64,000 nucleotides of DNA from assembly GCA_903821995.1 (NCBI GenBank), contig CAIJNI010000039.1, positions 1 to 64,000 on the forward strand, in the 5' to 3' direction. The notes under the pieces are model-generated. The model was not told the origin of the DNA. It was given only the letters and a program-made list of their open reading frames with translations, and searched no databases. The DNA comes from an uncultured beta proteobacterium. GTDB lineage: Bacteria > Pseudomonadota > Gammaproteobacteria > Burkholderiales > Burkholderiaceae. Both the position numbers and the translations under genes were made by a program. Below, piece after piece: positions 1 through 64,000 of the stretch. How positions within the stretch are numbered: the first letter of the stretch is position 1; every line of letters begins with the position of its first letter.

Positions 1-146
1 ATGTTTCTCTCAGGATTAATGTAAAAGTGGAGAGTTTTACCAGTGAGGCGTCGATTAAACAACTCGATACAACCTATTTCAACAAGACGATCACCGGTTT
101 GTGGGTTAAGACCTGTAGTTTCTGTATCTAAAATAATTTGGCGCAT
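1..146 (-). CDS. dnaQ: DNA polymerase III epsilon subunit (3'-5' proofreading exonuclease), N-terminal part
   Basis: Only the first 48 codons lie in the window; the gene runs off the left edge. The translation begins [19 protein letters not shown], the ExoI motif (DTETTG) of DEDDh exonucleases, followed by the IGCIEL segment typical of DnaQ. The protein proofreads replication errors as part of the Pol III core. The ATG lies 9 bases after the stop codon of the upstream RND pump gene, so it could be transcribed with that operon. Recognition is firm even from this short piece. Confidence 0.88.
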
Positions 147-155
147 GTACTTATT

Positions 156-3100
156 CTATGACAACATGTCTTCTGGAATCTGAAGTGGACCATTGCCGGA
201 ATATTTATCCAAATACACATAGATCACAGGAGTGATATAAAGGGTGATGACTTGAGAGAATAGAAGTCCGCCAACGACTGCTATACCTAAAGGCATTCGA
301 AGTTCAGCGCCAGCTCCAAGTCCGAGCGCTATTGGTAGTGCACCCATCAATGCAGCTAAAGTCGTCATAAGAATAGGCCTAAAACGAATCAGGCAGGCAG
401 AGCGGATAGCTTCTTGAGCACTGAGATTGTTCTCTCGTTTTGTTTCAAGAGCGAAGTCAATCATTAAAATAGCATTCTTTTTAACAATACCAATGAGCAG
501 CAATATACCAATGGTTGCAATAACAGTCAGTTCAAGTCCGAATAATTGAAGGAATAACAATGCCCCAATAGCGGCAGAAGGTAGTCCAGCAAGAATGGTG
601 AGCGGGTGAATATAACTCTCATAAAGCACACCTAAAAGAATATAAATCACACCTAGAGCTGCAATGAGTAGAATAAATTGACCCGACTGACCATCCTTAA
701 ACACAGCCGCATCACCGCCGTAACTTGTGATAATGCTGTTTGGTAATTTAACTTGTTTAGTAAACTCTTCAATTTTTTTCGTAGCATTGCCAAGAGGGGC
801 ATCTGGGGCAAGATTAAACGAAATCGTTACTGCAGGGATTTGTCCTTGATGGTTCACGGCAGTAGGACCAATAAAGCGCTTAAATGTGGCAAGACTTGAG
901 AGTGGGACTAATTTATCACTAGCGCGACCTCGTAAGTAGATCGAATTTAAATTAGATTCAAATTGCTTGCTTTCTGGCGCTACTTCTAAAATCACTTGAT
1001 AGGTATTAACTGGCGTATAGATAGTGGAAACCTGCTTTTCACCATAGGCAGAATAGAGTGCAGTTCTAATATCTTGGATAGTAACGCCGGCTGATGAAGC
1101 TTTATCTCTATCAATATCGACTTGAATATTTAAACCTTTGAGCTGTGAATCGCTGGTGACATCTCTGAAAATTGGGTCTGCCTTCATTAATGCTTGAACT
1201 TTTTCAGACCAGTCATTGATACCCTCAAGTCCTACACTTTGTAAAATAAATTGATAGCGACTCTTACTAGATTTACCGCCTAATTGAAGATTTTGTACTG
1301 GTCGCATATAGACGGCTAGGCCAGGGATGGTTTTAAACTTTGTGCGGAGCTGCTCTAAGATCTTACTCATCTCAGGGCGTTCGCTTTTTGGTTTAAGGTT
1401 CATGAACAGACGTCCTGAATTCGTACCCGAGCTAGCGCCTCCGCCTAAAACTGATACGAAGCCATTGATATTGGGATCCTTAGATAAAATATCTGCAGCT
1501 TGATCTTGAAGTTTTAGCATAGCTTCAAATGAAATATCTTCTGCTGCTTCAGTAGTTACTAGAACTTGTCCAATATCTTCTTCAGGGAAAAATCCTTTAG
1601 GGATATAAATAAATAACAAAATCGTTATTGCAAAAGTTGCAAATGCAATATACAACACAAAGCGACGATGCTTTAAGGCCCAATCCAAAGATTTTTCGTA
1701 ACCCTTGAGAATTGCATGAAACAGGACGTCGAATTTTTGGGTGATTGCAAATTCTTTAGGTTGGTGGCTATGGTCTGGTAAGAATCGACTACACAACATA
1801 GGAACAAGTGTTAAGGAAACAATGGCAGACACTAAAATCGATAAGGTAACTACAACTGCGAACTCACGGAACAATAGTCCGACTGGGCCTGGCATAAAGA
1901 AAATTGGTATAAAGACAGCCACTAATGAGATGGAAATTGAAATGATGGTAAAGCCAACTTCTTTACTTCCTTTTAAGGCGGCTTTCAGCGGCGGCATTCC
2001 TTGTTCTACATAGCGAATAATGTTCTCTAAAACAACAATGGAGTCATCGACAACGAGTCCGACTGCTAAGGTGATTCCCAATAGTGAGATGTTATCTAAG
2101 CTAAACCCCATCCAATACAATAAGAAGAAAGCGCCAATCAGTGATATTGGCAAACTCATAGCGGGTATGACTGTGGCAGAAAGATGTTTCAAAAACAAAA
2201 AAATCACCATCACAACGAGAAAAATTGTGAGAAGCAATGTTAGGTTCACATCATGAATGGCTTCTTTGATTGAACTTGAGCGGTCATTCAGTTGTTCTAG
2301 TTGAACCGAAGCGGGCATTTGACTCTTAAATTGGGGGAGTAGCCTCTTGATACCATCAACTACTTTGACAGTATTCGCACTGGGTTGGCGCAATATCGCT
2401 AAGATAATACCGCGCTCATCTTTGTACCTTGCAAGAGTTTTGACTGTCTCAAAGCTCTCTGAGACTTCGGCTACATCGGATAGCCTAACTGGAATACCAC
2501 CACGTTGGGCAACAATGATTCGTGCAAACTCATTTGCTTTAACCATTTGTGAGTTGGCATAAATAGTTAAAGATTGACGGGGGCCATCTAATACACCAAC
2601 TGGTGAGTTGGAATTTGACTTATTAACAGCAAGATTTATATCATCCAGGGTAATGTTGTATAGCGCTAGTTGAGCAGGATTTGCACGAACTCTAATTGCA
2701 TATCGTTTAGCACCGAAGACTAGAACTTGTGCAACACCATCAATTGTAGATAAGTTAGGCGAAAGTAAGTTTTCAGCATAGTCATTCAGTTGTGAAAGGT
2801 TAAGAGAAGGCGAGGTCATAGTAAGATACAAAACAGGGGCATCTGCGGGATTAACTTTTCTATAGGACGGAGGTATCGTTAACTCAATAGGAAGTTTTTT
2901 CTGAGCGCGTAATAGTGCAGCTTGGACATCAACTGCAGCTTTATCAATATCTCTATCGTTATTAAATTCGAGAACTACAGTCGTATTACCCAAAAAATTA
3001 GTTGAGCTAATGACATTAATACCATCGATCGTAGAAAACTCTTTTTCTAGGGGCAGTGCGACAGAGGAGGCCATATCTTCAGGGCTAGCGCCTGGTAAGC

Positions 3101-3248
3101 TTGCTGAAACTTGAATCACTGGAGAGTTAAAGCTTGGTAAAGCTGAGACCGGAATTTTTGTATAAGCGATCACACCAGCTACCACTGTAGCCACAGACAA
3201 AAGTATTGTCATAACGGGACGACGAATACAAATTTCTGATATTGACAT
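156..3248 (-). CDS. RND (HAE1 family) multidrug efflux permease
   Basis: This 1030-residue inner-membrane proton-antiport pump resembles the MdtB/MdtC/AcrB group. It has a first transmembrane helix at about residues 10-30, a large periplasmic loop, a helix cluster with GLVVDDSIVV (the paired TM4 aspartates used for proton relay), a second periplasmic loop, and a C-terminal helix block with the IGIVKKNAILMIDFA motif containing the TM10 lysine. Its periplasmic adaptor is encoded directly upstream (36-bp gap). No outer-membrane channel gene is present nearby, so a TolC/OprM partner must be elsewhere. Substrates cannot be predicted. The pair sits between rnhA and dnaQ. Confidence 0.93.
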   Translation of the reverse strand: MSISEICIRRPVMTILLSVATVVAGVIAYTKIPVSALPSFNSPVIQVSASLPGASPEDMASSVALPLEKEFSTIDGINVISSTNFLGNTTVVLEFNNDRDIDKAAVDVQAALLRAQKKLPIELTIPPSYRKVNPADAPVLYLTMTSPSLNLSQLNDYAENLLSPNLSTIDGVAQVLVFGAKRYAIRVRANPAQLALYNITLDDINLAVNKSNSNSPVGVLDGPRQSLTIYANSQMVKANEFARIIVAQRGGIPVRLSDVAEVSESFETVKTLARYKDERGIILAILRQPSANTVKVVDGIKRLLPQFKSQMPASVQLEQLNDRSSSIKEAIHDVNLTLLLTIFLVVMVIFLFLKHLSATVIPAMSLPISLIGAFFLLYWMGFSLDNISLLGITLAVGLVVDDSIVVLENIIRYVEQGMPPLKAALKGSKEVGFTIISISISLVAVFIPIFFMPGPVGLLFREFAVVVTLSILVSAIVSLTLVPMLCSRFLPDHSHQPKEFAITQKFDVLFHAILKGYEKSLDWALKHRRFVLYIAFATFAITILLFIYIPKGFFPEEDIGQVLVTTEAAEDISFEAMLKLQDQAADILSKDPNINGFVSVLGGGASSGTNSGRLFMNLKPKSERPEMSKILEQLRTKFKTIPGLAVYMRPVQNLQLGGKSSKSRYQFILQSVGLEGINDWSEKVQALMKADPIFRDVTSDSQLKGLNIQVDIDRDKASSAGVTIQDIRTALYSAYGEKQVSTIYTPVNTYQVILEVAPESKQFESNLNSIYLRGRASDKLVPLSSLATFKRFIGPTAVNHQGQIPAVTISFNLAPDAPLGNATKKIEEFTKQVKLPNSIITSYGGDAAVFKDGQSGQFILLIAALGVIYILLGVLYESYIHPLTILAGLPSAAIGALLFLQLFGLELTVIATIGILLLIGIVKKNAILMIDFALETKRENNLSAQEAIRSACLIRFRPILMTTLAALMGALPIALGLGAGAELRMPLGIAVVGGLLFSQVITLYITPVIYVYLDKYSGNGPLQIPEDMLS

Positions 3249-3284
3249 GGTTATCTTAGCTTAATAGATGGGGAATAAAAGTAC

Positions 3285-4433
3285 TTACTTGGATGCCTCA
3301 GGAGCTTTAGCTTCAACCACACTCATGCCTGGACGAAGATTTGATTTTCCTTCAACAACTATTCTATCGCCCGCATTGGGGCCAGTAATAGCTGCAAAGC
3401 CACGAACTTGAGCGAGTATTTTAATTTTTTGGATACTTACTTTGTTTTCAGCATCAACTATATATATTTGGTCGCCCTGGGTATTAGAAATAATCGCTTG
3501 GCTTGGGATAACGAGAGCATCTTTTATTAATTTAGATTGAAGATTGATTTCTACAAATTGTCCAGGGATAAGCGCGAAATCCGAGTTATCTAATCGGGCT
3601 TTGACACGAACTGCGCCTATAGCTGTATCGACTTGATTATCAACGACATAAACTTTACCAATTTTTTTATCGCCATTGGCTAAATTAACCGTAACAGCAA
3701 TTCCTTCTGGTTTACTCTTCTCTGTCATGAGATTGGATAGGTTAGCTTCTGGAACTGTAAATAAAACATTAATTGGATTAAGTTGTGAAATCGTGACCAT
3801 TGCTCCGACGGAAGTTGTGGCGGTAGCTGATGTTGAGGTTGTCACCACATTACTAGAAGATACGAGGGATCCCGGGAAAACATTAATGACTCCTGCCCTA
3901 CCGGTAATAGGTGAGCGAATAGTATCAAAGCTTAAGACGACTTCTGCTGCATCGGCTGATGCTTGAGCTGATTCAGCATTGGCCCGTGTGGTGTCAACTG
4001 CAGCTTGAGATACAAAATTTTGTTTCAGAAGTTCTTGAGCTCTGGCGTATTGTCTTTGCGCATCATCTGCAATTGCTTTAGCCTTTGCATAATTTGCTTT
4101 ATCGGATCTATCATCTAGAGTAAAAAGAATATCTCCAGCTTTTACATCTTGACCATCTTTAATTAAAATTTCTGAAACTAGATTTGTTACTTGAGGTCGA
4201 ATATCAACAATATTGTTCGCGACAATATTTCCAGAGGTTTCAAAAAGTACAGAAAAGTCCTTTTGATCGACTTTAGAAGTGACAACTGTTTGAGAAGGAG
4301 ATTTAGCTGTTTCTTTCGTTTGGAAAAAAGAGGTATAAATCTTAAAACCAATGAAGCTAAGAATAATTAGAGCTAAAAGAGTTAATAAACTTTTTTTAAC
4401 GATGTTATTTTTTTTATTTCCAGTTGCACTCAT
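3285..4433 (-). CDS. RND efflux periplasmic adaptor (membrane fusion protein)
   Basis: The 382-residue adaptor of the MdtA/AcrA type links the RND permease to an outer-membrane channel. It has an N-terminal membrane anchor (about residues 13-32, LLTLLALIILSFIGFKIY), a lipoyl/barrel-sandwich segment (IVDIRPQVTNLVSEILIKDGQDVKAGDILFTLDD, quoted in part as IKDGQDVKAGDILFTLDD), an alpha-hairpin around residues 110-165, a second lipoyl half (DTIRSPITGRAG), and a C-terminal beta barrel. A serine/threonine-rich stretch (VVTTSTSATATTSVG) interrupts the barrel region. It is co-oriented with and just upstream of the permease, so the two form an operon. Confidence 0.92.
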   Translation of the reverse strand: MSATGNKKNNIVKKSLLTLLALIILSFIGFKIYTSFFQTKETAKSPSQTVVTSKVDQKDFSVLFETSGNIVANNIVDIRPQVTNLVSEILIKDGQDVKAGDILFTLDDRSDKANYAKAKAIADDAQRQYARAQELLKQNFVSQAAVDTTRANAESAQASADAAEVVLSFDTIRSPITGRAGVINVFPGSLVSSSNVVTTSTSATATTSVGAMVTISQLNPINVLFTVPEANLSNLMTEKSKPEGIAVTVNLANGDKKIGKVYVVDNQVDTAIGAVRVKARLDNSDFALIPGQFVEINLQSKLIKDALVIPSQAIISNTQGDQIYIVDAENKVSIQKIKILAQVRGFAAITGPNAGDRIVVEGKSNLRPGMSVVEAKAPEASK

Positions 4434-4597
4434 AGATGAATTCTTTTTTAGTCTTTATGTACGGGAAGCAGGATTTTTTTATAGATTTTATTAATGCCAG
4501 ATTTTCTCATAAATCCCTCGATTGCTTCAGCAATTGTATTTTAGTTGTAATTTTGCTTAAGGGACTAGTTCTTTAGACGTTAAGCTTGGAGTTAAAC
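4434..4597. other. 164-bp spacer between rnhA and the RND operon
   Basis: No gene is called here. On the minus strand there is a 20-codon ATG frame whose upstream in-frame residues read like a fragment of a longer protein (TIAEAIEGFMRKSG). It could be a decayed regulator tail or a short leader, but there is too little to decide. The promoter of the RND operon would be expected in this stretch. Confidence 0.3.
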
Positions 4598-5041
4598 TTA
4601 TTTTGCTGATTCCGCTCCAAGATTCGCTAATTGATCTGCAAGTTCATTGCCTGGATGTCCAGCGTGGCCTTTTACCCAAAACCATTCAATATGGTGATGG
4701 ACTATTAAATCATCTAAAACTTTCCATAAATCAACATTTTTGACTTCTTGTCTTGATGCAGTTCTCCAGCCATTTTTTTTCCAACCTTCTAGCCACTCAG
4801 TAACACCTCTTTTGACATATTGTGAATCAGTATATATTTTGATATGGCACTTTGATTTAAGGGCCTCTAAAGCTTTTATGACAGCCATCATTTCCATACG
4901 ATTATTGGTTGTTAAGCCTTCACCACCCTTAAGCAACTTTTCATGATCTCCATAACGCAGAACAGCTCCCCAACCGCCCACACCAGGGTTTCCTTTACAT
5001 GCGCCATCGGTATAAACAACAACGTGATTTTTATCAGACAT
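4598..5041 (-). CDS. rnhA: Ribonuclease HI
   Basis: This 147-residue cytoplasmic enzyme cleaves the RNA strand of RNA-DNA hybrids. All catalytic residues are visible: Asp12 ([11 protein letters not shown]), Glu50 (NNRMEM), Asp72 (IYTDSQYV), His126 ([10 protein letters not shown]) and Asp136 (LADQLA). The length is normal for the family. The start overlaps the end of the upstream methyltransferase gene by 8 bases, which implies translational coupling. In many proteobacteria rnhA neighbours dnaQ; here an RND operon separates them. Confidence 0.97.
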
Positions 5042-5834
5042 GATCTTTTTCTAAATGGTGATGTGATTGTGTTGCTGGAGTTAATGTGCTTTTAAGCGAA
5101 TGTTTAGGGGGATGGAATCGACCGACTAATTTCATTCCTGGTACTCGTTTGATAGCGCTTAGCATAAAGACTGAACCCAAAAAAGGCCACCATCGATTGC
5201 CTGCCTTTTCTAAGAAGTTCAGTCTTTTTATCTGTGATTCTTTTCGTAAAGGAATACCATAGCATCCGAATTTACCCCTATCGATTGAGTAATTAAGCAA
5301 GTTTAACCAATCTTTTATTCTTAAATGACTGATAAATTGGCCTGACTTAGGTAAAAAGGGGCGATTAATCAGTCGACCACAATATTGTCTTAGGCCCCAA
5401 AGACTTATGGGGTTAAATCCTGAAATCACGATACGTCCTTCGGGGCGCAGAACTCTATGGATTTCTCGCAGTGCTTCATGAGGGTTTGCTGCAAACTCTA
5501 AAATATGGGGCAAAGCGATGAGATCTAAACTTTCGTTCGCAAATGGCAAGTCATAAATCGACGCATGGCAGATCGGGGTGGCGCCAATGGCTCTATCTTT
5601 TGAAAAATATTCATTAGGCATGAGCATGAGCCAGCGGTTAGGGATTCTATTTTCTGAAAGACAGTCGAGTTGGGGGAATCCCATTTGCAAAGCCTCGTAT
5701 CCAAATGCATCATCGACTGCTTGGTGAAATTGACGGCATTCCCAATCCAAAATGTACTTGCCAGGGGCTGTTTGAAGCCAAAAATCCCACTCGTTGGGAG
5801 AATTGTTGGCAATAGAACTTTCACTTGATATCAT
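5034..5834 (-). CDS. SAM-dependent methyltransferase, class I
   Basis: The 266-residue protein contains the Methyltransf_11-type core: [19 protein letters not shown] (acidic loop and motif region) followed by [21 protein letters not shown], which is the post-motif strand typical of UbiE/BioC-like enzymes. The first glycine-rich SAM loop is weak; the N-terminal part instead carries DWECRQF and GYEALQMG. Proteins of this kind are common immediately upstream of rnhA in Burkholderiales and are usually annotated only as methyltransferase. The substrate is unknown. It is the first gene of the minus-strand run and is divergent from gloB. Confidence 0.85.
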
Positions 5835-5877
5835 TTCTGTAATTTAGCTCACAATCTAATAACTTGAAAGTAACAAC

Positions 5878-6693
5878 TTGAAAGATTTTCCTTTGCAGTT
5901 TATTCAAATTCCCGCATTTACTGACAATTATATTTGGATGATAGTTTCAAAGGATAGTGCTTGGGTGGTTGATCCAGGGGACTCTGCGGTCGTTATTGAC
6001 ATTTTAAAAGATAAAAAACTTCGTTTAGAAGGACTTTTAATCACACATCATCATAAAGATCATGTCGGGGGCATTGCTGATTTAAGTGAGTGGGCGCTAA
6101 CAAATCAAGATTCATCTTTAAGGATTATTGGTCCGATCAATGAAGAAATACCCCTAAGAACTGAAGTGGCTCTCGAGGGCGACCAATTTACTCTTTTTGC
6201 AGGCGTGAATGTTTCTGTATTTGAGGTTCCAGGTCATACAAAGGGGCATATTGCTTATTTTTTACCTCAAACCATCAACAATGATGTTCCCAGAGTATTT
6301 TGTGGTGACACATTATTTGCAGGTGGTTGCGGCAGATTATTTGAGGGCTCACCTGCTCAAATGTCAAATTCACTGCATAAACTCATGCTTTTGCCAGGTG
6401 AGACATTAATTTGCTGTGCCCATGAATATACTTTATCAAATTTGAAATTTGCAAAAGCCGTAGATCCTCACAATGCAGATCTCATCAATTGGATTACAAA
6501 GGCACAAGGCTTAAGAGATGCTGGAATACCGACCGTGCCTACCAATCTTGCGTTGGAAATGAAAGTAAACCCTTTTTTAAGATGTTCCGAGGAAGCGCTT
6601 CGTGAAGCAGCAGAAAGTTTTTCTGGGGGTGCATTGGTAGAAGAAGTTGACGTCTTTGCGGCGATTAGAGCCTGGAAAGATGTCTTTAAATGA
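5878..6693 (+). CDS. gloB: Hydroxyacylglutathione hydrolase (glyoxalase II)
   Basis: This 271-residue metallo-beta-lactamase-fold enzyme hydrolyses S-lactoylglutathione to lactate and glutathione, the second step of methylglyoxal detoxification. The metal motif THHHKDHVGG (about residues 60-70) is intact. Further ligands lie in PGHTKGH, CGDTLFAGGCGR and CCAHEYT, followed by the C-terminal helical domain. The start is TTG; the protein aligns from IPAFTDNYIW as in other GloB proteins, and no in-frame ATG precedes that segment. A 9-base direct repeat (aacttgaaa) precedes and overlaps the start. Its stop overlaps the start of mltD (ATGA). Confidence 0.95.
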   Translation: MKDFPLQFIQIPAFTDNYIWMIVSKDSAWVVDPGDSAVVIDILKDKKLRLEGLLITHHHKDHVGGIADLSEWALTNQDSSLRIIGPINEEIPLRTEVALEGDQFTLFAGVNVSVFEVPGHTKGHIAYFLPQTINNDVPRVFCGDTLFAGGCGRLFEGSPAQMSNSLHKLMLLPGETLICCAHEYTLSNLKFAKAVDPHNADLINWITKAQGLRDAGIPTVPTNLALEMKVNPFLRCSEEALREAAESFSGGALVEEVDVFAAIRAWKDVFK

Positions 6694-8120
6694 AAAAGCT
6701 GTTCATTTATTTCTTATTTATAGCAATTACCTTACTTGAAGCCTGTTCAGTTGTACCGCCTCAATCTCAGACTTGGACTGACGAGCTTAAATCAACTGAG
6801 GCACCCAAATATACTAAAAGTACACGAAGTGGTGTTGTTAAAGATGTTGAATCAATTGACCTATGGGCAAGAATTCGTGAAGGGTTTGATATACCAGATC
6901 CAGTGACCAATGCCTTAATTGAAAAACATACTAAACAATTACAGGCTAACCCCATTTATGTCAACCGATTATTAGAAAGATCCTCATCCTACCTTTTTTA
7001 TATTATTGAAGAAGTTGAGTCGCGCGATATGCCAAGTGAGCTTGCACTTTTACCTTTTGTTGAAAGCGCATTCAATCCTAAAGCCGTCTCTCCAGTCAAA
7101 GCTTCAGGCATGTGGCAATTTATGCCTGCGACAGGAAAAAGTTACAAATTAAAACAGAATGTTTTTATTGATGAAAGGGGAGACATTATTAAGTCGACCC
7201 GAGCTGCTTTAGATTATTTACAAAATTTGTATGACATGTTTGGTGATTGGCAGTTAGCTTTGGCTTCTTATAATTGGGGAGAAGGAAATATTGGTAGGTC
7301 GATTAAAAGAAATGAGGCTTCTCACTTGTCAACAGATTACTTTAGCCTAGTGATGCCAAATGAGACGCGGAATTATGTCCCTAAATTATTAGCCTATAAA
7401 CGCATTATTGAGAATCCATCCAAGTATGGATTTGTTCTGCCAAGAGTTCCAAATACTCCCTACTTTGTTGCTATTCCAGTGACTCGTGATATTGACAAAG
7501 AATTAGTGATTAAATTAGCAGACATTACCGAAGAACAATTTTTAGCGCTTAACCCATCCTTCACTAAGCCAGTTATTTTGAGTGCTTCAGGTCCTCAGAT
7601 TTTATTACCTTATGGTAAAGCAGAGATTTACCAATACAACCTTGCTCGATATTCAAAGCCTTTATCAAACTATACTGCAGTCGTTGTAGGGAAAACTGAG
7701 TCGGTTGATAAGATTGCAAATAGTTTGAGCTTAGATATAGCTGAGTTAAAAGCGCTTAACAATATTCCTAATGGAATGAAAATTCGAGCAGGCTCAACCT
7801 TGCTAGTTCGTAAAGCGACGAATGATGAACAAGATGTACCTGGCTACATTTTAGACAATGGAGCTTTAAACCTTGAAAAAGAATTCATCCCTGTTTCTGT
7901 TGTGATGAAGTGTCGCGGAAAAAAATGCGTTGCAGCGCCCACTAATTTGGCTTCTTATAACCCTCTTCAAGAGAAGAATGCGAGTAAAAATTCAAAATCG
8001 ACTCCGCAAATAGCTACTAAAGTTAATCCAAAAGATACAAAAAAAACTTCAGTTGCAGCTCATAAGACGGTTGTAGAGAGTACGCCTAAAGACAAGAAAA
8101 AAACAGAAAAAAAGGACTAG
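6690..8120 (+). CDS. mltD: Membrane-bound lytic murein transglycosylase D
   Basis: This 476-residue lipoprotein cleaves peptidoglycan glycan strands. It has a lipoprotein signal peptide with lipobox LLEAC (Cys at about residue 19). An SLT/GH23 catalytic domain follows at about residues 120-240, with the catalytic Glu in FVESAFNP and the motifs GMWQFMPATGKSY and ASYNWGEGN. A LysM-like peptidoglycan-binding repeat is at about 345-390 (TAVVVGKTESVDKIANSL). The C-terminus is a long lysine-rich tail, unusual for the family and perhaps able to contact the acidic cell wall. It overlaps gloB by 4 bases, an arrangement also seen in other Burkholderiales. Confidence 0.93.
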   Translation: MKKLFIYFLFIAITLLEACSVVPPQSQTWTDELKSTEAPKYTKSTRSGVVKDVESIDLWARIREGFDIPDPVTNALIEKHTKQLQANPIYVNRLLERSSSYLFYIIEEVESRDMPSELALLPFVESAFNPKAVSPVKASGMWQFMPATGKSYKLKQNVFIDERGDIIKSTRAALDYLQNLYDMFGDWQLALASYNWGEGNIGRSIKRNEASHLSTDYFSLVMPNETRNYVPKLLAYKRIIENPSKYGFVLPRVPNTPYFVAIPVTRDIDKELVIKLADITEEQFLALNPSFTKPVILSASGPQILLPYGKAEIYQYNLARYSKPLSNYTAVVVGKTESVDKIANSLSLDIAELKALNNIPNGMKIRAGSTLLVRKATNDEQDVPGYILDNGALNLEKEFIPVSVVMKCRGKKCVAAPTNLASYNPLQEKNASKNSKSTPQIATKVNPKDTKKTSVAAHKTVVESTPKDKKKTEKKD

Positions 8121-8173
8121 CTAGTCAAACGACGAACAGGGCAGTGCAAAATCTGCTGTAGTTTTTTTTTGCT

Positions 8174-8182
8174 TGCTATAAT
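8174..8182 (+). promoter_or_regulatory. Extended -10 promoter candidate for carAB
   Basis: TGcTATAAT is a perfect -10 hexamer with the extended TGn element, preceded by a T-run. No convincing -35 is seen 17 bases upstream, which extended -10 promoters tolerate. Transcription would begin near 8189, leaving a leader of about 70 bases before the first carA ATG. Confidence 0.5.
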
Positions 8183-8260
8183 GATCATGTTTTCTAACTT
8201 TCCAAAACCCTAGCGCTTATACTGATTATTTCCCGTCAACCTCATCTCCGGGAGAAGCCT

Positions 8261-9505
8261 ATGGAGAAGTGGTTCGGAGCAGCAAGGGCGCTGGATAACG
8301 CTTTGCTGCCAATGTTGACTAATAAAAATAACTCTAACTTATCCTTACTCCCTAGAATGCCTCGCGCTGTTTTAGCTTTATCAAATGGCATGGTCTTTAG
8401 AGGATTTGGGATAGGCGCCCAAGGCCATACGACTGGTGAGGTTGTTTTTAACACCTCAATGACTGGATATCAAGAGATCATTACTGATCCAAGTTATACC
8501 AATCAACTTGTTACTTTGACCTACCCACATATTGGTAATGTAGGCATTAATTCTCAAGACTCTGAGTCTGAAAAAATTCATGCAGCAGGACTAATTATTA
8601 AAGATCTTTCAATGATTACGTCAAATTTTCGCTCTGAGCAGTCACTTTCGGAATTTTTGATTTCCCAAGGTGTTGTTGGCATTTCTGGAATAGATACGCG
8701 TTACTTGACGCGCTATCTTAGGGATGAAGGGGCTCAGTCAGGATCGATTGTTACTGGGTCTGCCATTTCTACCTATGAGGAACTAGAACAGCAAGCAATA
8801 GAAAGAGCTAGGCAATTTCCGGGTATGTCAGGAATGGATCTGGCAAAAGTAGTCTCCATCCAAAGTAAGTACGAATGGGATGAGGGCGAATGGCAGCTTT
8901 GCGACCCAAAGACAGGTTTACCTGGATTTACAAAGGCAATTCCTTTATCACATGTGGTTGCTTATGATTTTGGCGTAAAAAGAAATATTTTGCGTATGCT
9001 TTCTCAAAGGGGTTGTCGTGTCACTGTTGTTCCAGCCCAAACCTCAGCCCAGGAAGTTCTTGCGATGAAGCCTGATGGGGTTTTTCTTTCGAATGGTCCA
9101 GGAGACCCTGAGCCTTGTGATTATGCAATTTCCGCAACCAAGATATTTTTAGAAAAATCGATTCCCTTATTTGGGATTTGTTTAGGCCATCAAATTATGG
9201 GTCTTGCATCTGGCGCTAAGACTTTAAAAATGAAATTTGGCCATCATGGTGCTAATCATCCTGTTAAAGATTTAGATTCTGGAAAAGTTTTAATTACATC
9301 CCAAAATCATGGTTTCGCGGTCGATATCAACACATTACCTCAGAACGTCAGAATCAGTCATGTTTCACTTTTTGATGGTTCTTTACAAGGCTTACAGTGG
9401 CTCGATAAGCCTGCATTTTGTTTTCAAGGCCATCCAGAAGCTTCACCTGGACCTCAGGATGTGGCTTATTTATTTGACCGTTTTATTAAGTTGATGCGAG
9501 ATTGA
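8261..9505 (+). CDS. carA: Carbamoyl-phosphate synthase small subunit (glutaminase)
   Basis: CarA hydrolyses glutamine and passes ammonia to CarB to make carbamoyl phosphate for pyrimidines and arginine. The 414-residue frame contains the class I amidotransferase triad: the nucleophile Cys in [10 protein letters not shown] (about residue 307) and His/Glu in [10 protein letters not shown]. The N-terminal domain begins with the family core [15 protein letters not shown] at residue 34. The ATG at 8261 has a good ribosome-binding site (GGGAG, 6-base spacing) but adds about 30 residues not usual for CarA. The alternatives at 8312 and 8357 lack clear sites. carB follows after 1 base. Confidence 0.95.
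8279..8309 (+). promoter_or_regulatory. Strong hairpin at the start of carA mRNA
   Basis: GCAGCAAGGgCG pairs with CGCTTTGCTGC around the loop ctggataa. This gives an 11-pair stem with one bulged G and one G-T wobble. It lies inside the first codons of the longest carA frame and ends 2 bases before the in-frame ATG at 8312. It could act as a translational control element or attenuator. I recognise no known riboswitch family. Confidence 0.4.
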
Positions 9506-9506
9506 A

Positions 9507-12500
9507 ATGCCTAAACGGACAGACATAAAGAGTATTTTGATTATTGGCGCAGGGCCTATTATTATCGGTCAAGCCTGTGAATTTGATTATTCAGGTGCCC
9601 AGGCTTGTAAAGCACTGAGATCTGAGGGATATCGGATCATCTTGGTCAATAGTAATCCTGCCACGATCATGACTGATCCTGATATGGCTGATGTAACTTA
9701 CATTGAGCCAATTACTTGGGAAGTGCTTGAAAGAATTATTTCGAAAGAGCGCCCGGATGCTATTTTGCCAACAATGGGAGGCCAGACTGCCTTAAATTGT
9801 GCATTAGATTTGCACCGTAATGGCATTCTGACTAAGTATGAATGTGAATTAATCGGAGCATCCCCTGAGGCAATTGATAAGGCAGAAGACCGGCATAAAT
9901 TTAAAGAAGCGATGACCAAAATTAATTTGGGATCTGCTAAATCAGGAATTGCCCATTCTTGGGATGAGGCTCAACAAGTTCAACAAAAAATTGCCATTGA
10001 GGCGGAGTCGAGTGGTTTTCCAATCGTGATTCGTCCTTCTTTCACCATGGGTGGATCTGGTGGTGGTATTGCATATAACGTAGAAGAGTTCGAAGAAATC
10101 TGTAAGCGTGGCCTTGATATGTCACCAACGCATGAACTGTTGATTGAAGAGTCTTTGCTGGGTTGGAAAGAGTATGAAATGGAGGTTGTAAGAGACCGTC
10201 ATGACAATTGCATTATTGTTTGCTCAATTGAAAATTTAGACCCCATGGGTGTTCATACCGGCGATTCAATTACGGTAGCGCCAGCGCAAACGCTCACAGA
10301 CCGTGAATATCAAATTATGCGGAACGCCTCTTTAGCCGTTCTTCGCGAGATTGGTGTTGATACAGGTGGATCTAATGTCCAGTTTGCAATTAATCCAGTA
10401 GATGGTCGCATGATTGTGATTGAAATGAATCCACGTGTTTCTAGATCATCTGCATTAGCTTCTAAAGCAACAGGATTTCCCATTGCAAAGATAGCAGCTA
10501 AGCTAGCGGTGGGTTTTACCCTTGATGAATTACAAAATGAAATAACAGGAGGAGCAACACCTGCTTCATTTGAGCCCAGTATTGACTATGTTGTAACTAA
10601 GGTTCCTCGCTTTGCTTTTGAGAAATTCCCTGAGGCTGACAAGCACTTAACGACTCAAATGAAATCAGTTGGTGAGGTGATGGCGATTGGGCGCACTTTC
10701 CAAGAGTCATTTCAGAAAGCTCTAAGGGGGCTTGAAGTGGGCGTTGATGGCTTAGATGAAAAATCGACAGATCTAGATGAAATTATTGCTGAAATTAAAG
10801 CTCCTGGACCCGATAGGATCTGGTTTGTTGGAGACGCATTTAGACAAGGGTTAACAGTTGAAGAAGTTTTTAAACATACCGCGATAGATCGTTGGTTTCT
10901 AGTGCAAATTGAAGAAATTATTCATATTGAAGGCATTTTAAAACAACGTACTTTAAGTGATCTTGAAGAAACTGAATTAAGAATATTAAAACAAAAAGGT
11001 TTTTCGGATAGAAGGCTTGCGACGCTTCTTAACGTTAAACCAAAAGAAGTTCGTGAGATGCGCCATGAGTTAAAAATTCATCCTGTTTATAAGCGTGTTG
11101 ATACGTGTGCCGGTGAGTTTTCTACAAATACTGCTTATATGTATTCAAGCTATGAGAGTGCAACTAGCCAATGCGAAGCTAACCCAACGCAGGGTAAGAA
11201 GGTCATTGTTCTTGGTGGTGGTCCTAATCGAATTGGTCAAGGGATTGAATTTGATTACTGCTGTGTTCATGCTGCTTTGGCATTACGTGAAGATGGTTAT
11301 GAAACCATCATGGTGAATTGCAATCCAGAAACTGTTTCAACCGACTTTGACACTTCAGATCGTTTGTATTTTGAGCCTTTAACTTTAGAAGATGTTTTAG
11401 AAATAGTCAGAATTGAAAAACCTTTTGGGGTCATTGTTCAGTATGGAGGTCAAACTCCTTTGAAATTAGCCTTAGATCTTGAGGCCAATGGCGTGCCTAT
11501 TATTGGTACTTCGCCAGACATGATTGATGCGGCTGAAGATCGTGAAAGATTTCAGAAATTACTTTTTGAGTTAAAGCTCAGGCAACCCCCAAATAGGACT
11601 GCCCGCACTGAACCTGAAGCGTTAGTTTTAGCGGATGAAATTGGCTATCCATTGGTCGTTAGGCCATCCTATGTTCTTGGCGGTCGGGCGATGGAAATCG
11701 TGAACGACAGTCGCGACTTAGAAAGATATATGCGTGAAGCTGTCAAGGTGTCTCATGACTCTCCCGTCCTGTTAGATCGTTTTTTGAATGAGGCCATTGA
11801 ATGTGATGTTGATTGTATTTCTGATGGCACTCGCGTCTTTATTGGTGGCGTAATGGAGCATATTGAGCAAGCTGGAGTTCACTCAGGTGATTCAGCATGT
11901 TCCTTGCCACCGTATTCTTTATCACAAGCTACGATTGAAGAATTACGTCGTCAAACTGCAGCTATGGCCAAAGGTTTAAATGTTATAGGTCTCATGAATG
12001 TGCAATTTGCGATTCAGCATATTAACGGTCAGGATGTCGTATTTGTTTTAGAAGTTAACCCAAGAGCATCAAGGACAGTTCCTTATGTATCCAAAGCGAC
12101 TGGCCTACAACTAGCTAAAATTGCTGCTCGGTGTATGGTTGGCCAATCCTTAGACGAACAAAAAATTGGTAAAGAAGTGATACCGCCGTATTTTTCAGTT
12201 AAAGAAGCTGTATTCCCATTTAATAAATTTCCTGGCGTTGATCCAATTCTTGGGCCAGAAATGAGATCAACGGGTGAGGTGATGGGAGTTGGTCGAACTT
12301 TTGGAGAAGCTCTATTTAAATCCCAATTAGCAGCAAGTACTATTCTTCCAGAGAGTGGAACGGTACTTTTGTCAGTTAAAAATAGTGATAAAGACCGCGC
12401 CGTAGAAGTTGCCATTATTCTTCATAGTATGGGGTACCCAATTGTTGCTACTAAGGGGACTGCATTAGCCATTGCTGCTGCTGGCATACCTGTCAAGACT

Positions 12501-12764
12501 GTCAACAAGGTCAAAGATGGTCGTCCGCATATTGTAGATATGATTAAAAATGGCGAGATTAAGCTTGTATTTACCACGGTTGATGAAAATAGAATTGAAA
12601 TTGCAGATTCAAGATCTATTCGTATAACATCTCAAACAAATAAGGTAACCTATTACACAACGATCAGTGCGGCAAGAGCGGCTATTGAAGGTATTCGTGC
12701 GATTGATGAGTTGCAGGTTTATGATTTACAAAGTTTACATCAGAGTTTAATTTCAACTAATTAA
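9507..12764 (+). CDS. carB: Carbamoyl-phosphate synthase large subunit
   Basis: The 1085-residue synthase has the expected duplicated architecture. An N-terminal carboxyphosphate ATP-grasp half (about 1-400) carries [17 protein letters not shown] and [11 protein letters not shown]. An oligomerisation domain follows, then a second carbamate-phosphorylating half (about 555-935) with [19 protein letters not shown] and [13 protein letters not shown]-terminal MGS-like allosteric domain (about 940-1085) contains ATKGTA. It starts 1 base after the carA stop, so the two are translated as a unit. In Burkholderiales greA commonly follows carB, as it does here. Confidence 0.98.
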
Positions 12765-12775
12765 GAATTGAGTTT

Positions 12776-13252
12776 ATGAGCACGATCCCTATTACTAAAA
12801 ATGGCGCAGAAAAACTAAAAGAAGAACTGCAACGTTTAAAACATATTGAGCGACCTGCAGTTGTGAATGCTATTTCGGAGGCTAGGGCACAGGGTGACTT
12901 ATCTGAAAACGCGGAGTATGACGCAGCGAAAGAAAAGCAAGCTTTTATTGAAGGTCGAATTCAGGAAGTTGAAAGTAAACTAGCTGCAGCGCAGATTATT
13001 GACCCAACTATGTTAGAGGCAGACGGTCGTGTAGTTTTTGGTGCGACTGTAGATCTTGAGGATTTAGAAAATGGCACTAAGGTGACCTATCAAATTGTTG
13101 GCGATGATGAAGCGGATATTGATCAAAATAAAATCTCCATTAGTTCGCCCATTGCTCGTGCTTTAATTAGAAAAGAATCTGGTGATGTTGTGATGGTGAT
13201 GGCACCTGGTGGAGACCGCCAAGTCGAAATTTTAGGTGTGAGATATATTTAA
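12776..13252 (+). CDS. greA: Transcription elongation factor GreA
   Basis: This 158-residue factor stimulates the intrinsic RNA-cleavage activity of stalled RNA polymerase. It has an N-terminal antiparallel coiled coil (about residues 5-75) with the conserved tip segment [19 protein letters not shown], which carries the acidic residues inserted into the polymerase secondary channel. The C-terminal FKBP-like domain (about 80-158) includes VYG-like FGATVDL. The length is exactly typical. It is 11 bases downstream of carB and probably in the same transcript. Confidence 0.98.
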
Positions 13253-13281
13253 TTCACGAAGTTTTTTCTAAAGATAGTTTA

Positions 13282-13740
13282 ATGATGGTGCAAAGAGTAT
13301 TTTTAGTTATTGCTGGAATTTGGTTGGGTGGGCTTTGTATTGCCGGTTATTTAGTAGCGCCAACCATCTTTAGTGTGATGACGGATCGTCAAGCTGCAGG
13401 TGTAGTTGCTGGTGAAGTATTTAAAAACATGACACTATTTACATTGATTGTTTGCACTGTCCTTTTAATATTTTCGAATGTGTTGGTTAAGCGATCTTTT
13501 TCACAATTCAGAAACCTTCGCTGGATTTTATTGGGGATTTTGTTTCTCACATTGATTGGTGGCTTTGTACTACAACCCTGGATGAACGGGCTTCGGGAGG
13601 CCGCATTGGCCGGTGGTGCTCCTGTCATGGCGTCACCACAAGGACCATTATTTGGCACCTTGCACGGGATTTCTAGTGTGATTTATCTTTTGGAAACAAG
13701 TTTAGGCTTATTGCTATTTTGGAAAGCAAGTAAAGTTTAG
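13282..13740 (+). CDS. DUF4149 integral membrane protein
   Basis: The 152-residue protein has four predicted membrane segments (about residues 5-27, 47-66, 80-100 and 125-148). The opening WLGGLCIAGYLVAPTIF and the conserved GTLHGISSVIYL near the end fit the DUF4149 (TMEM205-like) family. Members commonly sit between greA and yhbY in Burkholderiales. No function is established. Two ATG codons are adjacent; the first is used here. Confidence 0.8.
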   Translation: MMVQRVFLVIAGIWLGGLCIAGYLVAPTIFSVMTDRQAAGVVAGEVFKNMTLFTLIVCTVLLIFSNVLVKRSFSQFRNLRWILLGILFLTLIGGFVLQPWMNGLREAALAGGAPVMASPQGPLFGTLHGISSVIYLLETSLGLLLFWKASKV

Positions 13741-13755
13741 AGGCGCAAGTTGGTG

Positions 13756-14265
13756 TTAGCCTAATTGGCGTTTCTTAACACTTTTCTTCCGGGGTTTAGC
13801 TCGCTTAACTTGACCTCCTGCAGCCACACGCTCATTTCCCAAGAGTCTTGTTGCAACTGGTTTCGGACGTTTTTGAGGATTACGCGTAAACTTTTTAACA
13901 AAGACAGTTTTGGGTGCGCCAAAACTGTCTGCTTTGGATTTCTTGTGTGGAGATTTCTTAAGAGGAATGATTTCTCGTTCAGTTGTGCTGTTGTCTTGCC
14001 TGTAAAGAACTAAAAGTTTGCCGATATGTTGAACTGGTGCTGCATTGAGTTTTTCGCAAAGTTCCTCATAGATGGCAATGCGAGCTTCACGATCATCGCC
14101 AAAAACACGTATTTTGATCAAATGGTGGGTATTAAGAGCAAGGTCAGCTTCTTTAAGAACACCAGGTGTTAGGCCATCTCCTCCTATCATGACGATAGGA
14201 TTTAATGCATGTGCTTCAGAGCGAAGAGTGGCGCGAGCGATAGAATCAATGTGTAGTGTTGTCAT
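13756..14265 (-). CDS. yhbY: YhbY-type CRM-domain RNA-binding protein
   Basis: The first about 95 residues form a CRM domain: RATLRSEAHALNPIVMIG, the GLTPGVLKEADLAL segment, and IKIRVFGDDREARIAIYEEL, ending with HIGKLLVLYR. YhbY proteins bind 23S rRNA precursor and pre-50S particles. This one is 169 residues, longer than the roughly 97-residue E. coli protein, because of a basic tail rich in Lys/Arg (ending RAKPRKKSVKKRQLG). The tail probably adds nonspecific RNA affinity. It is divergent from rlmE, itself an rRNA-modifying gene. Confidence 0.9.
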   Translation of the reverse strand: MTTLHIDSIARATLRSEAHALNPIVMIGGDGLTPGVLKEADLALNTHHLIKIRVFGDDREARIAIYEELCEKLNAAPVQHIGKLLVLYRQDNSTTEREIIPLKKSPHKKSKADSFGAPKTVFVKKFTRNPQKRPKPVATRLLGNERVAAGGQVKRAKPRKKSVKKRQLG

Positions 14266-14320
14266 AACGATATTATGACTGACTTAGAATCATATGGAAA
14301 TGCTTTAATAAGGTATAAGA

Positions 14321-14992
14321 GTGGCAAAAAATAAATTTAATAAAGATTGGTTACAGGATCATCTTTCTGATCCCTATGTAAAAAGGGCTCAGAGGGAGGG
14401 GTTTCGTGCGCGCGCAGCTTATAAGTTACTAGAAATTGATGAACAAGATCATCTCATACGACCGGGTATGGTCATCGTTGACCTAGGGAGTGCTCCTGGT
14501 AGTTGGTGTCAATATGCTCGGCAAAGGCTGATTGAGCTTGAAAAAAAGCAAGGAATACATACTGAGGGCAGGCTGAGTGGGACTATTGTTGCGATTGATA
14601 TGTTGCCGATGGAGCCGGTTCAGGATGTCCATTTCTTAATAGGTGACTTTAGAGAAGATCAGGTTTTACTAGAATTTGAAAAGTTACTTCCAGGGACAAA
14701 TTCAGAAGGTAATCGGGTTGACTTGGTTCTTTCGGACATGGCTCCCAATCTTTCTGGAGTATCAACGGCAGATTCTGCAAGGATGGGTCATTTGGCAGAA
14801 CTTGCCCTGGATTTTTCCGTTAAACATTTAAAAAAAGATGGTGCGCTTTTAATTAAATGTTTTCACGGAAGTGGTTATAGCCAAATTGTGGAGTCCTTTA
14901 AGAAGGTTTTTAAGCAGGTTACGCCACGTAAGCCCAAAGCATCTAGAGATCGATCATCAGAAACCTTTCTTTTGGGAAGATTTCTTAAATAA
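14321..14992 (+). CDS. rlmE: 23S rRNA (uridine-2552) 2'-O-methyltransferase
   Basis: The 223-residue RrmJ/FtsJ enzyme methylates U2552 in the 23S A-loop. It shows the N-terminal basic segment [24 protein letters not shown] with the first catalytic Lys. The SAM-binding motif is [12 protein letters not shown], the catalytic Asp is in [12 protein letters not shown], and the later Lys and Glu are in [10 protein letters not shown] and SSETFLLGR. This gives the KDKE tetrad. The start is GTG, chosen because it gives the family N-terminus. It lies upstream of ftsH, as in E. coli. Confidence 0.96.
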
Positions 14993-15154
14993 ACCAATAC
15001 AAAAGTAATAGATTATCGCAAGTTCCTGTTTTAAATAATAAAAACAATTTTTTTTCTAAAAGTTATATAATTTATTTAATGTCAGCACTTGAAAATAGTG
15101 ATTTATAGAATTACTTACTAAGATATATCCGAATAAATCGGAACTGGAGTTATT

Positions 15155-17038
15155 TTGAATAATCAGATGATGCAAAAAGTAGGTGTGTGGTTAATCGTCG
15201 CACTTGTTTTATTTACTGTTTTTAAACAGTTTGATAAGCCACGTTTTCAAGATCAAGTGACTTATTCCCAGTTCATGGAAGATGCTAAAAACGGTAAAGT
15301 CCGTCGCGTCGATGTTCAAGGCAGAATGCTTCAAGTGACCAATGGTGATGGAAACAAGTACAGTATCATTTCTCCAGGCGATATTTGGATGGTTGGAGAT
15401 TTGATGAAATATGGTGTTCAGGTCACTGGTAAAGCAGATGATGAGCCCAACTTATTTGTATCAGCTTTGTACTATCTTGGTCCAACATTGCTAATCATTG
15501 GATTTTGGTTCTTTATGATGCGTCAGATGCAAGGCGGCGGTAAAGGCGGTGCTTTTTCCTTTGGAAAATCTCGTGCACGACTTGTCGATGAGAATAACAA
15601 TCAGATTAACTTTACTGATGTGGCTGGATGTGACGAAGCCAAAGAGGAAGTTTCTGAGCTAGTCGACTTTTTAAAAGATCCACAAAAGTTTCAAAATTTA
15701 GGTGGCCGTATTCCACGAGGTGTTTTACTTGTTGGGCCTCCTGGAACTGGTAAAACTCTTTTGGCCAGGGCTATTGCTGGAGAAGCTAAAGTACCTTTCT
15801 TTGCAATCTCTGGATCTGATTTTGTTGAAATGTTTGTCGGTGTTGGTGCAGCACGGGTCCGTGATATGTTTGAAAACGCCAAGAAAAATGCGCCTTGTAT
15901 TGTATTTATTGATGAGATTGATGCTGTTGGCCGCCACCGCGGTGCGGGTATGGGTGGTGGTAATGATGAGCGTGAGCAGACTCTTAACCAAATGCTTGTG
16001 GAGATGGATGGTTTTGAACCCAATAGCGGTGTGATTGTTATTGCAGCAACTAATCGTTCAGATGTTCTTGATAAAGCTTTATTGCGTCCAGGTCGTTTTG
16101 ATCGGCAGGTACATGTAGGATTACCTGATATTCGTGGGCGTGAGCAAATTCTTAAAGTTCATATGCGCAAGGTTCCGCTGAGTCCTGATGTTGATGCAGC
16201 TGTTTTAGCGAGAGGGACACCTGGATTTTCAGGAGCAGATTTAGCAAATTTAGTGAATGAAGCTGCCTTATTTGCTGCACGACGATCCAAGCGTTCTGTC
16301 GATATGATGGACTTTGAAGACGCAAAAGATAAAATATATATGGGGCCTGAGCGCAAGTCTGCTGTGATGAGAGAAGACGAGCGTCGTAACACGGCTTACC
16401 ATGAGTCCGGACATGCCGTAGTTGCAAAATTGTTACCGAAGGCAGATCCTGTGCATAAGGTAACAATCATGCCTCGTGGTATGGCCTTAGGGGTCACTTG
16501 GCAACTGCCAGAGTTTGATCGCGTCAATCTGTATAAAGATCGTATGTTGGAAGATTTAGCAATTCTATTTGGTGGTCGTGCTGCAGAAGAAGTATTTTTG
16601 AACTCAATGAGTACTGGAGCTTCAAATGACTTTGAGCGAGCGACTAAAATGGCTCGCGATATGGTGACACGCTACGGAATGAGTGAGTCCTTGGGTACGA
16701 TGGTTTACGTTGATACCGAGTCTGAAAGTGTTTTTGGACGAGTTAATTCAAAGACTGTTTCAGAAGCTACGCAACAAAAGGTTGATGCTGAAATACGTTC
16801 CTTAGTTGATAACCAATATGCTATGGCAAGGTCATTGCTCCAGCAAAACCGTGACAAAGTAGAGAGTATGGTTGCAGCGCTTTTGGAGTGGGAAACTATT
16901 GATGCTGATCAAGTCAATGACATCATGTCAGGCAAACCCCCGAGATTACCGAAAGTTTCTGATTCAATTATTGGACCTACGGGCGGTGATGGTGGCGGTG
17001 CTGTTCCTGCACAAGGTAATGCCCCTGCAACAGCTTAA
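15155..17038 (+). CDS. ftsH: ATP-dependent zinc metalloprotease FtsH
   Basis: This 627-residue membrane AAA+ protease degrades misfolded membrane proteins and regulators. It has a transmembrane segment at about residues 9-25, a periplasmic domain, and a second transmembrane helix at about 103-122. The AAA module has Walker A GPPGTGKT (about 194-201), Walker [11 protein letters not shown] and the RPGRFDRQ second region of homology. The zinc motif is HESGH (about 416-420). The start is TTG with a GGAG site 5 bases upstream; this gives MNNQMMQK, which matches the family N-terminus. The folP ATG overlaps its stop by one base. Confidence 0.98.
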
Positions 17039-17907
17039 TGTTGAATGAAGAAAAATTGCCCGTAGCATGGCGCTGCGGGCGTTTTTATTTTGACTGGTCT
17101 AAAAGACATAAGCCAGTTGTGATGGGCATCTTGAATGTTACCCCGGACTCTTTTTCAGATGGGGGTAAATTCTTCTCAGTCAATGCAGCTATTGAGCAGG
17201 CGCACCATATGATTCAGGCGGGTGCTGAAATTATTGATATTGGGGGTGAGTCCACGAGGCCTGGAGCTCAAGAAATTTCTGTTCAAGAAGAGCTTGATCG
17301 GATCTTACCTGTGATTGAAGTACTGCTTAAAGAAAATATTGCAATATCAGTTGACACCTATAAACCTCAAACTATGGAGGTGGTTGCTCATTTAGGGGTT
17401 GATATGATTAATGATATATGGGGACTAAGAAAACCTGAGGCCATAGAAACGGTCGCTAAATTTCCACAACTAGGTTTATGTTTAATGCATATGCAAAACA
17501 GTCCATTTGACATGCAGATCAAACCGCATTATGACGATGTGCTTCAGGAGGTTGATCGTTTTTTTGCTGCGCGATTACAGGCATTAAGTATTGCAAAAAT
17601 TGAGTCCATCCGAATTGTAATAGACCCAGGACTTGGTTTTGGAAAAACGCCAGAGCATAATTTACGGCTCATTAACCGCTTAGATTCTTTAATACATTTT
17701 AATTGCCCAATTTTAATGGGAGCTTCAAGAAAATCAACTTTAAGAAAAATTACCGGGGATCATTTGTCACATATGACTGTTCCTAGTGTTGTTGCTGGGA
17801 TTTTAGCGGCAGATCGAGGGGCTCATATTCTTCGTGTTCATGATGTTCCTGAAACGATAGCTGCTCTTAAAGTACGTCAAGCGATTATGGTCGAAGGTCT
17901 TTCTTAA
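17038..17907 (+). CDS. folP: Dihydropteroate synthase
   Basis: FolP condenses 6-hydroxymethyl-dihydropterin diphosphate with p-aminobenzoate in folate synthesis and is the sulfonamide target. The 289-residue TIM barrel has MGILNVTPDSFSDGGKF, IIDIGGESTRPGA, the Asp/Asn pterin-binding segment DMINDIWG, the IVIDPGLGFGKTPEHNL loop, and the late motif ILMGASRKS. The ATG overlaps the ftsH stop (TAATG), so translation is coupled. The order ftsH-folP-glmM is widespread in proteobacteria. Confidence 0.97.
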   Translation: MLNEEKLPVAWRCGRFYFDWSKRHKPVVMGILNVTPDSFSDGGKFFSVNAAIEQAHHMIQAGAEIIDIGGESTRPGAQEISVQEELDRILPVIEVLLKENIAISVDTYKPQTMEVVAHLGVDMINDIWGLRKPEAIETVAKFPQLGLCLMHMQNSPFDMQIKPHYDDVLQEVDRFFAARLQALSIAKIESIRIVIDPGLGFGKTPEHNLRLINRLDSLIHFNCPILMGASRKSTLRKITGDHLSHMTVPSVVAGILAADRGAHILRVHDVPETIAALKVRQAIMVEGLS

Positions 17908-17925
17908 ACAGGATAGAATTCATAC

Positions 17926-19272
17926 ATGAACAGAAAATATTTTGGCACGGATGGCATTCGCGGTGAAGTAGGGACTTATCCGATTACACCTGATTTTATG
18001 ATGAGGTTAGGTTATGCTGCCGGTCGCGTTTTATCTAAAAAGACTGATGCGATACATGGTAGGCCTGGGGTGTTGATTGGCAAAGATACGCGTATCTCAG
18101 GCTATATGTTAGAGGCGGCTCTTGAGGCGGGATTTTCTGCGGCGGGTATAGACGTATTTTTATGCGGCCCGATACCAACCCCAGGCGTGGCTTATTTAAC
18201 AAGGGCTTTAAGACTTTCAGCGGGTGCGGTGATTTCAGCATCCCACAATTTATTTCAAGATAATGGTGTTAAATTTTTCTCTGCTGTAGGGGATAAATTA
18301 TCTGATGCAATGGAGCGTGAAATTGAAGCTGAGCTTGAAGAACCTTTTCAATGTGTACCCTCTGCACAATTGGGAAAAGTAAAGAGATTAGATGATGCTG
18401 CGGGAAGGTATATTGAATTTTGTAAAAGTACTTTTCCTAATGATTTGGATTTACATGGGTTAAAGCTGGTTGTTGATAGTGCTCATGGCGCGGCTTATCA
18501 CATTGCATCGCATGTGTTTCATGAACTAGGTGCTGAAGTGATTTCTATTGGGAATCAACCCAATGGGCAAAATATCAATGATCATGTTGGAGCCACTTCG
18601 CCCCAGTTATGCGTTGAGACTGTTTTACGCGAAAAAGCACATTTTGGGATAGCACTTGATGGTGACGCTGATCGGCTTCAAATGGTTGATCATGAAGGAA
18701 GACTATTTAATGGTGATGAGCTTTTATATTTAATAGCACTTCATCAAAAAGATCAAAATCAACCCTTAGACGGGGTCGTTGGAACATTGATGACTAATTT
18801 AGCTGTGGAGCATGCTTTACAAAAGATACAGGTTCCATTTGAGCGTGCTGCGGTTGGCGATCGTTATGTTCTTGAAATGCTTAAAGCCAAAGGCTGGAAA
18901 ATAGGTGGCGAAAGCTCGGGACACTTGTTGTTTTTGGATAAACACACCACGGGGGATGGCATAGTAGCTGCTTTACAAATTTTAATGGGGTACTGCAGAA
19001 ATAAAGTTGATTTAAGTCAGAGCTTGGCAGATGTAAAGCTTTTCCCCCAAGTGATGCTCAATATTCGATACAAGAGAGAATATGACTGGAAGTCAGATGA
19101 GTCACTAAAAGCAAGACAAGAACTCATAGAAAAAGAGCTTGGGAGCACTGGTAGGGTTCTCATTAGAGCTTCTGGTACAGAGCCGGTCCTTAGAGTCATG
19201 GTAGAGGCTTTAGACAGACTGCAGGCTGAAAAAGCGGCTAAATATATCGCTAATGAAATTCCCTTAGCTTGA
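17926..19272 (+). CDS. glmM: Phosphoglucosamine mutase
   Basis: GlmM interconverts glucosamine-6-phosphate and glucosamine-1-phosphate on the way to UDP-GlcNAc. The 448-residue protein has the N-terminal [12 protein letters not shown], the active phosphoserine loop ISASHN (Ser106 by count), the metal-binding DGDADRLQ loop, [10 protein letters not shown] for substrate specificity, and the phosphate-binding [12 protein letters not shown] near the end. One oddity is that the usual Pro after the active loop (SASHNP) is Leu here ([11 protein letters not shown]). It is the last gene of the ftsH-folP-glmM cluster. Confidence 0.97.
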
Positions 19273-19352
19273 TTTTCTTAGATTGCTTTCCTTTAAGGGC
19301 TTAGACTTAGCTTGGAATAGACAAAATAAAATAGATAAAGCCTTTATGACAA

Positions 19353-19370
19353 TTGTCACAAATCCTTCAT
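19353..19370 (+). promoter_or_regulatory. Pho box upstream of pstS
   Basis: TTGTCAC and CCTTCAT are two half-sites 11 bases apart, in the pattern of the PhoB box (consensus half CTGTCAT). The 18-base site matches the E. coli-type consensus at 13 positions. It lies 55 bases before the pstS ATG, where a PhoB site would replace the -35 element. The phoB-phoR genes are in the same cluster. Confidence 0.65.
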
Positions 19371-19425
19371 AATCTTCATTTAGTCTATAGCCTGAGTCAT
19401 TTGACTCCTAACTAAAGAGGAAATC

Positions 19426-20448
19426 ATGCGTACAAAAATTGCAAAAATATTTCTGCTGGGTGCTTTAGCATCAGCAACAGTTTCATCCTTCGCGATTGAC
19501 ATTACAGGAGCAGGTGCATCCTTTCCAGCCCCAGTCTATAGTAAGTGGGCTGAAGCATATCAAAAACAAACAGGAAACAAAGTGAACTATGCATCTATTG
19601 GTTCATCGGGTGGTATTAAGCAGATTAGAGAAAAAACTGTTGATTTCGGAGCTACAGATGCGCCATTAAAAGGTGATGCTTTAGATAAAGATGGAATGGT
19701 ACAGTTTCCTGCAATCATTGGTGGTGTAGTTGCTGTAGTCAATTTGCCAGGTTTTAAACCAGGAGAATTAAAACTTGATGGTGAAACTTTAGCGAATATT
19801 TTTAATGGTGATATTAATAACTGGAACGCTGCACAGATTGCAGCTGTTAATCCAGGAAAGAAATTGCCGGATCAAGCTATTACGGTAGTTACACGTTCTG
19901 ATGGTTCTGGGACAACTGCTGTTTTTACAGACTATTTAACAAAAGCAAATAAAAGATGGGCAGATTCAATTGGATCTGGAGCAATCGTTAAGTGGCCTGC
20001 ACTTTCAACTGTAGGTGGAAAGGGTAACGAAGGCGTATCTGCAAACGTTAGCCGTGTTAAAGGATCAATTGGTTATGTTGAATATGCTTACGCAAAACTC
20101 AATAAAATGACGACACTTCAGTTAAAGAACTTGGATGGCAAATTTGTATCCCCAAGTCTTGATAGTTTTAAAGCTGCAGCTGCGGGTGCTAACTGGTCTT
20201 CTTCTCCTGGCATGGGGATTTCAATGACTAATCAGCCAGGTGCAAATTCATGGCCTATAGCTGCTGCATCATTTATCTTAATGTACAAAGATCCAGCTAA
20301 TAAAGAGAAGTCTTCAGAAGCAATTAAGTTCTTCGAATGGGCCTTTAAAAATGGAGCTTCAACTGCTGTCGAGTTAGAGTATGTTCCTTTGCCAGCAAAT
20401 GTGACGGATTACATTGCTAAAAATGTTTGGTCAAATATTGCAAAGTAA
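19426..20448 (+). CDS. pstS: Phosphate ABC transporter, periplasmic phosphate-binding protein
   Basis: This 340-residue receptor captures inorganic phosphate for the PstCAB importer. It has a signal peptide cleaved after about residue 23 (VSSFA). The mature protein begins ITGAGASFPAPVYSKW, and phosphate-contacting motifs YASIGSSGG, DFGATDAPL and RSDGSGTTAVFTDYL follow. A good ribosome-binding site (AGAGGAAA) precedes the ATG. A Pho box precedes the gene and a terminator follows it, so it is likely the most highly expressed member of the operon under phosphate limitation. Confidence 0.98.
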   Translation: MRTKIAKIFLLGALASATVSSFAIDITGAGASFPAPVYSKWAEAYQKQTGNKVNYASIGSSGGIKQIREKTVDFGATDAPLKGDALDKDGMVQFPAIIGGVVAVVNLPGFKPGELKLDGETLANIFNGDINNWNAAQIAAVNPGKKLPDQAITVVTRSDGSGTTAVFTDYLTKANKRWADSIGSGAIVKWPALSTVGGKGNEGVSANVSRVKGSIGYVEYAYAKLNKMTTLQLKNLDGKFVSPSLDSFKAAAAGANWSSSPGMGISMTNQPGANSWPIAAASFILMYKDPANKEKSSEAIKFFEWAFKNGASTAVELEYVPLPANVTDYIAKNVWSNIAK

Positions 20449-20457
20449 TTAGCGATT

Positions 20458-20487
20458 AATTCTCCCTAAATGTTAGGGAGAATTTTT
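20458..20487 (+). terminator. Rho-independent terminator/attenuator between pstS and pstC
   Basis: A 12-bp stem (core TTCTCCCTAA pairing with TTAGGGAGAA, 3-base loop) is followed by TTTTTG. It lies 9 bases after the pstS stop. Partial termination here would give excess PstS over the membrane components. Confidence 0.88.
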
Positions 20488-20517
20488 GATTTTAATTTTC
20501 CAACTAATCGATAAAAT

Positions 20518-21513
20518 ATGAAGTCAAGCCCAGACGCATCCAAGGGAATTAAGTTAACAGCTGAAGTGGCAAAGATGATGAAATTTCAGCGTTTTCAGGA
20601 TTATTTTTTTCATAAGATCACCTTGTTCTTTGCTTCTTTAGTTCTAGTAATACTTGCGGGGATTCTTATCTCTTTGGTGATTAATGCTTGGCCTGCTTTA
20701 AGAGAGTTTGGCCCTGGTTTTTTCTTTAGTACAGAGTGGGACGTAGTGGGAGAGAAGTTTGGTGGATTAACTGCAATTTACGGCACATTAATTACATCGA
20801 TCCTGGCTTTGATTATTGCAATACCAGTAAGCTTCGGTATAGCAGTTTTCTTAACCGAAATTTGTCCAAATTGGTTAAAGCGCCCATTAGGAACAGCTGT
20901 TGAATTGCTTGCTGCTGTACCTTCAATTATTTACGGGATGTTTGGGCTATTTGTTTTTGCGCCCATATTTTCTTCTCATATTCAGCCATTTCTCACGGAC
21001 ACTGTTGGTCAGATTCCATTTCTCGGGGTATTGTTTAGGGGGCCAGCAAATGGAATTGGATTATTGTGTGCTGCGCTTATTTTGGCATTCATGGTCATAC
21101 CTTTTATTACCTCTGTCATGAGAGATGTGTTTGAAATTGTGCCACCTGTCTTAAAGGAATCTGCTTATGGCATAGGATGCACAACTTGGGAGGTTGTGAC
21201 GCGAATTGTCCTACCTTATACTCGCGCTGGTGTTGTAGGTGGGGTGATGCTTGGATTGGGTAGGGCCTTAGGTGAAACGATGGCAGTAACCTTTGTGATT
21301 GGCAATGCCCATCGAATTACGCCTTCTTTCTTCGCTCCAGGATCTTCTATTGCCTCAACACTTGCCAACGAATTTGGAGAGGCCGAACCCGGGCTACATT
21401 ATTCATCTTTATTTGCACTAGGTCTGACCTTATTTATTATTACCTTTATTGTCTTAGCATTAGCTAAATGGATGCTAGCGAATATGGAACGCGCCCAAGG
21501 GACCAAGAACTAG
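20518..21513 (+). CDS. pstC: Phosphate ABC transporter permease PstC
   Basis: The 331-residue inner-membrane permease has about six transmembrane helices (for example ITLFFASLVLVILAGILI) and the periplasmic WDVVGEKFGGLTAIYGTLITS segment typical of PstC. The cytoplasmic coupling loop is KESAYGIGCTTWEVVTRIVLPYTRAGVVGG (EAA motif), quoted in part. It pairs with PstA to form the phosphate channel. The N-terminus is about 20 residues longer than needed for the first helix. It sits just after the pstS attenuator. Confidence 0.96.
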   Translation: MKSSPDASKGIKLTAEVAKMMKFQRFQDYFFHKITLFFASLVLVILAGILISLVINAWPALREFGPGFFFSTEWDVVGEKFGGLTAIYGTLITSILALIIAIPVSFGIAVFLTEICPNWLKRPLGTAVELLAAVPSIIYGMFGLFVFAPIFSSHIQPFLTDTVGQIPFLGVLFRGPANGIGLLCAALILAFMVIPFITSVMRDVFEIVPPVLKESAYGIGCTTWEVVTRIVLPYTRAGVVGGVMLGLGRALGETMAVTFVIGNAHRITPSFFAPGSSIASTLANEFGEAEPGLHYSSLFALGLTLFIITFIVLALAKWMLANMERAQGTKN

Positions 21514-21519
21514 TTCAAT

Positions 21520-22362
21520 ATGAATACTTCAATTTATAAATCTCGTAAACGAAAAAATACTATCGGGCTATTTTTTTCTGTGTTCGCCATGGGATTAGGA
21601 ATGTTTGTACTCCTGTGGATTTTATTTGTTTTACTTTCTAAGGGGTTTGCTGCCTTTGATCTTAATTTCTTTATGCAAAGTACCCCAGCTGCTGGTTCAG
21701 AGGGTGGTGGTATGGCAAATGCCATCGTTGGGAGTTTAATGATGGTTGTGAGTTGCACATTAATAAGCACGCCGGTTGGTGTTTTAGCTGGAATTTTTCT
21801 TGCTGAATATGGAGATAGAAGCAAAATCGCAGGAGTTACACGATTTGTTACGGATATTATGCTTTCGGCACCCTCTATCGTCATTGGTTTATTTGTCTAC
21901 GCCATTGTTGTTGCTCAAGTTAAACATTTCTCGGGTTGGGCCGGAACAATAGCTCTCTCATTACTGGCAGTGCCCGTGATATTAAAGACGACGGAAAATA
22001 TGTTGCGCTTAGTTCCAAGTACGCTCAGAGAAGCCGCATATGCCTTAGGAACTCCCAAATGGAAAGTATGCTTATCTATTATATTAAGGGCAGCTAAAAG
22101 CGGTGTGATTACTGGGGTCTTACTGGCAGTAGCTCGCGTAAGTGGAGAAACAGCTCCATTATTGTTTACGGCTTTGAATAACCAATTTTTTTCGGCAGAC
22201 ATGTCAAAGCCAATGTCTAATTTACCGGTAGTGATTTATCAATTTGCATTAAGCCCTTATGAGAATTGGGTCAATTTGGCATGGGGTGGAGCATTACTGA
22301 TTACTTTGACAGTATTAGGACTTAATATCTTGGCAAGAGTATTTTTTAGAGAGAAATCATGA
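21520..22362 (+). CDS. pstA: Phosphate ABC transporter permease PstA
   Basis: This 280-residue permease partners PstC. The N-terminal helix is at about residues 15-40; the [15 protein letters not shown] segment and the coupling motif [21 protein letters not shown] are characteristic. It follows pstC after 6 bases, and its stop overlaps the pstB start (ATGA), so synthesis is stoichiometrically coupled. Confidence 0.96.
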
Positions 22363-23135
22363 CGCAAGAAACCACTGATTTGAAAAATGCAATTGAAGTT
22401 AAAAACTTGGATTTTTACTATGGCAAGTTTAAAGGGCTCAAGGGCATCAATTTAAATATTGCAGAAAATAAAGTTACTGCTTTTATTGGGCCATCAGGAT
22501 GTGGTAAATCCACTTTACTTCGCACCTTTAATCGCATGTACGACTTATACCCAGGACAAAAAGCTGTCGGTGAAATTAATCTATATGGTGAAAATATTCT
22601 CGAAGAGGGTAGGGATTTAAATTTACTCAGATCTAAGGTGGGCATGGTTTTTCAAAAGCCTACGCCATTTCCCATGACCATTTATGACAATATTGCTTTT
22701 GGTGTTAAGTTATATGAAAAACTTAATAAATCCGAAATGGATGAGCGAGTCGAGTGGGCCTTGAATAAGGCGGCATTATGGGGAGAAGTGAAGGATAAGT
22801 TGGGCCAAAGTGGTTTATCTTTATCCGGTGGTCAACAGCAGCGTTTATGTATAGCAAGAGGTGTTGCGGTAAAACCCTCAGTTTTATTGCTCGATGAGCC
22901 TACTTCTGCTTTAGATCCTATTTCTACGGGTAAAGTTGAAGAGCTAGTGAATGAATTAAAAAATGACTACACTATTGCTATCGTCACGCACAACATGCAA
23001 CAAGCGGCTCGGGTCTCTGATTTTACTGCGTTTATGTACTTAGGTGAACTCATGGAATTTAATTCAACGAGTCAAATATTTTTAAAACCCAATCGTAAAG
23101 AAACAGAAGATTATATTACAGGCCGATTTGGCTAA
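22359..23135 (+). CDS. pstB: Phosphate ABC transporter ATP-binding protein
   Basis: The 258-residue ATPase energises phosphate import. It has Walker [18 protein letters not shown] (the NRM signature is PstB-specific), the Q-loop [14 protein letters not shown], the ABC signature [14 protein letters not shown], Walker [16 protein letters not shown] and the switch His in [11 protein letters not shown]. The length is usual. PstB also takes part in repressing PhoR when phosphate is plentiful, together with PhoU. Confidence 0.98.
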
Positions 23136-23159
23136 CTTTAAGAACTTATAGGAATAAAT

Positions 23160-23864
23160 ATGCCAGATAAACATTTATCAAAACAATTTGATACAGACTT
23201 AGATTCCTTAAGTGCTAACCTATTGGAAATGGGGGGCTTGGTGGAGTCTCAAGTTTCTCACGCGATGAAGGCATTTTCAACGATGGATGCAGAATTGGCA
23301 ACGGAGGTTAATAATAAAGAAAAAAATGTAAATACATTTGAAATCAATATTGATGGTCAATGTGCAGAAATTTTGGCGCGTCGTCAGCCAACTGCAAAAG
23401 ACTTACGTCTAGTGATGGCAGTATCAAAAGCAATTTCCAACTTAGAGAGGGTTGGCGATGAAGCTGACCACATTGCATCTCGGATTAGAAAAATTGTTGA
23501 GGTCAATGCGCCGTATCAGATCAATGTTGCTGAAATTCGCATTTCAGGACAGATGGCTTTAGGTTTATTGCGACGTTCTTTGGATGCTTTTGCCAGAATG
23601 GATTCAAAAGCTGCAGCTGAAATTGTTGGAGATGATTTAGAGATTGATGAAGAATTTAGAGGCTTTGTTAGAAAGTTAAACTCGTACATGAGTGAAGATC
23701 CTCGGATCATTTCGACAGCGCTAGAAATATTATTTATTGCAAAAGCTGTTGAAAGAATTGGTGATCATGCCAAGAATATCGCTGAGTTTGTGATTTATGT
23801 AGATAAAGGGACAGATGTTAGGCATATTCCACGCGAACAATTAATCAATGAAGTGAATAAATAA
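23160..23864 (+). CDS. phoU: Phosphate signalling regulator PhoU
   Basis: This 234-residue all-helical protein has two three-helix PhoU repeats, each with the metal-binding E/DxxxD signature (ERVGDEADHIASRI at about 98-111; ERIGDHAKNIAEF at about 199-211). It transmits the phosphate-replete signal from the Pst transporter to PhoR and limits phosphate uptake. It lies between pstB and phoB, completing the standard regulatory cassette. Confidence 0.97.
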   Translation: MPDKHLSKQFDTDLDSLSANLLEMGGLVESQVSHAMKAFSTMDAELATEVNNKEKNVNTFEINIDGQCAEILARRQPTAKDLRLVMAVSKAISNLERVGDEADHIASRIRKIVEVNAPYQINVAEIRISGQMALGLLRRSLDAFARMDSKAAAEIVGDDLEIDEEFRGFVRKLNSYMSEDPRIISTALEILFIAKAVERIGDHAKNIAEFVIYVDKGTDVRHIPREQLINEVNK

Positions 23865-23867
23865 ATT

Positions 23868-24578
23868 ATGGCAAGTAGCATTCTAATCGTAGAAGATGAG
23901 CCGTCGATAGCGGAATTAATTTCTGTTAACTTAAGCCATGAAGGTTTTTTGCCTGTTCGTGCATTTCAGGCAGATCAAGCTGCAATGCTGATGAAAGAGG
24001 TATTGCCTGACTTAATCGTTTTAGATTGGATGTTACCTGGTAAGTCGGGCATTCAATTTGCAAAAGATATTAGAAATAATGAGCGGACTAAAGATATTCC
24101 CATTATTTTCTTAACAGCTCGTGCTGAAGAAATGGATAAAATCGCAGGACTTGATGCTGGTGCTGATGATTATTTAACGAAGCCTTTTTCCCCTAAGGAA
24201 CTGGTTGCTAGGATTCGCGCGATACTTAGACGTAAATCCCCACAGTTAAACGATGATGTCATGGAAATTAACCTCTTAAAACTTGATCCTGCAACTCATA
24301 GGGTTATTTTTCAAGGGGATTCTCCTCAGAAAATTGATTTAGGTCCTACAGAATTTAGACTTTTACGCTTTCTGATGGCTAATCCAGAGAGAGTTCATGC
24401 GCGTGGCCAGTTGCTGGACAAAGTATGGGGAGATCATGTCTTTGTTGAAGAAAGGACTGTTGATGTTCATATTAAACGCTTGCGTGCTGCACTAGCTCCA
24501 GTTGGATGTGAGACCATGATTGAGACAGTTCGAGGCAGTGGATATCGATTAACTCGTAACCCTGCCATAATTTCGTGA
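23868..24578 (+). CDS. phoB: Phosphate regulon response regulator PhoB
   Basis: The 236-residue OmpR-family regulator has a receiver domain with phospho-acceptor Asp53 (LIVLDWMLPG), the acidic pair Glu9/Asp10 and Lys in LTKPFSPKEL. A winged-helix DNA-binding domain follows (about 140-232) with RTVDVHIKRLR as the recognition helix. It starts 3 bases after phoU. Its likely sites are the 11-bp-spaced boxes upstream of pstS, ppx, olsB, plcP/olsA and ppk2. Confidence 0.97.
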   Translation: MASSILIVEDEPSIAELISVNLSHEGFLPVRAFQADQAAMLMKEVLPDLIVLDWMLPGKSGIQFAKDIRNNERTKDIPIIFLTARAEEMDKIAGLDAGADDYLTKPFSPKELVARIRAILRRKSPQLNDDVMEINLLKLDPATHRVIFQGDSPQKIDLGPTEFRLLRFLMANPERVHARGQLLDKVWGDHVFVEERTVDVHIKRLRAALAPVGCETMIETVRGSGYRLTRNPAIIS

Positions 24579-24582
24579 AATA

Positions 24583-25920
24583 ATGGTTTCCATGTTCACC
24601 ATGGGAATCAAACTTCTTTATATTTTAGGGGCTATCGCTGCTCTGGCATATTTATGGGAAGTCTTTATATCTTCAACTACCACCACGGTATTTGTCATTG
24701 TAATATTTGCGTTGCTAACACTTTACAATATTTGGAATGAAGACCGTATTCTTCGCCTAATATTAGAAGATGACTTAATAGCGAAAAGATCCTCTTTTTG
24801 GGACTGGCAAAAAATATATCAATTAGTCCAAAGTAAAACAAAAGTTTGGCGTCAAGAGACACTCAAATCTGAAACTCAGTACGATAAATTTCTTCAGGCG
24901 ATTCAAGCATCACCTAATGGATTAATTATGCTCGATGAGGTCGATCATATCGAATGGTGTAATCAAATGTGTAGGTCTCATTTCAGATTAGAGCCCAACC
25001 GAGATGTCAGGCAACCAGTCACATATTTATTAAGATACCCTTCATTTATCGATTACATGAATAAAGCAGATTTTAATAAAACCTTAAATTTAGAAGGTAT
25101 GGGCATTAAAGGAGACTTGAACCTATTGTTGCAGGTTTTTCCTTATGGAGAGAACAAGAAATTATTACTAAGCCAAGATGTGACTTTGTTTAGAAAAAAC
25201 GAGGCCATGAGGCAAGATTTTGTAGCTAATGTGTCCCACGAATTAAGAACCCCATTAACGGTATTAAATGGTTTTTTAGAAACAATTAGTGAACTGAAGT
25301 TAAGCAAAGGTGAAGAACGAAAGTATATTAACCTAATGTCCCTTCAATCAAAACGAATGCTGACTTTAGTTGAAGAGTTACTCATGCTAACAAGACTAGA
25401 TAGTAGTCCAGAAGCTAGCTTAAATACAATTGTTAAGACTAATGATTTAATTATTAGGCTTGTTGATGATGCAAAAAACTTATCATTAGGTCGGCATCAC
25501 TTTCAAATACTTATCACTTCAACTAATAATATAGTAGGAGAAGAGAATGAGATTTTTTCTGCCTTTAGCAATTTAATTACAAATGCAGTTCGTTATACGC
25601 CAGAGGGTGGAACGATTACTTTAAAGTGGGCAGATATCTTAGAAAAAGATGCGACACAGTTTTCTGTTACTGATACGGGTATAGGCATCGCAGAGGAACA
25701 TATTCCTAGAATTACTGAGCGGTTTTATCGGGTAGATAGAAGCCGCTCTAGGGATACTGGAGGGACAGGATTGGGCTTAGCCATTGTTAAACATGTAGCC
25801 TCAAGGCATGAAGGTCAACTTGAAGTGAAAAGTGCTTTAGCAGTTGGAAGTACGTTTTCGCTCACATTCCCTAAAGGCCGTTTAGTACCTGGCATAACAT
25901 TAGAGATAAACGAAGGTTAA
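24583..25920 (+). CDS. phoR: Phosphate regulon sensor histidine kinase PhoR
   Basis: The 445-residue sensor has two short N-terminal membrane helices with almost no periplasmic loop, as in other PhoR proteins that sense through PstSCAB-PhoU. A PAS-like segment spans about 100-200. The HisKA box is NVSHELRTPLTVL (His219), and the ATPase domain has N box NLITNAVRYT, G1 DTGIGI and G2 GTGLGLAI. It lies 4 bases after phoB. Its stop overlaps the convergent ppk stop within the tetranucleotide TTAA. Confidence 0.96.
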   Translation: MVSMFTMGIKLLYILGAIAALAYLWEVFISSTTTTVFVIVIFALLTLYNIWNEDRILRLILEDDLIAKRSSFWDWQKIYQLVQSKTKVWRQETLKSETQYDKFLQAIQASPNGLIMLDEVDHIEWCNQMCRSHFRLEPNRDVRQPVTYLLRYPSFIDYMNKADFNKTLNLEGMGIKGDLNLLLQVFPYGENKKLLLSQDVTLFRKNEAMRQDFVANVSHELRTPLTVLNGFLETISELKLSKGEERKYINLMSLQSKRMLTLVEELLMLTRLDSSPEASLNTIVKTNDLIIRLVDDAKNLSLGRHHFQILITSTNNIVGEENEIFSAFSNLITNAVRYTPEGGTITLKWADILEKDATQFSVTDTGIGIAEEHIPRITERFYRVDRSRSRDTGGTGLGLAIVKHVASRHEGQLEVKSALAVGSTFSLTFPKGRLVPGITLEINEG

Positions 25921-28004
25921 TTGTTTTTTTGAATTAGGTTTAATAATTCAACTTGGCCAACTCTTCTTTTTAAAGACTTAGTCTGTATTTTTTTATACGT
26001 ACCATCGGTTTGCATGATCCAAGCTGAAGAATTATCCTGAAGCAGTGTTTTCAATCCTTCATGAATAATGCGTTGCTTGATGGTTTTATCCAGAATTGGG
26101 AAAGCCACTTCGACTCGGCGGTACAAGTTTCTATCCATCCAATCAGCACTTGATAAAAAAACATTTTCTTGTGCATTTGAATAAAAATAAAAGATCCGAT
26201 GATGTTCTAAAAAACGACCAATAATTGATCGAACACGGATATTTTCAGATAGGCCAATTTGACCTGGGATTAAGGCGCAGATGCCTCGGATGATGAGGTC
26301 TATCTTGACTCCTGCTTGAGAGGCTCGATAAAGTTCGTGGATGACGCTTGGTTCAAGTAATGCATTCATCTTGGCGATGATATGGGCCTTCTTGCCGGCT
26401 TTTGCTGCCCTTATTTCATTTCTGATATGTTTGATAATTTCTGGCTGCATTGTGAAAGGCGATTGCCATAGTTTTGATAGAGCAATATGTTTGCCAGTGC
26501 CAGTGAGCTGTTGAAAGACATAATGCATATCTTGAGTAATATCAGGATTTGACGTGAGTAGACCAAAGTCTGTATACAGTTTTGTAGTTCGAGGATGGTA
26601 ATTACCTGTTCCAAGATGAGCATAGCGTTTGAGGACTGTTTTACCTTTACCACGTCCTTTTAAGATAACTTCACGCCGAACAATGAGAAGCATTTTGGCA
26701 TGGCATTTGTGTCCTACAACCCCATAGATCACATGCGCCCCAACAGCTTCTAGCTTTGCCGCCCATTGCATATTAGTTTGTTCGTCAAATCGAGCTAAGA
26801 GTTCTACAACCACAGTCACTTCCTTGCCATTCTTAGCAGCCTGGATTAGGGCATCCATCACTAAGGACTCGTCTCCTGTCCTATATACAGTTTGTTTGAT
26901 CGCTAAAACTTGGGGATCTATGGCTGCTTCATTAAGTAAATTAAGAACTGGGGTAAAACTTTCATAGGGGTGATGCAACAAAATATCTTGTGTTTTTAAA
27001 ATGTTAAATATTGATTCTTCCGTTTGAAGTACTTCTGGAATATGTGGGTTTACTTCCATAAATTTTAAATCTGGACGATTGATGAGGTCTGGAAGTTGTA
27101 CTAAACGAACAAGGTTGACTGGGCCATTGACGTGGTAGCAATCACTTGGCAATAGTTCATTTTCCTCTCTTAATCGTTGCAGTAACTTATCTGGAATTCC
27201 GCTAGACATCTCAAGGCGTACAGCATCCCCAAGGTGGCGCATGGGTAGTTCACCCTGTAGAGCGATTCTAAGGTCAGTGACATCATCTTCAGAAACAAAT
27301 AAATCTGAATTGCGCGTGACTCTAAATTGGTAGCAACCAAGCACTTTAATCCCTGGAAAAAGCTCTGCGACAAACGCCTGCATAAATGATGAGAGCAGAA
27401 TAAATTGATTTTCGTTTTTCCCCTGAAGATGGGGTGGCATTCTGACTACTCTAGGTAAGGACCTAGGAGCTTGAACTACGGCTAAATCAGCATTTCTTCC
27501 AAAAGCATCTTGACCTTCAAGTGCTACTAAAAAATTTAGACTTTTATTAATGACTCTTGGAAATGGGTGCGCTGTATCTAATGCAATGGGCGTTAGAAGT
27601 GGGACCAGTTCATTTCTAAAAAAATCTCTTGCCCATTGATGTTGTTTTTGTGTCCACGATGAAGCAATTTTAAAACCAATACGTTCACGATGGAGTTCAG
27701 GTAAGATCTTTTCCTGAAGGAGTTGGTACTTTTTATCAACTAAAGCATGAACTTGGCGGATGACAACGTCGTAGGTTTCTTGAACATTAAGACCATCTTC
27801 TAGAATTTTATGAGGATTCTCAAGTAGTTGAGCTTTAATTCCTGACATTCTAATCTCAAAGAACTCGTCTAAATTACTCGATACAATACAGATAAAGCGT
27901 AAACGCTCTAAAAGTGGAACGCAGGGGTCTTCCGCTTGTGCAAGAACGCGCGAGTTAAACTCTAGAATACCTAGTTCACGATTGAGTAAAGGGGTAGAGA
28001 TCAT
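25917..28004 (-). CDS. ppk: Polyphosphate kinase 1
   Basis: The 695-residue enzyme reversibly makes inorganic polyphosphate from ATP. The N, H, C1 and C2 domains are present. The C1 region includes AIKQTVYRTG and HKCHAKMLLIVRRE with the autophosphorylated His, followed by HLGTGNYHPRTTKLYTDFGL; C2 contains SADWMDRNLYRRVE. It is convergent with phoR and divergent from ppx, so polyphosphate synthesis and breakdown genes are side by side in the pho cluster, as is common in Burkholderiales. Confidence 0.97.
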   Translation of the reverse strand: MISTPLLNRELGILEFNSRVLAQAEDPCVPLLERLRFICIVSSNLDEFFEIRMSGIKAQLLENPHKILEDGLNVQETYDVVIRQVHALVDKKYQLLQEKILPELHRERIGFKIASSWTQKQHQWARDFFRNELVPLLTPIALDTAHPFPRVINKSLNFLVALEGQDAFGRNADLAVVQAPRSLPRVVRMPPHLQGKNENQFILLSSFMQAFVAELFPGIKVLGCYQFRVTRNSDLFVSEDDVTDLRIALQGELPMRHLGDAVRLEMSSGIPDKLLQRLREENELLPSDCYHVNGPVNLVRLVQLPDLINRPDLKFMEVNPHIPEVLQTEESIFNILKTQDILLHHPYESFTPVLNLLNEAAIDPQVLAIKQTVYRTGDESLVMDALIQAAKNGKEVTVVVELLARFDEQTNMQWAAKLEAVGAHVIYGVVGHKCHAKMLLIVRREVILKGRGKGKTVLKRYAHLGTGNYHPRTTKLYTDFGLLTSNPDITQDMHYVFQQLTGTGKHIALSKLWQSPFTMQPEIIKHIRNEIRAAKAGKKAHIIAKMNALLEPSVIHELYRASQAGVKIDLIIRGICALIPGQIGLSENIRVRSIIGRFLEHHRIFYFYSNAQENVFLSSADWMDRNLYRRVEVAFPILDKTIKQRIIHEGLKTLLQDNSSAWIMQTDGTYKKIQTKSLKRRVGQVELLNLIQKNN

Positions 28005-28052
28005 TTTTCGATTTTACAGGCGAAAACAAATAATCAAAATTAATAAATCGAA

Positions 28053-28070
28053 TTTCATCAAATATTCATA
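28053..28070 (+). promoter_or_regulatory. Pho box candidate between ppk and ppx
   Basis: TTTCATC and ATTCATA are two half-sites spaced 11 bases apart, each matching five of seven positions of a PhoB half-site. They lie 37 bases before the chosen ppx start, oriented toward ppx. The surrounding DNA is very AT-rich, so the match is weaker evidence than the olsB and plcP sites. Confidence 0.35.
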
Positions 28071-28106
28071 AAATTGAAATATTATTTGGATAATGAAAAT
28101 ATACCT

Positions 28107-29672
28107 ATGACGACCACATTAACCTCATTCTCTAAGAATTCTATTTCAGAGCCGGAGTCAAAATTAATTGCTTCAGTTGATTTGGGTTCAAATAGCTTTA
28201 GGATGGTGATTGCAGAAATTGTTGAAACTCCTTCAGGTTTTCAATTGCGTCCAGTAGATACATTAAGAGACCCCATTAAACTTGCTGCGGGTTTAGATTC
28301 AGATAAAAATTTGGATACAGATGCTTTTGCGAGAGGTTTAAATTCAATCCGACGGTTTGGGGAGCGGTTAAGGCACTTCTCACCAATGCAGGTTCGGGCT
28401 GTTGCCACAAATACACTGAGAGTTGCTAGAAACGCAAATCATTTCATTGCTCAGGCAGAGCTTGCGCTAGGGTTTCCAATTGAAGTTATTGCAGGACGGG
28501 AGGAGGCAAGGCTTGTATATGTCGGAGCGTCTCACGGTGCTCCTGCATCGACTGGGAATCGACTGGTGATTGACGTGGGGGGTGGTAGTACAGAGTTCAT
28601 TATTGGCCATGGTTATGACCCTAAAGTCATGGAGAGCCTATACATTGGTTGCGTCTCTCATAGTCAGCGGTTTTTTGCAAAGGGGGCTATTGATAGTTAT
28701 AGCTTTAAGCAAGCAGAACTAGCTGCTCGTCAGGAAATTCAAATTTTAGTCAAAGAATTTCGGAAAAGAGGGTGGCAGCAAGCTATTGGCTCATCTGGAA
28801 CAGCAAAGGCTTTAGCAGAGTTGATCGCTTTAAATGGCTTTGGAGGATCATCTGATCTTCTTATGAGTGATCCTACAGGGTTAATCACACGTGATGGGTT
28901 AGAGAGCCTGAAATTATCATTGATTGAGTCTGAGTATATGCAAAATTCAGAACTGATTGGTCTCAAGCCAGATCGAAGGCAGGTTTTACCTGGCGGGTTA
29001 GCGATTATGATCGCCGCATTTGATGAATTGCACATTGATAGCATGGAAATTGTTGAGGCAGCACTTCGGATGGGGGTTTTATACGACTTCTTGGGAAGAG
29101 CTCAACATCATGACATGCGCTTTGTGACCGTTGAGCAGTTTATGAAAAGATATGGTGTGGACGTTGAGCAGGCCCATCGCGTTGACTTGATGGCAACCAT
29201 GTTTCTTGATCAGTTTCCTAATCCTCCCAATGAAGATCGTAAAAATAATTTAGCTCTTTTGGCGTGGGCGGCAAGGTTACATGAAATTGGTTTATCCATT
29301 TCGCATAATGGCTACCATAAACATTCCGCTTATATTGCCGCAAATGCCGATATGCCAGGGTTTTCTAAAAATGACCAAGCAAGGCTAGCAGCTTTACTTT
29401 TGGGGCACGCGGGTAAATTAGCAAAATTATCCTCGAGCAACAGCTTTATTGATTGGAGGATGTTATTTTGTTTGAGGTTAGCGATTGTGATGTGTCGTCG
29501 CAGAATGAGTGGTGAGCTTCCTCACCTTTTAGTCCAGCAGAATAGTAGTGGATTTAAAGTGAGTATTTCTAAAAAGTGGTTGGATGACCATCCTCTGACT
29601 GAGTTTAGCTTGAAAAAAGAGGCAGGAGACTGGGAAAAATTAGGGTGGACATACGAGTTAGATTACATCTAA
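28107..29672 (+). CDS. ppx: Exopolyphosphatase (Ppx/GppA family)
   Basis: The enzyme removes terminal phosphates from polyphosphate. It has the ASKHA ATPase-like fold with phosphate-1 loop ASVDLGSNSFRMVIAE and the second motif VIDVGGGSTEFIIG. The C-terminal HD-type helical domain (about 310-510) has HEIGLSISHNGYHKHSAYI. From the ATG used here it is 521 residues. An in-frame TTG 33 bases upstream would add 11 residues and has no better ribosome-binding site. It is divergent from ppk. Confidence 0.95.
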   Translation: MTTTLTSFSKNSISEPESKLIASVDLGSNSFRMVIAEIVETPSGFQLRPVDTLRDPIKLAAGLDSDKNLDTDAFARGLNSIRRFGERLRHFSPMQVRAVATNTLRVARNANHFIAQAELALGFPIEVIAGREEARLVYVGASHGAPASTGNRLVIDVGGGSTEFIIGHGYDPKVMESLYIGCVSHSQRFFAKGAIDSYSFKQAELAARQEIQILVKEFRKRGWQQAIGSSGTAKALAELIALNGFGGSSDLLMSDPTGLITRDGLESLKLSLIESEYMQNSELIGLKPDRRQVLPGGLAIMIAAFDELHIDSMEIVEAALRMGVLYDFLGRAQHHDMRFVTVEQFMKRYGVDVEQAHRVDLMATMFLDQFPNPPNEDRKNNLALLAWAARLHEIGLSISHNGYHKHSAYIAANADMPGFSKNDQARLAALLLGHAGKLAKLSSSNSFIDWRMLFCLRLAIVMCRRRMSGELPHLLVQQNSSGFKVSISKKWLDDHPLTEFSLKKEAGDWEKLGWTYELDYI

Positions 29673-29687
29673 CTCGTGCTCACTATC

Positions 29688-30665
29688 TTAAAGAAAATGT
29701 TTGGCGTAGCGCGGATGGATATCCGACATGCGCAACATCGTCAGAAAATCTGCTGTATTAAAGTCGGGATCCCAAGCGGGTTCGGAGCAGATTTGAGCGC
29801 CTAATCGAAGATATCCTTTGACCAATGGGGGCGGTTCAACTTCAAGAGTTGAATTCAGCTTTTCTAGGGGGAGTGCGAGTTTAGGAAATGCTCTGTACTC
29901 GATAGGGCAAAGGTGTTTTTCTTGGAGGAGTCGGTTTAAACTAGCTGCATAATGCCCACCATCACCCATAGGTACGCTGGCACAACCAAGCATGATCTCA
30001 TAGCCATTCTTTTTCATGTATTGCGCCAGTCCCGCCCAAAGAGACATGATGACACCACCGGAGCGGTAGTCCTTATGCACACAAGAGCGTCCAATTTCTA
30101 AAATTTTAGGTCGTAAATGGTTGATGCGGCTTAAATCAAATTCTGAGTCGGAGTAAATGCGTCCGATTCGCTTGGCCTGATCTGGAGGTAGTGCTCTATA
30201 GGTACCAACTACTTTAAGAGTTTCTAGGTCTCTAACGATCAAATGGTCACAGAAGTTATCGAACTCATCAACATCAAGACCGCTTGCTTCATTTGGAAGT
30301 TTGGCTCCCATTTCTTCAGCGAACACTTTATAACGAAGTCTTTGAGCTTCTTTAATTTCATCGGAATTATGAGCGATGTACACATGAATAGGGCTTGCTT
30401 TTTTAGTAACAATTGCAGGTGAAGAAACAATTGGTTTGTCAGCAGAAATGAAAGAGGGGGCTTTGTTTTCAGCTAAAATTTTCTTCAATGCTTTTAATTT
30501 TTTTGATTTCTTTTTGAGAGTACCTTTTTTTAAAGGAAAAAATAAGGAGAATTTATTAAAGCGATTCATTTCTGAGAGCTTTTCTCCTAGCTTTCCAGCT
30601 AATCGCGTTGATAGTCCTTCACCAATTAAACTTAATGATTGAAGTGGATTTGGAAGTTCTTTCAT
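29688..30665 (-). CDS. olsB: OlsB-like GNAT N-acyltransferase (ornithine lipid synthesis)
   Basis: Residues about 92-315 match the L-ornithine N-alpha-acyltransferase/hemolysin GNAT family: AQRLRYKVFAEEMGA, DVDEFDNFCDHLIVRD, EIGRSCVHKDYRSGGVI and the LGCASVPMGDGG segment. OlsB transfers a hydroxyacyl chain from ACP to ornithine, giving lyso-ornithine lipid. The first about 90 residues are an extra lysine-rich, low-complexity region (KKGTLKKKSKKLKALKKI) not needed for the GNAT fold, perhaps a membrane or acidic-partner contact. A three-half-site Pho box precedes it, and an OlsA-like gene lies 2.5 kb away. The assignment to ornithine rather than another amine is inference. Confidence 0.78.
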   Translation of the reverse strand: MKELPNPLQSLSLIGEGLSTRLAGKLGEKLSEMNRFNKFSLFFPLKKGTLKKKSKKLKALKKILAENKAPSFISADKPIVSSPAIVTKKASPIHVYIAHNSDEIKEAQRLRYKVFAEEMGAKLPNEASGLDVDEFDNFCDHLIVRDLETLKVVGTYRALPPDQAKRIGRIYSDSEFDLSRINHLRPKILEIGRSCVHKDYRSGGVIMSLWAGLAQYMKKNGYEIMLGCASVPMGDGGHYAASLNRLLQEKHLCPIEYRAFPKLALPLEKLNSTLEVEPPPLVKGYLRLGAQICSEPAWDPDFNTADFLTMLRMSDIHPRYAKHFL

Positions 30666-30714
30666 ATATTTATTTTTTAGAGTTGGTTATTAAGGTTTAA
30701 TTTATTAAAGCAAG

Positions 30715-30743
30715 GTTTCAAGCGTGTGACAGTGGGATGAAAT
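30715..30743 (-). promoter_or_regulatory. Three-half-site Pho box upstream of olsB
   Basis: Read on the minus strand, ATTTCAT, CTGTCAC and TTGAAAC occur at exact 11-base steps. The central half matches the PhoB consensus almost fully and the first at five of seven positions. The box is 50 bases before the olsB start. Confidence 0.55.
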
Positions 30744-30760
30744 AAAGATAAAAAATCTCA

Positions 30761-31174
30761 TCATTTCAGTTTTGAAGCATTAAATAAATTTAAAACAACA
30801 CTTATCCAAGTAAAACCACAAAGAAGGAGTGCAAGCATCACAGCAGCACTTCCAAAATCCTTTGCTCTTTTGGATAGATCATGTTGCTCAAATGAAATTC
30901 TATCGATTGCTGCTTCAACACTTGAGTTGAGCAACTCAACGATTAAAACTAAAACTACCGAGCCAATTAAGACGGCACGTTCAATCGTTGAAACGGGAAG
31001 AAATAGCGCAACGGGGATTAATAGAATGGTGAGGGTGAGTTCTTGACGAAAAGCACTTTCTTCCCTCACTGCGAACTCCAAGCCATGCCAAGAATTAATT
31101 GCAGCTCTAAAGGCTCTGGTGATACCTTTATTTCCTTTATGGGGATTTTGCTCAATGGTGTATTTTTCACTCAC
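30761..31174 (-). CDS. dgkA: Diacylglycerol kinase
   Basis: The 137-residue integral membrane kinase phosphorylates diacylglycerol to phosphatidate. It has three membrane helices and the family signature ELLNSSVEAAIDRIS...KRAKDFGSAAV, which contains the metal and ATP ligands (Glu, Asn, Glu, Asp). The start is GTG, immediately after the stop of the upstream glycosyltransferase. In this operon it can recycle the diacylglycerol released by the PlcP-like phosphoesterase, balancing glycolipid synthesis against phosphatidate reuse. Confidence 0.93.
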   Translation of the reverse strand: MSEKYTIEQNPHKGNKGITRAFRAAINSWHGLEFAVREESAFRQELTLTILLIPVALFLPVSTIERAVLIGSVVLVLIVELLNSSVEAAIDRISFEQHDLSKRAKDFGSAAVMLALLLCGFTWISVVLNLFNASKLK

Positions 31175-32206
31175 TTAGCTTTGCTCCAATGCTTGTGTTT
31201 CTGAAGTTTTTGGCACGGGTTTAAGATGTTTTAAGAATTGTTCGCTAGCGACTTTCCATGAGAAAAGTTCAGCGTGTGCTCTGGCAACACTTCTTGGAAT
31301 ATTCAACGCTTGCAGGCATGCCTGTTGAAGGTCATTGTCCATGACACCAGCCAATGAATTTCCCAGAACATCTATAGGGCCTGTAACAGGATAGGCGGCA
31401 ACAGGAAGACCGCAGGCCATTGCTTCAAGAAGAACCAATCCAAAAGTATCTGTTTTACTGGGGAAGACAAAAACATCTGCTTTGCGGTACATATCTGCAA
31501 GAGTCGGGTGATTAATTACACCAAAGTATTTTGTATTGGGATATTTCTCTTTTAAATGATTCATTGCAGGTCCATCGCCGACGACCCATTTTTCTCCTGG
31601 GATATCCAGGCTTAAAAAGGCCTCAATATTTTTTTCGACAGCAACTCGACCTACATATAAAAAGATCGGATTTTCAGGATTGAGTACATGGGTTGTGTCA
31701 GCAGAAAATACGCTAAGGTCGACTCCTCGAGTCCATAGGACAACATTTTTGAAGCCATTGTGATCCAGATCAACTTTGACTACTTGTGTTGGGGCCATGA
31801 CCGATAGTGAAGGTCCATGAAACCATTTTAAAAATTTATAGGTAAGACTTAATGGAATGCCAGTTCTTGCTTTTACATACTCAGGAAATCGTGTGTGGTA
31901 GGCCGTTGAAAATGGCAAATCATTTTTGAGGGCGTATGAACGTGCCGAAAGTCCAAGTGGACCTTCTGTTGAAATATGCAAGGCGTCAGGACTAAATGCT
32001 TTAATCCGCTGTGCCACTTTACGCCCTGGTAGGATTGAGAGAGAAATATCGGGGTAAGTTGGGCAGGGGAGAGTTTTAAATTCAAGGGGTGACAAAATAT
32101 CAACTTCATTGCCCATAGCTTGTAATTCAAGGCGAGTTTGTTTTAGAGTTCTCACTACGCCATTGACTTGGGGTTCCCATGCATCTGTAACTATAAGAAT
32201 TTTCAT
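31175..32206 (-). CDS. agt: GT4 glycosyltransferase, Agt-like (diacylglycerol glycosylation)
   Basis: The 343-residue GT-B glycosyltransferase opens with IVTDAWEPQVNGVVRTL (donor/acceptor loop) and has YHTRFPEY. The nucleotide-sugar region carries FLYVGRVAVEKNIEAF and PSKTDTFGLVLLEAMACG. This combination is characteristic of the family that glycosylates diacylglycerol in phosphate-starved Alphaproteobacteria and SAR11 (Agt). It overlaps the PlcP-like gene by 4 bases, the same pairing as in those organisms. Sugar specificity (glucose, galactose or glucuronate) cannot be read from sequence. Confidence 0.85.
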   Translation of the reverse strand: MKILIVTDAWEPQVNGVVRTLKQTRLELQAMGNEVDILSPLEFKTLPCPTYPDISLSILPGRKVAQRIKAFSPDALHISTEGPLGLSARSYALKNDLPFSTAYHTRFPEYVKARTGIPLSLTYKFLKWFHGPSLSVMAPTQVVKVDLDHNGFKNVVLWTRGVDLSVFSADTTHVLNPENPIFLYVGRVAVEKNIEAFLSLDIPGEKWVVGDGPAMNHLKEKYPNTKYFGVINHPTLADMYRKADVFVFPSKTDTFGLVLLEAMACGLPVAAYPVTGPIDVLGNSLAGVMDNDLQQACLQALNIPRSVARAHAELFSWKVASEQFLKHLKPVPKTSETQALEQS

Positions 32207-33057
32207 TCGCTAAACTCTAAGATTGGAGATACTATTGATGAAATTTCAGACAAGGGTTGGGTAGTTTTAGTCGGTTCTGTTTCTATATAAATTGGAGTGA
32301 CTTCCATTGATTCTGGGCCATCAATAATATGTGGCCAATGAACGATCTTTAATTCACCTTCAAAAGTTTCAACGAGTGCTGTTAGGCTCTCGACCCAGTC
32401 GCCATCGTTGCAATACAGTAAGCCGTTGATATCTCTGATCTCTGCTTTGTGAATATGTCCGCAAACAACGCCATCGCAATCTCTTTTACGAGCTTCTCTA
32501 GCCATAATTGCCTCAAAATCGGCAATAAAACTCACAGCATTCTTAACCCGATGTTTTAAATACTGAGATAAAGACCAATATTGAAATCCTAATCGAATTC
32601 TGATGTCATTAAACCAGCGGTTAATGACTAAAATCATGGTGTAGGCTGTATCTCCAAGATAGGCTAGCCATCTTGCATACTGCATCACACTATCAAACAA
32701 GTCCCCGTGTGTGACCCACAGTCGGCGGTTATCAGCTGTGACATGGATTACTTCATGTTTAATTTCTATCTCACCAAAGGTCATGCCAATAAATTGACGT
32801 GCCATTTCATCATGATTGCCGGGGATATAAATAACATCTGCGCCTTTACGGACTTTTCGCAGGAGCTTTTGAATCACATCATTGTGAGTTTGTGGCCAGT
32901 ACCAAGATTTTTTAAGTCGCCACCCATCAATAATGTCGCCAACTAGGTAAAATGTTTTAGCATCATTGTGTTTTAAAAAATCGAGAAGATAATTAGCTTG
33001 GCAGCCAGATGTGCCTAGGTGAAGATCGGAAATCCAAATCGTGCGATATTGCATCAT
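32203..33057 (-). CDS. plcP: PlcP-type metallophosphoesterase (phospholipase C for lipid remodelling)
   Basis: The 284-residue calcineurin-like phosphoesterase has all metal motifs: ISDLHLG, GDIIDGW, GNHDE, THGDLFD and CGHIHKAE. It resembles the UDP-2,3-diacylglucosamine hydrolase superfamily, but the segments LKKSWYWPQTHNDVIQKLLRK and GFQYWSLSQYLK match the PlcP group. PlcP degrades membrane phospholipids to diacylglycerol under phosphate stress. It heads the plcP-agt-dgkA operon behind a three-half-site Pho box. The start has no ribosome-binding site and lies close to a possible -10 (TAATGT), so the mRNA could be leaderless. Confidence 0.85.
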   Translation of the reverse strand: MMQYRTIWISDLHLGTSGCQANYLLDFLKHNDAKTFYLVGDIIDGWRLKKSWYWPQTHNDVIQKLLRKVRKGADVIYIPGNHDEMARQFIGMTFGEIEIKHEVIHVTADNRRLWVTHGDLFDSVMQYARWLAYLGDTAYTMILVINRWFNDIRIRLGFQYWSLSQYLKHRVKNAVSFIADFEAIMAREARKRDCDGVVCGHIHKAEIRDINGLLYCNDGDWVESLTALVETFEGELKIVHWPHIIDGPESMEVTPIYIETEPTKTTQPLSEISSIVSPILEFSE

Positions 33058-33081
33058 GGAAATACATTAGGCCTGACAAGA

Positions 33082-33110
33082 GTGACAGGCATGTGTTAAT
33101 TTTGTGTCAA
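33082..33110 (-). promoter_or_regulatory. Three-half-site Pho box between plcP and olsA
   Basis: On the minus strand TTGACAC, TTAACAC and CTGTCAC are repeated at exact 11-base steps, the helical spacing of tandem PhoB monomers. The last half matches the consensus at six of seven positions and lies 25 bases before the plcP start. The site is central to the divergent plcP/olsA intergenic region and could serve both genes. Confidence 0.65.
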
Positions 33111-33142
33111 TTTTATTACAGGAAATAAAACTTTATAATCCT

Positions 33143-33898
33143 ATGATTTTTATACACTATATAAGAGTTGTTGCTCATATTCTCAAGGGCATATTTGTTG
33201 TAATTTGTCTTTTTCCAATGGTTGGGGTAGAGAGAAAGGAGAGGCTTGTTCGTCAGTGGTGTCAAAAATTACTGGATATTTTTAATATTTCTATAGACAC
33301 CGAAATAGTCGGAGAATTGCCAAAAAATGGAGCATTGATAGTATCAAATCATATTTCTTGGTTGGATATTCATGCCATAAGTGCAATTTGTTCAGTGAGA
33401 TTTGTGGCTAAGTCAGAGGTGGCTCGTTGGCCAATTTTTGGTTTATTTGCAAAGAAGTTAAACACTTTTTTTATTAATCGAGAATCTAAAACTCAGGCAA
33501 GGAAAATGATCGGTGATCTCTCAGATGCTTTAAAAAGTGGAGACCGTATTTGTGTTTTTCCTGAGGGCACATCCTCAGACGGAACGAGCGTGCTCAACTT
33601 CCACTCAAACTTCTTTGAATCTGCAATACAGGCTCAAGTAGAGTGTATTCCACTGGGTATTCTTTATGAAAACCTACAGACGGGTGAAATGAGTACAGCT
33701 ACAGCTTTTATTGGTGATATGGGATTAATTGAGTCGATATCTAAAATTTCTCGTAGTCCTGCTCTGCGGGTACGTTTACTTTTTAATACGCCATGCCAAG
33801 AGAAAAATGACAGAAAAGCTTTAGCCAGAGAGGCTTTTGAGGCGGTGACTGAGGTTCGGTTAAAAATTATAGAAAGAAATGCTAGGGGAATTGCTTAA
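33143..33898 (+). CDS. olsA: PlsC/OlsA-like lysophospholipid (lyso-ornithine lipid) O-acyltransferase
   Basis: The 251-residue acyltransferase has an N-terminal membrane helix, motif I NHISWLD (HX4D), motif II FFINRES and motif [12 protein letters not shown]. The family acylates lysophosphatidic acid (PlsC) or lyso-ornithine lipid (OlsA). Proximity to an OlsB-like gene and a divergent Pho box favour OlsA, but PlsC cannot be excluded from sequence. I use the ATG at 33143, where family homology begins; a GTG at 33104 would run the gene into the Pho box. Confidence 0.8.
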
Positions 33899-33921
33899 AA
33901 AAGGGTAGAATACTGGTTGTT

Positions 33922-33998
33922 CGGGGCGTAGCGCAGCCTGGTAGCGCATCTGCTTTGGGAGCAGAGGGTCGTGAGTTCGAATCCCACCGCCCCGACCA
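33922..33998 (+). tRNA. tRNA-Pro (anticodon TGG)
   Basis: The full 77-base cloverleaf can be drawn: acceptor CGGGGCG/CGCCCCG, D arm GCGC, anticodon arm CTGCT-TTGGGAG-CAGAG with TGG, T arm GTTCGAATCCCAC, and an encoded CCA end. A -10-like TAGAAT lies 10 bases upstream. Its 3' end abuts an integrase remnant, so it was probably an integration site. Confidence 0.97.
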
Positions 33999-34092
33999 AT
34001 TTTACGAAAAAACTTTTTTATAATCAAATAGATAAGTTTACCGTTTTCTTATTAAAAACTTCATGGTGTGATACAAAGGTGTGTTACTTTCC

Positions 34093-34284
34093 ATGGGTTT
34101 TAACTCAAAATTTCTCGTTCAAAATAGATTTGGAGTCTTTTACTTTCAAAAAAGAGTCCCAAATTTCTATTTAATTAAAAGTCCGGCACTGCCAAAGTTA
34201 GTTAGACTATCTCTTGGAACAAAATCAAAAAAAGAAGCAATCAAACTATCAAGGTTGATTGCAGGCATGAGATACTTTTTCTAG
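34093..34284 (+). pseudogene. Truncated phage-type integrase, N-terminal stub
   Basis: The 63-codon frame begins MGFNSKFLVQNRFGVFYFQK and continues with LSLGTKSKKEAIKLSRLI. This resembles the DUF6538 N-terminal domain of tyrosine recombinases (the segment '[YF]YFxxRVP'). The core-binding and catalytic domains are missing. Homology stops near 34262, precisely where a cheA fragment on the other strand also ends. Its position 95 bases after tRNA-Pro is typical of an island integrase. Confidence 0.65.
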
Positions 34285-34449
34285 GCGCTTGAGGTCAAAA
34301 AAACCACTACTGCCTTTTAGGGTATGCAATCCACGAAAGATATTACTGACTAAACCAATATTATCCGGGCCACTATCGAGGGCAACAAAATCAATATCGA
34401 GCTGGTCTAAAATCTCCCTAGCCTCAATAATGAACTCATTGAGTGTCAT
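34262..34449 (-). pseudogene. Truncated cheA, HPt (P1) domain only
   Basis: The frame encodes about 62 residues of a CheA P1 domain: LNEFIIEAREILDQLDIDF followed by the phosphotransfer site LHTLKGSSGFFDLKRLEKVSHA, where the His of HTLKGSSG is the phosphorylation site. The dimerisation, ATPase and CheW-like domains are gone. Translation runs into integrase sequence at the 34262 junction. It lies downstream of the chemoreceptor pseudogene in the same orientation, so this was once an mcp-cheA operon. Confidence 0.72.
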
Positions 34450-34487
34450 CCATAGTATCGTCCCCCTGCTAAAAAGATGGCTGGGTT

Positions 34488-36282
34488 CTAAACTGTGAAT
34501 TTCGAAACTAAAGCGTGCAGTTCAGTTGAAATCTTCGCTAGCTCAGCTGCCGCTTGTTGCGTATTTGAAGCTCCTTCTGTTGTACTTTGTGCCGTATCAG
34601 AAACACTCTTAATATTAGATGCAATTTCCGCACTACTTGAAGCGGCAACTGATACGTTACGCCCCATCTCACCTGTAGTCGCCGCTTGCTCTTCCACTGC
34701 GCTGGCAATTAGGCTAGAAATATCGTTAATTTTATTAATGATGCTAGAGATCTCGAGAATAGAGCTCATTGCTCCTTTCGTATCAAGCTGAATAGCTTTA
34801 ATACTGCCGCTAATTTCTTCTGTAGCTTTAGCTGTTTGACGCGCCAATTCTTTCACTTCATTTGCAACCACCGCAAAGCCCTTACCTAACTCACCAGCTC
34901 GTGCTGCCTCAATGGTGGCATTCAAAGCCAGTAAATTGGTCTGCTCAGCAATACTGGAAATAACCTTCAAGACACTACCAATTTCAGTACTCGAGGCACT
35001 AAGTTTAGCCATTGTGGCATTGGTCTTTGTGGCAATTTCCACCGCTTGATTCGCGACCGTTGAAGCTTCTACAGCACTAATTGATATTTCACGAATACTC
35101 GAGCTCATCTCCTCCACTCCAGCAGCAACCTGCTGTGTATTCGAACTCACTTCACCTGCAGAAGTAGAAACACCCCGCGCTTGAGCAGCTGTTTCTTCAG
35201 CATTCGAACTCATCTGCATACTGACTGCAGCCAACTCTTCAGAAGATCTTGATAAGGAATCCGCATTTATGGAGATGGCCTTAAACGCTGATTGCGAAGT
35301 CTGAATCAAACGATTGACCTGATTATTAATCTCTAGGAAAAAGCCTTCTTTACCTGCTAATGGTACTGAAGCTGTAAAGTCTCCAGCCGCAGCTGCTGAA
35401 ATAATGTCGCCAATTTGCTTGGTTGTTTCTTCTGCTTTTGTGGCATTTTCTTTTTCGCGTTGCGCAACCACGTCTGCAGCTTGTAAGCTTTTTTGAAGTA
35501 AGGCAACTGACTTCGACATTTTGCCAATTTCATTTTTATATTCTTGCCCCGATACCTCAGTATTTAACTGATTATTGGTGAGGTCTGTTAACGACTGCGC
35601 CAAACCATCAATGGGTTTAGAAATAGATTGATTGATGATAAAGATTACTGCCAGACTGATTACGATCATACAGACTAGACAAGATATCAAAAGTTGGCGC
35701 AAATCATCAGCATTTTTTTCGGCGATCTTTAAGTTGGTTTCCGCTCCCTCAGCCTTCTTATTGGCAATATCTCGTAAGGTTTCCAATAAGTCCTTCGCTG
35801 AATTTTGATACTGGGCTGAGGCAATTTCTTTATAAGCGGCATAGCTAGGATCGTTGGTCTTTGCTAAGGAAATTACTTTATCCACCTCTGCATAATATGT
35901 TGCTGCCTTCGTCTTTACAGTGTCTAACACCGCCTTTAATTCTGGTCTGATAACAGTTGGTAAAGCTTTTTCATAAAGATCCATTTGGGTTTTTTGAGCG
36001 TTTCTCAAACCCTCTAAAGCATTTTTAGCACCGGCTTCATCGCTAGCTTGAACGGGCCAACACATAACGATTCAATGCCCGACCAATCCCATTCGTTTCA
36101 CGATTCATTTGACGTAAATATGAAATTCCCATTAAATCTTTCTCGTACATTTTTTTCTGTCCAGCAATCAAATCATCAAATCCCCTTAAAGCTAAAGCAG
36201 TAATAGCTAAAGACATTAAGATGACAATCATAAAACCGATGATAAGTTTTGTCCTAAGTTGTAATTTGACAAATGAGTTCAT
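34488..36282 (-). pseudogene. Methyl-accepting chemotaxis protein, frameshifted
   Basis: Two overlapping frames (36043-36282 and 34488-36065) together encode one chemoreceptor of about 600 residues. The first has the N-terminal membrane helix and the start of a 4HB sensor, ending NRYVLARSS. The second continues with [16 protein letters not shown], the second membrane helix ([20 protein letters not shown]), a HAMP domain, and the signalling hairpin with [20 protein letters not shown] single-base change near 36050-36065 separates them. No other intact chemotaxis or flagellar gene is seen in the window. Confidence 0.85.
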
Positions 36283-36435
36283 ATAAAGACCGTTTGAATG
36301 TGAGATAGAGAAGAGTGATGGATTGAATTACATTAATTTAGTTACAAAATAATGAGTTTTCATTCAAATGTCTATTCCAATGAAAATAATGGTTATTTTT
36401 TTTATATTAACTTCACACCATGACTTATTTTTTAG

Positions 36436-36815
36436 GGGGTACTACAGACTGACTTATTTGTTAATTCGACTGCATTTAATAAAAGCGTAAACATCACGGG
36501 AATCTTGTTATATAAAAATAGTGGGTTATGCAAGTTCTTGAAGGTAAAGAAAGTGATGTTTCTGAACTTTATAGCAGGATTGTAAGAGATCTAAGACATC
36601 CAAGACATCCAAGACATCAAGATATGGTCCTTGTGTTCACTGGGGAGCAACCTAAAAGAGATTTTAAAGAGTGGTCCATGGCATTTTATGATCTAGATAA
36701 CGTTGATATCCATTCAATTGAAGGGTATAGCGAATATCTGAATATCCCATTGACTGATTTGTCGTTAATGAGTAATGAAACTAGATTAAGAAAATTTTTA
36801 ATATTAAATTTTTAA
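36436..36815 (+). pseudogene. BLUF-domain photoreceptor, frameshifted and 5'-truncated
   Basis: A frame from 36436 gives AFNKSVNITGILLYKNSGL, the central BLUF segment. At about 36525 the reading shifts to the next frame, which continues MQVLEGKESDVSELYSRI and ends with the BLUF-like DMVLVFTG, then DFKEWSMAFYDLD. The N-terminal strand with the flavin-pocket Tyr is missing. A 9-base unit is tandemly repeated three times at 36593-36619, giving RHPRHPRHQ where one copy is expected. The gene cannot make a working sensor unless frameshifting occurs. Confidence 0.7.
36593..36619 (+). repeat. 9-bp tandem repeat (aagacatcc x3) inside the BLUF pseudogene
   Basis: Two exact copies and a third with one changed final base lie head to tail in frame. 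They expand a single RH(P/Q) of the protein. This is likely replication slippage after the gene lost function. Confidence 0.8.
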
Positions 36816-36852
36816 TATTATTAAGTCACGATTTGTATCCCAGATGAATTTT

Positions 36853-37281
36853 TTAAAGATAACTTAAGTTTATTTTTATTGGAAAACTCATAACAAATGT
36901 AGCTCCACCTACAGCATTCTTTTCATAGCGAATATCACCACCATTTTTTTCAATAATATACTTTGATAACCAAAGTCCTATTCCCGCTCCATCTTCTTTA
37001 TTGGTCCCCATTAATTCAAATAGTTTACCCTCTATTTCTTGTGAAATTCCTGCACCATTATCGGAAAATATAATATGCTTAAATTGGCCGCTTTCTTTTG
37101 TAACTATTCGTATCCATTTATCATTTTTAGATAACTTAGATAAAGCATCAATTGAATTATTAATTAAATTCATAAAGATCTGAATCATCTCGATATCATT
37201 AATATGTACATGATAATTATTAGTTATCGTAGTCTCAACATTAATGCCCATTTGTTGAAGACGAGCTTTACAAATATCCAA
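36853..37281 (-). pseudogene. Histidine kinase C-terminal fragment (HATPase_c)
   Basis: The 142-codon frame is the ATPase domain of a sensor kinase: N box NLINNSIDAL, G1 SDNGAGIS, G2 DGAGIGLWLSKYI and the terminal GGATFVMSFP. There is no sensor, dimerisation or His box. The only usable start is a TTG at the very edge of homology, next to the point where a TAXI gene fragment begins on the other strand. It is therefore best read as a truncated gene, although a stand-alone ATPase domain cannot be ruled out. Confidence 0.7.
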
Positions 37282-37701
37282 GATGATGATGCGGCTAACT
37301 ATATGAGGGAAGGCCAGCCATCATTTTTATACCGATACTTACCTTTTTGGCTTGCGGTTTGGGTCGGGCGTTTACTAAAAATAATGATTCCACTTTTGGC
37401 TATTGGGCTACCACTAGCAAACTATTTGCCAAGTATTATTAATCTGAAGTTGAAGGTTAGGATGGCCAAGGCATACTTCGAGCTCAAAAAGATTGAAGAA
37501 GAAGCAACCCCTCTATTTTTTGGTGAGTCTGATATCGATAAGTTACTTCGTCTGCAGGAAAAGATTAACCAATTTGAGTTAGAAGCCAATCAAATGAAGA
37601 TTCCAGCGATGCAAACGGACTCATTTTTCAATCTTAAGCAAAATATTGTTACCTTGTCGGATCGGCTTAGAAATCGATTAAATGAAATTCAGGGTAAATA
37701 A
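37279..37701 (+). pseudogene. C-terminal fragment of a TAXI-family TRAP transporter receptor
   Basis: The open frame encodes about 140 residues, beginning DDDAANYMREGQPSFLYRYLP. A membrane helix (LLKIMIPLLAIGLPLANYL) and a charged helical tail follow. This is the C-terminal extension of large TAXI-type periplasmic receptors that carry a membrane anchor. The ligand-binding domain is missing; the 5' end meets the histidine-kinase fragment near 37280. Confidence 0.62.
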
Positions 37702-37725
37702 ATAGTTGCTTCTTTGATTAAATCC

Positions 37726-37753
37726 TTTGAGATGGGCAGCTGTCCTATATAAT
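37726..37753 (+). promoter_or_regulatory. Promoter for tRNA-Arg
   Basis: A perfect TATAAT at 37748-37753 is preceded by TTTGAG at 37726-37731, a 16-base spacer. It is followed after 9 bases by the tRNA gene. Confidence 0.6.
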
Positions 37754-37762
37754 AGAGGTCGA

Positions 37763-37839
37763 CTGCCCATAGCTCAGATGGATAGAGCAACAGCCTTCTA
37801 AGCTGTAGGTCGCACGTTCGAATCGTGCTGGGCAGACCA
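37763..37839 (+). tRNA. tRNA-Arg (anticodon TCT)
   Basis: This 77-base cloverleaf has acceptor CTGCCCA/TGGGCAG, D arm with AGCTCAGATGGATAGAGC, anticodon loop CTTCTAA (TCT), T arm CGCACGTTCGAATCGTGC and an encoded CCA. The 3' 20 bases reappear in degraded form at 38938, marking it as an integration target. Confidence 0.97.
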
Positions 37840-37840
37840 A
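37821..37840 (+). repeat. Attachment-site-like direct repeat, copy in tRNA-Arg 3' end
   Basis: AATCGTGCTGGGCAGACCAA is the tRNA 3' end. A second copy at 38938-38957 matches 17 of 20 positions, with all three differences C to T. Confidence 0.55.
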
Positions 37841-37969
37841 AACTCCAAAGGTCTACTCGGAATAAAACGTAAAGTAGGTCCCAGCTCAAACAAATGGAGC
37901 TGCCTTGAGACTCCACACTATGCAGCATATAAGCGTCCTTGCTCTGATATCCAGGGTATGATCGTCCCC

Positions 37970-38899
37970 TTAAAGGATGCATCAAGTTAACATACCCGCT
38001 TAAGAAGTTATGATGAGGTTATTCTTGTTAATTTGGCATATTATTAAAGAAATCTGCTACACCCCTACATTTAAAAATATATGAGTTTTCTATAAAATTA
38101 TGAATACAACGGCTATTTGGATAGGTCAACGTTTAGCCGCTTATCTCTCTAAAGAGACAGGGATAAATGGAGCTTCTCCAGCATCTAATCCGTTACATCT
38201 TCAAGAAACGCTTATGCCAGGAGATGTATTGCTAGTGGAAGGTGATTCTCGAATTAGTGGGGCTATAAAGTATCTTACTCAATCAACTTGGTCTCATGCC
38301 GCCCTATATGTGGGATATGAATTTTCAAATCGGTACCCTTCAGATTATTGCTTGATTGAAGCAGATATGTTGAATGGCGTTTGTTGTAGCAGTCTTGAAA
38401 AATATGCCCATTACCATACAAGAATTTGTCGACCCATAGGTCTAAATAAAAACGAATGTATTGAGGTGATCCAATATGCAATATCTCAAATTGGCCATCA
38501 ATATGATCTTCGTAATATTTTTGATCTGGTTAGATATTTACTGCCTAATCCTCCAGTACCAGAACGATTTAGAAGACAGCTATTAGAACTGGGAAGCGGT
38601 GACCCAACTCGCGCTATTTGTTCAACACTTATTGCCCAAGCATTTCAAAAAATACATTACCCCATCCTGCCTACCAATAAAAGCTTGATTAATAATGACA
38701 TAGAAACTGCCGAATACTTTCCTAGACAATTCAGCCCAAAGCACTATTCTTTCATAACGCCTAGAGATTTTGATGTTTCCCCGTACTTTGAGATTATTAA
38801 ACCTACAGTTGTTAGTGGGTTTAATTTTCACGATCTAGAGTGGGTGGGATAGCCCAAGAAAGGTTTTCTTAGCGACGCTAATTGAAGCGCATCCTTTAA
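37970..38899. repeat. 11-bp inverted repeat flanking the YiiX-like gene
   Basis: TTAAAGGATGC at 37970-37980 and GCATCCTTTAA at 38889-38899 are perfect inverse complements and bracket the gene at 38100-38852. No transposase is present. A match of this length over this distance could occur by chance. Confidence 0.3.
38100..38852 (+). CDS. YiiX/YebB-like NlpC/P60-superfamily cysteine hydrolase
   Basis: The 250-residue protein has the permuted papain-like layout. MPGDVLLVEGDSRISGAIKYLTQS leads to the His motif STWSHAALYVG, an acidic residue in LIEADMLNG, and the nucleophile Cys in TRAICSTLIAQAFQ near residue 180. Related enzymes act on lipids, amides or peptides; the substrate here is unknown. 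There is no signal peptide. It sits between tRNA-Arg and a degraded copy of the tRNA 3' end, so it was probably brought in by an integrated element. No integrase accompanies it. Confidence 0.78.
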   Translation: MNTTAIWIGQRLAAYLSKETGINGASPASNPLHLQETLMPGDVLLVEGDSRISGAIKYLTQSTWSHAALYVGYEFSNRYPSDYCLIEADMLNGVCCSSLEKYAHYHTRICRPIGLNKNECIEVIQYAISQIGHQYDLRNIFDLVRYLLPNPPVPERFRRQLLELGSGDPTRAICSTLIAQAFQKIHYPILPTNKSLINNDIETAEYFPRQFSPKHYSFITPRDFDVSPYFEIIKPTVVSGFNFHDLEWVG

Positions 38900-38937
38900 A
38901 AGGTTGTCTCTTAAAAAACCTTTGCGTCGGTGAATCA

Positions 38938-38957
38938 AATCGTGCTGGGTAGATTAA
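38938..38957 (+). repeat. Attachment-site-like direct repeat, distal degenerate copy
   Basis: AATCGTGCTGGGTAGATTAA matches the tRNA-Arg 3' end at 17 of 20 positions. It would be the far end of an element of about 1.1 kb carrying the YiiX-like gene. Confidence 0.5.
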
Positions 38958-39110
38958 TCGGTCAGTTTGGCGCAGCTTGTACAAACTATTCTCACTGATA
39001 TCAGTTTAATTGATCTTGTAGTCATTTGTTTGAATCTGAAACCAGAAGCGTTATGATGGAGGTTTAAGGGGCCTAATTTGATGCTCATTACAAAAGTGCC
39101 TTATTAAACT

Positions 39111-39974
39111 ATGGAAAATTTTTACCTACTGATTGCATTATGTTCGATGTGTTTTTATGGGTTAGGTGACGTTATTTTTAAAATAGCTGCTCGCAAAGGC
39201 CTGCCATCTCACCAGTTTTTAATTATGCAAACGATCTTTTTTCTTCCAAGTGCTTTGGTTCTAGGAGTAGCATCATCATCAATTCATTTTGGTGTTCCAT
39301 TTTTATATGGGATGTCTGCTGGAGTAACGCTTTATTTTTCATTGCTTTATTTTGCAATCAGTTTAAGCACTGGTGATGTGAGTGTTGTAGCTCCTGTTTA
39401 TAGGAGTAGTTTTATTTTATCAGCAACCCTTGCGATTGTTTTTTTAAATGAACCTCTTACTACTTATAAAATTTTGGCATTCTTTTTATTAGTGATTGCC
39501 GCATTTTTACTTCTGAGTAATCTCAATGTTCAGATGAACCATATGGCCCAAAGAGCTCAAACAAATAGAACGATTCGTACCCTTGCTATTGCTTCAGTCC
39601 TCCTGGGTATTACAGGTTTTATTTATAAATTGGGTGCAATCGCCGGTGGTAATTCAATATCCATTCTGACTGGTCAAGCCCTTATCTTCTTTCCATTGGC
39701 ATTTATATCTTGCTACCATAAAGAAAAAAAGATTATTTTTGTATGGAAATATCTTTATTTAGGTTTTTTGGCAGCACTCTTTTTATTTTTAGGACTCTAT
39801 CTTTTACTTGAGGCTTTAAAGTATGGACCGGCAAGTACTATCGTGCCTATCTCACAAATGAGTTTTGTAGTAACTGCTATTGCAGGTATTTTTATTTTCA
39901 AAGAAAAAATCTTATGGCAGAAAATTTTAGGATTAGCCTGCTCTGTAGGGGCGATTATTCTTTTAGCTCAGTAA
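39111..39974 (+). CDS. EamA/DMT-family transporter (paralog A)
   Basis: The 287-residue protein has ten predicted membrane helices in two EamA repeats. Typical elements are FYGLGDVIFKIAARKGLPSHQFL, VSVVAPVYRSSFILSATLAI with FLNEPLT at the end of the first repeat, and GPASTIVPISQMSFVVTAI with FKEKI near the end of the second. The substrate is unknown. It is clearly related to the gene at 42814-43659 (shared GMSAGV, YKLG.(L/I)AGG and GPAST.VPI.QMSF segments), pointing to a duplication. Confidence 0.85.
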   Translation: MENFYLLIALCSMCFYGLGDVIFKIAARKGLPSHQFLIMQTIFFLPSALVLGVASSSIHFGVPFLYGMSAGVTLYFSLLYFAISLSTGDVSVVAPVYRSSFILSATLAIVFLNEPLTTYKILAFFLLVIAAFLLLSNLNVQMNHMAQRAQTNRTIRTLAIASVLLGITGFIYKLGAIAGGNSISILTGQALIFFPLAFISCYHKEKKIIFVWKYLYLGFLAALFLFLGLYLLLEALKYGPASTIVPISQMSFVVTAIAGIFIFKEKILWQKILGLACSVGAIILLAQ

Positions 39975-40370
39975 CGGTTACTCATTTAGTGTCTGCGAAT
40001 CAGAGGTGCGATATTCAATTAATAATTGGATAATTATCCCTGTCATAGTAAAGATGATAGAAGATGGTTTGAGGTGAAGGTGTCAGCTTTTAAACAAAAA
40101 TCAGATATCTGTTACATCGTTACGCATATGCCAATTACAGAAACAATTTATAACCTAAAATAAAAGCTCTCTTTGGACGAGGCTTATTATCTGTTGACTT
40201 GTGGCTGTGCGCCATTCGAGATTATCAAGCTATAAATCAAAAAGCAGATACATACAAAAAAGCCAGTACGATATCCATCTCCACCTCCACCTCCACCTAA
40301 GCCATTGGCTGTAGATGTAGAACTCCACAGGATCCGTTAAGCATTCCTTTTATGTTTTTTGTCTTGCTAA
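39975..40370. other. 396-bp intergenic stretch
   Basis: I see no supported gene here. It contains a short CTCCAC simple repeat (about 40273-40299) and scattered short frames without ribosome-binding sites. Confidence 0.5.
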
Positions 40371-41702
40371 CTAATTTTTTACGGGGCCAGTATAGCGAAG
40401 TATGTAGATACCTTGTTGCGCGCCTCCAGTGACATAAATGTAGCCTCGATTGTCTACAAACACATCCTCCATTCGCACAAAATTACCATAGGATGGGATA
40501 TAAACTTTTTCTGGTAGACCAGCGACAAAGGATCCAACTTCTCTAGGTAATCTTTTATCAGATACATCATAAACACGAAGGCCAGCATTAAACCAAGTCA
40601 AATATACTAAATTACCTTGCTTCTGGACGTTGGGATTGTATTGCAATTGATTCATATTGTGTGGCCCAAAACGACCGCCCTTGTCACAAAAGTTTTTATA
40701 AGGTAAGCCGGGAGGTGGGACTGGAGTTGGGAAGCGGCTAACGGCAAAGGGTTTAGCTACATTCGAAATATCTACGACGGTAACGTGATCTAAAGGGCCC
40801 TTGCAATCCGAAATAACAGATTCTGAATTGACATAGACTAATTTACGATCCAGAGCAGGGGAAACGGTATGGACATCAAAACGATGTCCCTGTTGAAACT
40901 TGGTTTGTGATACAAATTTAGGTTTTGACATATCGCTAATATCCAAGATCACCATACCTGCATCACCATAGGATAGGTAGACTAAATTCCCATCAACAAA
41001 ATTTGGATTATGAAGATTAATATTAGGGTCTTTTTGTGGTTTTTCTCCACCTGCAACGTGTTGTCCTGGCATCCACCATCTTCCAACTTCTATGGGTTTA
41101 GCTGGGTTGATGATATCGAGTATGACGTAAATGTCACCATCATAGCCCTTCATATCGGCAGCTAAGTGAACGTAACGCCCACCTGAATAGGAATTTCGAT
41201 GAGTCCCACGTCCATTAGGATTATCGGTATGCCAACGCCCTAATTCTTTTGGGTTTAGTGGGTCCTTAACATCATAAAATATGACGCCAGCTTCGTATGG
41301 CTTATTGGGATCTAGACCAGTACCTGCTCGATTTTCTGGGCGTCCCAAAGCTGCAACCATAATGCCATCTGCAATGTCTACCTGAACAGTATTGGTATTG
41401 TCTGGTCCTGGGATAAATTTAACAACTTTTGGATTTTTGGGATCAGTCACGTCAATCACACTCCAGCCAGGAACGCTATAGTGTGCGGTAATGGCATAAA
41501 GACGATCGCCTGCACGTGTTAAAGAAATTTTAAAACCAGGTTTATCGTTGACCGAAGTGTAACTAACGACCTCCATATTTTCCGAAGACCATCCTGGGGG
41601 GATTGTGTCGGCTTTGGGTGAGGACACAATGCTACTCAGGCTAAGGAATAAAGTAAGACATAATAGTTTTGGTAAGCCGCAAGTTTTTGAGAGTGTATTC
41701 AT
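40371..41702 (-). CDS. Secreted LVIVD-repeat beta-propeller protein
   Basis: The 443-residue protein has a signal peptide (hydrophobic core LLCLTLFLSLSSIV) and repeated beta-propeller blades. Each contains a variant of 'V(I/V)D(V/I)(S/T)DP..P' (WSVIDVTDPKNPKVV, VIFYDVKDPLNPKEL, MVILDISDMSKPKFV, VTVVDISNVAKPFAV, LRVYDVSDKRLPREV). These match the LVIVD repeat family of periplasmic or surface proteins with no firm function. An HRFDVHTVSP/GPHNMNQ segment has several His that could bind metal. It is isolated, with its own likely promoter upstream. Confidence 0.78.
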   Translation of the reverse strand: MNTLSKTCGLPKLLCLTLFLSLSSIVSSPKADTIPPGWSSENMEVVSYTSVNDKPGFKISLTRAGDRLYAITAHYSVPGWSVIDVTDPKNPKVVKFIPGPDNTNTVQVDIADGIMVAALGRPENRAGTGLDPNKPYEAGVIFYDVKDPLNPKELGRWHTDNPNGRGTHRNSYSGGRYVHLAADMKGYDGDIYVILDIINPAKPIEVGRWWMPGQHVAGGEKPQKDPNINLHNPNFVDGNLVYLSYGDAGMVILDISDMSKPKFVSQTKFQQGHRFDVHTVSPALDRKLVYVNSESVISDCKGPLDHVTVVDISNVAKPFAVSRFPTPVPPPGLPYKNFCDKGGRFGPHNMNQLQYNPNVQKQGNLVYLTWFNAGLRVYDVSDKRLPREVGSFVAGLPEKVYIPSYGNFVRMEDVFVDNRGYIYVTGGAQQGIYILRYTGPVKN

Positions 41703-41978
41703 TAGATCTCCTTGTTTTATCTTTTTTTCTTACTTTACTCCAGAATGGATGGTGTTTCCAGTGATTGAAGGGATTACCCTAGATTGATGAAAATGGCATC
41801 TATGCTCACGGCCATGGGGAGTTATGCATTGCTTTAGATTTTGAGTTATAAATTTTCTAAAGTTATGATTTTGATAGCTTAAAGAAACTTAATGATGCCT
41901 AAAGAAAGTGCAAATAGAGGAATCTTATCCTTTAGAATGTGTCAAAATATATATTAAGAATATTTAAAGGAGATGATT

Positions 41979-42158
41979 GTGAGTAAACTTTCAAATAATA
42001 TAAGCTGGGGATTTATTGGATGGATCCTAATTCTTAGTGGTTTAGTTTTTTACGTACAGGGTTATAAGCCGATTATCTTTGGAATTGGAATTCTAGTTAT
42101 TTTTTATCGTGCTGTAACTGTGCATGTCGATGACTATGAGCCAAAAATAAATCATTAA
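41979..42158 (+). CDS. Small membrane protein, 59 residues
   Basis: I do not recognise the family. The product has two predicted membrane helices (FIGWILILSGLVFYVQGY and IIFGIGILVIFYRAV) and a short acidic tail. A GTG start is chosen because AAGGAG lies 6 bases before it; the in-frame ATG two codons upstream directly abuts that site and is less likely to be used. The good ribosome-binding site supports a real gene. Confidence 0.6.
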   Translation: MSKLSNNISWGFIGWILILSGLVFYVQGYKPIIFGIGILVIFYRAVTVHVDDYEPKINH

Positions 42159-42218
42159 CTATTAAAGTCCGTAATTAGTTATCAGTGTGAATGATATAAA
42201 AACTTCACACTCATCGAA

Positions 42219-42425
42219 TTATTTTTTATGATCAAGCTGTAAAACAGTTGGGTCGTAGTTTTCACCATAATACGTGATCCAATCATCGCCTAATAGTTCG
42301 CAAGGATGTTGAGTTCTATCGGAGCCATTACCGCACATTATAGAATCGACCGGGCAATATCGATCACAACCCCAGCAGATTCTTTCTGGGTGTGCTGGCT
42401 TAATAGGAAATATTTTTCTTAACAT
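42219..42425 (-). CDS. DUF3079 protein
   Basis: The 68-residue protein carries the family motif PAHPERICWGCDRYCP followed by MCGNGSDRTQHPCELLGDDW. It has five Cys and two conserved His, in a spacing that could bind a metal. DUF3079 proteins are common in Burkholderiales and uncharacterised. A reasonable ribosome-binding site (GGAGG) lies just upstream. Confidence 0.85.
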   Translation of the reverse strand: MLRKIFPIKPAHPERICWGCDRYCPVDSIMCGNGSDRTQHPCELLGDDWITYYGENYDPTVLQLDHKK

Positions 42426-42813
42426 TTAGCCTCCGTATTAATTAGAAGCTACTTAACAGTTATAACTATTGATTTAAATCATAAAAATGAGATTATTTTA
42501 TGTATTAGCTGATCTCTTCAAAGATGGGAGGATTAGGCTATCAAAAACACTCCAAATTTAAGCGTTTAGTTTCAACTGAGGCACATATGATAAGGCAGTG
42601 ATAAAATTGCGAAAGTTTCAATTATCTTGTTACTCAATTGATGGCAGTATCAGTAATCAATTCTTCGAAAAATTAAAAACGAACTGATTCTAAAGTTGGA
42701 GGTAATGTAACTTGCAATTGCATTTATTTTTTATGCAAGGCCCCTCCAAAATGGTACAAGTATGTTAATAATACAATTTCAAGAATCAACCTAAAATAGT
42801 AATAGATTTACTT
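42426..42813. other. 388-bp intergenic stretch
   Basis: I find no supported gene or RNA. The sequence is AT-rich with short open frames lacking starts. It separates the DUF3079 gene from the second EamA transporter. Confidence 0.5.
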
Positions 42814-43659
42814 ATGAATAAAAGTATTCAGCTTGCTCTATCTGCGATGCTCTTTTACGGGCTCCTTGATATTGTTTACAAACGAACGGCCACAAGAGGA
42901 ATTCAAGCTTATCAATTTATGGCATTACAAACCTGTTTTTTTCTCCCAGGTATTTTGCTTTATAGTTATTTCTCTCAATCCTTAACGATTGGTATTCCAT
43001 TTTTATGGGGGATGTCAGCGGGAGTTTTTAGCTTGATTGGCTTGATTCATTTCTCGAATAGTCTTACAAGTGGAGCAGTGAGTATTGTTGTGCCTGTATT
43101 TCGTTTGAGTTTTATTGTTACGTCATTGCTTGCAGTCATTTTTCTGGGAGAACACTTAAGCCTATTAAAAATAGGATCTTTTGTACTATCCATAGTTGCA
43201 ATATGGCTTTTATTAGGAGGTGGCGCTGTGGATACGCGCATTACTAAAAAAGCTTTAGGAGAGGTGCTCATTGCAACAGCTATGATGGGATGCGTCAGTT
43301 TTATCTATAAATTAGGTACTTTAGCCGGCGGGAGTCCTGCAACAGTGATTACTGGACAAGCGAGTTTATTTTTTCCACTAGCAATTGGTCTTGCGATATA
43401 TCGTGATAAAGGCTTTAAGCTTCCTGTACATGGATATAAGTTCGGTGCGGCAGCGGGCGTTCTTCTTTTGGGAGCGCTGACTTTTTTAATTGCAGGACTT
43501 GAGCTTGGACCGGCGAGCACCCTCGTGCCTATCGCGCAAATGAGCTTTATTATCACAGCTTGCTTTGGGATTATTTTCTTGAAAGAGAAGCTTAACATCA
43601 GAAAAACAGTTGGTTTTTCCTGCGCAATCCTAGCGCTCACTGGACTTGCGTTAAGTTAA
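42814..43659 (+). CDS. EamA/DMT-family transporter (paralog B)
   Basis: The 281-residue protein has ten membrane helices in two EamA repeats. It shares with the gene at 39111 the opening FYGLLDIVYKRTATRG, FLWGMSAGVFSLIGL, VSIVVPVFRLSFIVTSLLAVIFLGEHLS, VSFIYKLGTLAGG and LGPASTLVPIAQMSF segments. The substrate is not predictable. It is followed by the GrdB-like selenoprotein gene but is not clearly coupled to it (124-bp gap). Confidence 0.85.
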   Translation: MNKSIQLALSAMLFYGLLDIVYKRTATRGIQAYQFMALQTCFFLPGILLYSYFSQSLTIGIPFLWGMSAGVFSLIGLIHFSNSLTSGAVSIVVPVFRLSFIVTSLLAVIFLGEHLSLLKIGSFVLSIVAIWLLLGGGAVDTRITKKALGEVLIATAMMGCVSFIYKLGTLAGGSPATVITGQASLFFPLAIGLAIYRDKGFKLPVHGYKFGAAAGVLLLGALTFLIAGLELGPASTLVPIAQMSFIITACFGIIFLKEKLNIRKTVGFSCAILALTGLALS

Positions 43660-43783
43660 TTGTGATTGAAGTCATCCAACTTACAATACAGTTGTGGTTC
43701 TATAAAATTGTGTAGTATGGAGATGAGGACATCTGAATCGACTATAGTTGTCAGAACAACAAAAATTAATTGAGGAGAAATTT

Positions 43784-45031
43784 ATGGTGAGACTTGCTGA
43801 TTTATCTTTAGGGGAACAAAAGCTTCACCTAGATAGGATTGCGACTTTGCCAAATTTTCCGGATCCAGTTTTAACGCCTTGTAAGCCATTGAACCAAATG
43901 CGGATAGCTTTGATTACAACAGCAGGAATACATACGCAACAGGACCAAGCTTTTGATACGATGGGTTCAGGTATGGATTACAGAGTTATACCTGTTGATA
44001 CTGAAGAAAAAGATTATGTCATGAGTCATTTGTCAGTGAACTTTGATAGAACTGGTTTTCAATCGGATACAAATGTAGTTTTTCCTTTGCAACGATTAAA
44101 AGAGTTAGTCAAAGATTCTGTTATTGGATCGTTGGCAAAGTTTCACTATTCCTTTATGGGGGCGATAGCACCTGTGACTCGCTATGAAGCAAAAGTTAAA
44201 GAATTGGCTAACTTACTGAAGCAAGATCAGGTAGACGCGGTCATACTTACCCCAGTATGACCATTATGCACTTGCGCCGTGAGCGCAATCGGCATGTACC
44301 TTGAAGAACAAGGGATATCAACTGTATCAATTAGTTTAATTCGTGAGCATACTGTTGCACTTAAAGCACCGAGAGCACTATGGGTGCCATTTATTCTAGG
44401 TAGACCTCTTGGAGCTCCTAATCGGCCTGATTTTCAGAGAAAAGTTTTATTAGAAGCTTTAGAGTTGTTACAAGAGACGCAGTGGCCTGTCTTAAAGGAT
44501 TTTACTGAAGAAGCTCCCCAGGATGAGCTCGGGTTTTATACTGAGGCTCTTGTTTGCCCAGTTAGTTTTCCAGGTAAAACGCTTGAAGGTTCCCTCCAAA
44601 ATCGGCTACACAACGAGATTTTGCAATTAAAGGCTTGGTATTCATTGGCAGTTCAAGTCAAGGGTAGAACTACGACGGGCATTACGGGGTCTTCTGCTGA
44701 GGAACTAGGAAAATTCATTGCCTCATGGACAACCAATCAAGAGCAACAAAAATTAAATAATTTAGATGACTTGCCAGCGGCTACTTTAAAGTTGGCCACT
44801 GATGAGCTTAAGGCTTTTTATTACGAAGCTAAATCTGTGCAACCTGGAAAACATTCATTTGTCAGTATTGGGGATTGGTTTTGGTTTGAGACGACTGCAG
44901 GTGAAGTATTTTTAGCGATTAAAGATAAAGTATCTCAGCTTGATGATCCAACATTTAAAGGGTTAGCAACCACAAGTCTTGTGCCAAGAGTTATTCAGCA
45001 ACGAGTGGCAGAAAGGTCAGCAAAAACTTAA
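43784..45031 (+). CDS. GrdB-like selenoprotein (glycine/sarcosine/betaine reductase selenoprotein B family), UGA read as Sec159
   Basis: One frame runs from an ATG with a strong ribosome-binding site (GAGGAG) to a TAA at 45031, interrupted only by TGA at 44258-44260. The product is 415 residues with selenocysteine at 159, in the context AVILTPV-U-PLCTC, a UxxC redox motif. Upstream and downstream parts both match the GrdB/PrdB-like family: MRIALITTAGIHTQQDQAF and DYRVIP before it, MYLEEQGISTVSISL and LWVPFILGRPLGAP after it. The second part has no start or ribosome-binding site of its own. A SECIS-like hairpin follows the TGA. Clostridial GrdB reduces glycine or betaine; the role in an aerobic betaproteobacterium is unknown. 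selA/B/C are not in the window. Confidence 0.8.
44272..44288 (+). promoter_or_regulatory. Bacterial SECIS-like hairpin downstream of the in-frame TGA
   Basis: TTGCGC-CGTGA-GCGCAA is a perfect 6-bp stem with a 5-base loop that has G at its second position. The loop begins 17 bases after the TGA. These values fall in the range described for bacterial SelB-binding elements (apical loop about 16-37 bases from UGA, small loop with an early G). Confidence 0.7.
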
Positions 45032-45130
45032 TTGGTTGGCACACATGGCCTCATTGACCAAATAGTAAGGTTTGTCACATATACGTAATAAAATGATTGC
45101 TAGTTAACTTTTTTCATTTGAGCGCAATTA

Positions 45131-46555
45131 ATGTCTAAAAAATATCTGCTAGCAGCTTTTTCAACCTATGTACTGTTATTCAGTAACACGGTTGGTGCTC
45201 ATGAAGGAGATGCTTATTCTTCTGGGAAGTCAGGAGGACTCAGTGTTCCAGTTACAGATGGTCCTGCAGAACTTAGTGACGAGGAAATTGCTAAAAGATT
45301 TAATGTGTTTTATCAAACTACATTTATAGGTCAAACTAAGCCTGGAATGTCTCAATTATATAGTGGCCCGAACAGTCTTCAAGCTACTTATGAAACTGGC
45401 TTTACATGGACTACAACTTCACATATTGGATGGAAGATTGCCCCTCACACAGAAGCATTTTTAAATATTGAGGCAGTATCAGGAGTACCATTTTCTAATT
45501 TAAATGGTCTAGGGGGTTTTACAAATGGTGAGGCAACCAGAGCTCAGGGTGCAGACTTAAAGTTTTATAGACAGCGCGCTTTTATTCGCCATACTGAAAA
45601 TTTTTCTGATGATCTTAATAAGCTAGAAGAGGAAGCGAATCAATTTCCCATGTTGGTTTCAAAAAATCGTCTAGTAGTGACAACAGGTAATTTTTCATTG
45701 CTTGATGTCATGGATGACAATTCTTTTGCAAAAGACCCACGAACTCAATTTTTAAATTGGGGCAATATGACTTATGCCGCATATGACTATGCGGCAGATG
45801 CAAGAGGATTTGGATGGGGAATTGCTTTTGAATGGTACAAAGATAATTGGGCTTATCGTTATGCAAGGTTAACAGTTCCGAGGACTCCAAATGAATTAGT
45901 TGTTGATAGCCAATTTTTTTCTCACTATGGGGATAATTTCGAAATTGAAAGAGGTCATGAGATTAATGGGCTTCCAGGAAAAATTCGAATACTAGCGTAT
46001 CGTGATCGTCAGATCATGGCTCGATACGATGATGCATTAGCTTTGATTAAGGCGGATCCTACTCTTACTGGAACGCAGACCATATTAAATTCTCGGTACA
46101 GTGAACAGGTAAAGATAGGGCTAGGGGTTAACTTAGAGCAAAATATTACTAAAAATATTGGTGTGTACTTTAGGGGAATGATTTCCGACGGACAGACGGA
46201 GACACTAGCTTTTACTGAAGCTGATAATTCAATAGCAACGGGTGTGAGTTTTAGTGGGGCCATTTGGAAAAGACCTACAGATACTTTCGGAATTTCCGTT
46301 TTACAAAATGGACTCTCTGACGCACGTAAAAGTTATTTGGCAGCAGGTGGGATCTCCTTCTTTATTGGAGATTACTCTGCTCCAGGGCAATCTCTTAATT
46401 ACTCCCCTGAGAAAATCGTTGAAACTTATTATAGTTGGGGAGTATATAAAGGTACGTGGTTAACAGCAAACTACCAACATATCAATAATCCGGCATACAA
46501 TGCGGATCGTGGGCCTGCTAATTTCTTCGGTGTTAGATTTCACGCGGAGTACTGA
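45131..46555 (+). CDS. Outer-membrane porin, OprB/carbohydrate-porin-like
   Basis: The 474-residue protein has a signal peptide ending near GAHEGD and a predicted beta-barrel. It shows alternating aromatic strands (for example WGIAFEWYKDNWAYRYARL and TWLTANYQHINNPAYN) and ends with Tyr in a typical porin terminus (GVRFHAEY). The segments DARGFGWGIAFEWY and QHINNPAYNADRGPANFFGVR fit the OprB-like sugar porin family. The substrate is uncertain. It lies 99 bases after the selenoprotein gene, with an own-promoter-sized gap. Confidence 0.75.
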   Translation: MSKKYLLAAFSTYVLLFSNTVGAHEGDAYSSGKSGGLSVPVTDGPAELSDEEIAKRFNVFYQTTFIGQTKPGMSQLYSGPNSLQATYETGFTWTTTSHIGWKIAPHTEAFLNIEAVSGVPFSNLNGLGGFTNGEATRAQGADLKFYRQRAFIRHTENFSDDLNKLEEEANQFPMLVSKNRLVVTTGNFSLLDVMDDNSFAKDPRTQFLNWGNMTYAAYDYAADARGFGWGIAFEWYKDNWAYRYARLTVPRTPNELVVDSQFFSHYGDNFEIERGHEINGLPGKIRILAYRDRQIMARYDDALALIKADPTLTGTQTILNSRYSEQVKIGLGVNLEQNITKNIGVYFRGMISDGQTETLAFTEADNSIATGVSFSGAIWKRPTDTFGISVLQNGLSDARKSYLAAGGISFFIGDYSAPGQSLNYSPEKIVETYYSWGVYKGTWLTANYQHINNPAYNADRGPANFFGVRFHAEY

Positions 46556-46637
46556 TCTTTGATAGAAGATTTTTATTTATTTTAAGATTGAGCAATTCTC
46601 TGCTTCAAGATGCCGATATTGTGATTATATAAATAGA

Positions 46638-46910
46638 ATGATACAAACTAAACAATTTACAAGTGGGGTCATTAGAATGGCTGAGTATGATTCAGCTTCG
46701 CGCCAGTTAGAGCTAACGTTTGATAACAAAACAAGGTTAGCTTATATTCAAGTTCCCCAGTGGATTTTTGATCGGATCAGTCGTGATCCAAGTCCAAAGG
46801 CATTTTGGGAGGACAATATAGCTCAAGAGTATTCCAAAGGAGAAGTAAAAGCGACTCCAACTGATTTAAATCTTAAACAACAGCTTAATGACTTATTTAG
46901 AAAAAGTTAA
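46638..46910 (+). CDS. KTSC-domain protein
   Basis: The 90-residue protein reads SGVIRMAEYDSASRQLELTF, then YIQVPQWIFDRISRDPSPKAFWEDNI. This is the pattern of the small KTSC domain (a Ser/Ile-led strand, YD, LxLxF, then VP and a final helix). Its function is unknown; KTSC proteins are sometimes linked to RNA or ribosome functions. It is monocistronic. Confidence 0.7.
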   Translation: MIQTKQFTSGVIRMAEYDSASRQLELTFDNKTRLAYIQVPQWIFDRISRDPSPKAFWEDNIAQEYSKGEVKATPTDLNLKQQLNDLFRKS

Positions 46911-46930
46911 TTCAGCCTGAAAATAATCTT

Positions 46931-47905
46931 ATGCAAATTTCTTATCAGATCATTAATAAAGTTACCACCTTACTATTGAGTTCTGTATTGAGTTGCTCTT
47001 GTTTTGCAGCATATCCAGATAAACCGATTACATTGGTAGTCCCATTTGCTCCTGGTGGAGGAACGGATAGTATTGCACGTGATCTTGCAAAGAGCTTAAC
47101 TGAGAGTCTTGGACAAGCTATCATTGTAGATAATCGTGGCGGAGGGGGTGGTGCTATAGGAGCAGGTTTGGTTTCAAAGGCGCCGGCGGATGGGTATACC
47201 TTATTATTTGTAACTTCCACATTTGTTACCCATGCTGCAACCGATACAAGCTTGTCATATAAAGTAGATAAAGATTTCTCACCAATTGCTATGATTGGCA
47301 GAGGGCCGTTAATGATTGTTAGTAGTAATACTCTTCATGTGAAATCAATCGCTGATTTAATCAAAGTAGCCAATGAAAACCCTGAAGGTATTAATTATTG
47401 CTCGGCAGGTTCTGGGAGTATCAATCACTTAGCAGGTGAGCTATTTAAGCAAAAAACTAACATTAAAATGACGCATATTCCTTACAAGGGAAGTGGTCCA
47501 GCTGTTGTTGATTTGTTGGGGGGGAGAGTACAGGTCTTTTTTGCAACGGTCCCAACTATGCTTCAGTACGTTGAATCTGGAAGGGTGACATTGCTTGCCA
47601 TGACAAGCGAGAAAAGATCACCGCTATTTCCAGCAACTCCAACCGCGATAGAATCCGGCCTTCCTGGATTTGCAATATCGACATGGTGGGGGGTTGTAGC
47701 TCCGCCTGGGACCCCTTTAGAAATTGTGAACAGATTAAACGCGGAAATACAGCTTGCTTCAAGAAAAGATCCTTTAAAGAGCCGACTCAGTAATGAAGGG
47801 GCGCAACCTTATTCCTCTTCCCCACAGGAAACTCAGAAGCTCATAAGTACCGAATTAAAAATGTGGCAAGATGTTGCCAAATCCGGTGGCATTAAAATCG
47901 ACTAG
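46931..47905 (+). CDS. Bug-family (TctC-type) tripartite tricarboxylate transporter receptor
   Basis: The 324-residue periplasmic binding protein has a signal peptide (cleavage about CFA-AYPDKP). The family signature is PITLVVPFAPGGGTDSIARDLA, followed by IIVDNRGGGGGAIGA, GYTLLFVTSTFVTH and THIPYKGSGPAVVDLLGG. Bug proteins bind carboxylates and related acids. No TctA/TctB membrane genes are nearby, which is usual for the many orphan Bug genes of Burkholderiales. The ligand is unknown. Confidence 0.93.
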   Translation: MQISYQIINKVTTLLLSSVLSCSCFAAYPDKPITLVVPFAPGGGTDSIARDLAKSLTESLGQAIIVDNRGGGGGAIGAGLVSKAPADGYTLLFVTSTFVTHAATDTSLSYKVDKDFSPIAMIGRGPLMIVSSNTLHVKSIADLIKVANENPEGINYCSAGSGSINHLAGELFKQKTNIKMTHIPYKGSGPAVVDLLGGRVQVFFATVPTMLQYVESGRVTLLAMTSEKRSPLFPATPTAIESGLPGFAISTWWGVVAPPGTPLEIVNRLNAEIQLASRKDPLKSRLSNEGAQPYSSSPQETQKLISTELKMWQDVAKSGGIKID

Positions 47906-48036
47906 ATCCTCTCGATCGTTTAGATGAGTTCAGACAAGCCGAGTAAGGGTTGGTATCAATAGGGAATTTGCTAGTATGCACTAGATAAAATTCGAGTTAA
48001 CTTAGAAAGTATCTATTTTTTAAGGAAATTAACAAG

Positions 48037-49320
48037 ATGATTAATATTAAAAAAATTCGCCAAAGTGGCGTTCAGTTTTTATTAGTGTTGGCTTCTTTGA
48101 CAGCTATGCTTGGAGTTTCAAGTGTATTTGCTCAGTCTAAGCCTCCCATCAAGATTGGTTTTACGATGCCATTGACAGGTGGTTTAGCGGGTAATGGTAA
48201 AGCTGCACTTTTAGCAATGAATATTTGGAAAGATGATATTAATGCTAAGGGTGGACTATTAGGCCGTCCGGTTGACTTCGTATACTACGACGATCAAACC
48301 AATCCCTCCCTCGTTTTAGGTTTATACACAAAGCTTCTTGAGTCTGACAAGGTAGACCTGATTGTTTCAAGTTATGGGACCAATATGCAAGTACCACCAT
48401 TGCCTATGGTGATGCAACGTAAGTTGTATTACTTGTGCTTATTTGGACTAAATAGTAATGCTAATTTTGGTTATAACGGTTACTTCCAAATGCAGCCGAA
48501 TGGACCAGATCCAGCAGTAGATAACACAGGAACCTTCTTTGAAGCAGCAATGCAAGCAAGTCCAAGACCAAAAACTGTTGCTATTGTCGGTGGTGACGCA
48601 GAGTATCCAGCCATGGCAATGGAAGGTGCTAGGACGAATATTCAGAGGCTGGGTCTGAAAATTGTGTACGACAAAACTTATGCACCGTCAACAACTGACT
48701 ATGCTCCGATCATGAGAGCGATACAAGCCACTAAACCTGACATTGTCATGGTTGCTTCATATCCGCCAGATTCAGTTGGTATGATTCGTGCTGCAAACGA
48801 GGTTGGGTTAAAAGCACAAGTGTTTGGAGGCCCAATGATTGGAACAGCGTATGCTTCAGTTAAAAAGCAATTAGGCCCTTTGTTGAACGGTGTTGTTGGT
48901 TTTGAAGAGTATGTTCCGGAGCCTACGATAAAATTTGGTGGTGTTGAGAAATTCTTAGAGCGCTATCAAGTTGCTGCTGTTAAAGAAGGTGTTGATCCAC
49001 TTGGTTTTTACATTCCACCATTTGCTTATGCCATGATGCAAATTTTATCTGAAGCCGTTGAGAAAACTCAGGGCTTAGATCATCAAAAGCTCATTGCATA
49101 TACTCATGCCACCACATTTAAAACATATGCTGGCGATATTAAGTTTGGAGCTAATGGCGAGTGGGCATATCCTAGGTCACTCTATGTTCAGTATCGTAAT
49201 ATTGAAGGTAATGATACTGACCAGTTTAAAAAAGCAGGTAAGCAAATTATTCTTGCACCTGCACAATTTAAGTCTGGCAACATCATTTCACCATACGACC
49301 CAGCTGCAAGTAAAAAATAA
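48037..49320 (+). CDS. ABC transporter substrate-binding protein, branched-chain amino acid type
   Basis: The 427-residue receptor has a signal peptide ending SVFAQ. The mature part begins PPIKIGFTMPLTGGLAGNG, with DINAKGGLLGRPVDFVYYDD and the type I periplasmic fold (Peripla_BP_6). LivH/LivM/LivG/LivF genes are not adjacent, so this is an orphan receptor. The ligand could be an amino acid, amide or aromatic acid. A very strong terminator follows at 49341. Confidence 0.88.
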   Translation: MINIKKIRQSGVQFLLVLASLTAMLGVSSVFAQSKPPIKIGFTMPLTGGLAGNGKAALLAMNIWKDDINAKGGLLGRPVDFVYYDDQTNPSLVLGLYTKLLESDKVDLIVSSYGTNMQVPPLPMVMQRKLYYLCLFGLNSNANFGYNGYFQMQPNGPDPAVDNTGTFFEAAMQASPRPKTVAIVGGDAEYPAMAMEGARTNIQRLGLKIVYDKTYAPSTTDYAPIMRAIQATKPDIVMVASYPPDSVGMIRAANEVGLKAQVFGGPMIGTAYASVKKQLGPLLNGVVGFEEYVPEPTIKFGGVEKFLERYQVAAVKEGVDPLGFYIPPFAYAMMQILSEAVEKTQGLDHQKLIAYTHATTFKTYAGDIKFGANGEWAYPRSLYVQYRNIEGNDTDQFKKAGKQIILAPAQFKSGNIISPYDPAASKK

Positions 49321-49340
49321 CAATCCTTAATTAAAACCTT

Positions 49341-49378
49341 AAACCCCCGTTTCAAAACTGATTTGAAACGGGGGTTTT
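49341..49378 (+). terminator. Rho-independent terminator after the ABC receptor
   Basis: A perfect 16-bp stem (core CCCCCGTTTCAAA pairing with TTTGAAACGGGGG) with a 5-base loop is followed by a short T-run. It is 20 bases downstream of the stop. Confidence 0.92.
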
Positions 49379-49597
49379 CCTTTGGTGGAATACTTTGAAA
49401 GTGACAGAGTCCCTAGTTTTGTAAAAAAATCTTAATCAGTCAACCTAAAAAACAAAATTCCCAGGATTGTTTAAAATATAGGCATGTAATGATATAGGTA
49501 TGTTTTTTTGACCTGATTTGCGTTTAAATACCTCAAATCTGTTTATAAGAATTGCCCCAATAGACCCTATAAGCAAATTAAATAACTGAAGAAACTA

Positions 49598-50020
49598 ATG
49601 AGAATCGAAGATAAAGATCCCTCTAGACATGCAGGAATAGAGTATCCGATGGAAGTTGGTGCGCCTATATTTGCACCAATTCCTGTAGTACAAGAAAAAG
49701 ATAAAGCGGTTAATATCGCACGTTTAAATGCTCAGCAAGAGTATGACCGAATCATGGAGCAAGCTGAAGTTCTTGTAAAGCAAGCTAAGGCTTTGCAGTC
49801 AAGATTAGATGCAACAGAGCTTGTCCACCAAGCAAAGTTCGGCTTTAATCCTTTGCATGGGAAGATTTACTATCTTTACTTAGATTGTAAAAATAATCAG
49901 CACGTTTTGATACAAAATGCTCCTAATGAATGGTCCTGCGGTATTCCTGAGCAGTGGACTTTTGTCATGGCTGTTAAAAAGCTAGGGGACAGTACTTGGC
50001 AGGTGTTAGATCAGGAATAA
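49598..50020 (+). CDS. DUF2452 protein
   Basis: The 140-residue protein begins DPSRHAGIEYPMEVGAP, has a helical middle (residues about 40-80, a likely coiled coil), and ends with GFNPLHGKIYYLYLDCKNNQ followed by PNEW. These match the DUF2452 family. No function is known. It has no signal peptide. Confidence 0.72.
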   Translation: MRIEDKDPSRHAGIEYPMEVGAPIFAPIPVVQEKDKAVNIARLNAQQEYDRIMEQAEVLVKQAKALQSRLDATELVHQAKFGFNPLHGKIYYLYLDCKNNQHVLIQNAPNEWSCGIPEQWTFVMAVKKLGDSTWQVLDQE

Positions 50021-50059
50021 TCAAGGAGGGGCTATGTAAAAGCCCCTCGCTAACAGACC

Positions 50060-50668
50060 CTAGATAGGTTTAATCAATACTTTTTTGATCTTTACAATAC
50101 CACTACCGTATTGAAGGCCAATCACCCCACCTTGAGCATGTTTCTTATCAACAGCAGACGATGTCACTTGACCATTCATTTTAAATATAAGTTGATCACC
50201 TTTAACTGAAATTTCAAACGTATTCCAGCGGCCGCCTGCAAGCGGCATAGGTGATACTTTAGCGGTATTTACAATAGCACCTGTGCCATACGTTGGATCA
50301 GGACGAGCATCCCATATATTAAATTCATAGCAGGTATCTGCTCCAATATTGGAAGGACTATCACAGCGAACAAAAAATCCAGAATTAGTGTCTGAGTCTA
50401 CCCAAACTTCAGCATAAAGTTCAAAATCTTTATAGGTTTTTTGTGTCGTCAGAAAGGCTGCATTTTTTCCTTTCAAGAGGTCTGCTGTCAGGATGCCATT
50501 TTCGATTCGCCAGTTAGCTTCCCCAACCTGACTAAATTGATTAAGGTTAGAATTTGAATCAAATAAGGTTTGCCAATTAGCTTGTGAATTATTTAAATTC
50601 GCACAAGAAATCAGGCAAATCGATACAACTAGGGCTGTAAAAAAACGATATATGTATTTCATCATCAA
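50060..50668 (-). CDS. DUF1080 (3-keto-disaccharide hydrolase-like) lipoprotein
   Basis: The 202-residue protein has a lipoprotein signal with lipobox LISC (Cys at about residue 22). A concanavalin-like beta-sandwich domain follows: WQTLFDSNSNLNQFSQVG, FELYAEVWVDSDTNSGFFVRCD, and WNTFEISVKGDQLIFKMNG. DUF1080 proteins are laminarinase-like and some hydrolyse 3-keto sugars. It lies 25 bases downstream of an esterase-like gene in the same orientation, a likely two-gene operon for a secreted substrate. Confidence 0.82.
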   Translation of the reverse strand: MMMKYIYRFFTALVVSICLISCANLNNSQANWQTLFDSNSNLNQFSQVGEANWRIENGILTADLLKGKNAAFLTTQKTYKDFELYAEVWVDSDTNSGFFVRCDSPSNIGADTCYEFNIWDARPDPTYGTGAIVNTAKVSPMPLAGGRWNTFEISVKGDQLIFKMNGQVTSSAVDKKHAQGGVIGLQYGSGIVKIKKVLIKPI

Positions 50669-50693
50669 TCTCCTTGGTTAAATCAATTTAAAT

Positions 50694-51695
50694 TCAAGAA
50701 TGTAACTGTTTGTAAATAAAATTCTTAACGGTGAGTCGCGCCAAATCAGTTTGTAAGCTTTCTTCAGCGACCCACTCATGTTCGCTGTTAGCAAATATTT
50801 TTAACTCACAATCACCACCGGCAGCTTGATAACTTTTAGCAAATCGTTCTTGTATAGCGGGTAAAACATTATCGTCAAGTGCTCCGGCCATGATAAGAAG
50901 AGGCGGTAAGGAAACCTTTTCATGGCGATCTAGGATTTGTTGTGGATTAGCTTCATATATTTTTTCCCAGGGATGGAAAAATATATGATGGTTCTTAATC
51001 ATGTCTGGTCTAGCGCGGGCCACAGCATTTTGGTATCTGGCAAATGGATCACTAATAGGCGCGCGGCTAGCAACATACCTTACAGTCGCATCTAAGTTTG
51101 GATTTTCGGGAAATGGGATAGCACTAAATACAGGATCAAAAGGTTTCATACCAATGAGCTCGGCGGCATGTCCGCCACTTGAGCTTCCATAAATACCGAT
51201 TGTACTGGGGTCACCTTGCCAACGATGCGCATTAAATTTTAGCCACCTAACGCCATAGTGGGCATCTTGAAAGCAGGCTGGATAGGGCATATCTCCTGCA
51301 AGCGACATATCAATAGCTACGACCAATATGCCACTACTTGCTAAAGAGCGGTTCATAGGTTGTTCAGCGGTACGATTCTTTCTATTCCAAGCTCCCCCAT
51401 GTAAGTCCAAAAGAACGGGGAAGGGGCCAGAACCCTTAGGTTGATAAATTCTTGCCATGAGTTGACGACCATTAGCATTTTTTCGGAACTCAAGCTCTTT
51501 GATATCAATTTCAAATTTAGCTTTTGGATCATAATTCTTCGCCGCTATTGAATCTTTTAAGCTTCCTCCTTGCGCCAGAGCATCATTAGGAAAAAACCCG
51601 ATCGTACTGAGGCCTAGAATAGTGAGGCTTGAACTTTGAGCTAAAAACTCACGACGACTCTTTTTTAAAATCTGATTTTGGCTTTTATTCTGCAT
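50694..51695 (-). CDS. Tat-exported alpha/beta hydrolase (esterase/lipase)
   Basis: The 333-residue protein has a twin-arginine signal (KKSRREFLAQSSSLTILGL) cleaved about DALAQGG. The hydrolase fold has the oxyanion motif LDLHGGAWNRK, the nucleophile elbow IYGSSSGGHAAE (Ser of GxSxG), Asp in MAGALDDNVLP and His in NSEHEW. This fits the hormone-sensitive lipase/BD-FAE-like esterase group. Export and the adjacent DUF1080 lipoprotein suggest it acts on an extracellular ester or acetylated sugar. Confidence 0.88.
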   Translation of the reverse strand: MQNKSQNQILKKSRREFLAQSSSLTILGLSTIGFFPNDALAQGGSLKDSIAAKNYDPKAKFEIDIKELEFRKNANGRQLMARIYQPKGSGPFPVLLDLHGGAWNRKNRTAEQPMNRSLASSGILVVAIDMSLAGDMPYPACFQDAHYGVRWLKFNAHRWQGDPSTIGIYGSSSGGHAAELIGMKPFDPVFSAIPFPENPNLDATVRYVASRAPISDPFARYQNAVARARPDMIKNHHIFFHPWEKIYEANPQQILDRHEKVSLPPLLIMAGALDDNVLPAIQERFAKSYQAAGGDCELKIFANSEHEWVAEESLQTDLARLTVKNFIYKQLHS

Positions 51696-51875
51696 GGTCT
51701 CTCTTTATAGGATTTTTTAAATCATACTACCAATTAAGGAGCAATTGAGTAGTTTTTAATGGGTTTTAAAGGGGGCTTCACATCAGTTAAATCTGCAATG
51801 TTAGGGTTTACTCTTCTTGTATCAATCGCGCTAGCTAATTAGGATCAAAGAAGAATAAACAAAAAGGAGATAAAA

Positions 51876-52376
51876 ATGAAGAAAGTTTCAACAATATTGA
51901 GTCGATCGGTTATTGCACTTGTGGCAGGGGTTGCTGTTTCAAATGCATCTGCACAGTTATTAACTCATAAAGATATTACGGCAGCAATTGCAATGACTAT
52001 GGCTCAGACTGCAATAGCGACCTGCAAAGATAATGGTTATTCTGTGTCTATCAGTGTTGTTGGAAGAAATGGCGAACCTATTCTTCAGGTACGCGGAGAT
52101 AACACTAATCCGCATACCTTAGAAAATAGTTTTCGTAAGGCGTACACTGCAAGGACATTTCGTGTTGCTTCAGGGGAAATTGAGACTCGTCTAAAAGCTG
52201 ATCCGGCTTTTGCATTAATTCATTTAAGTAATGTGATTGCTAACCGTGGCGCTTTACCAATTAAATTCGGAGAAGAGACTATTGGTGGATTGGGAGCTTC
52301 GGGTGCGCCGGGCGGTGATAAAGATGAGGCTTGTGTAAAGGCGGCTTTGGATAAAGTAGCTGATCAATTGAAATAA
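51876..52376 (+). CDS. GlcG/HbpS-family heme-binding-like periplasmic protein
   Basis: The 166-residue protein has a signal peptide cleaved at SNASAQ. The GlcG/HbpS fold follows, with CKDNGYSVSISVVGRNGEPILQVR, KAYTARTFRV and the terminal GALPIKFGEETIGGLGASGAPGG, all hallmark segments. Members bind heme or corrinoids or have unknown roles in glycolate loci. It has a good ribosome-binding site (AAAGGAG) and is followed by a bidirectional terminator. Confidence 0.88.
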   Translation: MKKVSTILSRSVIALVAGVAVSNASAQLLTHKDITAAIAMTMAQTAIATCKDNGYSVSISVVGRNGEPILQVRGDNTNPHTLENSFRKAYTARTFRVASGEIETRLKADPAFALIHLSNVIANRGALPIKFGEETIGGLGASGAPGGDKDEACVKAALDKVADQLK

Positions 52377-52411
52377 AGTTTTAGCAAATGATGTACTGAT
52401 TTTCTTCATTT

Positions 52412-52448
52412 AAAAAATCGCAGGCTAAGAACAGTCTGCGATTTTTTT
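52412..52448. terminator. Bidirectional terminator between glcG-like gene and mtgA
   Basis: A stem of about 15 bp (core ATCGCAG pairing with CTGCGAT, closed by A- and T-runs) gives a T-tract on both strands. It lies between two convergent genes. Confidence 0.85.
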
Positions 52449-52525
52449 ATCGAATGAAATAGTTTTTATCTAAGGGATGACATTTTAGAGCTCACAGGAG
52501 TTACTTTTCAGGGCAAAGTAATTTT

Positions 52526-53215
52526 TTATTTTGGAAAGGAAGCAGACCCCATTCGTGTGGCGAGTAATGAAGCTCTATTTTCAACCCACGGGGTATCACG
52601 AAACCGGTCTGAACGTTTCGGAGCCGGTAATATGGTGGCAAGCCAAGCTGCTTGGTATTCAGAAAGTTCTGAGGCATGAATCCCAAAATAATGATTAGCT
52701 GCAGCCTCAATTCCAAATATTCCCACTCCCCATTCAGCCACATTAAGGTAGATTTCAAATATTCTTCTTTTGCTTAAAGTTAACTCGAGCATTCCCGTAA
52801 TAATTAACTCTTCTGACTTACGTAAATAACTTTGTTTTGGGGAAAGAAATAGATTCTTGCTCAGTTGCATTGAAATAGTTGATCCACCTCGCATAATCTT
52901 TCTTTTATGTATATTTTCTTTGGCGGCATTTTCGAGAGCTTTCCAATCTACACCATGGTGTTGCATAAATCCTGAATCTTCAGCCGTAATCACTGCTTGC
53001 TTGATTGATGTTGGCATTTGTCGATAGTCGAGCCAAGTGTGTTTTAAAGTGATTGTAGATTTTTGCTGTTTTAGGCGGGCTTGTTCTAGACTCATAAAAG
53101 AAGTCATGTGAGGATTGAACTTGATATACCAGAGTAATTGAGCAGCAAAGAAACATTGTAGAAGGATAAATAAAATCAAAAAACAGGTGAAAGTACGATA
53201 AATAAAAGTCTTCAT
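52526..53215 (-). CDS. mtgA: Monofunctional peptidoglycan glycosyltransferase
   Basis: The 229-residue GT51 enzyme polymerises lipid II without a transpeptidase domain. It has one N-terminal membrane helix (about residues 10-30) and motif 1 ITAEDSGFMQHHGVDW with the catalytic Glu. Motif 2 is RGGSTISMQLSKNLFLS, and motif 3 is RKSEELIITGMLELTLSKRRIFEIYLN, with the second Glu. The length matches MtgA. No operon partner is evident. Confidence 0.95.
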   Translation of the reverse strand: MKTFIYRTFTCFLILFILLQCFFAAQLLWYIKFNPHMTSFMSLEQARLKQQKSTITLKHTWLDYRQMPTSIKQAVITAEDSGFMQHHGVDWKALENAAKENIHKRKIMRGGSTISMQLSKNLFLSPKQSYLRKSEELIITGMLELTLSKRRIFEIYLNVAEWGVGIFGIEAAANHYFGIHASELSEYQAAWLATILPAPKRSDRFRDTPWVENRASLLATRMGSASFPK

Positions 53216-53286
53216 ATGATCTATCGCACCCCATTGTGCATGTTAAATAGCCGCTTATTCTTCTTAAAGAAATTGGTATCTAGAGA

Positions 53287-53907
53287 TTATTGATTTATAT
53301 CTATATCCTGAAGTAATTGACTGAGAGCCACGGGGCTATTGACCAACATTTTTTCAAAAACGCGAGCTTTATGAACTTTGACTGTGGCGTCAGATATATC
53401 GAGTAGTTCACCTATTTCAATATTCATTAAGCCTTTTGCAACTAATTTAGCAACCTCAATTTCTCTTGGGGTTAATTCTTTAAATTTAATTAAAGAGGTT
53501 TCGTACGATTTTTTATCCCGTATTCGTTTTTCAGCTTCTAGCATTGCAATGGATATTGACTCCAAAAGTTTATCAAATGCAAAAGGCTTTAGAAGAAAAT
53601 CAATTGCTCCAGCTTTTAGTCCTTTGATGATTTGTTCCTTGGTTGATTCCCCGCTAATAAAAATAATTGGAATATTTATTTTTAGACGATCCAGTTTCGA
53701 TTGAATTTCTATGCCCGTGATTCTTGGCATTCTCATATCTAGGAGCAAGATGCTTGGGCTTAAAACTTGTGGATCTTTCAAAAATTCATTGAATCCCTCA
53801 AAGGTCGAAACCGTATATCCATAGCTTGATAGAGACCGATCTAGCGCTCTGCGCATCGAGTGGTCGTCGTCAATAATATAGATATGCCCCTGTGCCTTTT
53901 GCATCAT
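53287..53907 (-). CDS. FixJ/LuxR-type two-component response regulator
   Basis: The 206-residue regulator has a receiver domain with Asp57 (SILLLDMRMPR), the acidic triad DDDH and the switch Lys in FLLKPFAFDK. The LuxR HTH domain (about 145-200) has ELTPREIEVAKLVAKGLMNIEIGELL and the recognition helix SDATVKVHKARVFEK. It resembles FixJ/TtuR-type regulators of dicarboxylate or C4 metabolism. No cognate kinase is adjacent; the histidine-kinase fragment at 36853 is unrelated by position. Confidence 0.88.
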   Translation of the reverse strand: MMQKAQGHIYIIDDDHSMRRALDRSLSSYGYTVSTFEGFNEFLKDPQVLSPSILLLDMRMPRITGIEIQSKLDRLKINIPIIFISGESTKEQIIKGLKAGAIDFLLKPFAFDKLLESISIAMLEAEKRIRDKKSYETSLIKFKELTPREIEVAKLVAKGLMNIEIGELLDISDATVKVHKARVFEKMLVNSPVALSQLLQDIDINQ

Positions 53908-54154
53908 TACTCAATATATTTGATTCGAAATCATCGTAGGATAAAGAATATCACGCTTGACTACCTTATCAAAAGTAAATAAGGACACGAAAAACGAGTT
54001 TGCCAAACAGGTCAATAGATATTGGAAGAGATTTGTCTTTGAATAATAAGAAACTATAGTGAGTGACGAGTAAAAGCAGGGCTACTTGAGAGCTTTTAGA
54101 GCTTTAGACTGATGACGATGACTAAATGAGATATTAGAGCGAGATGCAAGAGGC
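53908..54154. other. Intergenic stretch upstream of the response regulator
   Basis: Nothing supported is seen here apart from the likely promoter of the response regulator. With the small gene and the following spacer it forms a gene-poor stretch of about 540 bp. Confidence 0.45.
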
Positions 54155-54271
54155 TCAGTTTATTAAAGGGTTATTTTGCGAGTGTGAATCAAAGCCTAAA
54201 TAAATGCCCCAAATAATAATCATGCTAAGTAGAAGGATAAAAATCAAAAGAAGTTGTTTTAATAGGTCCAT
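54155..54271 (-). CDS. Small single-pass membrane protein, 38 residues
   Basis: The ATG has a good site (GAGGAAA, about 8 bases away). The product begins MDLLKQLLLIFILLLSM, followed by a continued hydrophobic stretch (IIIWGIYLGF) and a polar tail. It looks like a one-helix membrane peptide. The family is not recognised. Conservation in relatives would be needed to confirm it. Confidence 0.5.
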   Translation of the reverse strand: MDLLKQLLLIFILLLSMIIIWGIYLGFDSHSQNNPLIN

Positions 54272-54451
54272 GTTGAATTTTCCTCGTCTAATTTCTTTTA
54301 GATCGAGAGAAAGTCCAATAACTTACGTTTTATAGGCTTTTTTATTCATTGACTACTCATGTCAATAATTTCCCACTTAAATTAGCTCCTCGATTAAATT
54401 TTATTGTCTAATCAAAGAGATAACTGATGAGTTGTTAACTGGGTATTATTT

Positions 54452-55234
54452 TTATTGGGCGGTCCATCCCCCGTCAATGGGGATAATTGCCCCGGTAATT
54501 GATGCGGCATCATCTGAAATCAAATAGTTGGCTAGTGCAGCCACTTCTTCAATGGTTACAAATTTTTTGCTAGGCTGAGCTGCTAGTAAAACATCCTTAA
54601 TCACCTGCTCTTCAGTCAGACCACGCGCTTTGGCAGTATCAGGGATCTGTTTTTGTACTAGAGGTGTCCACACATATCCAGGGCAGATGGCATTCATGGT
54701 GATGCCAAAGGTAGCTGTTTCTAGGGCAACAGTTTTAGTAAGGCCAGCAATGCCATGCTTAGCTGCAACATAAGCGGATTTAAAGGGTGAAGCTACGAGT
54801 GCATGGGCAGAGGCGATATTAATAATTCTGCCCCAACCTTTTTCTTTCATTTTGGGCAATGCACAGTGGATCGTATGGAAACTTCCGCTGAGGTTAATGG
54901 CTAAAATGGCATTCCACTTTTCAATTGGAAAATCTTCAATGGGGCTAACGAATTGGATGCCGGCATTATTTACAATAATATCAATGGCTCCAAATTCCGT
55001 TTCAACATCGCGAACCATCTTTTCGATTTGCTCAGGCATTGATATATCAGCATTGCTATAGCGGACTTCAATTCCAAATTCTTTGGCTAGACTCGTTTGA
55101 ATTTTTAATATATCCGAGGGGTCTCCAAAGCCATTAAGAATGATGTTATGACCTTGTGAAGCTAATTTCTTTGCGATTCCCAACCCAATGCCGCTTGTGG
55201 AACCAGTAATAAGCGCTACTTTTGCTGATGTCAT
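54452..55234 (-). CDS. bdhA: 3-hydroxybutyrate dehydrogenase (SDR)
   Basis: The 260-residue short-chain dehydrogenase oxidises 3-hydroxybutyrate to acetoacetate, commonly in PHB metabolism. NAD is bound through TGSTSGIGLGIA and NNAGIQFVSP. The catalytic Ser is in INIASAHALVASP, with Tyr/Lys in SAYVAAKHG. The segments CPGYVWTPLVQKQIPDTAKARG and AAQPSKKFVTIEE match D-beta-hydroxybutyrate dehydrogenases closely. It is divergent from ppk2 with a 181-bp gap. Confidence 0.92.
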   Translation of the reverse strand: MTSAKVALITGSTSGIGLGIAKKLASQGHNIILNGFGDPSDILKIQTSLAKEFGIEVRYSNADISMPEQIEKMVRDVETEFGAIDIIVNNAGIQFVSPIEDFPIEKWNAILAINLSGSFHTIHCALPKMKEKGWGRIINIASAHALVASPFKSAYVAAKHGIAGLTKTVALETATFGITMNAICPGYVWTPLVQKQIPDTAKARGLTEEQVIKDVLLAAQPSKKFVTIEEVAALANYLISDDAASITGAIIPIDGGWTAQ

Positions 55235-55330
55235 AAATGCTCCTAAATAAGTAAGATTAAATCAAATTTGTTTTGTCTATTGTGAATAGTTTATGGGTCA
55301 ATTCTAAGCAGAAAGTATTTTTTGAATGAT

Positions 55331-55348
55331 ATTTCATCTAAATGACAT
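55331..55348 (+). promoter_or_regulatory. Pho box candidate upstream of ppk2
   Basis: ATTTCAT and ATGACAT are two half-sites 11 bases apart, each matching five of seven consensus positions. They lie 68 bases before the ppk2 start. This is a two-half-site match only. Confidence 0.35.
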
Positions 55349-55415
55349 ATGTTGTTGAGAAACTGGACAAATTATTCTAGGTGTATTGTTTTTTAACTTT
55401 ATTGTAGGTGAACAA

Positions 55416-56312
55416 ATGGATCAATCAGACTTAAATTACCGTATTCATCAAGAAATTATGGATAGTTTAGATGAAGAGCTTGAACTTGAAATTGATGATG
55501 ATCGCCTTGGTGGTGCATTGGGCCTTGAGGGGCAAAAAGCTGAGAGACAAAAGTACTTTTCAGAGTTACTCCGTTTGCAGGGGGAGTTAGTGAAGTTACA
55601 AGATTGGGTATCGCATAAAAAGCTTAAAGTAGTTGTTTTATTTGAAGGTCGGGATTCGGCGGGCAAAGGTGGGGCCATTAAAAGGATCACCCAACGTTTA
55701 AATCCTCGGGTATGTCGAGTCGCGGCCTTGCCAGCGCCTAATGAGCGTGAGCGCACACAATGGTACTTTCAACGTTATATTTCTCATTTGCCAGCGGGTG
55801 GAGAAATTGTCTTATTCGATCGAAGTTGGTATAACCGTGCCGGCGTAGAGAAGGTGATGGAGTTTTGCAATGATGAACAGTATGAAGAATTCTTTCGAGA
55901 CGTTCCTGAATTTGAAAATATGCTCATACGTTCGGGAATCATACTCGTCAAATATTGGTTTTCTATTACAGATGATGAACAACATCTTCGGTTCATGATG
56001 CGGATTAATGACCCGCTAAAACAATGGAAGCTTTCCCCTATGGATCTTGAATCGAGAAGAAATTGGGAAAAGTACACTAAAGCTAAAGAATATATGTTGG
56101 AAAAAACTTCAACACAATCATCACCCTGGTGGATAGTTGCCGCAAATGATAAGAAAAGAGCTCGAATTAATTGCATTAGTCATTTACTAGAGCAGATTCC
56201 CTATGAAACTGTTGATCACCCCATGGTTGATTTACCTGCAAGGGTTCATAATCCAGACTATATACGCGGACCAATTCCGCCAGAGATGTATGTACCTGAT
56301 GTGTTTAGTTAA
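55416..56312 (+). CDS. ppk2: Polyphosphate kinase 2
   Basis: The 298-residue PPK2 uses polyphosphate to phosphorylate nucleotides (or the reverse). It has an N-terminal helical lead, the P-loop-like LFEGRDSAGKGGAIKRIT, the NERERTQWYFQRY segment, and VLFDRSWYNRAGVEKVMEFC. The late KVPY-like PSPW region is ...TSTQSSPWWIVAANDKKRAR (quoted in part). I use the ATG at 55416; the longer TTG frame adds ten residues without a better site. A second polyphosphate kinase besides ppk1 suggests active polyP turnover. Confidence 0.93.
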   Translation: MDQSDLNYRIHQEIMDSLDEELELEIDDDRLGGALGLEGQKAERQKYFSELLRLQGELVKLQDWVSHKKLKVVVLFEGRDSAGKGGAIKRITQRLNPRVCRVAALPAPNERERTQWYFQRYISHLPAGGEIVLFDRSWYNRAGVEKVMEFCNDEQYEEFFRDVPEFENMLIRSGIILVKYWFSITDDEQHLRFMMRINDPLKQWKLSPMDLESRRNWEKYTKAKEYMLEKTSTQSSPWWIVAANDKKRARINCISHLLEQIPYETVDHPMVDLPARVHNPDYIRGPIPPEMYVPDVFS

Positions 56313-56449
56313 ACATAAGTAAGGTGCTAGAAGGCTGAAATAGTTGAGTATTTTCAGTAGTATCTCTTTGTTCGTATATATCCCAACTTGAATAAATTCC
56401 CAAAAAGCATTAAAAATACAGTTGAAGAAAATAACATTGAGGAGAAAGA

Positions 56450-57451
56450 ATGACGCAATTGATGACGATGGCTCAAACTCGGAGAGCTGATACCTTAGCG
56501 GTGCATTCTTTAGACGAGTATGTTATTTCTGTTCCTAATTTAGATGAAGCTTATGAGTTTTATGACTTATTTGGGTTAAAGCCTGTGCGTATGGGAAATG
56601 AATTGCACTTGTATGCCCATAATAATCCGCATCGCTATGCAAGAATTAAGCAAGGATCCAAAAAAAGGCTTTTATGGCTCAGCTTCGGAGTGTATGCGCA
56701 GGATTACGATGCAATGGTTACTCATATTAAAGCTTCTAAGGTAGAAATTATTTCTGCGCCAGAAGGTGAAGATGAAAAGGGAATTTGGATTAAGAGTTCA
56801 GATGGTTTTCCTGTGCAAGTCAAAATTGCCGAGAAATCATCACCTTCCATGTCTCCACCGAGGAAAATAGAGCCAGAATCCAATGGCCAAGGCCGATCAC
56901 CAAATAAGTCAAAGGTTTTAAAGGTTCATCCGCTCTATATGTCCCATGTTTTGATTTTTACTAAAAGCGTAAACGGTGCTTTGGAGTTTTATGGGAAATT
57001 GCTAGGTCTTCGCCTTTCTGATTCCGCTGGAGATGATTTGATTGGATTTGTCCACAGTCCTCATGGAAGTGACCACCATTTATTGGCATTTTTAAAAGCG
57101 GATGACTATGGTTTTCACCATAGTAGTTGGACTGTGCAGTCGATTGATGAAGTTGGGTTGGGGTCAATGCAAATGAATGCTGCTGGTTTTAAAGAAGGTT
57201 GGGGGGTAGGTCGTCATGTTTTAGGCTCAAATTACTTTAGGTATATTCAGGATCCTTGGGGAAGTTTTATTGAGTACTCTTATGACATTGACTTTGTTCC
57301 TCATGATTTAGATTGGCCCGCTGCAAATCATCCACCTGATGACTCGTTATATGCCTGGGGGCCTGATGTATATGAAGAATTTGGGGTTAACTTCGAAGTG
57401 GTAGGGCAACAATTTAAGCCCAAGAGAATTCATCCTGAGCAGGTTACTTAA
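56450..57451 (+). CDS. Two-domain VOC (extradiol) ring-cleavage dioxygenase
   Basis: The 333-residue protein has two vicinal-oxygen-chelate domains joined by a Pro/Ser-rich linker (about 125-155). Likely iron ligands are the His of YMSHVLIF, the His of GFHHSSWTV and the Glu of GSFIEYSYD in the second domain. This resembles catechol 2,3-dioxygenase-type enzymes (type I extradiol). The substrate is probably a catechol-like aromatic. It leads a same-strand run (YciI, FAH hydrolase, HAD, GSTs) that looks like an aromatic catabolic or detoxification cluster. Confidence 0.82.
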   Translation: MTQLMTMAQTRRADTLAVHSLDEYVISVPNLDEAYEFYDLFGLKPVRMGNELHLYAHNNPHRYARIKQGSKKRLLWLSFGVYAQDYDAMVTHIKASKVEIISAPEGEDEKGIWIKSSDGFPVQVKIAEKSSPSMSPPRKIEPESNGQGRSPNKSKVLKVHPLYMSHVLIFTKSVNGALEFYGKLLGLRLSDSAGDDLIGFVHSPHGSDHHLLAFLKADDYGFHHSSWTVQSIDEVGLGSMQMNAAGFKEGWGVGRHVLGSNYFRYIQDPWGSFIEYSYDIDFVPHDLDWPAANHPPDDSLYAWGPDVYEEFGVNFEVVGQQFKPKRIHPEQVT

Positions 57452-57588
57452 TTCGTAGGGTGCTTTTTCTATTGATGATAGGGATCTTTCCTGAGTTCTT
57501 TGTTTAGTTTTGTGTTTGTTCAAATGAAGTCTAGAGTTGCTTTGGGTTAAGATACGAGTTACAAAAAGTATATTGTTAGGAGATTTTT

Positions 57589-57876
57589 ATGATTTTTGCA
57601 TTTTTTTTGTTAGACCGCCCAGGAGCTCGTGAATTACGTCTAGAAAAAAGGCCTGAACACAAAGAGTACCTTGCTAAGGTAGGTGATCAAATATCCTTTG
57701 CAGGTCCGCTTAAAAATGATGATGATAGTGAAATGGTGGGTAGTTTGTTAGTGATTGACTTTCCTAATCGTGAAGAAGCTCAAAAGTGGATGCATAATGA
57801 GCCTTTTTATCGTTATGGAGTCTATGCTAGTGCATCAATTTACCCATTTGAGAATCTCTGGCACCCCAAAAAGTAG
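57589..57876 (+). CDS. YciI-like protein
   Basis: The 95-residue ferredoxin-like protein has FFLLDRPGARELRLEKRPEHKEYL, the signature GPLKNDDDSEMVGSLLVIDF, and DFPNREEAQKWMHNEPFYRYGVY. The HxD-containing pocket is conserved. Relatives act as lactone isomerases or dehydrochlorinases in aromatic degradation, which suits the neighbourhood, but a general role cannot be excluded. Confidence 0.88.
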   Translation: MIFAFFLLDRPGARELRLEKRPEHKEYLAKVGDQISFAGPLKNDDDSEMVGSLLVIDFPNREEAQKWMHNEPFYRYGVYASASIYPFENLWHPKK

Positions 57877-57988
57877 GAACTGCCACTAAATAACTTATTC
57901 ATGAGTCATGTTTTGTCTTGAGTTGGGATTACACTCAAGTAAAGACAAATTTAAACTAACCCACTTTTAATTTTTTAAGGAACTTAAT

Positions 57989-58846
57989 ATGCGCTTATTA
58001 CGATTTAAAACTGCTGATGGCCATCCTGCTTTAGGTGCTAGAGTCGGAAATGAAGTCATTAATTTGACTGAACTTGGATTACCTGGAACCCTGGATGAGT
58101 TATTGCGCCATGGTCACGCTGGGATGGCTTCTGCGAAAGCTGCCATTGAAAAAGCGACAAAGAAGATTCCGTTAGCTGGTTTGCAATATTTGCCACCTTT
58201 GCATCATCCTCATAAGGCGTTTGCGATTGGTCTGAATTATGCTGATCATGCTGCAGAAGGTAATTTTGCTAAGCCAACGATGCCTGTCTTATTTCAGAGA
58301 TATCCAACATCGTGGGTTGCACATGGTGAGGCCATTGTTCGTCCAAAAGTTTCTACTCAATTTGATTACGAGGGCGAATTTGTCATTGTGATTGGCAAAT
58401 CAGGAAAATATATTAAAAAAGAAAATGCCTTAGAGCACATTGCTGGTTACAGTTTGTTTAATGATGGGTCAATTCGTGATTATCAATTTAAATCCAGTCA
58501 GTGGTTATGGGGTAAAAACTTTGATAAGAGTGGAAGTTTTGGTCCGGAGTTTGTTACAGCAGACGAGTTGCCAGCTGGCATGAAGGGCTTAAAAATTGAG
58601 ACTCGTTTAAATGGTCAAGTACTGCAATCTGCCAATACAAATGACATGATTTTTGATGTGCCAACTTTAATTGAGGCCTGCTCTGATGGTATGGAACTTC
58701 ATCCTGGAGATATGATTATTTCTGGAACGCCCTCAGGTGTTGGATTTGCTCGCAAACCCCCAATTTTTATGAAACATGGGGATGTGTGTGAAGTTGAAGT
58801 TGAGCATTTAGGGATTTTAAGTAATCCAGTCGTTGACGAAGCATAA
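57989..58846 (+). CDS. Fumarylacetoacetate hydrolase family protein
   Basis: The 285-residue FAH-fold enzyme has the metal and substrate motifs AIGLNYADHAAEG, EGEFVIVIGK, GYSLFNDGSIRDYQFKSSQW, KNFDKSGSFGP and ISGTPSGVGFARKPP. Members include acylpyruvases, HpaG-like decarboxylase/isomerases and ring-fission product hydrolases. It directly follows the VOC dioxygenase and YciI genes, so it may act on a ring-cleavage product. The exact substrate is not set by sequence. Confidence 0.9.
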   Translation: MRLLRFKTADGHPALGARVGNEVINLTELGLPGTLDELLRHGHAGMASAKAAIEKATKKIPLAGLQYLPPLHHPHKAFAIGLNYADHAAEGNFAKPTMPVLFQRYPTSWVAHGEAIVRPKVSTQFDYEGEFVIVIGKSGKYIKKENALEHIAGYSLFNDGSIRDYQFKSSQWLWGKNFDKSGSFGPEFVTADELPAGMKGLKIETRLNGQVLQSANTNDMIFDVPTLIEACSDGMELHPGDMIISGTPSGVGFARKPPIFMKHGDVCEVEVEHLGILSNPVVDEA

Positions 58847-58869
58847 TTCAAGATTACAAGCTAACCCAT

Positions 58870-58897
58870 AAACAACCAATCTTCGGAGTGGTTGTTT
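58870..58897 (+). terminator. Hairpin between the FAH-family and HAD genes
   Basis: A 9-bp stem (AAACAACCA pairing with TGGTTGTTT) encloses a 10-base loop containing TTCG. No long T-run follows, so it may be an intercistronic processing or weak-termination hairpin. Confidence 0.45.
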
Positions 58898-58915
58898 GTA
58901 TAAGGAAGTAGGCTA

Positions 58916-59605
58916 ATGTATAAAGTTGTTGTTTTTGATGCTTATGGAACGCTCTTTGATGTGTACTCAATGAGTGAGTTAGCTGATACATTGTTTCCTG
59001 GTCATGGTGCTGCATTGTCGACGATGTGGCGAGATAAGCAAATTGAATATACTCGCTTAGTCAGTATGGCTGACCCCATAGCCTCTGAAGGTACAAAACA
59101 CTATCTCCCATTTTGGGAGATCACCATCTTGGCTCTACGCTACACTTGTGAGCGACTAAAGCTAGAATTATCTGAATATCAAGAAATGGCCCTAATGGAG
59201 CAGTATGCCAAGCTCAGAGTTTTTGATGACTGTCTAGGGACTTTGTCTGGATTAAAAGACAGGGGTATTTCTTTGTCCATCCTCTCCAATGGTAGTCAAG
59301 AGATGCTTAATAAAGTGGTTAAAAATAATCACATGTCACATTTATTTGACAAGTTAATATCTGTAGATGAAGTTTGTCAATTCAAAATCTTGCCTGTGAC
59401 ATACCAACTTGTTTTAGATGAATATAAATGTTTAAAAAATGAGGTACTATTTGTATCTTGTAATGCCTGGGATGTTGTTGGGGCAGCGTGGTTTGGATTT
59501 GATACCTATTGGGTCAATCGTCAGTCCTGGCCATATGAAAAGATTGGATTCAAGCCAACGATTGAAGCCGCTAATTTATTGCAGCTCACTCATATCGTTA
59601 AGTAG
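58916..59605 (+). CDS. Haloacid dehalogenase, type II (HAD superfamily)
   Basis: The 229-residue protein has the HAD type II layout: nucleophile Asp8 in FDAYGTLFDVYS, the helical cap, the LSNGSQEMLNK segment, Lys in CQFKILPVTYQL, and FVSCNAWDVVGAAWFGF with the late Asp. This matches (S)-2-haloacid dehalogenases. The natural substrate may be a halogenated or 2-hydroxy-like acid; many such genes act as general detoxifiers. Confidence 0.9.
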   Translation: MYKVVVFDAYGTLFDVYSMSELADTLFPGHGAALSTMWRDKQIEYTRLVSMADPIASEGTKHYLPFWEITILALRYTCERLKLELSEYQEMALMEQYAKLRVFDDCLGTLSGLKDRGISLSILSNGSQEMLNKVVKNNHMSHLFDKLISVDEVCQFKILPVTYQLVLDEYKCLKNEVLFVSCNAWDVVGAAWFGFDTYWVNRQSWPYEKIGFKPTIEAANLLQLTHIVK

Positions 59606-59641
59606 TTTAATTGCATTTAATATTATTTATCAGGAGATTAC

Positions 59642-60328
59642 ATGATTAAGTTTTACTATCACACCTCACCCAACCCAGTTAAAGTCGCACTGATGCTAGA
59701 AGAGTCGGGATTAGCTTATGAATTAGTACCTGTAGACACGCGCAAGGGTGAACAACATTCACCAGAGTATAAAAAAATTAATCCTAATGCTAAAACACCA
59801 GCAATTGTTGATGGCGGTATTCGGGTCTTTGATAGTAATGCCATTATGCTTTATTTAGGAGAAAAAACTGGGCAATTTATACCTCCAAATACTCCTGAAA
59901 ATCATGCAGAGATGTATTCCTGGTTGATGTTTATTGCTTCAGGAATTGGCCCATACTGTGGACAGGCAGTTCACTTTAAGCATTTTGCCCCAGAGCCAAA
60001 AGAGTATGCGGTGAATCGCTATGATTTTGAAGCTTGGCGTCACTGGTCGATTATCAACGACCATTTGGCAGAACAAACATATATGCTCAAAGCTGGATAC
60101 AGCATTGTTGATATGTCAGTATGGGGATGGGCGCGCATGATTCCATTTATTTTAGGAGCAGATGCTTGGGAAAAGTTGCCTCACATTAAACGTCTAATGG
60201 ATGAGATCAATGCTAGACCAGCGGCAATTAGAGCTGAGGCGTTAAAAACAAAGCATCAATTTAAAACTGAAATCGACGCTGATGCTAGAAAAAATCTTTT
60301 TCCAGCAAACGAGAGAATCGGTGTTTAA
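59642..60328 (+). CDS. Glutathione S-transferase
   Basis: The 228-residue GST has an N-terminal thioredoxin-like domain (IKFYYHTSPNPVKVALMLEESGL; glutathione site with IVDGGIRVFDSNAIMLYLGEKTG) and an alpha-helical C-terminal domain (IVDMSVWGWARM). It is one of two adjacent GSTs. The upstream gene is a dehalogenase, so a role in dehalogenation or conjugation of an electrophile fits. Confidence 0.93.
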   Translation: MIKFYYHTSPNPVKVALMLEESGLAYELVPVDTRKGEQHSPEYKKINPNAKTPAIVDGGIRVFDSNAIMLYLGEKTGQFIPPNTPENHAEMYSWLMFIASGIGPYCGQAVHFKHFAPEPKEYAVNRYDFEAWRHWSIINDHLAEQTYMLKAGYSIVDMSVWGWARMIPFILGADAWEKLPHIKRLMDEINARPAAIRAEALKTKHQFKTEIDADARKNLFPANERIGV

Positions 60329-60355
60329 TTAAATTAATTGATATAGGAGAGCACA

Positions 60356-61093
60356 ATGGCATCAACACATAAGACTAAAGAAAAAGCCCTTATTGAGGTT
60401 TACTCTTGGGCAACGCCTAATGGGCATAAAGTTCACATCATGTTAGAAGAGTGTGGTTTTAAATTGGGTAAAGATTGGAAAGCCATTCCAGTGAATATTG
60501 GTGAGGGTGATCAGTTTAAAGAAGAGTTTTTAAAGATTAGCCCTAATAATAAAATCCCTGCTCTCATTGATCCTCATGGGCCAGATGGTAAACCGATGAG
60601 TGTTTTTGAAACCGGCGCAATTTTGTTATATCTTGCTGGTAAAACGGGTAAATTTTTGCCTAAGTCAACACGTGAGAAGTATGAAGTCTTGCAATGGTTA
60701 ATGTTTCAGATGGGAGGGGTTGGACCGATGTTAGGCCAAACGCATCACTTTCGTCTCTACGCCCCTGAGAAAATTGAATATGCAATTAACCGCTATACCA
60801 ATGAGACTAAAAGAATTTATGGAGTGATAGAAAAACAGCTTTCTAAGAATGCATATATCGCCGGAAAAGCCTACAGTATCGCTGATATTGCAATTTTTCC
60901 TTGGTTAAGAAACTGGAAAAATCAAGGGGTTGAGATTAGCGACTTTCCTCATTTAGAGAAATGGTTTAATCAAATTAGTGAACGTCCTGCAGTCATTAGA
61001 GGGGTTGAGGTATTAACTAATTTAAGAAAACCATTTATGGATGATAAATCTAAAGAAACTCTCTTCGGTACGACACAGTACGCTAAGCGATAA
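60356..61093 (+). CDS. Glutathione S-transferase, YghU-like
   Basis: The 245-residue GST has the segment YSWATPNGHKVHIMLEECGFKLG, the N-terminal domain ending FETGAILLYLAGKTG, and the GGVGPMLGQTHHFRLYAPEKIEYAINRY segment typical of YghU/YfcG disulfide-bond oxidoreductase GSTs. These often use two glutathiones and reduce disulfides or peroxides. It is separated from the upstream GST by 27 bases with a clear ribosome-binding site (AGGAGA). Confidence 0.92.
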   Translation: MASTHKTKEKALIEVYSWATPNGHKVHIMLEECGFKLGKDWKAIPVNIGEGDQFKEEFLKISPNNKIPALIDPHGPDGKPMSVFETGAILLYLAGKTGKFLPKSTREKYEVLQWLMFQMGGVGPMLGQTHHFRLYAPEKIEYAINRYTNETKRIYGVIEKQLSKNAYIAGKAYSIADIAIFPWLRNWKNQGVEISDFPHLEKWFNQISERPAVIRGVEVLTNLRKPFMDDKSKETLFGTTQYAKR

Positions 61094-61100
61094 GATGTTT

Positions 61101-61128
61101 GACTAGGGTTTTGTAAGAAACCCTAGTC
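61101..61128 (+). terminator. Strong hairpin just upstream of the C-S lyase start
   Basis: A perfect 11-bp stem (GACTAGGGTTT pairing with AAACCCTAGTC, 6-base loop) ends 7 bases before the next ATG. Only two T follow, so termination is uncertain. It occupies the place where a ribosome-binding site would be. Confidence 0.5.
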
Positions 61129-61135
61129 TTCGTTC

Positions 61136-62284
61136 ATGTCTAATTCATTTGACCAAATCATATCGCGTAAAAATACGCAATCCATTCGTTGGGACAAGTA
61201 TCCTGCTGATGTAATACCGTTGTGGGTTGCTGATATGGATTTTATATGTCCGCAGTTTATTTTGGATGGATTACAAAAACGTTTGCAGCATGGAATCTTA
61301 GGATACACGTATGCTAGCGAAACTTTTAAACAAAAGATCGTTGATTATATTGATCGACAATATGGTTGCTTGATTGAAAAAGAATGGATCACATTTTTAC
61401 CAAGTGTAGTTTCTGGGCTTCATCTTGCTGCGCAGCATTTATTGGGATCATCTGATCACGCATTGGTTCCTTCTCCTGCTTATCACCATTTCTATGATTC
61501 GGTTAATCAAGCAGGGAAACAATTTTCAGAGTTCCATATGACTCTTAAAGATGGACGATGGGTCTTTTCCATTGATGAATTAGAAGCTCTTGTAAAACCT
61601 AATACGCGTTTACTCATGCTTTGTAATCCTCACAATCCAGGCGGTACGGTATTTAGGAAAGAAGAGTTAATTGAGTTAAGTGATTTTTGTCTCAAACATC
61701 AAATCATTTTATGCACTGATGAGATTCATGCTGATTTGATTTTAGATGAAGGGTTGAGACATACACCACTTGTAGGTCTAAATCACCTCATTACGGAAAA
61801 TAGCTTTAGTTTGATGTCCTTAAATAAGGTGTTTAATTTTCCGGGGATTGGACTTGCTTGGATGGTCACAAAGAATGTTGAGATTAGAAGAAAAATGACT
61901 GCCCAAATTCATGCATCTGTTCCTGAGCCTAATTTATTTGCATATCTTGCGACTGAACTTGCTATGACGCCAGATAGTCCGAGTTCAGACTGGTACAAAG
62001 AATTAATTATCTATTTACGTCACAATAGAGACTTAGTAGAAGAGCGAATTAAGACTATTCCTCAACTCAGTATGGCTCATCTTGAATCGACTTATCTTGC
62101 GTGGATTGATGCTAGTCAATTGCAGCTCACGGATCCACAGGAGTATTTTTTAAAGGCTGGTGTAGCGCTCTCACCAGGAACTCAATTTAGAGCACCTCAA
62201 TTCTTGAGATTAAATTTTGGTGTGCCTAAGACCATCTTAAGTCAAGCCTTGGACCGAATAGAGAAAGCGTGTCAGTTAATCTAA
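61136..62284 (+). CDS. MalY/PatB-type cystathionine beta-lyase (PLP aminotransferase fold)
   Basis: The 382-residue fold-type I PLP enzyme opens IRWDKYPADVIPLWVADMDF, the family hallmark. It has the substrate segment CNPHNPGGTVF and the PLP Asp in CTDEIHADLI. The PLP Lys is in SLMSLNKVFNFPGIGLAW and the C-terminal phosphate/carboxylate Arg in QFLRLNFGVP. These enzymes cleave C-S bonds in cystathionine or cysteine conjugates, which would follow glutathione conjugation by the upstream GSTs. The ATG lacks a ribosome-binding site and follows a hairpin. Confidence 0.9.
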   Translation: MSNSFDQIISRKNTQSIRWDKYPADVIPLWVADMDFICPQFILDGLQKRLQHGILGYTYASETFKQKIVDYIDRQYGCLIEKEWITFLPSVVSGLHLAAQHLLGSSDHALVPSPAYHHFYDSVNQAGKQFSEFHMTLKDGRWVFSIDELEALVKPNTRLLMLCNPHNPGGTVFRKEELIELSDFCLKHQIILCTDEIHADLILDEGLRHTPLVGLNHLITENSFSLMSLNKVFNFPGIGLAWMVTKNVEIRRKMTAQIHASVPEPNLFAYLATELAMTPDSPSSDWYKELIIYLRHNRDLVEERIKTIPQLSMAHLESTYLAWIDASQLQLTDPQEYFLKAGVALSPGTQFRAPQFLRLNFGVPKTILSQALDRIEKACQLI

Positions 62285-63183
62285 TGGAAGATTCCAAAAA
62301 AGGATATTTAAGCGCTATTTTTGCTTTCTTATTATGGGGGTCAATGCCCTTATATATGAATATGTTGAGTAATGTATCAACTTCGCAAATTGTGGTTCAT
62401 CGTATTATTTGGTCTGTTGGTCTTTTGATTCCCATGTTGTATTTGAGTAAGGAGTTAAAGAGTTTTTATCAAAATATAACGCCAAAGAATATTGCTATTT
62501 ATGCTTTTACGGCACTTTGTGTAGGATCTAACTGGGTTTTATATATTCTTACTGTGAAGAATGGTAGGGTGCTAGAAGCAAGTCTAGGATATTTTATTAA
62601 TCCACTAGCTAGTGTCTTATTAGGGATTTTTATTCTTAAAGAAAAACTCAGGCCCTGGCAAATTGTGTCTGTTAGTTTGGCTGCATTTGGAGTAGCATAC
62701 TTAAGTTTTGATTATGGGCGTATTCCTTGGTTTGCTTTAGGATTAGCTATTACCTTTGCAGTATATGGTTTGGTGCGTAAACTCTCCCCATTGGGTGCTA
62801 CCCAGGGCTTGACACTGGAGACATTGATTCTTTTGCCAGTTGCTCTTTCGTTCTTAATTTACTATATTTGGATTGGAGAAAGTTCATTTGGTCACGCAGG
62901 GGTGAGTACTGATCTATGGTTACTCAGCACAGGTGTCATGACTACGATCCCATTGCTTCTATTCAATATTGCTGCACAACGTATCTCTTTGACGCATATT
63001 GGGATCATTCAATATATTGGACCTAGCTTGCAATTCATTACTGGTGTGTTTTTATTTCATGAGGCCATATCAACGCATCGTTTAATTGGTTTTATCTTTG
63101 TATGGCTTGGACTATTAGTATTTTGTTCAGAGGGACTTATACGAAATGCTCAGAAAACTTCGGTTTTAAAAACTTCAAGTTGA
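62284..63183 (+). CDS. rarD: EamA/RarD-family transporter
   Basis: The 299-residue membrane protein has ten helices. It opens KKGYLSAIFAFLLWGSMPLYM, then shows the RarD-typical VVHRIIWSVG, ASLGYFINPLASVLLGIFILKEKLRP and RISLTHIGIIQYIGPSLQFITGVFLFHE. The start at 62284 overlaps the upstream stop (TAATG), so it is translationally coupled to the C-S lyase. The substrate is unknown; RarD-like proteins are putative metabolite exporters. Confidence 0.9.
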   Translation: MEDSKKGYLSAIFAFLLWGSMPLYMNMLSNVSTSQIVVHRIIWSVGLLIPMLYLSKELKSFYQNITPKNIAIYAFTALCVGSNWVLYILTVKNGRVLEASLGYFINPLASVLLGIFILKEKLRPWQIVSVSLAAFGVAYLSFDYGRIPWFALGLAITFAVYGLVRKLSPLGATQGLTLETLILLPVALSFLIYYIWIGESSFGHAGVSTDLWLLSTGVMTTIPLLLFNIAAQRISLTHIGIIQYIGPSLQFITGVFLFHEAISTHRLIGFIFVWLGLLVFCSEGLIRNAQKTSVLKTSS

Positions 63184-63186
63184 GTA

Positions 63187-64000
63187 TTAACTTAATTCAA
63201 TTAAGTTGACTAGGGTAAGTAGTGTTTGATTAACTGGCGTGGGTATACCTAAGGCTATACCTTTAGACACAATGGCTCCATTGATTTCACTTATTTCCGT
63301 ATGACGTTTTTTCTGAAGGTCTTGTGCCGTAGAGGAATATTGAAGTGCCATTGATTCTGGGATTCCAAGAATTAATTTTCTAATCGCATTTTCATTTAAA
63401 TAAATACCCTCCGCTTTAGCAACTAAAAGACATTCTTGAAGAATGAGCTCAATCAAATCAGAAGCACCTACACTTTTAAATAAGTTGGCATAATTCCAAT
63501 TAACGATTGCAGACATTGCGTTAAAAGCGCAATTAATAATGAGCTTAGTCCAAAGTGCCTCGTTGATATTAGTTACTTCTTGACAATCAATTTGTGCGGA
63601 ATTAAAAAAGGAGATGAGATTCTTAAGTGCACTTCTGTCGGATTCGTTAAGAGCGTTGCCACCTAGAAATATTTCTCCTCCGCCTAGATGAGAAACTTCA
63701 TTAGGTGCATTAACAGTGACTGCTGTATAAATGAGTGCAGAAAAACATGTGTTTGGGATATATCTTTTGATTTCTGTTAGATTATTTAAGCCGTTTTGTA
63801 GACTAACTAAGACGGCGTTTTGACTGATCCAGGGTTGAATTAATTTGGCAATATCTTTGGTATGGGTTGCTTTGACACATATTAAGATGAGGTCACTATA
63901 TTTGATGTCTTCAATTTGGTGAGTCAGCTTGATTGAAACGTGCGTTGTTTTCTCTCTCCAAAGGATATGTAGTCCTTCAGAAATTAGGGTTTGATTAGTA
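63187..64000 (-). CDS. Ketopantoate reductase-like protein (PanE/ApbA family), 5' end outside the window
   Basis: The frame stays open from its TAA at 63187 to the right edge (271 codons seen). It shows SDLILICVKATHT (the end of the Rossmann half), then the catalytic-domain segment TKLIINCAFNAMSAIVNW with the substrate Lys, and the terminal helical EISEINGAIVSKGIALGIPTPVN. PanE makes pantoate for coenzyme A, but many paralogs act on other 2-keto acids, so the exact role is uncertain. The N-terminal NADP loop is beyond the window. Confidence 0.85.
   Translation of the reverse strand, partial: TNQTLISEGLHILWREKTTHVSIKLTHQIEDIKYSDLILICVKATHTKDIAKLIQPWISQNAVLVSLQNGLNNLTEIKRYIPNTCFSALIYTAVTVNAPNEVSHLGGGEIFLGGNALNESDRSALKNLISFFNSAQIDCQEVTNINEALWTKLIINCAFNAMSAIVNWNYANLFKSVGASDLIELILQECLLVAKAEGIYLNENAIRKLILGIPESMALQYSSTAQDLQKKRHTEISEINGAIVSKGIALGIPTPVNQTLLTLVNLIELS

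What the first reader, a model, noticed from the sequence alone, without database searches (positions are those of the whole stretch)
43784..45031. Probable selenoprotein of the GrdB family in a betaproteobacterium
The sequence shows one long frame broken only by a TGA at 44258. Homology-like GrdB segments continue seamlessly on both sides (AVILTPV before, PLCTC after), giving a UxxC motif. A perfect TTGCGC/GCGCAA hairpin with a CGTGA loop starts its loop 17 bases after the TGA, within the range described for bacterial SECIS elements. The downstream half has no start or ribosome-binding site. Automatic annotation would split it into two genes or a pseudogene. Known GrdB enzymes reduce glycine or betaine in anaerobic clostridia, so a version in an apparently aerobic freshwater bacterium is unexpected.
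Basis: partly seen in the sequence, partly recalled or inferred. Interest (0 to 1): 0.88.

Follow-up and report, generated by a model that had tools for sequence, protein, structure and literature searches.

The report
Stand-alone PrdB-like selenoprotein in freshwater betaproteobacteria
This gene in a freshwater bacterium reads a stop codon as the rare amino acid selenocysteine, making a protein related to part of a fermentation enzyme of anaerobes but apparently without that enzyme's usual partners and with an extra domain of unknown role.

Summary
Window 43784-45031 is one frame interrupted only by TGA 44258-44260. The TGA sits at the aligned residue in 26 of 26 copies from sampled Burkholderiales genomes and in 81 of 81 alignments over the best 80 of 453 relatives, two named isolates included. 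Twenty-five of 25 distant stop-free paralogues have Cys. The hairpin after the TGA covaries, though one lineage keeps only its inner four pairs. The genome has selA, selB, tRNA-Sec and selD. SelB occurs in 20 of 21 carriers against 85 of 378 non-carriers of the order.

So it is almost certainly a selenoprotein, but not canonical GrdB or D-proline reductase. Its core is nearest PrdB, far below that model's cut-off. The pyruvoyl-partner family and GrdA were not found in 17 of 18 carriers tested. It has a C-terminal helical domain without a convincing Pfam or PDB match, and its clade separates from PrdB, GrdB and the Cys paralogues. Substrate and chemistry are inferred only.

The parts
43772..43777 (+). 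Shine-Dalgarno-like GAGGAG upstream of the ATG
   Evidence: Sequence; 74 of 78 relatives whose match begins at residue 1 have one of five SD-like tetramers within 15 nt of the start (no shuffled control).
43784..45031 (+). Selenoprotein gene, 415 aa read through TGA (P0001)
43847..44479 (+). N-terminal PrdB-like alpha/beta domain (residues 22-232)
   Evidence: TIGR04483 124.4 bits over residues 22-232, cut-off 300 not met; PF07355 53.8 bits over residues 29-156, cut-off 22 met; structure model
44258..44260 (+). In-frame TGA = Sec159, first residue of the U-P-x-C-T-C motif
   Evidence: 26 of 26 copies; 81 of 81 alignments over 80 relatives; Cys aligned in 25 of 25 paralogues
44267..44269 (+). 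Cys162, likely resolving Cys of UxxC
   Evidence: 25 of 26 copies; Tyr in L040
44272..44288 (+). SECIS-like hairpin: 6 bp stem, loop CGTGA with GT at loop positions 2-3
   Evidence: Covariation; codon bias at A168; six pairs formed by 0 of 25 Cys paralogues; a lineage of 18 loci keeps only the inner four pairs
44567..45028 (+). C-terminal all-helical domain (residues 262-415), no known relative found
   Evidence: Model mean pLDDT 90.6; no PDB sequence match, only insignificant Pfam and Foldseek matches

Best explanation
The gene encodes a 415-residue selenoprotein. SelB delivers Sec-tRNA(Sec) to UGA 44258, guided by the hairpin that begins 11 nt after it, so translation goes on to TAA 45029. 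The evidence for this is comparative and very strong (about 0.97). The protein is a distinct, stand-alone branch of the PrdB/GrdB superfamily: a PrdB-like Sec domain fused to a C-terminal helical domain of no known family, made without the pyruvoyl subunit (PrdA/GrdE) and without GrdA (about 0.85). The inferred mechanism (about 0.5) is that the Sec159 selenolate attacks an electrophilic substrate at a polarised C-N, C-X or S/O centre. Cys162 then resolves the intermediate to a selenenylsulfide, which a cellular thiol system reduces again. The C-terminal domain would supply the substrate pocket or docking that PrdA/GrdE supply in the clostridial enzymes. No substrate is identified.
For: Single in-frame TGA. 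TGA at the aligned position in 26 of 26 copies and 81 of 81 alignments over 80 relatives, isolates P. rarus and Z. hollandica included; 17 stretches are shared, so 90 distinct copies in all. Cys in 25 of 25 paralogues. Hairpin pairs 98.7% formed in 26 sequences, 3 of 6 pairs with double changes, covariation score reached by 0 of 500 shuffles. At one pair UA, CG, GC, AU and UG all occur, including Cys164 replacements matched by a synonymous change in codon 168. A168 is GCA in 24 of 25 of the first copies against 3.9 expected. selA, selB, tRNA-Sec and selD in the genome. SelB in 20 of 21 carriers against 85 of 378 non-carriers, p = 1e-11. Third-position bias before and after the TGA. Own clade, support 96/98. 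PrdB is the best NCBIfam model for 23 of 23 members, none above its cut-off. No PF09338 or GrdA in 17 of 18 carriers tested; the PF09338 model does find a true PrdA.
Against: No experiment. The hairpin alone is not unusually stable (z -1.3). Of 81 stretches, 21 form fewer than six pairs: 18, all of one pattern and including Zwartia hollandica, keep only the inner four; two have five; one, with a 3-nt insertion, was read in a shifted register. In a free search for any stem in the 45 nt, 4 of 25 Cys paralogues also have one of six or more pairs, and 20 of 81 family stretches have five or fewer. Rfam has no match there. Cys162 is Tyr in one copy and Cys164 is replaced in several. One of 23 members, L042, passes the TIGR01918 cut-off (68.4 against 65.45). 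The genome is a 93%-complete draft; 18 of the 22 carrier genomes known here were tested for partners, and one, G326, has them. One carrier, G178 (84% complete), showed no SelB at E <= 1e-60. Gene neighbourhoods give no functional hint.
Confidence: 0.85

Rival explanations
1. The TGA is a nonsense mutation or a sequencing error, and the gene is a pseudogene.
For: The frame is formally broken; the window's genome is a draft of 93 contigs.
Against: The same TGA in 26 of 26 copies and in 81 of 81 alignments, including isolate genomes; third-position-biased divergence on both sides; Sec machinery present.
Confidence: 0.01
2. It is the catalytic subunit of an ordinary D-proline, glycine, sarcosine or betaine reductase, and its partner genes lie elsewhere.
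For: PrdB and GrdB models match residues 22-232; the UxxC motif is shared; one member (L042) passes the broad TIGR01918 cut-off; one carrier (G326) has canonical GrdA, GrdB and a PF09338 protein on another contig.
Against: PF09338 and PF04723 have no match in 17 of 18 carriers tested. Motif is U-P-x-C-T-C instead of U-G-T-C-H/T. The PrdB, GrdB, GrdF and GrdH cut-offs are met by 0 of 23 members. Extra C-terminal domain; separate clade. In G326 the canonical GrdB exists beside it.
Confidence: 0.05
3. A selenoprotein, but a general thiol or peroxide redox protein (reducing a protein disulfide, peroxide or methionine sulfoxide) and not a reductase of a small organic substrate.
For: UxxC motif and stand-alone gene, in a genus described as aerobic; the Sargasso Sea selenoproteome was mainly thiol-dependent peroxidases and oxidoreductases (passages of PMC1088965).
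Against: Sequence places it with PrdB/GrdB and not with thioredoxin-like proteins; many conserved residues outside the motif (S84, N86, D88, R89, R207, P208, G210) suggest a substrate pocket (inference).
Confidence: 0.3
4. The UGA ends translation, the 158-residue piece is the product, and the second half is started separately at GTG 44279.
For: A GTG lies 18 bases after the TGA.
Against: That codon is GTC or GTT in 25 of 80 relatives; the hairpin covaries; motif residues right after the UGA are conserved before any possible start.
Confidence: 0.02

Closest known systems
PrdB, Sec subunit of D-proline reductase (TIGR04483)
   Same: Homologous core over residues 22-232, 31-36% identity to PrdB-type genes on clostridial and enterococcal plasmids; Sec or Cys at the aligned position with a UxxC motif. 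Best model for 23 of 23 members.
   Different: The two annotated PrdB records read here have 237 and 241 aa; this has 415 aa with a helical C-terminal domain. U-P-x-C-T-C instead of U/C-G-T-C-H. No PrdA-type partner found in the genome. Score 124 against cut-off 300. Separate clade.
GrdB/GrdF/GrdH (PF07355, TIGR01917, NF040794, NF040795; TIGR01918)
   Same: Passes Pfam GRDB gathering score; Sec in UxxC.
   Different: Matches only the last part of the Pfam profile (216-345 of 347), so the GrdB N-terminal part is missing. TIGR01917 56.5 against 602, TIGR01918 62.3 against 65.45 (L042 passes the latter). No GrdA found.
Cys paralogues of about 310 aa, one annotated 'glycine/sarcosine/betaine reductase selenoprotein B family protein'
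   Same: Found in the same genus and in other Pseudomonadota; core 25-32% identical; a Roseomonas member is so annotated.
   Different: Cys instead of Sec (C-P-x-C-H), six hairpin pairs formed in 0 of 25, separate clade.
'Proline reductase PrdB' selenoproteins of surface-ocean metagenomes (PMC1088965, PMC2398784; passages read)
   Same: UxxC, filed under PF07355 in the GOS table, abundant in oxic surface water: 42 Sargasso and 235 GOS selenoproteins. May include this family.
   Different: The passages read do not describe the C-terminal domain, lack of PrdA or freshwater betaproteobacterial carriers; the sequences could not be compared.
FarB, GrdB-like protein linked to fluoroacetate reduction (PMC10838667, passages read)
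   Same: Shows that the fold is proposed to serve a substrate other than amino acids.
   Different: FarB still has a GrdE-type partner, FarE, and works under anoxic conditions.

Membership tests
Bacterial selenoprotein (UGA-encoded Sec) | In-frame UGA aligned with Sec/Cys in homologues | tested here: met
   26 of 26 and 81 of 81 TGA; 25 of 25 paralogues Cys
Bacterial selenoprotein (UGA-encoded Sec) | SECIS hairpin just downstream of the UGA, under selection | tested here: met
   Covariation and codon bias, with 21 of 81 stretches lacking some pairs; bSECISearch itself was not available
Bacterial selenoprotein (UGA-encoded Sec) | selA, selB, selC, selD in the genome | tested here: met
   selA, selB, selD and tRNA-Sec over curated cut-offs
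Bacterial selenoprotein (UGA-encoded Sec) | Selenium in the full-length protein | not testable with these tools
   Needs 75Se labelling or mass spectrometry
PF07355 GRDB (Pfam sense) | Score above the gathering cut-off | tested here: met
   53.8 bits against 22
D-proline reductase PrdB (TIGR04483) | Equivalog cut-off of 300 bits | tested here: not met
   124.4 bits; the other 22 members of A1 score 83.7-122.6
D-proline reductase PrdB (TIGR04483) | PrdA-type pyruvoyl partner in the genome | tested here: not met
   PF09338: no match in G000 and in 16 of the 17 other carriers tested; the model finds a true PrdA
Glycine reductase GrdB and sarcosine/betaine GrdF/GrdH | Full-length GrdB with N-terminal part; TIGR01917, NF040794, NF040795 cut-offs | tested here: not met
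   56.5 of 602, 65.8 of 800, 63.6 of 775 bits; only Pfam profile positions 216-345 matched
TIGR01918 various_sel_PB (broad subfamily) | Cut-off of 65.45 bits | tested here: not met
   Window 62.3 bits; 1 of 23 members, L042, passes with 68.4, so the family sits at the edge of this model
Glycine reductase GrdB and sarcosine/betaine GrdF/GrdH | GrdA in the genome | tested here: not met
   PF04723: no match in G000 and in 16 of the 17 other carriers tested
Glycine reductase GrdB and sarcosine/betaine GrdF/GrdH | Reductase activity | not testable with these tools
   -

The most novel reading that the evidence does not exclude
A new selenoenzyme type: a single-chain, oxygen-tolerant, PrdB-derived reductase whose C-terminal helical domain stands in for the pyruvoyl subunit. 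It would act on an unknown substrate in oxic freshwater and marine bacteria, was not seen with Cys in any copy examined, and may account for part of what ocean surveys counted as 'proline reductase'.
Probability: 0.35. Interest if true: 0.78.

Novelty: new variant of a known kind. Interest (0 to 1): 0.6.

Why it matters
PrdB-type selenoproteins are among the most abundant in surface-ocean surveys (passages of PMC1088965, PMC2398784), yet proline reductase is known from anaerobic amino-acid fermentation. Here a family of this superfamily is found mostly without the partner subunits, with its own extra domain, with TGA at the Sec position in all copies examined, and in a species described as aerobic. 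That makes the question of what these proteins do in oxic water testable in cultured strains. It also adds a selenoprotein family to betaproteobacteria, where a 2006 survey found only formate dehydrogenase (passages of PMC1794560). Automatic annotation may split such genes (inference; a prdB with an in-frame TGA was annotated whole).

Tried and rejected
Neighbourhood as a clue to function: TctC-type receptor genes appear in 19 of 21 contexts (window plus 20 loci, three of them under 5 kb), but each of 18 carriers has at least 79 TctC matches (the number scored was capped), so I take this for background; no formal test was made. Apart from that receptor, no window neighbour lies in a cluster that recurs in 4 or more loci (many loci are short contigs, and the clusters hold some antisense frames). 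Linkage to selAB was seen only in one genome, G038, held twice as L064 and L112, among 100 loci searched.

Fold searches: the whole model against PDB gave no match at E <= 0.001 (weaker hits discarded); the C-terminal domain likewise. PDB sequence searches with profiles A1 and A3 gave none. Rfam gave nothing at the hairpin. A viral-contig scan with A1 found no relative. The first genome-contig scan with the single protein found none; the profile scan succeeded.

dS is saturated or not computable in nearly all pairs, so no dN/dS is claimed, only codon-position counts.

Rows left out: A1 holds 23 of the 26 copies (L044, L053 and L055 left out; L053 and L055 are partial). The tree uses 23 Sec rows (window plus 22 loci) and 10 of 26 Cys paralogues held. 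In the A168 count L059 (Gly there) was left out. The 26 copies and the 81 stretches of the 80 loci share 17. Partner families were sought in 18 of the 22 carrier genomes (not in G165, G246, G275, G363). Copies are not independent events. The overlap of carriers and SelB genomes was tallied by hand and typed into.

Full report
THE OBSERVATION. The frame that starts at ATG 43784, behind an SD-like GAGGAG, runs to TAA 45029-45031 and is interrupted once, by TGA at 44258-44260, residue 159 of 415. The hairpin TTGCGC-CGTGA-GCGCAA lies at 44272-44288. Folded alone it is only mildly stable for its composition (z -1.3; 22 of 200 shuffles as good), so the case rests on comparison and not on folding.

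HOMOLOGY ACROSS THE TGA. Pfam GRDB matches residues 29-156 (2.4e-14), and the NCBIfam PrdB model matches residues 22-232 across the TGA at 124 bits. Among 61 close genomes, 23 have a match at E <= 0.001: four carry the full-length protein (own genome included), each with the TGA, and 19 carry a shorter stop-free paralogue. Among 399 genomes of the order, 21 have a match at E <= 1e-30, with 25 places, all 25 with an in-frame TGA. Aligned, 26 of 26 copies from 22 genomes have TGA at residue 159, followed by P-x-C-T-C with exceptions (Cys162 is Tyr in one copy; Cys164 is Arg in two). A profile scan of GTDB species genomes found 453 relatives. The best 80 were kept: mostly betaproteobacterial MAGs, the isolates Polynucleobacter rarus MT-CBb6A5 and Zwartia hollandica LF4-65, and a few records labelled Rhodospirillaceae, Desulfobacteraceae and Chloroflexi. 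All 81 alignments over those 80 loci have TGA at the Sec position. The two sets share 17 stretches, so 90 distinct copies were seen. No Cys form of this family was seen in what was examined; 373 of the 453 were not fetched. The extra stops in L044 and L018 are at or beyond the genes' own ends.

CYS PARALOGUES. Nineteen stop-free proteins of the same genus and six from other Pseudomonadota, 301-317 aa and 25-32% identical over the core, all have Cys aligned with residue 159, in N-C-P-x-C-H (25 of 25). The ten Cys rows put in a tree form a separate group, so I take them for paralogues and not Cys orthologues.

THE HAIRPIN IS SELECTED, WITH EXCEPTIONS. In 26 aligned copies the six pairs are 98.7% formed (24 copies have all six, two have five). 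Three of six pairs show changes on both sides, and the covariation score is reached by 0 of 500 shuffles; the number of pair types is not unusual (162 of 500). Over 70 distinct stretches from the 80 relatives, 56 form all six pairs, 2 five, 11 four and 1 three. By locus, 18 of 81 stretches, all of one pattern and including Zwartia hollandica, keep only the inner four pairs; the stretch with three has a 3-nt insertion and was read in a shifted register. The second pair occurs as UA 47, UG 6, CG 3, GC 1 and AU 1 times; 12 of 70 do not pair there. In L157 and L159 the Cys164 codon changes to Gly or Ser and the third base of codon 168 changes with it, so the pair is kept. Codon 168 is GCA in 24 of 25 of the first copies that have Ala, although these genes use GCA for 15% of Ala (expected 3.9; 0 of 200,000 simulations reached it); in the wider set its third base is A in 47 of 70 stretches, the four-pair lineage having C. 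At the fixed positions none of 25 Cys paralogues forms six pairs, nor does any of 398 other codons of the window gene; but when any stem in the 45 nt is allowed, 4 of 25 paralogues have one of six or more pairs and 20 of 81 family stretches have five or fewer. The GT in the loop is invariant in the 26 copies and kept in 69 of 70 stretches, the other being the shifted one. A GU in the loop is a feature of the E. coli fdhF SECIS (recalled).

MACHINERY. The window's genome (2.33 Mb, 93 contigs, 93% complete) has selA (564 bits, cut-off 268), selB (455, cut-off 242), tRNA-Sec with anticodon TCA (67 bits, gathering 47) and selD (435, cut-off 125), all on contig C27. In the order sample, 20 of 21 carriers have SelB at E <= 1e-60 against 85 of 378 non-carriers (Fisher p = 1e-11). 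The exception, G178, is 84% complete. In the genus sample, SelB occurs in 4 of 37 genomes, two of them carriers.

NOT A PSEUDOGENE AND NOT TWO GENES. Against four relatives at 77-80% and one at 60% identity, differences fall mainly on third positions both before and after the TGA. The first start codon after the TGA, GTG 44279, is GTC or GTT in 25 of 80 relatives.

WHAT KIND OF PROTEIN. All 23 members of A1 match the PrdB and Grd-type models at E <= 1e-5. PrdB scores best in all 23 (83.7-124.4 bits) and none reaches its cut-off of 300; none reaches the GrdB, GrdF or GrdH cut-offs; one, L042, passes the broad TIGR01918 cut-off (68.4 against 65.45), and the window's 62.3 falls just short. The window protein matches only the last part of the Pfam GRDB profile. 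On a tree of the core domain the 23 Sec rows separate from 3 PrdB, 1 canonical GrdB and 10 Cys paralogues with support 96/98; the tree program warns of long branches, most of all the GrdB row. The motifs differ: U-P-x-C-T-C here, U/C-G-T-C-H in PrdB, U-G-T-C-T in GrdB, C-P-x-C-H in the paralogues. The pyruvoyl-partner family PF09338 and GrdA (PF04723) were found in 1 of 18 carrier genomes tested each, the same genome, G326, where a canonical GrdB with TGA stands beside them. PF09338 finds a true PrdA (E. gilvus), so the absence is meaningful. Residues 262-415 form a helical domain predicted with mean pLDDT 90.6; PDB sequences gave no match, and Pfam and Foldseek only insignificant ones (best Pfam E 0.021 in one member). 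The whole-protein model (pLDDT 86, pTM 0.86) also had no PDB match at E <= 0.001.

MECHANISM. Shown by comparison: Sec insertion at residue 159. Inferred: a selenolate nucleophile with Cys162 as the resolving thiol, re-reduced by a cellular thiol system, acting without a pyruvoyl subunit. In PrdB/GrdB enzymes a pyruvoyl or other carbonyl group is thought to polarise the C-N bond (passages of PMC10838667, and recall); its absence argues for a substrate that is electrophilic already. A GrdB-type pair without pyruvoyl processing is proposed for fluoroacetate cleavage in Synergistota (same passages). A general redox role remains open. Gene context gave no help.

LITERATURE. PrdB-type selenoproteins with UxxC were counted in the Sargasso Sea (42) and GOS (235 Sec, 110 Cys; PF07355) data (passages of PMC1088965 and PMC2398784). 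A 2006 survey listed one selenoprotein family for Betaproteobacteria, formate dehydrogenase (passages of PMC1794560). Reviews of 2022 and 2026 list PrdB and GrdB; 'Burkholderi' and 'betaproteobacter' do not occur in the 2026 main text, nor 'Burkholderia' and 'betaproteobacter' in the 2022 one. Searches for a report of this family showed none in their listings (20 of 30 papers listed, 20 of 39); the library is open-access only. Zwartia hollandica is described as aerobic (PMC10535154, passages).

VERDICT. Almost certainly a genuine selenoprotein, a new variant in the PrdB/GrdB superfamily, with unknown substrate.

Noticed in passing
L172 14932-15573 (own genome, contig C27): A second likely selenoprotein just upstream of selA: an AhpD-like/peroxidase-related protein with one in-frame TGA in a C-R-Y-U (CxxU) motif; the part after the TGA matches NF053654 'YciW-related (seleno)protein' weakly (1.9e-7; 31 bits against cut-off 310), and a bulged hairpin with GGTC loop follows the TGA.
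   Followed up: partly
L172 9874-11466 (- strand, own genome): SelD is fused to an N-terminal cyclic-nucleotide-binding domain (PF00027, residues 35-119) in one 530-aa frame, which suggests regulated selenophosphate supply.
   Followed up: no
L172 13808-14854 (own genome): mnmH (tRNA 2-selenouridine synthase) lies between selD and selA, so the genome probably uses selenium in tRNA as well.
   Followed up: no
L176 (G000:C8:7389-9470): The genome's formate dehydrogenase alpha subunit match has no in-frame stop, so Sec decoding here is not explained by a Sec-containing form of this FdhA.
   Followed up: partly
L175 (G326:C148): A Burkholderiales genome with canonical GrdA (with TGA), GrdB (with TGA) and a PF09338 protein on one contig, and two copies of the new family elsewhere in the genome.
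   Followed up: partly
L064 5397-7202 (selB) and 9276-10520 (G038): In one genome the selenoprotein gene lies about 2 kb from selAB.
   Followed up: no
L094-L108, L110, L115, L145 (18 loci, Zwartia hollandica L096 among them): One lineage keeps TGA and the loop GT but only the inner four pairs of the hairpin, with codon 168 GCC; a natural shortened SECIS variant worth testing.
   Followed up: partly
L179 3732-6669 (Peptoclostridium acidaminophilum plasmid): An annotated prdB with TGA (not split) that has no prdA among the 11 annotated features shown but an EamA transporter upstream, as in the window; possibly another stand-alone PrdB.
   Followed up: no
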